Shown here piece after piece: positions 1 to 39,871 of a stretch of 39,871 nt of DNA. The stretch is from a virus. Location of the stretch: positions 1 through 39,871 of the IMG/VR virus record IMGVR_UViG_3300042868_006346, one strand, 5' to 3'. A program made the position numbers and the translations under genes. The notes beneath the pieces were generated by a model. The model ran no database searches. It was not told the origin of the DNA and saw only the letters and a list, made by a program, of their open reading frames with translations. How positions within the stretch are numbered: position 1 is the first letter of the stretch; every line of letters starts with the position of its first letter.

Positions 1-377
1 TCAAATACCGAATTGTACGTGGATGCCGTTGTTGATGTGAAACATCCAATTCGTTTAATTATATTTGTTTCTATTTGGAAGTTTGAAAAACTACCTTCAA
101 ATAGTTGACTTTTACCTGGTTGATAAATTGGGTGTGTTTTTGTTTGTCTAATAACTAAATCGTTATTTGCTGATGTTGACATTCTAACTCTCGCATACTG
201 TTGATTGAATATTGATGTTGCAGTACCTGCAGTTACTTCACTAATTTGTAATGGATTTTTATCGTAAACGTGTTTTATATCCAAAAGATTTGTGACAGCA
301 GCGGTTCTTAATCTTCCAAATGCGTCCATATTTGGACCGTCTGCATATTTTACTGAATTATTAAAAATAAATGACAT
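1..377 (-). CDS. Partial phage virion protein (N-terminal 125 residues)
   Basis: An open frame starts at ATG 377-375 and runs without a stop off the left edge. Its translation begins MSFIFNNSVKYADGPNMDAF and continues with GRLRTA. The short 'DAFGRLR' motif near the N-terminus is one I associate with structural or tail-associated proteins of large myoviruses; the exact role is not known to me. The gene starts one base after the stop of the fibre gene, so it belongs to the same late structural operon and may encode another adsorption-apparatus component or fibre-associated protein. There is no Shine-Dalgarno sequence; the upstream bases are A/T-rich as elsewhere in the window. The C-terminal part is outside the window, so length and domains cannot be judged. 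The call that it is a real gene is firm; the function is inference from position and the motif. Confidence 0.75.
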   Translation of the reverse strand, partial: MSFIFNNSVKYADGPNMDAFGRLRTAAVTNLLDIKHVYDKNPLQISEVTAGTATSIFNQQYARVRMSTSANNDLVIRQTKTHPIYQPGKSQLFEGSFSNFQIETNIIKRIGCFTSTTASTYNSVF

Positions 378-378
378 C

Positions 379-3300
379 TTATATAATATACCAATTTCCG
401 TTTCTTACCATAACGGTAAGAGACATATAGTTTATATTCATATCAACGTATGAATTCCCGTCTATCAATCCTGATGTGGGCGTTAATCTTATTCTGTAAC
501 TTCCTGAAGTTCCTGCCTCATCTTTAATGATTAGATAATAACCATCTCTTGATGTTGTTGATGGTAATGTTAAATCAACGTTTGATGAACCACTAACCCC
601 CCAATATGAATAATCCCAAGTTAATGTTTGTGAACTTGTAATTGCCGAAGTAGCATAATTGAGTGGTTGTGAAATATTTCTTGTTTTTACAACACCCGTT
701 GATGTGTCTCTAACCAAAAAGTTGTCATTTGTGGTATCTGTTTCAGGTATATCTTGTAATGCCAAATAATTTGTATGGAATGTGGCGGCAGATACAGAAA
801 AAACACCAGCTCCAACCGCAGATGAAAAATCGTGTGTTATTGTATTTCCTGAACCATTCAAAATGGTTCCCCAACAAGCCGATGTGGTATTATTATAACC
901 ACCACCAATATGAGAATAATCACATAAAGTTGTATTTTCTCTACCACCGACAACCACAGAATAACCTCTTAATGTTGCCGAAGCGGTATTTGATGAACCA
1001 CCACCAATAAATGTATACGCTCTATCTGTTGTGTTACCTGAACCGCCAACAACACTTGAGTATTGTTGTACAACAGTATTAAATTCACCACCTAATATTG
1101 ATGCGTAACTACAACGAGTTAAGTTAAATGCACCTCCTCCTACAATATTTCTTTGTCCTTCACTTGTATTGGACTGTCCCCCAAGAATAGATGAACTATT
1201 TCCTATGACTTTATTATTAAAACCCCCGACAGCAATTGAATATGCCGATGTTGTTGTGTTTAAAAGTCCGCCCGAAATAACAGAAAAATTTGATGATGTA
1301 CTGTTTCTACATCCTCCACCTAAAAATGAATTTTGTGATGTAATTGTATTACATTCACCACCACCAACAATACTAGAACACCCAACAACAGTATTACCAC
1401 TTCCTCCAACAATTGATGAATAATCACCACAAGCAGTATTGTTATAACCACTACCAATTAAAGCTCCGATACCATTATTTTTATTTTGTAGTCCTCCACC
1501 AACAAACGAATAAAGATTTGATGCGGTATTACTTCTACCACCACTTACGGTTGAATAGCACCCACTTGCTGTGTTAAGTGATCCACCACCTACGGTTGAG
1601 TGATTACAACTTGATGCGTTACAATAACCACCACTTACGGTTGATATTAAACCGCTTGATGTATTTTCAAGACCACCTCCTACGGTTGAAGAGAAACTAC
1701 TTGATTCGTTACAATAACCACCACTTACGGTTGAATTATTACCGATTGATCTGTTTAAAAATCCTCCACCAACAAATGAATATCTACCGCTTGATGTGTT
1801 ATTAATACCTCCACTTACGGTTGAACCATTTAAACTTGATGTGTTAGAGACACCTCCACCAATTGTTTGTCCAAATCTGTTAGTACCTAATATGGAATTT
1901 GACGATCCACCACCTATAGTGTTAAAACCAACAATAGTACCATTTTCAAAATTATTAGCGCCACCATTAATTGTCCCATATCTACCCAAAGATATGTTAT
2001 CAAACCCACCTCCAATAGCAGAATAAACACCACTAACAGTATTACCAGTTCCTCCCAATATAGACGAAAAATCATTTAATATTGTATTATATGTTCCACC
2101 ACCAATTATTGATGAACTTCCTGAACTAGTGTTATTTGTTCCACCTCCAATAGTTTGTCCTCCTTTTGTCGTACCTAGTAGTGAATTAGAATTTCCCCCA
2201 CCAATTGTGTTACACCCAACAATTGTTCCGTTTTCAAAATTACACCTTCCACCAACGATAGTTGCTTGTAAACCTAATGAAGTATTACCAAATCCGCCGA
2301 CAATTATTGATTGTGTACCGGAGATTACATTAGAATTACCCGCACCTATATAACCATCGGTGCTTGTTGAGGTATTACAACTACCACCACCAATTGATGA
2401 CTGATCAGCCAAATTTACATTTAATTTACCACCAACAATATACGATCCACATCCTCCGCCCGATGTGTTACAACAACCACCAACAATAACACTATAATCT
2501 GTTGTTGTTGTATTAAAATCCCCATTACCAATTATATTACTAACACCTATTGCAGTATTAAATGTGCCTCCTATTATGTTTGAGTGGTTGTTTACACTAG
2601 TATTAGATAATCCTCCAACAATTATAGAGTATGCTCCGTTTGATGTGTTATCACATCCAGAACCAATAAATGAGTAAAATCCTGAATTAGTATTACATAT
2701 CCCTCCACCGATGAATGAATAACACCCACTAATTGTGTTTCCTGATCCTCCAACGATTGAGCTATATTGTGAGGTTATTTCGTTATCACATCCACCGCCT
2801 ATTACGGAGTGATTATTTGTTATTTGATTTATCTCTCCTCCTACTATTGCTGAATGTGCGGATAATATCTTATTTCCAATACCACCCCCAACAAAAGATA
2901 ACCCACTTGCGGTATTTTGATATCCACCACTTACGGTGGCGTCCGCATTTAAGTTTACATTATATCTACCCCCACTAATCGTTGATCCCAAACATAAACT
3001 CGTATTATAAGTTCCACCACCAACTGAAGAGTAATCTCCTGATGATGTATTAAAGTACCCTCCCGATATTGTTGACGCTTTACATAATGATGTATTATAA
3101 CCCCCACCAACAACTGAAGAATATAACGCCGATGATGTGTTACATATACCTCCCCCTACTGAAGAATAATCACCAGAAGCCTCATTATCATTTCCACATC
3201 TTTCAACGGAACCAATACCCGAACTTAAAACCATCACGGAAGTTCCTCCTGTTAACGATCCGATTATTTGTTGGAATGTCGCCTTATATGATGATCCTGC

Positions 3301-3396
3301 GGGGTTTCCTTGTGAAACATCAAAAGGATCAACTACGTGAAAATAATCCGTTAAATTAACTCCTGTTGCAGATGGTTGATCAGTTAAAAATGCCAT
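379..3396 (-). CDS. Giant repetitive beta-roll tail fibre/adhesin
   Basis: A 1005-residue protein. Residues 1 to about 50 form a non-repetitive N-terminal attachment region. Residues about 55 to 870 consist of roughly fifty degenerate 14-17 residue repeats of the type (Y/F)SxVxGGxxNTxSG, with glycine pairs followed by Asn-Thr. This resembles the left-handed beta-roll of YadA/Hep_Hag trimeric adhesin heads. A linker (about 880-925) leads to a C-terminal beta-rich tip (about 940-1005) ending NGNWYII. About 25 cysteines lie within the repeats, which is unusual for a phage fibre. The likely role is receptor binding at the tail or baseplate, probably as a trimer. It follows the 100-residue and SprB-repeat genes in the same operon. 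The ATG at 3396 is preceded by an A-rich stretch and a TATTTATA octamer. The family assignment rests on the repeat pattern; the receptor is unknown. Confidence 0.85.
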   Translation of the reverse strand: MAFLTDQPSATGVNLTDYFHVVDPFDVSQGNPAGSSYKATFQQIIGSLTGGTSVMVLSSGIGSVERCGNDNEASGDYSSVGGGICNTSSALYSSVVGGGYNTSLCKASTISGGYFNTSSGDYSSVGGGTYNTSLCLGSTISGGRYNVNLNADATVSGGYQNTASGLSFVGGGIGNKILSAHSAIVGGEINQITNNHSVIGGGCDNEITSQYSSIVGGSGNTISGCYSFIGGGICNTNSGFYSFIGSGCDNTSNGAYSIIVGGLSNTSVNNHSNIIGGTFNTAIGVSNIIGNGDFNTTTTDYSVIVGGCCNTSGGGCGSYIVGGKLNVNLADQSSIGGGSCNTSTSTDGYIGAGNSNVISGTQSIIVGGFGNTSLGLQATIVGGRCNFENGTIVGCNTIGGGNSNSLLGTTKGGQTIGGGTNNTSSGSSSIIGGGTYNTILNDFSSILGGTGNTVSGVYSAIGGGFDNISLGRYGTINGGANNFENGTIVGFNTIGGGSSNSILGTNRFGQTIGGGVSNTSSLNGSTVSGGINNTSSGRYSFVGGGFLNRSIGNNSTVSGGYCNESSSFSSTVGGGLENTSSGLISTVSGGYCNASSCNHSTVGGGSLNTASGCYSTVSGGRSNTASNLYSFVGGGLQNKNNGIGALIGSGYNNTACGDYSSIVGGSGNTVVGCSSIVGGGECNTITSQNSFLGGGCRNSTSSNFSVISGGLLNTTTSAYSIAVGGFNNKVIGNSSSILGGQSNTSEGQRNIVGGGAFNLTRCSYASILGGEFNTVVQQYSSVVGGSGNTTDRAYTFIGGGSSNTASATLRGYSVVVGGRENTTLCDYSHIGGGYNNTTSACWGTILNGSGNTITHDFSSAVGAGVFSVSAATFHTNYLALQDIPETDTTNDNFLVRDTSTGVVKTRNISQPLNYATSAITSSQTLTWDYSYWGVSGSSNVDLTLPSTTSRDGYYLIIKDEAGTSGSYRIRLTPTSGLIDGNSYVDMNINYMSLTVMVRNGNWYII
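1538..1824. repeat. DNA-level tandem repeats inside the fibre gene (90-bp period)
   Basis: The 17-mer CCACCACTTACGGTTGA (plus strand) occurs at 1538-1554, 1628-1644 and 1718-1734, exactly 90 bp apart, and a shorter match lies at 1811-1824. Identity between the second and third copies extends further to the left. Ninety bases equal 30 residues, or two beta-roll turns. The near-identity suggests recent duplication or ongoing recombination between repeat units, a way for the fibre to change length. Confidence 0.85.
1852..2260. repeat. Two copies of a larger repeat module in the fibre gene
   Basis: Two segments, about 1852-1965 and about 2142-2255, encode the same unusual module: FENGTIVG(F/C)NTIGGG, then SNS(I/L)LGT, then GQTIGGG. 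The copies are about 290 bp apart. This module differs from the surrounding short repeats, so it is a duplication of a longer unit and not simple drift of the 15-residue repeat. Confidence 0.75.
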
Positions 3397-3410
3397 TATT
3401 CTTTTTTATA

Positions 3411-3418
3411 TATAAATA
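3411..3418 (-). promoter_or_regulatory. Candidate late-promoter octamer TATTTATA upstream of the fibre gene
   Basis: The coding strand reads TATTTATA, 14 bases before the fibre ATG, in the 34-bp gap after the preceding gene. The same octamer or a TATTTATC variant stands in front of several other genes here. No promoter activity can be shown from sequence alone, and the DNA is AT-rich, so confidence is low. Confidence 0.35.
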
Positions 3419-3430
3419 CACTTTAATTCA

Positions 3431-3733
3431 TTATTGGAACTGATAAATGTCATAATCCATAAAGAAGAAGAAATCACCATCTTGAAATTGTTTTCCTTTA
3501 GGTGGTATTTCAACACAATTTAATATTACAAATTTTTCACAAAGTGGGTTAATAATTTTAACCCCTATTGAAGGTGCAGTATCAAAAGGCGTGGGTAAAG
3601 TTATAATCACTTGTGGTGGAATATTGGTATTTACCGTAGACACTAACACACAAGAATTACCATATACATTACATATGTAAATTTGATATGGTGTGGTTAT
3701 TCCTGTTACATTACTTATTACTAATTGTGTCAT
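3431..3733 (-). CDS. Small virion protein sharing a C-terminal tail with the SprB-repeat protein
   Basis: A 100-residue protein with a beta-rich composition and three cysteines in the first two thirds. I recognise no family for the body. Its C-terminus, FQDGDFFFFMDYDIYQFQ, is clearly related to the last 18 residues of the upstream 749-residue protein, FQDDVEFVFMDDINYVFQ. The two genes overlap by one base (TAATG at 3735-3731), so translation is probably coupled. A shared terminal peptide on two neighbouring gene products suggests a common docking or oligomerisation element, for example attachment of both to the same fibre or baseplate site. It could be an accessory or chaperone-like subunit for the large repeat protein, or a short alternative receptor-binding cap. 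Function is not known. Confidence 0.75.
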   Translation of the reverse strand: MTQLVISNVTGITTPYQIYICNVYGNSCVLVSTVNTNIPPQVIITLPTPFDTAPSIGVKIINPLCEKFVILNCVEIPPKGKQFQDGDFFFFMDYDIYQFQ

Positions 3734-5982
3734 TATTGAAATACATAATTTATATCATCCATAAATACAAACTCTACGTCATCTTGGAAAACTTTTGTAT
3801 CCCCTCCACAGAAAACACAAGAAATGTCATAATTTATGATTAGATTTATTATAACATTAGAATCGTCTAATTGTGTTTCCACGTTAATTTGACAATCTGT
3901 CCCACCAGTTATACATCCACTTTTAATTGTTATTTCATTAGTTTCTATATTTGTTATAACACTAGTGATACCACTAAATGAATACAATAAATTTTTAATC
4001 GCAATAGTCCATTCATTGTCTGTTGGGTAATCATTTAAACCGGTGGATGTGTAAAATACGTTTTGTTGATTAACACCGTCAATTGTAATGTCTACAGTGA
4101 ATGTTGCAGAATTTAAAATACAACCTGTGTCTCCACTCGTTAAGTCAAAATATCCCTCATTAAACATTTGTAAGACACCTCTTCTTCCTGAAATCCCACT
4201 ATTTACAAAGTTGGATGAACATACGTTATAAGTTTCAAAACTACTATAATATGTTGTCCCAACTAATGTTGTTTGTTTTGTAAAAGTACAACCACTCGCA
4301 TCAATAACCTCTAATGTGTATGTTCCCGCAGTTAAACCTGTAACAGTTGTTCCTGTTTGCCCATTCACGTTTGGACTCCAATTGTATGTGAATGGTGGCA
4401 CACCACTACTTATCATTGTAGTTATTTCACCATCACTACCAAGTGTCGGTTGGTTAACAAAAAAATCAAAATAAACACCAGCAGAACCATTAACAAAGAC
4501 AGTATCTGTTTGACTACATCCTCCTGCATCAGTAACAGTAATATTGTAAAATCCAGATGGTAAATTATTATATGTGGTAATAAACCCCGGTGCGTATCCC
4601 TCAACTTGGTATGTATATGGTAAAGTTCCTCCTGAAGACGCTAGTATTTGTACAATACCATTGTTTAACCCACAAGTGGTACCTGTAACATTTGTTGTTA
4701 TAGTAAACAAATTAGTGTTTGATAATGTTGTTGTCCCTGTGAACGTACAAGTTCCATTAGTTATAAAAATGGTATAGTCTCCCGATGTAAGCGCTGGTGA
4801 TGTATAACTAGTTCCTTGTGTAACCGTATCTACAGTAACTCCCGATGAATTAACTAAACTATAAACATAGGTACCAGAATTTGACCCTCCATCTAACTCA
4901 ATAAAAATTTGCCCGTCATTGTTGTTACAATTTGAGTTTTGAGTGGTAATTGATGCAATTCCAAACCCATTTGGTGTGATTAAACTAATATTTGATGTTG
5001 CAACACAAAGACCCGCATCGGTTACATTTACATAAAATATCCCTGATGACAACCCACTAAAAGTATAAGAACTATCAAAAGTTATTCCAACCGTTCCATT
5101 TGATCCAGAGAAATAAAATGGTGCGGTTCCTCCTGTTATTTGTACATCAACCACACCGTTGTTTGTAAAACAAGCAGGTGAAACAGTTGTAAATCCGACA
5201 ATTCCCACAGGTGGTACATCCTGAACAATAATATTACTTATCGTTTTAGCACACCCGTTACTGTCAGTTACTGTAACAGTATATGCTCCGTCTGTAAGTC
5301 CTGTAACAGTAGAACCAGTTTGTCCATTTGCATTTGAACTCCAACTATACGTATATGGTGGTGTTCCAGTTTGTCCCGTAACAAATATCTTACCTAAACC
5401 TTCAGACGTAACACAACTGCCGTCTTTGATTACATAAACACCATAATCTAATGTTGTTGATGATTTAACAATACAGGTTTCACTTTTACCTGTACATCCC
5501 CCACCATCATTACCAACAACATAATAAGTTCCCGCAGAAAGGGATTGGAAATCATAACTACCAAATAGGGTATTACCGCTTGTTATATATCCGTTAGTTG
5601 TCTCATAAAGAAAAACCTCACCATTACCATAATCAACGGAAAATGTTGCGGTGAGCGAACCATTATCAAACCCACAAGTTGTACTTGTTGTTGATGTAAT
5701 ACTTAAACAACTACCAGTAGATATGTTAAAATTAACAAGTATTGTTGATGCGGTTAAACACGAATCTTGTATTTCTAAACTATATGACCCACCACTTAAA
5801 CCACTAAAATAATAAGAAGTTGTTGTCGCAGAAGTTGGTAGTAATCCTGATGAAGATATTTCAGTCACCGAAAATGGTGGTGATGTACTACCAGTTATAT
5901 CAAATGATATAACCCCGGAGTTTGTATTACTACAATCACCACTCAAAAAGTAATTATATATAAATGGCGTTCCGCAACTCAT
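3733..5982 (-). CDS. SprB-repeat virion adhesin
   Basis: A 749-residue protein with about seven immunoglobulin-like repeats of 65-85 residues, starting near residues 14, 100, 187, 263, 345, 428 and 508. Each contains a pattern such as CxxNNGxIxVxxxGG, PPYTYSW, (G)QTG(S/T)TVTGL, AGTYTVTVTDxxGC. This is the SprB repeat signature of Bacteroidota surface adhesins used in gliding and biofilm matrices. Two repeats (coding 4321-4397 and 5285-5362) are very similar even at DNA level. A separate C-terminal domain (about 575-749) ends in the FQDDVEF tail shared with the next gene. No signal peptide or type IX secretion C-terminal domain is seen, so it is a virion component and not a secreted host protein. 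Its probable role is a tail fibre or baseplate-attached adhesin. The start ATG overlaps the previous stop by one base. Confidence 0.85.
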   Translation of the reverse strand: MSCGTPFIYNYFLSGDCSNTNSGVISFDITGSTSPPFSVTEISSSGLLPTSATTTSYYFSGLSGGSYSLEIQDSCLTASTILVNFNISTGSCLSITSTTSTTCGFDNGSLTATFSVDYGNGEVFLYETTNGYITSGNTLFGSYDFQSLSAGTYYVVGNDGGGCTGKSETCIVKSSTTLDYGVYVIKDGSCVTSEGLGKIFVTGQTGTPPYTYSWSSNANGQTGSTVTGLTDGAYTVTVTDSNGCAKTISNIIVQDVPPVGIVGFTTVSPACFTNNGVVDVQITGGTAPFYFSGSNGTVGITFDSSYTFSGLSSGIFYVNVTDAGLCVATSNISLITPNGFGIASITTQNSNCNNNDGQIFIELDGGSNSGTYVYSLVNSSGVTVDTVTQGTSYTSPALTSGDYTIFITNGTCTFTGTTTLSNTNLFTITTNVTGTTCGLNNGIVQILASSGGTLPYTYQVEGYAPGFITTYNNLPSGFYNITVTDAGGCSQTDTVFVNGSAGVYFDFFVNQPTLGSDGEITTMISSGVPPFTYNWSPNVNGQTGTTVTGLTAGTYTLEVIDASGCTFTKQTTLVGTTYYSSFETYNVCSSNFVNSGISGRRGVLQMFNEGYFDLTSGDTGCILNSATFTVDITIDGVNQQNVFYTSTGLNDYPTDNEWTIAIKNLLYSFSGITSVITNIETNEITIKSGCITGGTDCQINVETQLDDSNVIINLIINYDISCVFCGGDTKVFQDDVEFVFMDDINYVFQ

Positions 5983-8900
5983 TAATTACATAAAAGATTA
6001 AAGTTTATCCCCACATTCAGTTCAAATGTTTGCTCAACACCTAAAGGAATACAGTTATTATTATATATTGTTAAAGTATCGTTTTCATTTAAAATATAAC
6101 TCAATCCGTAATCTTGTAAATCAACGAAACTGGATGTAATCGCGCTAACCCATTGTGTTTCTGTAGGTATTGATAATACGTTATTGTACCCAACTCCGTT
6201 GAAGAATGGATAACTTATAATGTCGGTACCATTAAAATTTACATTCACGTACCAAGTAGTTTGTAAACTATTTAAATTACAATCATTAAACCCTAAACCA
6301 TTTGTTTCTAAGAATGAATTAAGTGTAAACCCAAAAAGAGACGCAAAAGATTCAACAACAGGATTTGATTGCCAAGGATATACAGGACAATTTGTTGTTT
6401 GTATTGGACAATCATAAGCAAATAATTGTCCAACTAATAAACAAGGGTTACAAGGTACAAGTACTAACTGACAACCCATTTGTCTTCTCCACACAAACTT
6501 TTGTCTGTGGAATATTGAATTTTCATACTTTGTTCCTGCATTCCATATGGTAGTTGCTGGAACCATTTGTTCAACAAGTCTAATCCAATAATCTCCAATA
6601 CCATTGATATAATCTATCATAGTTTGGTATTTGAAGTTGTCGTTTTGTATTCCGGCAAGTTCTTGAGATTCTAAATATTTCCAATAAATTGATTGTAATG
6701 TTGGGTATCCACCTGTTTTACCATCGGTAATAAATTGTCTGTTCCTGACATTTATCATATTATGCCAAAAAGTTTGTGCAAATTCAAAAAAAGTTTTTTG
6801 TTTCGGTTTTGGTATTATTTCCGTCCAATCAATACCCCCCCTTGATGGGTAAGGTGGATTTGGATTTGGATTACAATATGTTGGTTCAACGTAATTTAAT
6901 CCTTGCTCTGGTATTGGGAAATTATACTGTCTTGACATATACCAAACATCATATAACAATCCTTGCGCAGGATTCATAAAAATATCAACGTTTTTTACAT
7001 TAAGAACCAATTTATCATCACCCACCGTATAATAGGCATTAAACCCCGCATCTGAATTTTGTCTTAATACACTTTGACTATCTACCCAACTTTTTTTATT
7101 GTCCATAGTTTTTCTTAACTTGAACCCTATACCCATATATGGGAATTGTCTGTACTTTTGGAGATACTCTTCACCATAGTTAAACGGTAAAAGTGTTGTT
7201 TGATAATTTGGGTTTTGTCCTGTAAAAGTATTCAAATCGTTATTTACCTCCGCAGGCATTCTATGTTGTGGGGTGGATTCAATCCACCCTCCACCTATTT
7301 GGAAATAGTAACTACCTGAGTCTGTTGGCATGCTTGGAAATCCAAAACTATCAATGGGATAATCGGATCTACTAACACTAACATCTTGTACTGTAACACT
7401 TGTTGTAAATCCAGTATACTGTACTCCCATAATTGAGAATATATCTGTCGTATCTAAAATTGGTGTAAATTGACTATAAGTACCTCCTGTTAGTAATGAG
7501 TATTGTTGTTCAAATTGAGATAAATTAATTTTTTGATCAGCAATATATACATACTCATTAAAATCGGTTAATGCCTCTGGCGCCCCAATTAATCTTAATA
7601 ACAATTCAATAGATTTTCTAGTTCCTTTTGATTTAAAAAGATATGCCGAATTTAATATTAAATTTCTATAATACTGATAATTTAATTCTTCAGGCGTTTG
7701 TCCTTTTGACAAACCAGTAAATGTGTTTTCACCACTACTAAAAACCGAACTTAAAAGTTCTTCATTAGATATAGGGGATATATTGTCTTTCCATCCTAAT
7801 GTTTGTGCTAAATTTTTTAGTAATTGTGATGGTATATCGTTTTTTACAGTATAGTGAACTGAATTCATATATGCTAAGGCACCTATAAATTTCTTTGTTT
7901 CATCAAAACTTCTACCATAAATTTGTAATATTTTTTCTATCTTTTGGTCTTGAGTGTCAAACTCTTTTAATGCACCCGCAGTTAAAAATCTTGATAACAA
8001 ATTAGTCCTATATTCATCTAAATCTTCAGATATCTGGTTTAATTTTAATAAATATTGTTCAAACTCACTACCAACAATAGCTAAATTCCAAGTACCATTA
8101 ATTGGAAATCTAGCAGTTTTAACGGTAAGTGTATAACCCCCATTCTCATTTTCAATCGGAGTATTAAAGTATGCAGTATACTTTGGTGTTATGTTTCTAT
8201 TTAAAAGAAAATTTTCAACTTCATCAAAATCTTCATTAAAAACTTTATTAACATAATAATCCGTAGGTCTTATTATGATTGTATCAGAACTATATGATTG
8301 CCCACTAAATAGATTACCTTCAACATATAATTTTAATGTCGTATCTGTATCTGTAACAGGTATTAATGTATTGATTTGATAAACGTTTTCATTAACAAAA
8401 ACACCATACTTTGGGTACTCCGCGGTAATATCTCTTAATGGTGAAACGGGAAATTCTCTAACTCTAATATTCCTAGCAGCACTTGTTGTATAATCAATCT
8501 CAAGTGGGTTTCTTATTGCAACAAGAGGTATTTCAAAATATGTTTCATTCTCAATACTATTATATTGTATGTTAATCGCAGTTTTTGTTGGTGCATACTG
8601 TAATGTATTTTTATAGATTTCTAAAGCGGCAGGAAAATAATTAATTATTTTTGTAACCGATGTTGATATTCTTTTAGATAACGAACCATAAGTTGTAAAA
8701 TTAGTTATTTCACTTAAATCAAAATTAGGATATACCTGAAAGTTTTTGGCAACCAATAACTTAGATTGTTCAATACTATCAATATTTAATGTACTTAAAG
8801 ATATTGGATCAGAAAAAGAACCTATGGTAAACGTTCTATTTACCTTTTCTGTGACATTTGTGGTAAACTCAAAATTAGCTTGTGTAAGACCACCACCAGC

Positions 8901-8984
8901 AACTAACTGAAAACCAACTAAATTATCAGAAAAAGTACCTTCTCCGCTGGCTTGTGGAGGACAAGTATATTTTGTAACCGCCAT
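5982..8984 (-). CDS. Large baseplate/tail protein with Tail_P2_I-like central segment
   Basis: A 1000-residue protein. An N-terminal beta-rich region (1 to about 330) is followed by a helical region with FDTQDQKIEKILQIYGRSFD and QLLKNLAQTLGW (about 345-410), then YLFKSKGTRKSIELLLRLIG (about 450-475). The 'KSKGT..(S/A)IE.LLRL.G' motif is characteristic of baseplate proteins related to P2 gpI/phage tail protein I, seen in many contractile phages. The C-terminal 130 residues are cysteine-containing and beta-rich. It lies between a 302-residue putative baseplate protein and the adhesin genes, with one-base TAATG overlaps on both sides, so it probably links the baseplate to the fibres. Homology to P2 gpI is inferred from motif memory; the protein is several times longer than P2 gpI. 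Confidence 0.7.
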   Translation of the reverse strand: MAVTKYTCPPQASGEGTFSDNLVGFQLVAGGGLTQANFEFTTNVTEKVNRTFTIGSFSDPISLSTLNIDSIEQSKLLVAKNFQVYPNFDLSEITNFTTYGSLSKRISTSVTKIINYFPAALEIYKNTLQYAPTKTAINIQYNSIENETYFEIPLVAIRNPLEIDYTTSAARNIRVREFPVSPLRDITAEYPKYGVFVNENVYQINTLIPVTDTDTTLKLYVEGNLFSGQSYSSDTIIIRPTDYYVNKVFNEDFDEVENFLLNRNITPKYTAYFNTPIENENGGYTLTVKTARFPINGTWNLAIVGSEFEQYLLKLNQISEDLDEYRTNLLSRFLTAGALKEFDTQDQKIEKILQIYGRSFDETKKFIGALAYMNSVHYTVKNDIPSQLLKNLAQTLGWKDNISPISNEELLSSVFSSGENTFTGLSKGQTPEELNYQYYRNLILNSAYLFKSKGTRKSIELLLRLIGAPEALTDFNEYVYIADQKINLSQFEQQYSLLTGGTYSQFTPILDTTDIFSIMGVQYTGFTTSVTVQDVSVSRSDYPIDSFGFPSMPTDSGSYYFQIGGGWIESTPQHRMPAEVNNDLNTFTGQNPNYQTTLLPFNYGEEYLQKYRQFPYMGIGFKLRKTMDNKKSWVDSQSVLRQNSDAGFNAYYTVGDDKLVLNVKNVDIFMNPAQGLLYDVWYMSRQYNFPIPEQGLNYVEPTYCNPNPNPPYPSRGGIDWTEIIPKPKQKTFFEFAQTFWHNMINVRNRQFITDGKTGGYPTLQSIYWKYLESQELAGIQNDNFKYQTMIDYINGIGDYWIRLVEQMVPATTIWNAGTKYENSIFHRQKFVWRRQMGCQLVLVPCNPCLLVGQLFAYDCPIQTTNCPVYPWQSNPVVESFASLFGFTLNSFLETNGLGFNDCNLNSLQTTWYVNVNFNGTDIISYPFFNGVGYNNVLSIPTETQWVSAITSSFVDLQDYGLSYILNENDTLTIYNNNCIPLGVEQTFELNVGINFNLLCN

Positions 8985-9892
8985 TATCCTGTTATGTTTG
9001 TAAAGTTTTTAGTAAAATCAATATTATTACCTCTATCTTGTCTAACTTCATATAAAAGTTCATTAAATTGATCTCTTACTTCATATAAGTTGTATTGTTT
9101 GTATATGTTATTGTTACTATCGTAAATCGTGTAAATACCATCATCAATGGATTTAGTTTGATTTCCATAAAGAGCAATTGCTAATGTTGATATATCGTGT
9201 TCAACTATTTCAATTTCAGTAGTTATTGGATTAAAAAATGTGTTTGACACAATAATATCTTGGTTTGGTTGTCCAATAAACGGTGTTGCGTTTGGTTTGT
9301 TGGTTGGTGACGATGACGGTGATAGGGTACAAAACACTAAATTTGTAACTCCTTCAGTGTATCTATATCTAATAGATTTTTGTGAAGTATTTGTTAGATT
9401 TTGAATAACCGGCTCACAATAAAAAGATGAGGTAATCATTCTAAAGAAATTAGGTATTTTTGTTCCGTCTGAATTCAAATATTCTACTCTAAAACCAATG
9501 AGTCCCTGATTTACAAATTTATTTCTAAACTGTGTCGGAACATTGTTAACGTCAATAACAATACCTTTAACGTTAGGTAATGCCGAAAGTATACCACAGT
9601 CCGTAATTCGTGTTCTTATTTCTGCGGGTCTTATATATAATGTATAAATCCCCAATCTATTAAATTGTTCTGCAGGTAATTTTAGGTTGTATAAACCACC
9701 TAATATTTCAATATCCGCATTACCACCTGTTTCATTGTTATTAAAATATGGACGTAAAATAGTTTTAGCATCCAATTTAGTTAAAACGAAATTGTCAGTA
9801 TCATCCCTACTTGGGGTATAATTTAATATTATATCCACATCGTCGGGACTTACATCGGCTGGTCTAATTGTTCCGTAACTACCTGTTGCCAC
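8984..9892 (-). CDS. Unidentified baseplate-region structural protein
   Basis: A 302-residue protein starting at a GTG codon (9892-9890), the only start that fits the open frame after the upstream in-frame stops. It is beta-rich with no membrane segment or signal peptide. A Ser/Pro/Asn-rich linker near residues 190-215 separates two parts. I do not recognise a family. Its stop overlaps the start of the 1000-residue baseplate protein by one base (TAATG), implying coupled synthesis. Its position in the wedge cluster and its size invite comparison with T4 gp8 (334 residues), but I see no sequence evidence for that homology. A 51-bp spacer upstream holds a TATTTATA octamer. Confidence 0.7.
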   Translation of the reverse strand: MATGSYGTIRPADVSPDDVDIILNYTPSRDDTDNFVLTKLDAKTILRPYFNNNETGGNADIEILGGLYNLKLPAEQFNRLGIYTLYIRPAEIRTRITDCGILSALPNVKGIVIDVNNVPTQFRNKFVNQGLIGFRVEYLNSDGTKIPNFFRMITSSFYCEPVIQNLTNTSQKSIRYRYTEGVTNLVFCTLSPSSSPTNKPNATPFIGQPNQDIIVSNTFFNPITTEIEIVEHDISTLAIALYGNQTKSIDDGIYTIYDSNNNIYKQYNLYEVRDQFNELLYEVRQDRGNNIDFTKNFTNITG

Positions 9893-9928
9893 TATTATTA
9901 ATTTTTAAATTTTGTTTATAGGTTTAAA

Positions 9929-9936
9929 TATAAATA
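9929..9936 (-). promoter_or_regulatory. Candidate late-promoter octamer TATTTATA
   Basis: Coding-strand TATTTATA in the 51-bp intergenic gap, 36 bases before the GTG start of the 302-residue protein gene. It is one of very few gaps in an otherwise overlapping block of structural genes, which makes a regulatory role plausible. Confidence 0.35.
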
Positions 9937-9943
9937 CTTAAAA

Positions 9944-11116
9944 TCATTGTTTTTCAACATTAAAAAAACCGTACCCATACTTAACCAAGTCACCAACATT
10001 ATCTACTTCACCCAATCTTTCTATATATTCTAATGCAGACATTTTACCTCTTTCAATGAACACATCCGACTGTACTTCAGGTTGATCAATAACATTTATC
10101 AATCCTTCATTTTTTGTAATAGCAGATAATATTAAATCATCTTGTGTAAATCCTGAAGATTGTATTACATATAATGTTGTTCCATCAGGATAATCATAAT
10201 AATCAATTCCATTAATTGTATAGGAAACGTATGTATTACCAGAATCGGGACCCCAATAAGTCCCCACACTATTTGAAGTACCAGTAACTTGTACTCCGAC
10301 TTTGAACTTTCCTTCGGCTAACAATAGTTTTGGTCCAAATTGTGCTAAGTCGTTAACTGACGACTGAGTATAACCTGTGATAATAAAAGGTGTTTGAGTG
10401 TAATTATAACTAAAAAAGTCATCAATATCCGTATCTGAATCACCACTAAAGATATATTCATAATTTATAGGTGTTGCACTCCAATTCCCATTAAAAGATG
10501 TGAATGTTGCAACACCATACGGATCTAAATTTGGGACAAATACAAAAGGTACCGTTACCGTTTTACTTACTTGAGATATACCCCAAGGGGATGTTGCGGT
10601 AATAGTAATCGTATATTGATTATTCCCTAAAGGATAATTATGTACAAGTGGTGATGTTCCCGTAATCGTTTGAATTGTGGATCCATCACCCCAATTAATT
10701 TTAAATGTTGTCACACTTAAAAACTTTTTTAGTTCAGTGTCAGAAGTATTATAAACAGTGTAGGTGTATGGGCTCCCTGTTGTTGACGTAAAAATGAAAT
10801 TAGTCACTACATCCTTTTGTAGAATGGCACCATCAAAAACAGAATAATAACCATAATCAACCGCAGTTTGGGTAAATAGCAACGGGATTGTTAATCCAGT
10901 CATTATTGATGTTCCTCCAGATGCTCCTGATAAGACATATGTCATACCTGTATAAACTCCCGTGGTTCCTGATACAGTATTTTCAGTAATCGCAGTGATT
11001 GGGCAACAAGGGTCAACATCATAAGTTATGTCAATACCCTCAACATAATTAACGGTTATTAAGTCTGACTTAATATTTTCTGGCGATATTTTAAAATAGT
11101 ATTTTTGTTCAATCAT
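9944..11116 (-). CDS. PKD-domain virion protein
   Basis: A 390-residue protein. Residues about 128-195 contain a PKD-like immunoglobulin fold: FKINWGDGSTIQTI, then VHNYP, YTITITATSPWG and SKTVTVPF. The NWGDGS motif and the later paired strands are the hallmark of PKD domains, found in extracellular proteins and occasionally in phage tail proteins. The rest is beta-rich, with a C-terminal stretch (about 345-390) that looks helical and may anchor it to the baseplate. It lies one base after the stop of the 272-residue gene and is followed by one of the rare spacers. A role as a surface-exposed baseplate decoration or short fibre binding a host polysaccharide is inference from the domain and position. 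Confidence 0.75.
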   Translation of the reverse strand: MIEQKYYFKISPENIKSDLITVNYVEGIDITYDVDPCCPITAITENTVSGTTGVYTGMTYVLSGASGGTSIMTGLTIPLLFTQTAVDYGYYSVFDGAILQKDVVTNFIFTSTTGSPYTYTVYNTSDTELKKFLSVTTFKINWGDGSTIQTITGTSPLVHNYPLGNNQYTITITATSPWGISQVSKTVTVPFVFVPNLDPYGVATFTSFNGNWSATPINYEYIFSGDSDTDIDDFFSYNYTQTPFIITGYTQSSVNDLAQFGPKLLLAEGKFKVGVQVTGTSNSVGTYWGPDSGNTYVSYTINGIDYYDYPDGTTLYVIQSSGFTQDDLILSAITKNEGLINVIDQPEVQSDVFIERGKMSALEYIERLGEVDNVGDLVKYGYGFFNVEKQ

Positions 11117-11117
11117 A

Positions 11118-11936
11118 TTAAATAGGATTTACGTATTCATACCAAGTTATTGGTTGTTGTTCTCTACCTACTCGTATAAAATTATTTGTCGGTCTAAACA
11201 CTCTATATGTCTTATTTGTATAATCTAATCTAACTCTATAATAAAAATAATCATCACCATTGAAGGTGTATGGACTTGGTATTTGAAACTGTGGTGTGTT
11301 AACCATTGTAATATATGTTCCAGTTCTACCATTAAAAAATTTAGCCGACATATAAAATTGATTAATGTCAATATAATTTTGTTTTCTTAACCAGTAGATG
11401 AAAAATCCTTCTTTATCTCCGATATAGTCTAACCTCATTCTTGGTGTTTTCACATCTACATTACCTAATGAAAGTGAAATTGACGTACTCTCGGTAAATC
11501 CTTGTTGTACAGGTAGTATTATTGTGAAATAATTTTTTTGACTTGTTGGCTCTGGCGTATCGTAGAAATCCAATTTAAAAAATGACTTTGTAAATGGTTT
11601 ACTAAAATAATACAACTCTTGTCCCGTAAACCCAACCGCCTCATAATCACTAACATAATTACTTATATTTGCAGTTGGTACATTAGCAGGATTACCACTA
11701 TAAAAAAAGAAATTATAATTAATTGACGTTTTTTCATTACCCATTCGTATATAGGTATCGTGCGAAAATCTACTAACCTCAAAATCATTCGCCGCACCAA
11801 TTATCTCCTCTAAAATTGTTTTTTCGTATTCATCAACACTATCATCCCTACCACTGAAATCCCACTTCATTTCTATTGGAATATCAATTTGTTTGTCAAG
11901 TGTTGATCTTACTATTTTATATTTATTCACAGTCAT
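11118..11936 (-). CDS. Unidentified structural protein (baseplate cluster)
   Basis: A 272-residue protein of mixed charge, rich in aromatic residues (many Tyr and Phe), predicted mainly beta. It contains no signal peptide, membrane segment or catalytic motif I can recognise. It begins 14 bases inside the end of the 581-residue gene and ends one base before the start of the PKD protein, so all three are probably translated together. The aromatic-rich composition and length fit a tail or baseplate subunit. It might be a fibre-connector or wedge-associated protein, but no homologue comes to mind. Confidence 0.7.
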   Translation of the reverse strand: MTVNKYKIVRSTLDKQIDIPIEMKWDFSGRDDSVDEYEKTILEEIIGAANDFEVSRFSHDTYIRMGNEKTSINYNFFFYSGNPANVPTANISNYVSDYEAVGFTGQELYYFSKPFTKSFFKLDFYDTPEPTSQKNYFTIILPVQQGFTESTSISLSLGNVDVKTPRMRLDYIGDKEGFFIYWLRKQNYIDINQFYMSAKFFNGRTGTYITMVNTPQFQIPSPYTFNGDDYFYYRVRLDYTNKTYRVFRPTNNFIRVGREQQPITWYEYVNPI

Positions 11937-13668
11937 CTATTGTTGGTTCTGCAATGTCGTTTATGAATTCATTTCCTGTTTGACTACCTTCAGGTATTAA
12001 CCTAAATACAATATTTGTAAACGGGTAATGTTTTCCGTTTATAAATGGGAAATCAACACCAAGATTATCTCCATCAATGTACCCATAAGGATAAAGATCT
12101 CTCCATCTAAAACTATTTGATAGGTTTGAATAGAACGCATAATTCGGTATTCCCACAATTTGTTGTGCGTCCCCCTCTTCAATGTAATCAGAAAATACTC
12201 TAATCCTGATTGGGTTATGTGGTTTATAATAATACCCTAATTGATTAGTTGGGTTTATTGTTGTTCCTGTTAACGCAAACCAAGCAGGATTAAACGTTAT
12301 TTTATGGTGTTTTACTGAAATAACCCTTTCAAGTTGTTCATATGAATTAAACTCACAAAAATCTCCATCAACAACATCCCCAACTTGTAAGTCTCTTTGG
12401 TAAACGAAGGGTCCTGCAGGAGGTGTAGTTTGACTAAAATAAAATTCTGTTGGTATTGTACTATTTGATAAACTATTGTTAATGTCCCACCAAGGTGATG
12501 GATTATTATTATACAACGGAAGATTAAATTCATAACCCTCTTTTAGTGGGTTTGTCCAACCAAAATAACCTTTCCAAATTGTGGTGAAAAACAATTCTGA
12601 AACCGGTCTTTTTTGATTATCTATTAAAACATTAATATCTATATCTTCATTAAACGATAGGGTATACGCCTGACTTCCTTCTTTTATTGATGTTCTTGAT
12701 AAGTTGTTGGGTGTTAAAACCGCAGGTTCTGTTTTACTATCACTGTTAAAAATATTTTGTTCAAATCCAGCTTTAGTTAAAATATAATCTGATACGTTTG
12801 TTAATATTCTATGTCGTCTAACATAGTATGTTGACGTAGTTTCACCCGAATTTGTAATATCAATAACTCTTTTAAATGTTCCCGTAACTCCTTGATTAAA
12901 GGTGGTACCTGTATATCCAATATTATCAATGTTAAAAATATATTCTTCACTACCATACCCTTCACTACCTAAACTAGTAACCGGAAAAAATGTTTCACCA
13001 AAATAATCAAAAGACAACTGAACATATTCCCCAACATTTAACCCGTGTGGGGAAACACATCTAAAGGATATATCCCTTGAGTTGTTATTGTTTCCAACAC
13101 TAATAATAAATGGTATCCCATCAGATGCCGTCCAAACCCAAGAAGCAGATGTTTCTTGATCTATAGCCTGTAATTGTTTATTAAAGACATTATCATACGC
13201 ATAACTCATATAATGAGTCCAATTATATTTTGTACTATTCTTGTTAACAAACGTTATGTGATTATTTGGTGGTATAGTATATCCTGCGGTATTATTATCA
13301 GTTCTAATAAAATCAAATTCAAAATATTGCGGATAACCATCCCACGGCAATGAAGGATTTGTTGTTGCACTTATGGCGTTATTAATAGCATTGGCATAAA
13401 ATAAATTATTTCTAAATGGTCTATATGAAACTGAACCAACATATTGATTTTTAAATATAAAACTATATTTACAAACAGGTCTAAAAATGTTTGATTTTTC
13501 TCTCTCATCAATAAAAACTTGTTGTAAACTTAAATTAACACTACGATCAAATTCAACGTTTTCTCTTTGTGTCTGTTCTAATGTAATTTTAGAAGACAAC
13601 AAAGTATTCGGAGATGTTTTATATCTCAACGAACCTAATACTATTCTTGTTTCATCATCAATTCCCAT
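11923..13668 (-). CDS. Unidentified large structural protein (baseplate cluster)
   Basis: A 581-residue protein with no signal peptide or membrane segment. It is rich in Asn, Tyr and Phe and appears beta-rich throughout, with short linkers around residues 300 and 400. Its N-terminus (MGIDDETRIVLGSLRYKTSP) shows no recognisable family motif. Its ATG overlaps the stop of the 1751-residue gene by one base (TAATG at 13670-13666), and its end overlaps the following gene by 14 bases. That dense arrangement and the company of gp25, gp6 and the gp7-position protein mark it as a virion component, probably of the baseplate periphery. Function is not assigned. Confidence 0.7.
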   Translation of the reverse strand: MGIDDETRIVLGSLRYKTSPNTLLSSKITLEQTQRENVEFDRSVNLSLQQVFIDEREKSNIFRPVCKYSFIFKNQYVGSVSYRPFRNNLFYANAINNAISATTNPSLPWDGYPQYFEFDFIRTDNNTAGYTIPPNNHITFVNKNSTKYNWTHYMSYAYDNVFNKQLQAIDQETSASWVWTASDGIPFIISVGNNNNSRDISFRCVSPHGLNVGEYVQLSFDYFGETFFPVTSLGSEGYGSEEYIFNIDNIGYTGTTFNQGVTGTFKRVIDITNSGETTSTYYVRRHRILTNVSDYILTKAGFEQNIFNSDSKTEPAVLTPNNLSRTSIKEGSQAYTLSFNEDIDINVLIDNQKRPVSELFFTTIWKGYFGWTNPLKEGYEFNLPLYNNNPSPWWDINNSLSNSTIPTEFYFSQTTPPAGPFVYQRDLQVGDVVDGDFCEFNSYEQLERVISVKHHKITFNPAWFALTGTTINPTNQLGYYYKPHNPIRIRVFSDYIEEGDAQQIVGIPNYAFYSNLSNSFRWRDLYPYGYIDGDNLGVDFPFINGKHYPFTNIVFRLIPEGSQTGNEFINDIAEPTIDDCE

Positions 13669-16600
13669 TAGTCTAATTCGGTATCTATATATATTTTTAT
13701 AAATCTATTTATTGCTGTTTTTCCATTCTTTAATCCAAAATAGAAATGATACGGAGCACCAACAATAAATGATGCAAATCCTGGAGTATTGTTAAATGCC
13801 GATAGTAAAGTCACAGGAGGGACATCACCAATAGTGTCTTCTGGTGGTGTTGGGTTAAAGTTGGTTATGAACCCATAATATATATTTGGAAAAGTTTGGG
13901 ACATTTGGTTAGTTTTAAAATAAGGACTTGTTACCGCATCTAAATCTTGATAACCTGACACATAAAAGCCATTTGGTAATGATCCAGTCACCCAATCATT
14001 TTTTTCACTACCAAAAATATTATTGGTTTGTTGTATTTTCCATCTATACATTGGTACATCCTGTGTTTTTGGGTATCCGTAATAACTCTGTAATGGTACT
14101 GTTGTGGCAAATGAATATATATTAAAACCTGGAGATAATGCCCTTCTGTTTCTATATTCTTCTTGTGTTGTGTTATAAAATATACCAAAAACAGGATCTC
14201 CATTAGTATTGTATGAACTTATCCAAACATATTCATCAGGATAATTACCACCAATAAATGGTGTTACCTGATACTCTGAGTTTATTGAAAACGCTTGTGC
14301 AATATCCCCATCAATTCTATCTCCCGTCCTTGAAAAGAATTGTTCAACACTTGCATTATTTACGGATAAAACCTGTTGTAAGAATGTTGAATTGATTATC
14401 CTTGATATAATTGCTAATTGTAATACATCTGAACTGTCTTGGTATGAGGTACTCTTATATGTATTACCTAAATATTTACCACTAAAATCAGGATCATTAC
14501 AGATAAAACTTATAAATTCATCTCTATTCCCCATATCTAAAATAGTGGTCGGGAACATAATTTGTCTAACATTTTGTGAATCGTCAGATGTGGATATACC
14601 TAACAAATTTGTCAAAAAATTATCTGGTGACGGTGGTGGTGCCCCAATAAACTTATTAGATGTTGCGTCGTAAGGTGAACTTCTATAATAAAAATTGTTA
14701 CTTATATCATTAAAAACAACCAATTTATCACAATAATTATAATTTGGTACACCAAAAATATTAAATGTTGTTTGTTTATTAAATGATGGCATATATAACG
14801 AGCCGTTTAACCAATTGTTTTGGAACATATGTCCGAAGACTCCTCTACACGCACCAAATATAATTCTAAATCTAGTTCTCCATTCTGCCAAATACTGAAT
14901 ATCATCTTTAATTGTTTTTATTAATTTATCATCAACAAAATAATAACATCCTCCATTAACTCTTTTATTCTGATTATTATCCCCAGTCTGATTAAATGTA
15001 CAAGGATCGGCAACTTCAAAATCATTACCAACACCTTGGTAACACTTTAATGGAACCATACCTTCACAACTAAAACTATTAACTATTGTTGCGGTATTTC
15101 CTGTACCTAAATCACCAAAAGCATCAATATCATTTAACCCTTGAACTCCGCCAATAGCAGCACTAAAGTTAACAATTTGTCCTTCTTCATCTATAGAATA
15201 GAATGAAAAATTATTATTTTGATGTAGCGGGAATGAATTATATCCTACAGTATCTAAAACATCTGAAGTTGGTAATCTATCAGATCTAAATATTAGTCGT
15301 TGACTTGGATTAATGTTTGTTGATATCGGGGTATAACCGTTGTTATTTAGGTTATATGCCGGAGCATAACATCTAGCGTATGGTGGTTGTACCAAATTGA
15401 ATACTGGTTGTCCAATTAACGCACCAGAACCTCCATCATAACAAGTATATAGAGGCGAATTCGTTACAGTAAATGAACCACCATCAACTCTACCAATAAA
15501 CTCAGTTAAAATTCCTGATGTCACTGTTGACTTCCATCTAAAAACTTGATTAGTAGAGTTACCATTGTTTATATATAAATTAGAATCAACCCAATTACCT
15601 ATTGTTATTGTATCATACGCTCCGTGAACATAATTAAATGTTGATTTATCGGTTGAGGTATAATACCTTGGTGAATCCGTTGTAAACGCACTAAAAGCGG
15701 AAACATCAACAGTGAATCCTATTGGTTGGTGAAATAGATTAATATTTCCATTTGATGTTGCCAAACTATGACTTTCAGGTGTTTGTTGGTCTTGATAATA
15801 AGTCGGGTTACCTGAATTTTGTTGTATTGGTATGTTAAGATGATAATTTCCGGTTACTGTTATTGTATTTGTTGGTCTACCAAATAATTCCGATAAATCA
15901 TATTTAATTTCTTGTTTTTCAGTATATGGGTCAACACCTCTTGTTAATATTAATAATTCTTGATTTTGATAATCATTAAACCAATACCAAGGTGGTGTGT
16001 GTGACCCAGGAGTATTACTTATGTATGATATTTTATTACCATAAAAATATTTCCACAAAACACCACCACTAATAACACTAGTCGGTCCCGTAGTGGCTAA
16101 AGGTAAATATGGTGATGTTGACGATGTAAGTTGATTCCACGTATATCCTGTTACTACTTGGAAGTATTCAATACCAGATCGATATAAATATTGTTTTTCA
16201 CTTTCATTACTTACTACCGTTATGTTTGATGTAATGTTATTACCATTACCATCCATATAGGTTAATGGTACGGTATATGTTCCATTACCAAGTGTTGTTC
16301 CTGTTATCGCATTTCCACTAAATTGGTTAACAGTACCACCTGACACATTCGGGTCATTAGTACTTAAAGGGTTAGTAAACGCAATAATTTTTCCTTCTAA
16401 CTGACTTATGGTACCTGGATCAACCAAAACAATTAATGATAAATCCTGATAAGAATTACCTCCATTACCTAATGTTGTGGAACCAACAATAGAAGGGTTT
16501 GGTGTTACTGTAATTCTGTTTCTAGCGGTATTATCAAAGTATCTAGGTCTAATGTTCGCCAAATTCATTGACTGTGCCAACGTTAAACCGTCTCCAAATC

Positions 16601-18923
16601 TTTTAAAAAATGTTCCTGATGTCGCAGATGCCCCACCTGGACCTAATTCCTCCCACAATGGTACTTTATAATATGTTCTAGCAGGATTAGCAATACCCGC
16701 GAAAAGTTGTTGTGATCCTTGATCCCAAAGTGTTTGGTCAGCGCCACTAATAGTTCCACCACAAGGATTAATACTTGGTGATAATGTCCACTGAGAATAA
16801 TTACCAATAGTGTTTAAATCACTTAATAATGATTGGTTAATACTTAATGCCGCAGCACTTAATGATATTGCAATAGTATTTACTGTATTTAAACTCTCAT
16901 CAGGACAAGAACACACTTCACAATCAGGATAAGTCATCATAGGTAATCCTAATCTCTTAAATGGATTTTCATCACTCATAGGTGCAATCACTTCTTTTTT
17001 ACACTCAAGATTACCACCTAAAGAGTTAATCGCCTTACACGCACTATAAACAATACCATTAACCAAATCCGCAATGAAATTTACAACTTCAACAACGATT
17101 GGATATATCAACGCAAGTACGTGATTAACAATTATTATCACAACTATCATTGGTGACACAATTGTTAATAACAATGAAAATAAAAAGAAGATGAAATCAA
17201 AATTCCTTTGTAGATCGTTTACTGGTAATTTATTGTTTTCGCTTTGGCAAGCCCTATCTGTTATTTCTTTTATCCCTAAATGTCTTGATCTATTACTACC
17301 ACATTTAAACCTATCAATAAATCCACTAATCGTGTAAACTTTATTATAATTAAATTCGTAAAACGTATCTTCACAATTAATCGCTTCTTGTTTGTTTGCA
17401 TAATCATCCCAATCTAAACTAAAAGCATACGATTTTAATACCTCAAAATATGGTTGAGCAAAAAACGTAAAATTGAACAACATAGGTTGAGTATTATCTA
17501 TTGGAATGGCGGATATTGTAACTGTATTTACGACATTGGGTAATGGCACACTTTCAGTTCCCCCATAATAAGGAATACCATTAATTGAGATACTAACTTG
17601 TTGTGTGTTTGTGTAACTATTTAAAATAAATCCTCCCTTGTTTAGGATAAAACTATCTGTTGTAAAACCTGTTGCTATTGGTATATCAAATGTTTGCGAA
17701 AAAGCGTCAGGATTAAATGGGTCGGTATTAGGTAAATTATCGTTCCACCCATACTCTTTAACATTTGGAACCAAATAATTCCCCCTCATAAAGTTATTTT
17801 GTAAACCTTGCTCGTTTTGCCATTTTATCTTAAATCTATATCTACCTTTTGTTGGTATCCCAATTGTTGGATCGTTAGATAAAACTTGTTCCCCAAATTC
17901 ATTTGTTGTAACATAATCCAAATTCATAGGGACATTTACTAACCATACACCATCACTATCAATTAACTTACCATCTTCCTCTAACCTATATTGTTCTAAT
18001 ATTGGGTCACCATTTTGATCAGTATTTATTGTTTGTCTGATTGCTAAAATTTGTCCAGGACCAGCAATCAAATCACACATATTACCTGTGTTTATCTTTG
18101 GTTTGCAACTTTTTTTAACAGAATCTTCATCAGGTGTTGAGAATATTGATCCCATAAAAACCGATGTGGGTTGTATATTAACATTTGCGGAACCTGTCAA
18201 ATCAAAATCAACTCTTGTTATCCCTAATAAACAAATTTCAGGCTCCCCCCATAATGGTTGTACCTCAACAATTTTATTTAGACTAATAATTTGTGGTAAC
18301 TCTCTAAGATTTGTTGATGATTTAAACTTATTACCATCAACTTGTGATTCTGTTGCTAATCCAGAATTTATTAAATCTTGTGGTGATAAAGAAAAACACC
18401 CAATATCTGATAAGTCAACATCCATAACCACAGTTTGTGTCCCTGTAGGAACACCAAATATCATATAATCACCACTTTCATTTGTTTTTACGGTAAATTT
18501 ATAATATTTGTCATAGACTTCAATTAACGGATCGTATGTTAAAACATCTTCTCTCGTTGGGAACGTCCCTGTTGCGGCGTGACTTGGGTATGATTTTGTA
18601 TACGGTAATAAATTATATCTATACCCATCCTCATTTAAATCATCTAATGAACTATATGGATATAGTTCAGATATGATTGGATTATTTTCGTCTTCATCAC
18701 TAATTGGAATAAAAATGGATACTTTTGCGTTTGGAACTCCGAATCCTCCGTTAACTAAAACTCTACCAACAACAACACCATAATCAGAACAAACTCTGGT
18801 GTAAATGTCACTTTGGAGTATTTTAAGTGATAAAATCTCCAAGTATTCAAAATCCTGATCTAATTGTATTTTAATTGACTTATCAACCCCTGGTTGGGTT
18901 CTTATTCTATATGATTTTGGCAT
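13668..18923 (-). CDS. Giant baseplate wedge-region protein at the gp7 position, with membrane-like segment
   Basis: A 1751-residue protein directly downstream of the gp6-like gene, the place T4 gene 7 occupies; I see no direct gp7 homology. Residues about 48-180 carry a carboxypeptidase-regulatory-like beta-sandwich: GRVLVNGGFGVPNAKVSIF and, later, NESGDYMIFGVPTGTQTVVM. Residues about 568-640 are strikingly hydrophobic (FIFFLFSLLLTIVSPMIVV, then IIIVNHVLALIYPIVVEVV), enough for two membrane-spanning helices, followed by a cysteine-rich patch with CEVCSC near 665-675. The remaining 1000 residues are long, Asn/Thr/Gly-rich beta structure, perhaps host-facing. A hydrophobic stretch in a baseplate protein could pack internally or insert in the host envelope during infection. 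The ATG at 18923 follows a 72-bp gap with a TATTTATC octamer. Confidence 0.75.
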   Translation of the reverse strand: MPKSYRIRTQPGVDKSIKIQLDQDFEYLEILSLKILQSDIYTRVCSDYGVVVGRVLVNGGFGVPNAKVSIFIPISDEDENNPIISELYPYSSLDDLNEDGYRYNLLPYTKSYPSHAATGTFPTREDVLTYDPLIEVYDKYYKFTVKTNESGDYMIFGVPTGTQTVVMDVDLSDIGCFSLSPQDLINSGLATESQVDGNKFKSSTNLRELPQIISLNKIVEVQPLWGEPEICLLGITRVDFDLTGSANVNIQPTSVFMGSIFSTPDEDSVKKSCKPKINTGNMCDLIAGPGQILAIRQTINTDQNGDPILEQYRLEEDGKLIDSDGVWLVNVPMNLDYVTTNEFGEQVLSNDPTIGIPTKGRYRFKIKWQNEQGLQNNFMRGNYLVPNVKEYGWNDNLPNTDPFNPDAFSQTFDIPIATGFTTDSFILNKGGFILNSYTNTQQVSISINGIPYYGGTESVPLPNVVNTVTISAIPIDNTQPMLFNFTFFAQPYFEVLKSYAFSLDWDDYANKQEAINCEDTFYEFNYNKVYTISGFIDRFKCGSNRSRHLGIKEITDRACQSENNKLPVNDLQRNFDFIFFLFSLLLTIVSPMIVVIIIVNHVLALIYPIVVEVVNFIADLVNGIVYSACKAINSLGGNLECKKEVIAPMSDENPFKRLGLPMMTYPDCEVCSCPDESLNTVNTIAISLSAAALSINQSLLSDLNTIGNYSQWTLSPSINPCGGTISGADQTLWDQGSQQLFAGIANPARTYYKVPLWEELGPGGASATSGTFFKRFGDGLTLAQSMNLANIRPRYFDNTARNRITVTPNPSIVGSTTLGNGGNSYQDLSLIVLVDPGTISQLEGKIIAFTNPLSTNDPNVSGGTVNQFSGNAITGTTLGNGTYTVPLTYMDGNGNNITSNITVVSNESEKQYLYRSGIEYFQVVTGYTWNQLTSSTSPYLPLATTGPTSVISGGVLWKYFYGNKISYISNTPGSHTPPWYWFNDYQNQELLILTRGVDPYTEKQEIKYDLSELFGRPTNTITVTGNYHLNIPIQQNSGNPTYYQDQQTPESHSLATSNGNINLFHQPIGFTVDVSAFSAFTTDSPRYYTSTDKSTFNYVHGAYDTITIGNWVDSNLYINNGNSTNQVFRWKSTVTSGILTEFIGRVDGGSFTVTNSPLYTCYDGGSGALIGQPVFNLVQPPYARCYAPAYNLNNNGYTPISTNINPSQRLIFRSDRLPTSDVLDTVGYNSFPLHQNNNFSFYSIDEEGQIVNFSAAIGGVQGLNDIDAFGDLGTGNTATIVNSFSCEGMVPLKCYQGVGNDFEVADPCTFNQTGDNNQNKRVNGGCYYFVDDKLIKTIKDDIQYLAEWRTRFRIIFGACRGVFGHMFQNNWLNGSLYMPSFNKQTTFNIFGVPNYNYCDKLVVFNDISNNFYYRSSPYDATSNKFIGAPPPSPDNFLTNLLGISTSDDSQNVRQIMFPTTILDMGNRDEFISFICNDPDFSGKYLGNTYKSTSYQDSSDVLQLAIISRIINSTFLQQVLSVNNASVEQFFSRTGDRIDGDIAQAFSINSEYQVTPFIGGNYPDEYVWISSYNTNGDPVFGIFYNTTQEEYRNRRALSPGFNIYSFATTVPLQSYYGYPKTQDVPMYRWKIQQTNNIFGSEKNDWVTGSLPNGFYVSGYQDLDAVTSPYFKTNQMSQTFPNIYYGFITNFNPTPPEDTIGDVPPVTLLSAFNNTPGFASFIVGAPYHFYFGLKNGKTAINRFIKIYIDTELD

Positions 18924-18937
18924 TAAATTCTTTTTTT

Positions 18938-18945
18938 GATAAATA
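18938..18945 (-). promoter_or_regulatory. Candidate late-promoter octamer TATTTATC
   Basis: Coding-strand TATTTATC, exactly 14 bases before the ATG of the 1751-residue gene, the same spacing as TATTTATA before the fibre gene. It lies in a 72-bp gap in which I see no clear hairpin. Confidence 0.3.
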
Positions 18946-18995
18946 GTTTATTTCCTATTTTCAAAAAATAATTCTTTTATCCTAAAAATAAATCA

Positions 18996-20834
18996 TCAAG
19001 AGAAATTGACCGTCTTCAAATTAAGAACCCTCACATTAATGTCCTTATTTGGTAATCTTACTTGGTATATTTGTGTTGGTTCCGCAAATATGGTATCCGC
19101 AATTAAACCAATTTCTCTTGTTACCGGATCTGAATATGCTTGTGACGTTTGGGAAGAAGAGTATTGACCTCCTACATTATTAATAAATGACATATCAGAT
19201 ATACTAATCACCCCGTTTTCATTCTGTATTTGTCTTCTTAATTCTGACACATAAACATTTTCACCCATTTGTCTTTGTAATGGACTAAAATAGTTGGTAA
19301 TAATATCAATTATTTTTGTAACAACAGAACCTTGATTTTGACTAGCATCTAAAACAACATCAACATTAACACTTAAATCAATTACATTAGCAGACTCTAT
19401 AGAAATATAATCATTTATCATCCTATAATTTGATAGGTAATTAGCAACATTATTTTTTAAAGTATTTGATACAACTTCAGTTAACTTACCATTTGAGTCG
19501 TATGATAACATCTTGATTTTTATTTTATTATTTTCTTCAGTAATTGCTACTTTACCAGGCGCACCGAATTGTGATGGCATATTTCTTAATATAGATTCAT
19601 AATCATTTATCGTAACCGCTCTATTTTGTGCCGCAAAATTAAATGATACATATTGTCTAACTTCTTCTGTTGTTGGGGCGTTTGCACCTCCAATCGCTGC
19701 GGTAACGTTATTACATGCTAATGAATTAACTACGGTTGTGTTTATTGATTCTGAAGGACCATTAACAAAAAATGAAACGGTTCCAATTTGATTAATAATA
19801 TTAATACCCAAATTTGTTGCTTGCCCACCTCCAACTCTATACTGAACAAATAATGTTGAGTTTGATTTTAATGCCGACCCTAACGCTAAATTATTGATGT
19901 ATTTACTTAAATCTAACGTATAACCGTCTCTTGCAAAATCTCTTAATTGCTCATCGGCAGAAACATTACCACCACCAAATGTCATCTTTAAATAACCTTC
20001 AGGTGTGTATTCACTTATGAATTTACTATCCGTTGTAATGTACTTACCTACCTTAATACCAGGTTGATCCGAAACCTTTGTTGGATCTTCAATAAAGACT
20101 CTGTTTTCCGCTAAAGCAGGAACTTCATACCATCTATTTTCAATACCTAAAAATTCTTGTGGTGGTGGAACATTACTATACTGTGTACCGTCTTTTAAAA
20201 GAACACTTGTTATTCCTAATACATTTTTTTCAGGTAAAAATAATTCAAAAAATGGTTTAACATCGTTTGGTGTTATAGTTCTTTTAAACACCTTTGTAAA
20301 TCCATTAACCACAACTTCTCTCTTAACAATAGTGTAATTTAACAATCTACCACTACCATCAAAATTTGGTATTTTTAATCTATTTGGGGAACCTTCGGCA
20401 TTAACCGCAGATGCAAAATCAATATCATAAACAGTTTCAAACGGTTGTCCTGCACCATTAACTTGTGAACCTCTCCTCAATATACCACAATACCTTAAGT
20501 CTTCCCTATCTCCAAACGCAGGTACGGTAATTGCAAAATCAACTAACGCAACAGAAGGTCTTTGTCCCGGTATTTTTAAACCATAGGTTCTGGCGATATT
20601 ATATATTGATGATTTTTGTTGTGCATATTGTAATACCGTTTCTTGAATGCTTCTATCAATATTAAAGTGTAGATTGTCTGTTACAGCAGCATTTAAATCC
20701 AAAAATACAGAGAAAACCCCCGCATCGTTAAAATTCTGAACTAATTCGGGGTAATAAGTTCTGGTAAAATTGATTAACTCGGTTCTAATCCCTTGAAAAT
20801 CTCTTGTGGTGTATGAAATTTTTTTATTAGCCAT
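18996..20834 (-). CDS. Baseplate wedge protein, T4 gp6-like (Baseplate_J)
   Basis: A 612-residue protein, close in length to T4 gp6 (660). The N-terminus ISYTTRDFQGIRTELINFTR followed by NDAGVFSVFLDLNAAVTDNL and the phrase SIQETVLQYAQQKSSIYNIA is typical of gp6-type wedge proteins, in which the baseplate_J-like core begins. The middle (about 340-420) contains IGGANAPTTEEVRQYVSFNF and NRAVTINDYESILRNMPSQF, a characteristic J-protein segment leading to the C-terminal domain that dimerises in gp6. It forms the ring that couples wedges around the hub in contractile phages. It starts five bases after the gp25-like gene, the usual gp25-gp6 (W-J) partnership, which supports the call. It is separated by 72 bp from the next gene. 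Confidence 0.93.
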   Translation of the reverse strand: MANKKISYTTRDFQGIRTELINFTRTYYPELVQNFNDAGVFSVFLDLNAAVTDNLHFNIDRSIQETVLQYAQQKSSIYNIARTYGLKIPGQRPSVALVDFAITVPAFGDREDLRYCGILRRGSQVNGAGQPFETVYDIDFASAVNAEGSPNRLKIPNFDGSGRLLNYTIVKREVVVNGFTKVFKRTITPNDVKPFFELFLPEKNVLGITSVLLKDGTQYSNVPPPQEFLGIENRWYEVPALAENRVFIEDPTKVSDQPGIKVGKYITTDSKFISEYTPEGYLKMTFGGGNVSADEQLRDFARDGYTLDLSKYINNLALGSALKSNSTLFVQYRVGGGQATNLGINIINQIGTVSFFVNGPSESINTTVVNSLACNNVTAAIGGANAPTTEEVRQYVSFNFAAQNRAVTINDYESILRNMPSQFGAPGKVAITEENNKIKIKMLSYDSNGKLTEVVSNTLKNNVANYLSNYRMINDYISIESANVIDLSVNVDVVLDASQNQGSVVTKIIDIITNYFSPLQRQMGENVYVSELRRQIQNENGVISISDMSFINNVGGQYSSSQTSQAYSDPVTREIGLIADTIFAEPTQIYQVRLPNKDINVRVLNLKTVNFS

Positions 20835-20839
20835 ATCTA

Positions 20840-21298
20840 TTATACATTAATAATTACGAAGTCACTGGCATCAAATGCGGAATTAGTATTTCTATAATCT
20901 ATTCTAATCCTTGCGGTATGTTCAAGTTGTGAAATATTATTAACAGTAAATTCTCTTTTTCCTTCACCGTTAATATATGTTCCCCTACTTTCTTCATCCA
21001 TAGAAGCGTCAGTTATTTTTATGTTTGTAATTGTAATTCCAGGTAAATAAGTTTCAACAGATTGTCTAATTTCATCTTCAATTTGACTAAAAGTTGGACC
21101 GTCTAATGGTTCAAAAATATATTCATATAATCTACTACCAAAATCAGGCAAAAAATATCTAGTACCTTTACGACTTAAAAGTAAATGAACTAAATTAGTC
21201 CTTATTTCCTCTTCGGTACTATCAGAACAATCTAAATATTTTCCAACGTATGAATCAAGAAATGGAAAATTTATACCATATGTTACTCCGTTTGCCAT
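20840..21298 (-). CDS. Baseplate wedge protein, gp25-like (GPW/gp25 family)
   Basis: A 152-residue protein, slightly longer than T4 gp25 (132). Residues about 25-100 contain EEEIRTNLVHLLLSRKGTRY, then LPDFGSRLYEYIFEPLD and IEDEIRQSVETYLPGI, the standard GPW/gp25 signature. The family sits at the hub-wedge-sheath junction and helps nucleate the contractile sheath. A C-terminal extension of about 50 residues adds a beta hairpin region. It is the first gene of the downstream structural block, placed immediately after the terminator that closes the replication operon and behind a TATTTATA octamer, so it probably marks the start of a late transcript. Its partner, the gp6-like gene, follows after five bases. 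Confidence 0.95.
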   Translation of the reverse strand: MANGVTYGINFPFLDSYVGKYLDCSDSTEEEIRTNLVHLLLSRKGTRYFLPDFGSRLYEYIFEPLDGPTFSQIEDEIRQSVETYLPGITITNIKITDASMDEESRGTYINGEGKREFTVNNISQLEHTARIRIDYRNTNSAFDASDFVIINV

Positions 21299-21328
21299 AT
21301 CTAATAAATATAATATTGGTATATTTTA

Positions 21329-21336
21329 TATAAATA
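21329..21336 (-). promoter_or_regulatory. Candidate late-promoter octamer TATTTATA before gp25
   Basis: Coding-strand TATTTATA directly abuts the U-tract of the terminator that ends the replication operon and lies 30 bases before the gp25 ATG. A promoter is needed here if the terminator works, which makes this the best supported copy of the motif. Confidence 0.45.
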
Positions 21337-21337
21337 A

Positions 21338-21367
21338 AAAAAATCACTACTTTCGTAGTGATTTTTT
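21338..21367 (-). terminator. Intrinsic terminator ending the replication operon
   Basis: A 13-bp perfect stem with a GAAA tetraloop on the coding strand (arms 21367-21355 and 21350-21338), containing ATCACTAC/GTAGTGAT and running into a T-rich tail. The hairpin contains the TAG stop of the DUF5522-like gene. A-rich sequence on the other side would let it work in both directions. Confidence 0.88.
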
Positions 21368-21574
21368 AAAGGTTTTATTACCTTTTTGATAGAGAGGTTC
21401 GTAAGGACAATTTTTACATCTATTTCCACAACAACTTCCTCTTTTAATATGGTAAGATTCACTCATAACAATATTACCGTTTTCATCCTTATAAAAATCA
21501 GGCTCAGGAGACTTTTTTGTTGTCTCCTGAACATATAGTTGTTGAACCCAATCATTTGATGCTGAACGTATCAT
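21347..21574 (-). CDS. DUF5522-like cysteine-cluster protein
   Basis: A 75-residue protein with the motif YHIKRGSCCGNRCKNCPY at residues 41-58, giving cysteines 48, 49, 53 and 56. This matches my memory of the DUF5522 signature (RGxCCxxxCRxCPY), small proteins frequent in Bacteroidota and also present in some eukaryotes, of unknown function. The four cysteines could bind zinc or an iron-sulphur cluster. The C-terminus is basic (GNKTFKKSLRK). It is the last gene of the replication/nucleotide operon, starting one base after the 27-codon mini-gene; its stop is inside the terminator stem. A host-derived origin is plausible. Because it follows the ribonucleotide reductase, a redox or cofactor role is conceivable but unproven. 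Confidence 0.82.
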   Translation of the reverse strand: MIRSASNDWVQQLYVQETTKKSPEPDFYKDENGNIVMSESYHIKRGSCCGNRCKNCPYEPLYQKGNKTFKKSLRK

Positions 21575-21575
21575 A

Positions 21576-21659
21576 CTACCCGTTTTGTTTTCTTAAATTG
21601 TAAAATGCTAATAGTACTTGATAAGTTAATGTTATATTATTTCCCCAAGTAACTTTCAT
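21576..21659 (-). CDS. Possible 27-residue mini-protein
   Basis: An ATG at 21659-21657 opens a frame beginning MKVTWGNNITLTYQVLLAFY and ending in TAG at 21578-21576. It fits snugly between the ribonucleotide reductase stop (two bases upstream) and the DUF5522-like ATG (one base downstream), the same tight packing as the confirmed genes. The peptide is amphipathic with a hydrophobic centre and a basic end (NLRKQNG). No family is recognised. It may be a true small protein, or a leader that couples translation of the next gene. The spacing argument is the main evidence; length alone gives little support. Confidence 0.5.
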   Translation of the reverse strand: MKVTWGNNITLTYQVLLAFYNLRKQNG

Positions 21660-21661
21660 AA

Positions 21662-23521
21662 TTACACAATTTCACAAGCTCCACCAGCACAAGCCACTTC
21701 ACCACGAAGGTCGGTGTTATCTTGTAACTCAATAACTTTTGTCAAATCAACGTCTTTTAGTGTTGAGAGAAGTTTTTCAAAATCTTCTTGAGTACAGTCT
21801 TCAAAAGGGGCTTGTGTGTAAGTTCCACCGTTGTAGGGTAATACGGACAATCCGTTGTAAAATTTACGATTTTTCCACATCCAGTCACCAACTAGCTCCC
21901 ACTCATCTTCCTTAATTGACACTGTAGCTGAAACGTTGTGTGTATTTTGTCCACCTCTGTGTCCAGGACGAATCCATTCTTGTGAAACTTTTTTAACACG
22001 TTCCAACATTTGGAATACTGATTCGTGACGAAGGATTGAACCTTCTGGTGATTTTTGTGGTATTGTAATTACCGCGGTATCGTGTGGACGGAAGAACTCA
22101 TCTTCAACAAGTTCGGGGTGATTGATTGCAAGATAAGTATAAATTGCTTCATTCTTTCCAACACGAATTCTTCTTAAATAATAATCATTATGCCAAGCGT
22201 GAATTCCTGATGAAGTTCCCAATACAAGTGATGATGTTCCTGATGGTTTAACTGTTGTTGTTCTTGCGGCTTTGTTAATTCCGATTAAATTAGCAACTCT
22301 TTCGTTTTCTTCTTTAACCGCCTGTGCTGCCTCCTTCATATCATAACCTAAAACAACACCCGAACCAATACCTGTCATACCAACACCAATAAGCGCATCT
22401 TTTTCAGTTGTTCTTTTCCAAACATCACGAAGATAATGGAAGTCGGTGTACCCCGCCTGTAATGTTCCAATAAACGCAGCACCTTTAACTCTTGTTTCAA
22501 AATCTTCTTGTGACACAATATCTGATGCGTTTACCTCACAAAGATTACAGAACTGATAAGGTCTTAGTCCGATTTCACAACAAGGGTTTGTTCCCCAATC
22601 TTTATCATTAGATAGATAAATCCCTGGTTCACCTGCTCCTGACAATTCAATTCTTTTCCACAAATCCATAAAGTATTCTTGTGTTACTTTGTGACGAAGA
22701 AGAACCGCTGAATTGTTTGCTCTACCTCTTTGTGGATTTTGTTCCCACCAATTTCCTGACTTACAAGAAATCATTTCATCATCATCAGCCGAGAACAATG
22801 AAATAAGTGCTGCTCTACGAATACCACCAGCAAGAACCGCATCCGCGATATGACAAGTAATGTCGTGAGCTTCAATTGGTGTTAATTTTTCACCATCTTC
22901 TTTGTTTTCCAACACTTTTGTGATGTTATGAATACAATCTTTAAGTGGTTGAGGACCTGGTGCCTTTCCACCTGATGTTACAAGAAGAGCACCTTTATGA
23001 CGAATATCAGAGAAATCAAATACAGGTGTTGACGATTTGGAACCCATATATGATTCTATCAATACTTTAATTGCATCTGCCCAACCTTCAATTGAATCTC
23101 CGATGAGATATCTTCTTGTTCTGTTAGGGTTTGGTTTTTTGATTTCAGGTAGTTTATCTACGTGGTGTTTTTGAACTGAAAATCCTACACCAGTACCTCC
23201 CAATAATAGGAACATTGTTTCAGAAAACGCGTCTGTATGATCGATTGGTAGATAAGCACAATTGTAGACTCTGTTTGGTGAAATCTCAATTGGTTTACCT
23301 CCAAATTGTAAGGACCTCATTGATGGTAAAATTTTCTTATCATATACCATCTTATAAACTTCCTCAATTTCATTTTTGATTTGAGGGTATTTCTTTTGGT
23401 GCATTTCTTTGTTTCTTGTCACCAACTCTTCCCAAGTTTCCCTTCTATTTAGTTCGGGAATAAATTTAGCGTATTTCATATACACCGTAATATCACTCAA
23501 TATTTTTTGTGAAATATCCAT
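21662..23521 (-). CDS. nrdJ: Adenosylcobalamin-dependent (class II, monomeric-type) ribonucleotide reductase
   Basis: A 619-residue reductase that makes deoxyribonucleotides for phage replication. The residues match Lactobacillus leichmannii RTPR (739 residues): C314 as thiyl radical site in NPCCEIG with E316 two later (RTPR C408/E410), C325 eleven residues on (RTPR C419), C88 in NRVYNCAY (RTPR C119), and a C-terminal C611/C616 pair eight residues from the end, as in RTPR C731/C736. PSGTSSLVLGTSSG at 426-439 is the phosphate-binding loop. There is no ATP-cone and no NrdB-like gene in the window. It is about 120 residues shorter than RTPR, 63 of them between the first redox cysteine and the radical cysteine, the part that includes the allosteric region. 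An extra cysteine, C315, lies next to the radical site. It needs coenzyme B12 from the host. Confidence 0.9.
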   Translation of the reverse strand: MDISQKILSDITVYMKYAKFIPELNRRETWEELVTRNKEMHQKKYPQIKNEIEEVYKMVYDKKILPSMRSLQFGGKPIEISPNRVYNCAYLPIDHTDAFSETMFLLLGGTGVGFSVQKHHVDKLPEIKKPNPNRTRRYLIGDSIEGWADAIKVLIESYMGSKSSTPVFDFSDIRHKGALLVTSGGKAPGPQPLKDCIHNITKVLENKEDGEKLTPIEAHDITCHIADAVLAGGIRRAALISLFSADDDEMISCKSGNWWEQNPQRGRANNSAVLLRHKVTQEYFMDLWKRIELSGAGEPGIYLSNDKDWGTNPCCEIGLRPYQFCNLCEVNASDIVSQEDFETRVKGAAFIGTLQAGYTDFHYLRDVWKRTTEKDALIGVGMTGIGSGVVLGYDMKEAAQAVKEENERVANLIGINKAARTTTVKPSGTSSLVLGTSSGIHAWHNDYYLRRIRVGKNEAIYTYLAINHPELVEDEFFRPHDTAVITIPQKSPEGSILRHESVFQMLERVKKVSQEWIRPGHRGGQNTHNVSATVSIKEDEWELVGDWMWKNRKFYNGLSVLPYNGGTYTQAPFEDCTQEDFEKLLSTLKDVDLTKVIELQDNTDLRGEVACAGGACEIV

Positions 23522-23539
23522 TTTTATTAAATTTTAGAA

Positions 23540-24922
23540 TTAATTATTATTTTGTTCTTTTTGCTTTCTTCTTTCCATAAGTTCTTTAACTCTTTGACGT
23601 TGTCTTTCTTCTTTTTGTTCTTCAACACCCAAGAATGTCATTGAGCTTTCGGTATCAATTTCTAACATACCATTATCAAACTTACAATTTTCAAATACGA
23701 TACCATCATCTCCTATTCTTGATTTTGTGATGGCGATTGTTGCTAATTTCATTTCTTTTTGTTGTAATGTTTTAGCAACAGAGATAATAACGTGTCCCAC
23801 TTGTGCTTTCTTGATTGAACCCCCCATTTGATCGGTTGTTACAACTTCGGCAGATATTGAATTTCTATTTCCTTGTGTTGCTGTCCATCCTACAAGGTTT
23901 AATTCGTGACACATTGCTTCAAATCCTCTCATTACCGAACCCTCACTTTTCCATTCATCACCCAAATTTTTATCTGGAACGACACAATCGATGTAATCTA
24001 ACAACACCATATCAATTTTTGTTCCATCAGCAATCATTTTTCTGATTTGGTTTTTAATTTGGTTCATAGTTACCGTATCGGATGGTAATTTTTTAAGGAT
24101 TAATTCATTTGGCATTGTTGTTTTGATTTCATTAACCTTATTCATAACAAGTTCTTTTTTGTCTGACAATTCGTCAGGGTGAATCTTTGTCCAAAGTGTA
24201 AAATGTTTCCTTTGGATTATCTTCGGGTTGTCTTCAAAAAAGATTTGTAGAACATTGTATCCCAAGTTGAATGCGTGGTTTGATATCTTTGTTAAAAGGG
24301 TTGATTTTCCAACCCCTGTTGGTGCCAAAACAACACCTATTTCTCCTTTTGCCAAACCTCCTTTAAGGAGTCTATCAATACCAGGGATTCCCATCGGGAT
24401 AGGATGTCTGAAATCATCATCCAATACCTGATCCAAGTTACTAAAGACATTCAACATACTTGTGTCTTTCTCTCCTACTTGGAGTGCCTCTCTAAACATT
24501 TCTTCAATGGTGTCATAGTTTTCAAACTCACCACCGTCAACGATTTTTTGGGCCTTATTCATTACTTTAATAACCTCTTCTTGTTTACAAAACTTAAGAG
24601 CCTTTTCTTGGACAAATTCCCCCCCATCAATAGGTGCATCCTTGATTTTCTTAATCATATCCAAAACAATCTTGGATGCCATTTCTTGTTGTAATTCCGA
24701 TTTTGTAACTTGCTCTAACGTGTCAAAGGAAGGAGTGTGGTTATACTTTTTATAGTACTCCTTAACCATCTGAATAATAATTTTAAAATACTTATTTTCA
24801 AAATAACTCGGAGAAATTACATCAATAATTGATTGAGAAAAATCTTTGTCCACGATAATTTGATTCAATAATTGAATCTGAAAATTGTTACCTAAATAGT
24901 CAAAATTTTTATTCGTCGCCAT
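23540..24922 (-). CDS. Replicative DNA helicase, DnaB/gp41-like
   Basis: A 460-residue hexameric 5'-3' helicase of the RecA-like DnaB/T4 gp41 family. The N-terminal helical domain occupies about 1-165. The ATPase core has Walker A APTGVGKST at 200-208 (K206), Walker B MVLLDYID (D309), and a C-terminal sensor region VGWTATQGNRNS with Q350. The frame is also open back to a TTG at 24958, but ATG 24922 is preferred: it has a purine-rich AGAGAGAAAAA stretch seven bases or so before it, the best ribosome site in the window, and the start gives MATNKNFDYL, typical of the family; the TTG version would add 12 non-conserved residues and overlap the previous gene. It sits with SSB, recombinase and 5' nuclease in the replication operon. 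No separate primase or loader was found nearby. Confidence 0.92.
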   Translation of the reverse strand: MATNKNFDYLGNNFQIQLLNQIIVDKDFSQSIIDVISPSYFENKYFKIIIQMVKEYYKKYNHTPSFDTLEQVTKSELQQEMASKIVLDMIKKIKDAPIDGGEFVQEKALKFCKQEEVIKVMNKAQKIVDGGEFENYDTIEEMFREALQVGEKDTSMLNVFSNLDQVLDDDFRHPIPMGIPGIDRLLKGGLAKGEIGVVLAPTGVGKSTLLTKISNHAFNLGYNVLQIFFEDNPKIIQRKHFTLWTKIHPDELSDKKELVMNKVNEIKTTMPNELILKKLPSDTVTMNQIKNQIRKMIADGTKIDMVLLDYIDCVVPDKNLGDEWKSEGSVMRGFEAMCHELNLVGWTATQGNRNSISAEVVTTDQMGGSIKKAQVGHVIISVAKTLQQKEMKLATIAITKSRIGDDGIVFENCKFDNGMLEIDTESSMTFLGVEEQKEERQRQRVKELMERRKQKEQNNN

Positions 24923-24943
24923 ACTTTTTTTCTCTCTTGTAAA

Positions 24944-24951
24944 GATAAATA
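24944..24951 (-). promoter_or_regulatory. TATTTATC octamer upstream of the helicase
   Basis: Coding-strand TATTTATC, 21 bases before the helicase ATG, just after the end of the preceding gene. It resembles the candidate late element but here precedes a replication gene, which weakens the late-specific reading. Confidence 0.2.
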
Positions 24952-24954
24952 CTA

Positions 24955-25404
24955 TCAAGCCAGTTTAAATCCAGCGTATTCAAAATTAAATTTTTTACCT
25001 GAAAAAATGTCAGTTAATTCAGATAGTATACCTTTTAGTTGTGGGCGTAGATCCACAGTATATCTTACCTTTGGTGGGTACAATTTTGCATCAAACACTC
25101 TATGACAAATTGTCATATCTCCAATCTTAATTATGAGATTAAAATTCTCATCACCATCGGTATTTGATGTGTTTAGAATGTCAGGATTTTCCTGAATTTC
25201 ATATTGATTATCCATCATATAGACAATGGTTCTCATTTTTAAATCCCTTTGGATTTTGTTACAAAGATCTGTAATATATTCATACAGATTTGTTGATGTT
25301 CTAGATTTTGGATTGAACCCTCTAACATTAAAGAACCTTTGAACGATAATGTTTTCGTTACACTTTAAAAGGAATTCAACTTTTGTGAAATCTTGCTCTT
25401 TCAT
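24955..25404 (-). CDS. Unidentified protein in the replication operon
   Basis: A 149-residue protein with mixed alpha/beta character, no membrane segment, and no nucleotide-binding or metal-binding motif I can recognise. It has three cysteines (near residues 15, 48 and 100) without a clustered pattern. It ends in TGA at 24957-24955 and starts four bases after the 5' nuclease stop, so it is co-transcribed with nuclease and helicase. Its place directly before the replicative helicase would suit a helicase loader or a replisome accessory factor, as T4 gp59 is, but I see no sequence similarity to gp59, so this is only a position-based idea. Confidence 0.7.
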   Translation of the reverse strand: MKEQDFTKVEFLLKCNENIIVQRFFNVRGFNPKSRTSTNLYEYITDLCNKIQRDLKMRTIVYMMDNQYEIQENPDILNTSNTDGDENFNLIIKIGDMTICHRVFDAKLYPPKVRYTVDLRPQLKGILSELTDIFSGKKFNFEYAGFKLA

Positions 25405-25408
25405 AATT

Positions 25409-26413
25409 TTACTTTTTGTTTTTGTAATTTGACTTTTCTTTTCTTGTTAATTTTAAAAATGGTTTCAAAAAATTTACCCACGCATCGTCTCCTTTTGGTA
25501 GAAACTTGAAGAACCCGTCTTCCATCATCATTTTAATTAGATTCCTATATCCTCTACCATCAGGATCTAAACTTTCCGAATAATATAGTTTAACATATTC
25601 CTTTCCTTCATCACTTATCATTGGTGTTCCCAAATCTACTAATTTTTCGTTAATTAAAAAGAATGTTTCCCCTAATATTCCTTCTTTTGTTTTACCTTCA
25701 ATAATATTTTTAAGAACTACACTACTTTTTTCTTCTATAAGTTCCTTACTTCTTGTTAAAATATCCGTAAAAGAAATTTCATTTTCAAGTATTTCAGGAA
25801 ACAATTTAACTAATGTTTTTTCACCTAATAATGATATCCCATCAATATTATCTGATGTATCACCAGCCAAAATTTTAAATGTTTTAATATTAAAATGCGG
25901 AATTTCAAATACCTTTAGTTTAATTTTATCACCATTTTTATAATACTTTTTTTGTTTTGGTGAATAAATGTTAACTTTTTCTGATATTAATTGTGTTAAA
26001 TCTTTGTCACTTGAAAATATTGTTTTTATTTCATCTCCCGATATTTGACAATAATATGCTATCAAGTCATCCGCTTCCGAATTTTCAACTTCAATTTGTC
26101 TAACAAACATCTCTTCAAGATATTGTTTAACTCTATTTTTTTGTTTTACAAATGAATATACTTGTTCTTCATCGGATGGTGATTTCCTGTTCATCTTATA
26201 TTTTGGGTATATAAGTTTTCTTTGTGATGAATTACCATCACCATCCCAAAATACGACAACCTTATTGTAGTTTGTTTCTTCAAGAAATTTTCGTAAGGTA
26301 TTTAGAAAATGCCAAATACCCCCGACGTGTTCATTTTTGTTAAAAAAATCTTTAACTCCGTGAAACCCTATTTTTAATAAGTTATTACCATCAACAACTA
26401 ATGTGTTAGTCAT
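25409..26413 (-). CDS. 5'-3' exonuclease/flap nuclease (T4 RNase H/FEN-like)
   Basis: A 334-residue nuclease, close to T4 RNase H (305). It removes RNA primers and flaps during lagging-strand synthesis. The acidic metal-binding residues of the family are visible: D8 in VVDGNN, D57/D59 in WDGDG, E113, D115 and D116 in SEADDL, D136/D138 in SSDKDL, and D185, D188 and D191 in AGDTSDNIDGIS, which begins the helix-hairpin-helix DNA-binding motif. A basic C-terminus (LKLTRKEKSNYKNKK) follows. It sits between UvsX and an unknown gene upstream of the helicase. There is no attached polymerase domain, so it is a stand-alone 5' nuclease. The ATG at 26413 has an A-rich upstream sequence with no Shine-Dalgarno. 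Confidence 0.9.
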   Translation of the reverse strand: MTNTLVVDGNNLLKIGFHGVKDFFNKNEHVGGIWHFLNTLRKFLEETNYNKVVVFWDGDGNSSQRKLIYPKYKMNRKSPSDEEQVYSFVKQKNRVKQYLEEMFVRQIEVENSEADDLIAYYCQISGDEIKTIFSSDKDLTQLISEKVNIYSPKQKKYYKNGDKIKLKVFEIPHFNIKTFKILAGDTSDNIDGISLLGEKTLVKLFPEILENEISFTDILTRSKELIEEKSSVVLKNIIEGKTKEGILGETFFLINEKLVDLGTPMISDEGKEYVKLYYSESLDPDGRGYRNLIKMMMEDGFFKFLPKGDDAWVNFLKPFLKLTRKEKSNYKNKK

Positions 26414-26444
26414 TTAAATTTTTCTTAATTGATTCTACAATTTG

Positions 26445-27425
26445 TTACTCGTCTTCTTCTTTGGTTTCATCTAACGTATAATTAGCATCTCCCAATTTTT
26501 CAACCCAATAATCTGAATATTCTTTTTTGTATTTGTCCAATGATTCTTTAGTGTCTGCAATATAACCTTGTGGAACCGCAATAATCTTACCGTCTTTATA
26601 ACCTAACCCATTTACGTGATTCTTCAGGATTGATATTTTTGTTCTAATCGCAAATGATATCTTCCTACCATTTTTAACCGCATCTATATGACTAATACCC
26701 GCCTTCTTTTGGTTACCAAACAAAAACACTAATGAGGATGCTAACCATAATGCCTCACCTCCCTTAGCTTTGATTTCAGGTTGTCCAAATGGATTATCGG
26801 GTAATAGAACCCAAGGTTGATTTAATACAACTAAAGTGTTGTAATACGGATATTCTTCTTTTTTAGATTTAGATATTCTTGAATGGATTCCCATTCCAAT
26901 TTTATCCGCTAAAACTTTTGCGTTGTGCATACCACCACCTTTTCCATCAAATGTCATTTGACAAGGAATACTCCCAATACTATCCCAAAGGAATAATAAA
27001 TTATAAGGGATGTCACCTTTTTCTTGTGCGTCTAATATATCGTTAATAAAATCTGTTGCTTGTTCTATAACATCAAAAGAATCATTAAATATGAACATAC
27101 CATCATATTCACCGTGTTCGTTCAGTTCCGCTTCCAACCCTAATTCAATTGCGTGACTCCATGACCATTTCTTTTCAGTTATAATAAAAACAGGTAAGTG
27201 TCCTTTCTTTTGTGCATCTGCCGCGGCAAGAATCATTGCAGTTGTTTTTGATGTATTTGAGTGTCCCAAAAACATATTAATACCACCCATAACAGGTCCA
27301 GGTAATCCACAAGACTCCAAAAACGCCTCACCACAATTATAATAACTTTCGGGTTTGTATTTTGTTTTTGTTGAGAATTTACCTTTTATAGTATCTAATG
27401 ATATTTCTTTTTTCTTAATTGCCAT
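26445..27425 (-). CDS. RecA-type recombinase, UvsX-like
   Basis: A 326-residue strand-exchange protein for recombination-dependent replication and repair. Walker A is GHSNTSKTT at 54-62, with Ser replacing the usual second Gly, like T4 UvsX (GPSKSFKS) and unlike bacterial RecA. Walker B lies in LLFLWDSIGS (D148), and the L1/L2 region follows a KSKKEEYPYYNTLVVLNQPW segment near 183-202. The C-terminus is acidic (DETKEEDE). Its length is smaller than T4 UvsX (391) and RecA (about 350). It follows the SSB gene after a hairpin, so it is probably made in lower amount than SSB. The neighbouring SSB, nuclease and helicase complete the recombination-replication set; no UvsY-like mediator is recognised. 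Confidence 0.9.
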   Translation of the reverse strand: MAIKKKEISLDTIKGKFSTKTKYKPESYYNCGEAFLESCGLPGPVMGGINMFLGHSNTSKTTAMILAAADAQKKGHLPVFIITEKKWSWSHAIELGLEAELNEHGEYDGMFIFNDSFDVIEQATDFINDILDAQEKGDIPYNLLFLWDSIGSIPCQMTFDGKGGGMHNAKVLADKIGMGIHSRISKSKKEEYPYYNTLVVLNQPWVLLPDNPFGQPEIKAKGGEALWLASSLVFLFGNQKKAGISHIDAVKNGRKISFAIRTKISILKNHVNGLGYKDGKIIAVPQGYIADTKESLDKYKKEYSDYWVEKLGDANYTLDETKEEDE

Positions 27426-27450
27426 AATGATTTTATTTTAAATAAAGATA

Positions 27451-27481
27451 AAAAAAGGTAGTGACTTTGTAAATCACTACC
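27451..27481 (-). terminator. Terminator/attenuator after the SSB gene
   Basis: On the coding strand GGTAGTGA (27481-27474) pairs with TCACTACC (27464-27457) across a nine-base loop, followed by seven T residues. It lies between the SSB stop and the UvsX start. Partial read-through would give more SSB than recombinase and still allow expression of the downstream genes. Confidence 0.82.
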
Positions 27482-27501
27482 TCCGAATTTTGGAACCTTT
27501 T

Positions 27502-28365
27502 TTAGAAAGGTAATTCTTCATCTACCTCCTCATTTACTTGAGGGTCTTCAACCTTGGTTTCTTGTTTTTTAGAACCACCAATTGATACTTCAGAAATTTC
27601 GTTATTACCATAAACGTAACCACCTTTTTCAGAATCCCATTTTGGAGTTTCTCCACGAGCAATCGCTTCAAGATATTCTACAGGTTTCTTTGAGTAAACA
27701 TCTTCCCAAGTTAACTCGTCTCCAACCCAAGTTGCCATAGTATCCTCATCTTCGTGAATTGGTGTTGGATCATCATACATAACTGTTTGGATTACGGTGT
27801 AGAAAGCTCCTTTAGGTGTTTTTGCCTTTGTAAGTTCAAGGATGAGGTCTCTACCTTTATCAGGATCGGTTATATCACCTTTCGCTTTCCAAATTGGAAT
27901 AATTTTGTCCAAGATACCTTCTTGTTTGTAGTTGTGCTTGAACCTCCAAAACTTAACCCCGTCTTGTTCGTTATCACGATCAATTACTTTTACAATATAA
28001 AACTTACGTGCTTTGTATTGTTTTGCCAATTCTTTGTCAGAATCTCTACCAGTTGACATTAGTTCGTCATACACATCATTGAGTGGTGAACGCTCATTGT
28101 CATTTTTTCCTGGATCATAAAACTTTTGCCATTTACCGTCTACTTGTACTTCGTGAAACCATACCTCTTTGAATGGGGATGTTCCGTCAGTTGTTGGTAA
28201 AATTCTGATTCTTTTTTGTGCTTGTTTCTCGTTATCTCTGAGAATTGCCGCAAAATATTTCTTCATCCTTTCGTCTTGTGACATTTTTGAAGTAGAGGAT
28301 GAACTACTTTGGGTTGATTGCTCGTACTGAGCCAAAACCGCATCTAAAACATTGTTTGTCGCCAT
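27502..28365 (-). CDS. Single-stranded DNA-binding protein, gp32-like
   Basis: A 287-residue protein of gp32 length (301 in T4). It has an N-terminal basic/flexible segment, a Ser-rich run near 16-26, an OB-like core (about 40-210, with RIRILPTTDG, EVWFHEVQVDGKWQKFYDPG and KFYIVKVIDRD) and an acidic C-terminal tail ending EELPF. The tip resembles the protein-docking tip of bacterial SSB (DDIPF). The protein contains no cysteine, so the zinc ribbon of T4 gp32 (built from one His and three Cys) is missing; the corresponding loop reads KFYDPGKNDNERSPLND. It is the first gene after a strong promoter and is followed by a hairpin, consistent with high-level early or middle expression. Function is well supported by sequence and by neighbouring replication genes; the homology to gp32 is distant. 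Confidence 0.87.
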   Translation of the reverse strand: MATNNVLDAVLAQYEQSTQSSSSSTSKMSQDERMKKYFAAILRDNEKQAQKRIRILPTTDGTSPFKEVWFHEVQVDGKWQKFYDPGKNDNERSPLNDVYDELMSTGRDSDKELAKQYKARKFYIVKVIDRDNEQDGVKFWRFKHNYKQEGILDKIIPIWKAKGDITDPDKGRDLILELTKAKTPKGAFYTVIQTVMYDDPTPIHEDEDTMATWVGDELTWEDVYSKKPVEYLEAIARGETPKWDSEKGGYVYGNNEISEVSIGGSKKQETKVEDPQVNEEVDEELPF

Positions 28366-28396
28366 ATATTTGTGTTATTAAAAGTTTACAATAGAA

Positions 28397-28425
28397 AGTA
28401 TATAATAAAAAAGTGTCGCAGTCAA
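28397..28425 (-). promoter_or_regulatory. Near-consensus sigma70-type promoter for the replication operon
   Basis: On the coding strand TTGACT (28425-28420), a 17-base spacer, then TATACT (28402-28397). Each hexamer differs from the E. coli consensus by one base. The start site would be near 28390, giving a leader of about 25 bases before the SSB ATG. It follows the terminator of the upstream structural block. Bacteroidota housekeeping promoters have a different -7 element (TAnnTTTG), so a fit to that host needs testing. Confidence 0.65.
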
Positions 28426-28437
28426 TATGTATTCAAA

Positions 28438-28473
28438 AATTTTGAGAAGGACATTGGTGTCCCTCTCAAAATT
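28438..28473 (-). terminator. Strong intrinsic terminator closing the upstream structural block
   Basis: A 15-bp stem (28473-28459 with 28452-28438; one G-T wobble on the coding strand) with a six-base loop, followed on the coding strand by a run of T. It starts at the stop codon of the Pro/Ala-rich protein and ends 13 bases before the replication promoter. Confidence 0.88.
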
Positions 28474-29149
28474 AAGGCATCATATCTTCGTCATCAAAAG
28501 TATCAAAAGTTGTTTTAATTTCTTTAGGTGAAAAATCTTCCACTTCATCAGTCGTTAAAACATATTCATTCTTGCCCGATTTTTCCATCTCTTCCATTTT
28601 GTCTTCAAAAAAATCAGACAATTTTTGTTTAAACGGTCCTGAATCTAAACTTCTTAATTCTAATTTTTCTTCAGGTGTTTTTGGGCGATATTTTTCAAAT
28701 TTTTGTTCAAGTGAATTAACAGCATCAATCAATCCATCCATTTCTTTAAGTTTAGATTCTAAACTCTCCAATTGTCCAAATAGTTGATTAAAATATTCTT
28801 CTTGTTTTTGTTCTATATTTTTTTGTGAATCTACCAAATCAGTAATCTCCAATTCTTCTTTGTCTTCTTCATCTTTACCAACTTCTTCTACATCGGGGTC
28901 TGTCGCAACATCCACAGGTGCTGGAGTTTCGCCTTCTGCAGGTGGTGCAGGTGGTGCGGGTGCTCCTGCCGCATCTCCAGGAGGTGGAGGTAACGCTCCT
29001 GCTGCATCTCCAGGAGGTGGGGGTAACGCTCCTGCTGCCAGATCTTCTGGCGGTGGGGGTAATGCTCCTGCCGCGTCTTGTTCAAAAATATAATTGTTAA
29101 TTGAGTTATATCTTTTTATTTCTTCAATTATTTTTTTATCAATTTTCAT
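28472..29149 (-). CDS. Pro/Ala-rich acidic coiled-coil protein
   Basis: A 225-residue protein in three parts. Residues 1-25 (MKIDKKIIEEIKRYNSINNY) form a charged amphipathic helix. Residues 26-85 carry three or four copies of GALPPPP separated by E/D and Ala residues, then PAPPAPPAEGETPAPV, a flexible low-complexity linker. From about 90 the chain is strongly acidic, with a predicted coiled coil (about 108-155: DLVDQKNIEQKQEEYF-type heptads and QLESLESKLKEMDGLIDAVN) and an acidic C-terminus (FDDEDMMP). Very acidic helical proteins at the edge of structural clusters are often prohead core or scaffold proteins, but no scaffold family is recognised, so this is inference. The gene starts three bases after the upstream stop and its own stop coincides with the terminator. 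Confidence 0.7.
   Translation of the reverse strand: MKIDKKIIEEIKRYNSINNYIFEQDAAGALPPPPEDLAAGALPPPPGDAAGALPPPPGDAAGAPAPPAPPAEGETPAPVDVATDPDVEEVGKDEEDKEELEITDLVDSQKNIEQKQEEYFNQLFGQLESLESKLKEMDGLIDAVNSLEQKFEKYRPKTPEEKLELRSLDSGPFKQKLSDFFEDKMEEMEKSGKNEYVLTTDEVEDFSPKEIKTTFDTFDDEDMMP
28935..29078. repeat. GC-rich tandem repeat encoding GALPPPP units
   Basis: Within the Pro/Ala-rich gene, near-identical 30-39 bp units containing GGAGGTGG and AACGCTCCTGC repeat across about 28975-29075, with a Pro/Ala-rich run continuing to about 28935. The stretch is conspicuously GC-rich against the AT-rich genome and creates long open frames on both strands. The unit number probably varies by slippage. Confidence 0.8.
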
Positions 29150-29152
29150 AAT

Positions 29153-29377
29153 TTACCCATTTAAAAGTTGTTTAATACCTGTTTTGGTTTCTACTTGTAC
29201 TTTTCTATTCATATTGACAGTATTGTCAACTCTTTCAATAAGTCCGTCTTTCATTCTGATTGTGTAACAGTCACCTGTATCTAAATCACATACTTCTTTA
29301 AACCCATTACCCGCATCTTTTTCTGACACTCTTGTATTTTTACCAAGATAGTTATCTAAAATCATTTTTACGCTCAT
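29153..29377 (-). CDS. Small unidentified phage protein
   Basis: A 74-residue protein, MSVKMILDNYLGKNTRVSEK at the start, with two cysteines in VCDLDTGDCY near the middle and a short C-terminal beta/helix region. No family is recognised. It has its own upstream gap of 39 bases holding a TATTTATA octamer and is followed three bases after its stop by the Pro/Ala-rich gene, so these two form a small late unit. It could be a capsid or core accessory protein, but nothing in the sequence shows this. Confidence 0.65.
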   Translation of the reverse strand: MSVKMILDNYLGKNTRVSEKDAGNGFKEVCDLDTGDCYTIRMKDGLIERVDNTVNMNRKVQVETKTGIKQLLNG

Positions 29378-29390
29378 AATATTATTTTAT

Positions 29391-29398
29391 TATAAATA
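29391..29398 (-). promoter_or_regulatory. Candidate late-promoter octamer TATTTATA
   Basis: Coding-strand TATTTATA, 13 bases before the ATG of the 74-residue gene, in the only gap inside the upstream structural block. Spacing matches the copies before the fibre gene and the 1751-residue gene. Confidence 0.35.
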
Positions 29399-29416
29399 TA
29401 TTCAAGTTGATAAAAA

Positions 29417-32400
29417 TTACAAACTAAATGTAATTGTAAAATTTTGTTTTTGTTCCGTTCTTTCAGTATCAATAGATCCGTCACTTAATACAGGTATTGA
29501 TGTTATTTCAAATTTCAATTCATACTGTCCTGGGGTTGTACAATTTACTACTGTTTGAATATCCGCAGCCTCCATAACTAATTGTTTATTTCCTTGTATT
29601 TTATAGTTACTCAAATCAACGTTAGTAACTTGTGTACAGGTACCTGAACCTTTACCGCTTACTAGATTTGCAGTACCTATCTTCCAAAGAGATTCTGAGT
29701 CTAAGAAGAAGAACTGTACATAATTTAATAATCCTGTTGTTTGATTATACGATATAAATTTCTTAAGAGGTTCTTTAATAACTACTACCTCCGATGGTGA
29801 TGGTACAATTCCAGATTGATCAACATATTCCACAAAAGATTCTTTCATCTTTTTTTCAATAAATTTTTTATCCTGTGGTAATAATTTATCATATAAAACA
29901 TCATTCTTTGTTGGGTAGTCATTCATAAAGAACTTTGTGTATATCTTACCATATCTAGCGTTTTTTGCAAGTGAGCTTGTTAAACCAACACCATATGACT
30001 TAAACACCTCTGTTTGACTTCCGTATTTTGATATCATAAATTTCACGTAATTAGTGAAGGTATCAAAAGTCGCGATTGGTATATTTAGAGTTGCCGAACA
30101 AAAATATTTTGTTGTCATAAATCCAGATAAACCTTCGCCAAATGGTTTTGTTAATGGAATTAATGAGTAATTATTACCATTCGTTGTAAAAACACCAATA
30201 GGGGATAAAACTACACTCATTACTGAATATATAAAACCACCAATAAGTTCAGCATCATCTCCGGTGTATCCTGCTTCGCTAACTAATGTTCTTATTCCTA
30301 TCGCCGCAGTATTTTTATTTAATGTTGTTTTTTGCACAGATTCATCAACAGTATAGTTAACATATAATTCCGCTAAATTAGATGAACAATTTTGATTTGT
30401 TGATAAAACTGCATTATTTGTTGATTGTGCCTCCTCAACTTTTTGACTCATTTGTTCAATAGCGGTTAATGATTCTTGAGCCCTTGTTTCTTCATCCTTT
30501 TTAATTTTTTGTTGTATGTCTTTAATTATATTAGTTGTTAGTGTTTGTATGTAGTTTTCAATTTTAGGTATACTATAAAAAGATTGTCTTTGACCTTCAA
30601 AAGTTGTATCAAACCCGTTTTCAGAAATTCTATGCGAAACATTGGTTATCATATAAGGCCCACTAAACATCGGGACATTTCTTAAATTAAAATACATTGA
30701 CGGTTGGATAAGTGCATTACCCATCATATCTATAGAACATTTATAACTTCTATTTTTATACAAATTATATAGTGACACACTTTGTGAGTATCCGGCTCGG
30801 TTTCTATCCAAATTTGCCATTTGATTTAACACTTCTAACGATTCAGCGGTTGGTTGTCCTGGGTCTTGCGATATATCTAATTGTTTAAAGATTTGTTGGT
30901 TTTGAGGACCAATATCAACATTAAATCCAACAACTTTATTTGATTTATCCCAATCTGTTTTACCATCTAAATTATCCAATAGAGGATTGTCTGAAGATCG
31001 TCTCATATCAAATGCGTCGTCCCTATAACGATAATCAACATTTTCGTTCATTGCTAAATGTTCACTTGGTTTCCAAGCGTAAAAACAAACATATTTTGGT
31101 GCAGTCTCTCTATAATCCACATTTAAAAATGTACCAAAAAGAGTATTTGCAAACTCTAAAGTCCCTTCAGGTCTTGGTGACGGATTTTTACTCACGTCCT
31201 TCACATTGTAAAAATTAGCATATGCCGGCAATGGGAAACCAACAAAATTGTTTTCTGTTAGAACTGTATTCATTATGGATAACAAACTATTTTCATATGT
31301 TGCACTTTCAATAAGGGTTTTTAATTTAAAAACATCAACATATATTTTTTGTCCAACATCTCTACTTGCCCTATCAAGAAGTAATATATCTTCAAATAAA
31401 GTTTTAGATTTTAAATCCGCCCCCGATATCCAAGTATCATTTATTGTCTTAAACAATTCCCAAGTTTCATATCTCGTTTGTTCACTTTCAACCCTTAACG
31501 CCTTTACTGAACCATCAATTGGTGTAATATCAATCTTACCAATTTTTTTTCTTATGTTTGTTAATTCAATATCCAATAATGTGTTAATGTATTTATCATT
31601 ATTTTCTATATACTGATCCATTAAACTATAAAATTCAGATGACGTTATATTAGGTTTTTTTAATTTTTGTGTTGCAAATATTTTTATTATTGGTGCAAAT
31701 GTTTTTATAGTATTCTCTGTAAATTCAACATTCATATCAACAAAGAAATCTGTAATATAAGAACCATTGTCAGAATATTGTAATTGTGGTATTTCTGAGA
31801 AACCAACATAAGTTTCAAGTGTTTTCCACGTTTCAGGATTTTGTGTTTTAGATTGATTTAATGTTAAAGTACCTCCCGCTGTCGGTAAACTGTTTGGTGA
31901 ATTTTGGAAATATCCCTGATATATGTATGGATCTTCAATAAACTTTGTTGAGAATGAATAGAATAACTTTCTATCAAAGAATGATGGGTTACCGTGTCTC
32001 ATAGTAACTTTATATTCCATAAACTGACTCAAATATTGTGAAAAATTATCTATTTGAGATTCTTGTATATCGTTTATCACAACATCACCATTACTAGAAC
32101 CTGTTGGTTTTGGTAATTTCATAAGTTGTCTCATTAACGCTTGAAAATTATTCTCAACCTTAAACGAATTAGGTTCTGTTGGGTTTGTTTCAGGCACTAA
32201 AGATTCATAATCATACACCGATCTACTAAAATTCAAAAATTCATTTTCTAAAACATCAAGAATTTGTTTGTCAAATGTCGTAAACATTTCACTTATACTA
32301 CTATATTTAGTAGAATCCCCATTAATTGAAAAACTTTGTTGTTGTGACTCCTCATTGAATACTTGTTTTAGGTATTTGTCTGGTGTTGGTTTTTCAACTC

Positions 32401-35400
32401 TACTATTATCAAAATACCCATAGTTTGGTGCCTTCCAAAATAATCTTACGGAACCATTATACATTGATGGATTGTCCACAACTTCTGTTGCTAACGTCCC
32501 ATTACTTTTGAAACACTCATTTGATGTTTGATTTATTTGTGAACCAAAGGATGGCATTGGGTAAATATACCCGTCTTGTGTGGCGTCCACATAACAACTC
32601 CAAGGTGTGATTTGTAGTGATCTTGATGGATTTCCATTATCAAAACCTGGTGTTTTTAAAATAACTGATGTTGTTGATTTTTTTAAATTTAACCCTGTTT
32701 GTAATGCTGTTTGTATGGATGAACTTGTGTATCCCGCAATAACGTAATTGGTGACAACGAAATTTGTTGGTTGCGTTACTGTTTGAGGATAATTTATTGT
32801 ATAGGTACCAACACCACCTATTGTTCCATTTATCTGATTTACTATCGTAGTACCAAAACTAATACCACTCCCACTAAGTGTTAAACCAACAAATAAATCA
32901 TTACTTGATACCGATAAAACTTCTAATGTATTACCTGAAATCGTACAATTACCAGTAATTTGAGCAACCGAATCAAAAACTCTTACCCCTTGAAAGAACA
33001 CGTTAAAGTCGTCAATAAGTTTCGGGTAGAATCCTGTATTTATGTAAGTTTCTGTAAGAGGTCCATTCACAATATTATCCTGTAATATCATATTGTATGG
33101 TAAGTCATTAACAAGTAATTGATAATTTTTTGTACTCGCACTTGTTAAAGGATCAAAATTATCTAAATAATTAAAATCAGTCCATACCTCATCAAGAAAA
33201 TCAACACCTGTATCAATCCAAGTTTTATATCTATGCCATATAGAACCGTATTTTAGAACCCAAGCATATGGTAGTCTATGTACCGCACCATATTTTTTAA
33301 TAGTCGCCAAAATATAGTTCAAATCGGTAGCACTTCCATCCAAATTATAACTTTTGTATTTTTCTCTCAATGTACCTAAAGGTAAACTATTTAAGAATAA
33401 ATAAGAGGCATATTTGTAAGGATATGCATTATTTGCATTATATCTAAAATCATATACTCCCCTTTGGATAGCATTAATAAAATATGGAGTATTCAACATA
33501 GAGGTTGTTTGTTCCGCAACTAATTTATTTTCATAATTAACATATGAAACATTACCTTCAGTAGGATACTGAGTTTTTAATAATCTAGTTAAATAAAAAG
33601 TTTTTAAATCCACCAAATTTAATATCTGACTATAATTAAGACTTCCACTTTTATAATTAAATGACGTTACAGGTTGTTTATCTTTTCCGTCGTTACTAAA
33701 GTTTGTTATGATTTTATTTATTGTATTATAATCAAGTACTTGATTTGTTTTAAAAACTTGCTCAATCTGCTTAAAGTCTTTAGCGTTCGCCATATACTTT
33801 TTTACCCAATCCTTATCAGTAATTGGGTATAAATCGGTAAAATCAAAATTATCTACGATTTCAGATTCACCAAAATATCTTTCTGCGTATTGCGTATCAT
33901 TTAATGATAAAAGAGGTTTGGATTTATCGTTTTCAAAAATATCTTGATTAAGTATACTAAATGGTGCATTAACATTGTTTTGTATATATGGGGTGTTAAA
34001 ATCACCTCTAATATAATTTTGCCAAGATTGTCCACTACCCTCATTTGATATATGTTGTAAAAACGCAAGGTAATTCCCAGAATTTAAATCGTATTCTTTT
34101 AATTTTTTTGATAAGTATGGGTTGTCTGAACCCAAAGCATTAATCATATTTAATCCTTCAGATTCCGAATAATACTCCGTCATATTATAACTATAGTTGG
34201 AGTCTCTACTCAATTTACTATACAATGAATTTATTAATAACCTTTCATAAATTTCATAAAAAAACTTAACTTCTTCTGTGTTTTGGAACACTTCGTTACT
34301 TATTGGAAATTCAATCGCATTAAAACTTAACCTATTAGGTTTTGTTCCTAAATTTTGCGTTGATTTTGGGAATTGTGGTGGTGTTTCTCTTTCAATAGAA
34401 GCCTTTAAAAATTCCTCAACAAATTGTACTTCAGGCCATATTTCAGGTGAGAACGCTCTAACTTTTGTAGCAATAGATTGATTACCAGGGTACATTAATT
34501 CGTATTTTTCACCATCGGTATTCAAAGAGTTTTCTACAATAATTTGAGGCCAAGGATAAATTGGGTTGTCTAAAACCCCAACATCTTTTATATCAACACT
34601 ATTTGCCGTTGATGAGTTTGAATATATTGCCTGTTTTCTATATACATCATCTCTTAAGTCCCAAGCTTTGGTGTGTACTTCATCTAATAATCTCAAAAAT
34701 GATTCACCCTGAGCAAAAAACACCGCTAACACATTTCTAATTGTTGGGGCAAATCCAAGTCCACCATCTTCGGTACTTTTAGAAATTTGTTCTGTTAACT
34801 CTTTTGCTAAACCTTCCTCAATCTTTTGTTTTTTAGTTATATAATTTTCAGTAATAGTATCAATTTTTTCACTAAATGAATTCTTACCCTCAAAGAAAAA
34901 TTTAGGACCACTATTAAACTGTTGAGTTATAAACCTTTCAAAATTTTCTGTTTCTCCACTTGGTATTGTTTTATTATTGTTTCTTTGAGCATATGTTTTT
35001 TGGATGTCAATATCATTAATTGTTTTATTACTTATAAAAGTACTTTGTTCTTTTTTATTTATATCAAAAACAATATCCACGGGTATTGCATCAGGTTTAT
35101 TAGAACCTAATGTTTTATTATCTAATAGTCCTTTATTATATAATTTTACATCACCAGAAAGTTCGGTGAGTGGTGCTTGTTGAGCTTGAGATTCAATGTA
35201 TTCAGGTTTAAACTGATATATTGTGTATCCAACTTTTTCATATCCTGTCGGTATGGTAACAAATGTATTCTCAAAATCTAAATATTTTCTCGCCCATCCA
35301 CCATCAACCGCCGAATATGTAAAAATATTACCTCTGTATTCATCTATAACTTTTTTATAGTTTTCTAAATCATTTAAAACATCCAAATTTGTTTTTGAAT

Positions 35401-36376
35401 ATTTGTCAATAATACTAGTTAAAAACTTATTAAGATTAACTTGTAATTCTTGTACGGTTATTTCAGGAAAATTATCGTCTATTAACCCTTTGGATTTATA
35501 CTCAGCGTAAAGTTCTTTCATTTTTGAGTATCCCTTACTAGACCAAGACTGTGTTGTATTACTTTCAGTAGGACCGGTTTGTGTTGTTGTTTGGTTAACA
35601 GTTGTTATACTTGATTGGTACATAAGTGGGGCCGACCACATTGCTCTCCAATTGATGTGTGATAGGATTGTATATTTGTATCCATACAACTTTAAATTAA
35701 CCCTAAAGTTTCCACTACCAGGGTCAAAACTTGCGGTAAAATTTTGTAACATTAAAGGTAGTCTAACTGCTTTACCCAAATAACCTTTAATTGTTAAATA
35801 AAATAAAGGGTATGGTAATTGGAAAAATGCGGCATATGGTGATTCACTACCACCCTCAAACAACGCTCTCCCTTTGATGTCTTCCATTGTTATTTGTATA
35901 ACAGGTAAGAAATCTAAACCGTAGTCAATATTTATTTGAGTTATACCCAACATTCCGGTGTCTGTTGCACCTGGTTGTCCCTTAGATAATAAACTTTGTC
36001 TTAAAAAATAATCTTCACTTTTTTCATCAACTTTAACTTGTTCTATCTTTGGTTGATTAATTCCTTTACCAATAAGACTATCCTTTCCGGTTATTTCGTC
36101 AACATATATTTCCTCTAAAAATTTATGTCCACCAGGATTTAAAAAATTAATTTTTCCTACGGATATTGTTCTTACAGTATCATTTAATGGAACACCTAAC
36201 GCCAATTTAGTTCTTGGTAAAACGGCACATTCCAAATTAGCATAAAAAACAAGGTCTTCTTGATTTATTAGTCTTTCTCTTGCAATACCATTTTCATCAA
36301 TCACTTTATTTGGGTCAATGATTGTTATGTTTTGATAATCAAATTCTACTAATATATTTTCTCCGTTATCTACCAT
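29417..36376 (-). CDS. Giant multidomain baseplate hub-like protein
   Basis: A 2319-residue protein. An N-terminal region (about 100-280) has GMLGITQINIDYGLDFLPVI and FYLTIKGYLGKAVRLPL followed by a beta-rich jelly, in the style of tail-tube/hub proteins. Residues about 1139-1212 hold a beta-sandwich insert (ISGNTLEVLSVSSNDLFVG, VGTYTINYPQTV) of a kind scattered through phage tail proteins. Residues about 1870-1935 contain MGNALIQPSMYFNLRNVPMF, then SGPYMITNVSHRI and TTFEGQR, typical of hub proteins of the gp27/gpD/VgrG type. A coiled-coil linker (about 1940-1990) and a C-terminal domain follow. It overlaps the gp53-like gene by 11 bases. The hub seals the tail tube and initiates tube assembly; a length this great is unusual and suggests fusion of several hub functions. 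It is too beta-rich and non-periodic for a tape measure. Confidence 0.75.
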   Translation of the reverse strand: MVDNGENILVEFDYQNITIIDPNKVIDENGIARERLINQEDLVFYANLECAVLPRTKLALGVPLNDTVRTISVGKINFLNPGGHKFLEEIYVDEITGKDSLIGKGINQPKIEQVKVDEKSEDYFLRQSLLSKGQPGATDTGMLGITQINIDYGLDFLPVIQITMEDIKGRALFEGGSESPYAAFFQLPYPLFYLTIKGYLGKAVRLPLMLQNFTASFDPGSGNFRVNLKLYGYKYTILSHINWRAMWSAPLMYQSSITTVNQTTTQTGPTESNTTQSWSSKGYSKMKELYAEYKSKGLIDDNFPEITVQELQVNLNKFLTSIIDKYSKTNLDVLNDLENYKKVIDEYRGNIFTYSAVDGGWARKYLDFENTFVTIPTGYEKVGYTIYQFKPEYIESQAQQAPLTELSGDVKLYNKGLLDNKTLGSNKPDAIPVDIVFDINKKEQSTFISNKTINDIDIQKTYAQRNNNKTIPSGETENFERFITQQFNSGPKFFFEGKNSFSEKIDTITENYITKKQKIEEGLAKELTEQISKSTEDGGLGFAPTIRNVLAVFFAQGESFLRLLDEVHTKAWDLRDDVYRKQAIYSNSSTANSVDIKDVGVLDNPIYPWPQIIVENSLNTDGEKYELMYPGNQSIATKVRAFSPEIWPEVQFVEEFLKASIERETPPQFPKSTQNLGTKPNRLSFNAIEFPISNEVFQNTEEVKFFYEIYERLLINSLYSKLSRDSNYSYNMTEYYSESEGLNMINALGSDNPYLSKKLKEYDLNSGNYLAFLQHISNEGSGQSWQNYIRGDFNTPYIQNNVNAPFSILNQDIFENDKSKPLLSLNDTQYAERYFGESEIVDNFDFTDLYPITDKDWVKKYMANAKDFKQIEQVFKTNQVLDYNTINKIITNFSNDGKDKQPVTSFNYKSGSLNYSQILNLVDLKTFYLTRLLKTQYPTEGNVSYVNYENKLVAEQTTSMLNTPYFINAIQRGVYDFRYNANNAYPYKYASYLFLNSLPLGTLREKYKSYNLDGSATDLNYILATIKKYGAVHRLPYAWVLKYGSIWHRYKTWIDTGVDFLDEVWTDFNYLDNFDPLTSASTKNYQLLVNDLPYNMILQDNIVNGPLTETYINTGFYPKLIDDFNVFFQGVRVFDSVAQITGNCTISGNTLEVLSVSSNDLFVGLTLSGSGISFGTTIVNQINGTIGGVGTYTINYPQTVTQPTNFVVTNYVIAGYTSSSIQTALQTGLNLKKSTTSVILKTPGFDNGNPSRSLQITPWSCYVDATQDGYIYPMPSFGSQINQTSNECFKSNGTLATEVVDNPSMYNGSVRLFWKAPNYGYFDNSRVEKPTPDKYLKQVFNEESQQQSFSINGDSTKYSSISEMFTTFDKQILDVLENEFLNFSRSVYDYESLVPETNPTEPNSFKVENNFQALMRQLMKLPKPTGSSNGDVVINDIQESQIDNFSQYLSQFMEYKVTMRHGNPSFFDRKLFYSFSTKFIEDPYIYQGYFQNSPNSLPTAGGTLTLNQSKTQNPETWKTLETYVGFSEIPQLQYSDNGSYITDFFVDMNVEFTENTIKTFAPIIKIFATQKLKKPNITSSEFYSLMDQYIENNDKYINTLLDIELTNIRKKIGKIDITPIDGSVKALRVESEQTRYETWELFKTINDTWISGADLKSKTLFEDILLLDRASRDVGQKIYVDVFKLKTLIESATYENSLLSIMNTVLTENNFVGFPLPAYANFYNVKDVSKNPSPRPEGTLEFANTLFGTFLNVDYRETAPKYVCFYAWKPSEHLAMNENVDYRYRDDAFDMRRSSDNPLLDNLDGKTDWDKSNKVVGFNVDIGPQNQQIFKQLDISQDPGQPTAESLEVLNQMANLDRNRAGYSQSVSLYNLYKNRSYKCSIDMMGNALIQPSMYFNLRNVPMFSGPYMITNVSHRISENGFDTTFEGQRQSFYSIPKIENYIQTLTTNIIKDIQQKIKKDEETRAQESLTAIEQMSQKVEEAQSTNNAVLSTNQNCSSNLAELYVNYTVDESVQKTTLNKNTAAIGIRTLVSEAGYTGDDAELIGGFIYSVMSVVLSPIGVFTTNGNNYSLIPLTKPFGEGLSGFMTTKYFCSATLNIPIATFDTFTNYVKFMISKYGSQTEVFKSYGVGLTSSLAKNARYGKIYTKFFMNDYPTKNDVLYDKLLPQDKKFIEKKMKESFVEYVDQSGIVPSPSEVVVIKEPLKKFISYNQTTGLLNYVQFFFLDSESLWKIGTANLVSGKGSGTCTQVTNVDLSNYKIQGNKQLVMEAADIQTVVNCTTPGQYELKFEITSIPVLSDGSIDTERTEQKQNFTITFSL

Positions 36377-36689
36377 AATAGAAGAAGTGGTTTTCTAATG
36401 TCGCTTTATAATCTTGTAAAGAACCTAACAAAGGAAAGGGAATTGTCAATACCGCAGCATCAGGTATGTTAAATTCAAAACCTGTATATTGAGGATTAGC
36501 TAACATTATTAACCATCCAAAAAATGGCGTACCATAAAATTGTTGGGACACTTTATCCAATCTAGATATACCTACTTTATATATGTATAATTTATCTGAA
36601 CTTTTTGGTGGTAAATTCACATATGGTACAACGGTTTGTACTCCATTCTGAATAAATTGATTATATCTATTATAATACTGTAGAGCCAT
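36366..36689 (-). CDS. Baseplate wedge protein, gp53-like
   Basis: A 107-residue protein whose core, RLDKVSQQFYGTPFFGWLIM followed by LANPQY and IPDAAVLTIPFPL, is the conserved element of T4 gp53 baseplate wedge proteins and of the LysM-like tail proteins related to them. T4 gp53 is 196 residues, so this is a minimal version. It would clamp neighbouring wedges around the hub. It starts two bases after the stop of the OmpA-like-domain gene and its end overlaps the start of the hub-like gene by 11 bases, a tight structural operon. Motif recognition is confident; exact orthology to gp53 is somewhat less so. Confidence 0.85.
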   Translation of the reverse strand: MALQYYNRYNQFIQNGVQTVVPYVNLPPKSSDKLYIYKVGISRLDKVSQQFYGTPFFGWLIMLANPQYTGFEFNIPDAAVLTIPFPLLGSLQDYKATLENHFFYYGR

Positions 36690-36691
36690 TT

Positions 36692-39600
36692 TTAACTAAA
36701 TTTAACCTTACCATTAAATGTGTTTTGTTTATTGTTTACGTTAACATCACTATAAAGATCCGCTAGTTTCTTTTTCTTTTGTATGTTGTCACCAACATTG
36801 TCCGTTGTATACTGAATCTTACTATCAAATTGTTCAATTGTAAATTTTTCGTAATTAGTTATATAGTCTTCACTTTTGGTTGCATCTTCCAATTGTTTGA
36901 TTTCAGCGTCGTGTTCTGTTTTAAAACTTCTTTTTAATGTCTCACAATATCTTCTTATTGCATCTACTAATGATTGTTTATCTTTAACTTTGTCAACACC
37001 GGTTAAAGAATCAACAAACGTATTAAATTTATTATCATCAAGGAAAATTGGGGACATAACCAAATAAAATCTTCTCAACTCTTCTGTTGGGAATATTGTT
37101 AATACTGGGTCAAAATTTAGTGTTGATGTGTTATAGTTACCAGTGATAACGTTATCCTTAAGAAACTTTTTAGAAAAATCAGTTATTTTATCACCAACAG
37201 TAGTTTTAAAAGCGGTTGTAATTTTTGTTATTGTACCATTTGTATCCGCAGTCAAAGTATAAACTTTATAATTACCTGTACCCAATTTAATACCATCAAG
37301 TGAATTACAAACAACATCCGACTTTCTTAATGTATAATTGTAAGTTTCTTGGTATGTTGTCATTGTGTTTAATGGTACAATAACTAAATCATTAAGTTCG
37401 GTTTTCATCTTACTTATTTCTTCTTCCAATTTTCTAGACAAATTTCTTAATGACGCGTCTGTGGCATCATAGAGTATCTTGAATGTTGTATATTCAAGTG
37501 TTATAGGGTTATTACCTGTTGCCACATCATCAACCGCCTTATCAACTAATTTTTCAACTCTTTCTTCTATTGAATTAGATTTACCATATAATTCGGCACC
37601 TACCGGTGTTCCATATACATCTAATTGCCCTTCACTAAAACTTCTATCTAAACTTACTAAAGATAAAATTCCTGAGTTAGTTAAATTTACTATTGTTTTA
37701 GTTTGATCAACAATCGTTTTAAAGTAATTTTGGGTTCCTGTAGACAATTCATTTATTAATGGTGTATATTCAATTTCACCCGTTTCAAAACTTCCATTAT
37801 TTTGTGAATTTGTTGTGACAATTGTACCAATAGTTCCACCACCTTTTTGTGGTAATTGATTCTCAACCTGTCTAGTTGATACCGCACCCGTGTTAGCACC
37901 CGCGCCTTTTACTATTTTTTGTACCAACTCATTATCTCTTTCTGAGGTATCTTCAGTTGCCACCGCACGTTCATCATAAATTTCTGTGTTTGCGTAGTAA
38001 TTAAACGATAAAGCGTTTTGTAATTGTTTAATAGGATTTGCCAAACCATGACCACCAATAAAATCAAATCCTAATGTTATTTTTGCAATCATTGGTTGAA
38101 CCCCAATACCTTCAGGATTGATATCAAACACTAATGGGTCATATGCTATACTCAACGAGTTAGGTACAATCTTAGTATGGAAAAAGTCTCCAATTCTTAA
38201 AACTAATATAGGTGGAGCACCAAACGCAGTGTTTAACGCGTCGTTATATTTTGGTTTACCATCAGGTCCAATAACAGGTATTGTTTGTCCCGGTCTCATA
38301 CATTGTTGTAAGAATGTTAATCTCGCATTTAACCCTTCAGGTGTTGTTGAGTGGAACGCGGGACTAAAATATTTTATTTTATCTTTTAAACTATCAAACA
38401 CCATTGGATCGCTTTCTTTCAAAACATCAAAATAGTCACATTCTGAAAAAAGATATCTTAATATTTTTTTAGATATACCCTCCTTAACTTTTTGTATCGG
38501 ATCAGGTTGTGGGACAATTTTAATTGGTGGTACTAGTATTTCTTGTGGAATTTCTTCAATTGTTGTTGTATCACTTGGTGGTTCAAAATTTGGATCAAAC
38601 TCAACCTCCTCCTCAATTTTAGGTGGGACTATACCAACAGTCGCAGCAACGGCCTTGATTTTAACTTTCCTACACGCCATTGCAGGAACCGAATACCATT
38701 CACCACCATAATTATTAATTGATCCTGTTGGTGATCCGTCTCTAATATTACTGTTACAATTTATCGTAAAATTGAACCCGTCTCTACTTTTTGGTGTTAC
38801 ATCTGCAACCTCACCTCTTGGTGTTGATTTGATGATAAACTTCTTATCATTAATTAATTGTCCGAGACTTGTTCCATCAACAGTTTGTCCACTAAACCAT
38901 TTTAAAACAGAGTCAATTCTTCTATCAGATAGATAAGCATTATATTGTTCATTTTGTATTGGCGATGCAGATCCTTCCAATTCTATTGTTACGGTACCAC
39001 TTTTATCTATTATTATTTCTTTAATCTTTTGTATTAACTCTGTTTTTATAACATCAAAATTATAAATTACAGTGTTATCAAAGAAATCTTGTACTGACTC
39101 TTTAAGGAATTCTTGTGTTTCTGACGAACCCGACTTTTTTGCATAACACTTAGCAGGAGCTTTAGTCACATAAGGACCATTTCTCAATCCAATATAAAAA
39201 TCATAATATTGTTCATAATTATAATTTTGATATGAACCTGTCATATCGTATTGTTCTCTACCTAATGCACCTGCGATTTTCCATACTTCAGGATCTTCAG
39301 GGTCTTTAATAGGATTATTATAATACGGTGAATCATTTTCAAAATAAAACGCAAAATCTAAAAATCCTCTTAATTCATCATCCGCACTAATTTGATCAGT
39401 AACCGCAGGTGTTATTGTTATCTCAGTATTACTTTGTGTTTGTGTAGCTCCGTCAGTACCACCTTGATTACCCTCAATAGAACCACCGGCAATTATCTCA
39501 GTTGGTATACCTTGTAATATTGTATTAATTTCTTCTTGTGTTGTTCTTGGTTCGTTTAATAACTGTTGATAAGTATATAATTGACTTGTTGGTATAGTAT

Positions 39601-39871
39601 TAAACTTTAACGCCAAATCATATAAATCGTATTTCACACAACCAGCAAAAAATGAATCTAATATTGAATTAACCTCTTGTGGTGTTCTATTCTTTAACTG
39701 TTCTCTAACAATAGTGTTCATAACGGATGGGTGATCCACAACAATTTTCCAACTTAAACTTCCCGTCCTTTGTGTATTTTTGTACGTAAAGATTGGTTCA
39801 GGTCTACCAAGAAAAGACGTTGGATTCCAACTTGCTCTACTATCTTCACTAAATGATATGTCATATGGTGG
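36692..39871 (-). CDS. Partial large baseplate-associated protein with OmpA-like domain
   Basis: The frame is open to the right edge of the window, so the start lies outside. A GTG at 39739 could be mistaken for the start, but the upstream codons read as continuous protein (FLGRPEPIFTYKNTQRTG, then SLSWKIVVDHPS), so I extend the gene to 39871; at least 1059 residues. About 38900-39010 encodes VTIELEGSASPIQNEQYNAY followed by LSDRRIDSVLKWF, the signature of the OmpA-like C-terminal domain that binds peptidoglycan (GxAxxxxxxxxN..LSxRR). About 38020-38230 encodes LRIGDFFHTKIVPNSLSIAY and INPEGIGVQPMIAKITLGFD, a motif I associate with large contractile phage baseplates. A long coiled coil and a Lys-rich tail close the protein. 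It directly precedes the gp53-like gene. Confidence 0.8.
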   Translation of the reverse strand, partial: PPYDISFSEDSRASWNPTSFLGRPEPIFTYKNTQRTGSLSWKIVVDHPSVMNTIVREQLKNRTPQEVNSILDSFFAGCVKYDLYDLALKFNTIPTSQLYTYQQLLNEPRTTQEEINTILQGIPTEIIAGGSIEGNQGGTDGATQTQSNTEITITPAVTDQISADDELRGFLDFAFYFENDSPYYNNPIKDPEDPEVWKIAGALGREQYDMTGSYQNYNYEQYYDFYIGLRNGPYVTKAPAKCYAKKSGSSETQEFLKESVQDFFDNTVIYNFDVIKTELIQKIKEIIIDKSGTVTIELEGSASPIQNEQYNAYLSDRRIDSVLKWFSGQTVDGTSLGQLINDKKFIIKSTPRGEVADVTPKSRDGFNFTINCNSNIRDGSPTGSINNYGGEWYSVPAMACRKVKIKAVAATVGIVPPKIEEEVEFDPNFEPPSDTTTIEEIPQEILVPPIKIVPQPDPIQKVKEGISKKILRYLFSECDYFDVLKESDPMVFDSLKDKIKYFSPAFHSTTPEGLNARLTFLQQCMRPGQTIPVIGPDGKPKYNDALNTAFGAPPILVLRIGDFFHTKIVPNSLSIAYDPLVFDINPEGIGVQPMIAKITLGFDFIGGHGLANPIKQLQNALSFNYYANTEIYDERAVATEDTSERDNELVQKIVKGAGANTGAVSTRQVENQLPQKGGGTIGTIVTTNSQNNGSFETGEIEYTPLINELSTGTQNYFKTIVDQTKTIVNLTNSGILSLVSLDRSFSEGQLDVYGTPVGAELYGKSNSIEERVEKLVDKAVDDVATGNNPITLEYTTFKILYDATDASLRNLSRKLEEEISKMKTELNDLVIVPLNTMTTYQETYNYTLRKSDVVCNSLDGIKLGTGNYKVYTLTADTNGTITKITTAFKTTVGDKITDFSKKFLKDNVITGNYNTSTLNFDPVLTIFPTEELRRFYLVMSPIFLDDNKFNTFVDSLTGVDKVKDKQSLVDAIRRYCETLKRSFKTEHDAEIKQLEDATKSEDYITNYEKFTIEQFDSKIQYTTDNVGDNIQKKKKLADLYSDVNVNNKQNTFNGKVKFS

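Follow-up and report, generated by a model that had tools for sequence, protein, structure and literature searches.

An OmpA-like domain carried on variable tethers by a phage baseplate-cluster protein

OmpA-like domains are common. Beyond a few lysozyme-tipped model phages, little is known of how a tail tip locates, grips and passes through peptidoglycan. In TagL, an OmpA-like protein of type VI secretion, diaminopimelate (DAP) is contacted by Asp486, Asn494, Leu497 and Arg501, that is, by an Asp and by residues placed at +8, +11 and +15 from it (PMC8253398), and an Asp is also a ligand contact in AbOmpA (D271). Inside contractile baseplates, the LysM fold of T4 gp53 and of Milano BW4 joins the hub and the wedge (PMC10966104, PMC10811340). 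The order of the genes in T4 places the tape-measure gene 29 first, followed by genes 48 and 54.

The window considered here (the whole stretch of DNA that was analysed, 39,871 nucleotides of a viral record) carries at one edge an open reading frame whose visible part is described in Table 1. Full-length relatives of its product in viral contigs measure approximately 1660–1740 residues, which puts the whole protein at about 1700, and by comparison with them some 640 N-terminal residues are absent from the window; this longer frame reads through the GTG at 39739 as an internal codon. An original prediction, made from the sequence, had placed in it, at 38760–39010, an OmpA-like peptidoglycan-binding domain of a baseplate protein. 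The peptide on which that proposal was built, IELEGSASPIQNEQYNAYLS(DRRIDSVLKWF), is encoded on the minus strand as residues ~296–328 of ORF 36692–39871, and the proposed interval lies inside the OmpA-like domain, but it spans only the β2-α2-β3 middle of a domain that extends over 38639–39385.

The assignment to a baseplate agrees with the gene context, since the gene belongs to a T4-like contractile-tail and baseplate cluster. In relatives whose sequence extends upstream, a tail sheath gene is followed by a gene of unknown function, a gp19-like tube gene, a gp26-like hub gene (PF12322, E 5e-10) and a gene of 610 aa; next come the OmpA-bearing gene, one that is gp53-like and the gene of a tail protein of 2300 aa. 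The OmpA-bearing gene therefore sits after a gene of tape-measure size (the 610-aa one) and beside a gp53-like gene, and the similarity of this order to the 29-48-54 order of T4 points to the place of a tube cap or initiator. A comparison of the core segments with T4-like gp54 and gp48 alignments by hhalign gave probabilities of at most 2.3%, so that its place in the baseplate, and any entry into the periplasm, are predicted from gene order. The 2319-aa tail protein of the window (29417–36376) is matched only briefly by known tail families (phrog_52, phrog_21413).

Table 1. Features of the OmpA-bearing gene and of its neighbours in the window; identities are means to the window.
Feature	Position	Strand	Remarks
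Baseplate-cluster protein, 1059 aa visible	36692..39871	(-)	ORF; 5' end beyond window
Conserved core segment N-terminal of domain, residues 1-112	39536..39871	(-)	Identity 0.71 (34 homologues)
Variable linker 1, residues 113-162	39386..39535	(-)	Identity 0.23; Gly/Ser/Thr/Asn-rich; very low pLDDT
OmpA-like domain, residues ~163-411	38639..39385	(-)	AlphaFold2, Foldseek, profile searches
β1 motif FAFYFENDSP, counterpart of the Bacteroidota YFDNDxPDP signature	39326..39355	(-)	
Ligand-site motif GSASPIQNEQYNAYLSDRR, residues 300-318	38918..38974	(-)	Ser303 in the usual place of the Asp; Asn311, Leu314, Ser315, Arg318 conserved
Invariant Gly-Glu, residues 353-354	38810..38815	(-)	Directly after β3; third crevice loop
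Cys372	38756..38758	(-)	First of phage-specific Cys pair
Cys400	38672..38674	(-)	Second of pair; within MACRKV
Variable linker 2, residues 412-455	38507..38638	(-)	Identity 0.18; Pro/Glu-rich
Best-conserved core segment, C-terminal of domain, residues 456-640	37952..38506	(-)	Identity 0.78; NPEGIGVQPM...NALSFNYYANTEIYDER
C-terminal region, residues 641-1059	36695..37951	(-)	Mainly helical, variable
gp53-like baseplate wedge protein, 107 aa, next gene	36366..36689	(-)	phrog_7145 E 3.7e-5; PF11246 weak
Tail protein, 2319 aa	29417..36376	(-)	phrog_52 near C-terminal part; possible hub component

Residues ~163–411 are confirmed as an OmpA-like domain, a divergent member of the PF00691 family, and the likeness far exceeds what chance would give. 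Modelling with AlphaFold2 on the family alignment gave the expected OmpA-like order of strands and helices (β1, an insertion of ~70 residues, α1, β2, α2, β3, a loop, α3 and β4) with a pLDDT of 91.2 and a pTM of 0.90, and the last strand corresponds to ACRKVKI (38657–38677). When the model was compared with the PDB by Foldseek, the best 33 matches were all OmpA-like and the best 50 nearly all, and the leading ones were almost without exception structures of OmpA, Pal, OprF, PorE and TagL; the E-values are modest (2e-3) because the long insertions dilute the alignment. The fold that had been proposed is thus the one that the model and its structural neighbours return. Sequence searches were less direct. 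A Pfam and PHROGs scan of the window protein by itself gave no reportable OmpA match and no phage family, and the sole Pfam match of the full protein with an E-value under 1 was AbiEii, a chance hit; phmmer with the same single protein against the PDB yielded two weak matches only, both of them OmpA-like. The excised domain scores 14.1 bits against PF00691, under the gathering score of 27.2, so the HMM search that had been suggested fails for the window and succeeds for its family: PF00691 is matched by 41 of the 44 close phage homologues at E ≤ 0.1 (best 3.1e-5), and the profile of the 44 phage sequences retrieves OmpA, Pal, PorE and YfiB structures from the PDB, the best at E 1.2e-5. Membership is resolved by family-level profiles only, because the window protein on its own is sub-threshold.

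The domain is an accessory module held on tethers outside the core. Two linkers of approximately 50 and 44 residues, with very low pLDDT, join it to the core segments, and the mean identity to the window, which is given for cores and linkers in Table 1, is 0.37 for the domain. Of the 65 family members sampled whose upstream sequence is long enough, 57 have the domain at E < 1e-3. At least two members are complete open reading frames without it (L245:4748-7762 and L291:10485-13355); a short linker takes its place there, and the helical C-terminal region is largely missing as well. A third member (L246) also has no domain, but here the frame is not closed on the 5' side. It is from these complete relatives, together with the variability of the linkers, that the accessory nature of the domain follows. 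L245 and L291 constitute natural domain-less controls. Within the core, the AlphaFold2 model of the 1059-aa fragment is of low quality, a consequence of the truncation of the gene at the window edge.

Among bacterial domains, the most similar ones belong to a Bacteroidota OmpA variant. In most phage relatives the first strand reads [FY]YFDND-P-P, and the window has YFENDSP, which lacks the closing DP. When 84,980 species genomes were scanned with a degenerate DNA pattern for YFDNDxPDP, at least 120 stretches matched, and the 80 YFDNDxPDP loci among the matches listed all belong to Bacteroidota; a search of genome contigs with the phage alignment had returned no bacterial relative, while this DNA pattern did find some. 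The bacterial sequences represent a C-terminal OmpA variant that shares with the phage set the β1 motif and the Tyr-rich insertion; G-x-[AT]-S replaces G-H-T-D, and the variant also has YN..LS.RR and ends in RRVEI. In all 47 Bacteroidota variants Ser occupies the position of the Asp. The phage and Bacteroidota profiles align by hhalign with a probability of 99.9% over 187 columns, the β1 extension included. With the phage HMM the bacterial relatives reach a median of 78 bits (about 78 in either direction), and canonical OmpA structures reach at most 28 bits with the phage profile. Judged by motifs and profiles, the phage domain is of the Bacteroidota "YFDNDxPDP / G-x-A-S-P" OmpA subtype. Several of the bacterial relatives that were inspected have signal-peptide-like N-termini and TPR/PD40 repeats, which marks these as envelope proteins; the TPR/PD40 architecture was not found in the phage baseplate-cluster protein. 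The Bacteroidota loci (L082–L161) document a widespread Asp-less TPR/PD40 OmpA variant, of which PF00691 matches only 35 of 47 at E ≤ 0.1. In unrooted trees of a close and of a wide set, one supported branch parts the phage domains from the bacterial ones, in line with a single old exchange. Such an event between the phage lineage and its Bacteroidota hosts is probable; because the trees are unrooted we infer the direction, host to phage being the likelier.

The gapless alignment of GSASPIQNEQYNAYLSDRR with the TagL site sets Ser303, Asn311, Leu314 and Arg318 against the four DAP contacts. Asn311, Leu314 and Arg318 are invariant in the 44 close phage homologues, and the canonical Asp position is Ser in every one of them, which leaves the published DAP contact network incomplete. 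In a distant sample of 62, taken from the same baseplate family by a core-segment DNA pattern and not by similarity of the domain, Ser occupies this position in 58, and the Asn and the Arg are kept in 61 and 59, respectively. Of the 23 invariant residues of the domain, 15 fall in the crevice region, which comprises 39 of 257 positions (the ends of β1, β2 and β3, the adjoining loops and the first turns of α2); the Fisher p of 8e-9 is indicative only, because the analyst set the limits of the region, following the published description of the crevice (PMC8253398). The original prediction had left the Asp and the Arg to be checked, and loss of the ligand residues was to count against it: Arg318 is present and invariant, while the Asp is absent and replaced by Ser303, so that half of the pair is lost within a fold that is OmpA-like. 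Decay as the reason for the loss of the Asp was rejected in favour of inheritance, given that the nearest bacterial subtype carries the same Ser. With Ser shared by the Bacteroidota variant (47/47) and Asn, Leu and Arg kept, the ligand site looks maintained and not decayed.

Some members of the phage family depart from this pattern. One distant member (L256:8151-11771) has a classical GQTDN motif with the Asp present, nearly all the others having Ser. In eight more (L224, L228, L229, L238, L239, L254, L272 and L273) the domain is very divergent, mostly with an S-S-C-S-type motif, and four of the eight make up a long-branched group in the tree; in these members the domain is possibly shifting towards another function.

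The phage copies add to the bacterial design an extra loop that bears an invariant pair of cysteines. The columns of Cys372 and Cys400 are both Cys in 44 of 44 close and in 53 of 62 distant phage homologues, and the pair is found in none of the 47 bacterial relatives. A Cys372–Cys400 disulfide, acquired in the phage lineage, is probable, and it would fit a domain exposed on the virion.

Taken together, these observations suggest a tethered envelope-binding module that would be engaged during injection, with peptidoglycan as the leading ligand, a reading that we regard as evenly poised between right and wrong. Contraction of the sheath would drive the tip of the tube into the envelope, where the tethered domains could bind the cell wall. 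The likeliest ligand would be the peptide stem of peptidoglycan, lodged in the usual OmpA-like crevice and held without the Asp contact; alternatively, the partner engaged might be another envelope ligand, that of the host's own OmpA variant. Such binding would keep or place the tip at the peptidoglycan layer, a role comparable to that of TagL, which fastens the type VI secretion apparatus to the wall. We infer that the protein enters the periplasm, that peptidoglycan is its ligand and that the purpose is to hold the tip, and the proposal with which the work began, anchoring to peptidoglycan during injection, is plausible. A more specific form is tentative and on the unlikely side: a large uncultured clade of Bacteroidota phages would have taken the Asp-less OmpA domain of its host, stapled it with a disulfide and tethered it, and would dock the tube tip on the wall ligand of the host through a non-canonical Ser/Asn/Leu/Arg site, as a virion-borne counterpart of TagL.

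The absence of the canonical Asp can be read in other ways. The OmpA-like fold could be a structural part, whose protein–protein contacts join hub and wedge without touching the cell wall, and the gp53-like neighbour, together with the LysM fold of T4 gp53 and Milano BW4 as a precedent (PMC10966104, PMC10811340), speaks in favour of such a role. Both linkers, however, are long, variable and unstructured, unlike a rigid joint; Asn, Leu and Arg with the crevice loops are the best-conserved part of the domain, and some complete relatives do without it altogether. We consider a purely structural role unlikely.

The same residue change can also be taken as a sign of another envelope target, either a protein partner, periplasmic or in the outer membrane, of the host TPR/PD40-OmpA proteins or a surface glycan, addressed by competition or mimicry: the Ser-for-Asp subtype is specific to Bacteroidota and its ligand may differ from diaminopimelate, and the phage-specific Cys pair would suit exposure outside the cell. 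Against this, the classical site retains its Asn, Leu and Arg and no such partner is known, and this target seems to us quite improbable. Hardly credible is the notion that the domain comes from a captured host gene and persists as a remnant devoid of function. It is true that it occurs in most members of the family, not in all, and that its identity is low relative to that of its flanks, but 57 of 65 members retain it, with the site residues and the new Cys pair invariant, and decay would not spare them.

If peptidoglycan binding by a tethered module is the correct reading, contractile-tailed phages with this baseplate protein may grip the bacterial wall during DNA injection. A baseplate module that is kin to the wall-binding-type domains of the hosts offers a concrete handle on this step in Bacteroidota phages, and it raises the question of which ligand is bound by the Asp-less OmpA variant that is abundant in Bacteroidota. 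In an annotated phage collection of 50,697 records, the six family members that were searched found no match. The literature covered contained no description of a phage baseplate with an OmpA-like domain; as it was mainly open-access, this is weak evidence. An OmpA-like annotation is borne by a few viral proteins, among them R9ZWT8 from Cellulophaga phage phi17:2, a cultured phage; this protein has a similar predicted fold and a weak match (E 0.026) but counts 327 residues and stands in a different context. The strongest viral match (E 5e-8), also with a similar predicted fold, is A0A6J5L6C4 of an uncultured phage.

Compared with the known systems, the domain resembles most closely the Bacteroidota TPR/PD40 proteins (e.g., L088, L107 and L152), with which it shares the whole-length profile, the β1 extension, the Tyr-rich insertion, G-x-A-S, YN..LS.RR and the ..RRVEI end; the phage copies differ in lying inside a baseplate protein and not behind TPR/PD40 repeats, in their extra Cys-pair loop and in often having no "DP" after the P. 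The C-terminal domain of PorE of Porphyromonas gingivalis (6TOP), also a Bacteroidota OmpA-like domain, is among the top matches of both fold and sequence, although the identity over the structural match is only 13–17% and the architecture of the protein is another one. With the LysM fold of T4 gp53 and baseplate wedge 4 the phage domain has in common a peptidoglycan-binding-type fold within a contractile baseplate, but LysM is there a rigid, structural element, whereas the phage domain is OmpA-like and sits on flexible linkers. TagL (5M38) offers a parallel: its OmpA-like domain fastens a contractile injection machine to the wall and has the Asn, Leu and Arg in common with the phage site (PMC8253398). 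It possesses the Asp, however, and TagL resides in the inner membrane of the attacker, whereas the phage domain is carried on the virion of the invader.
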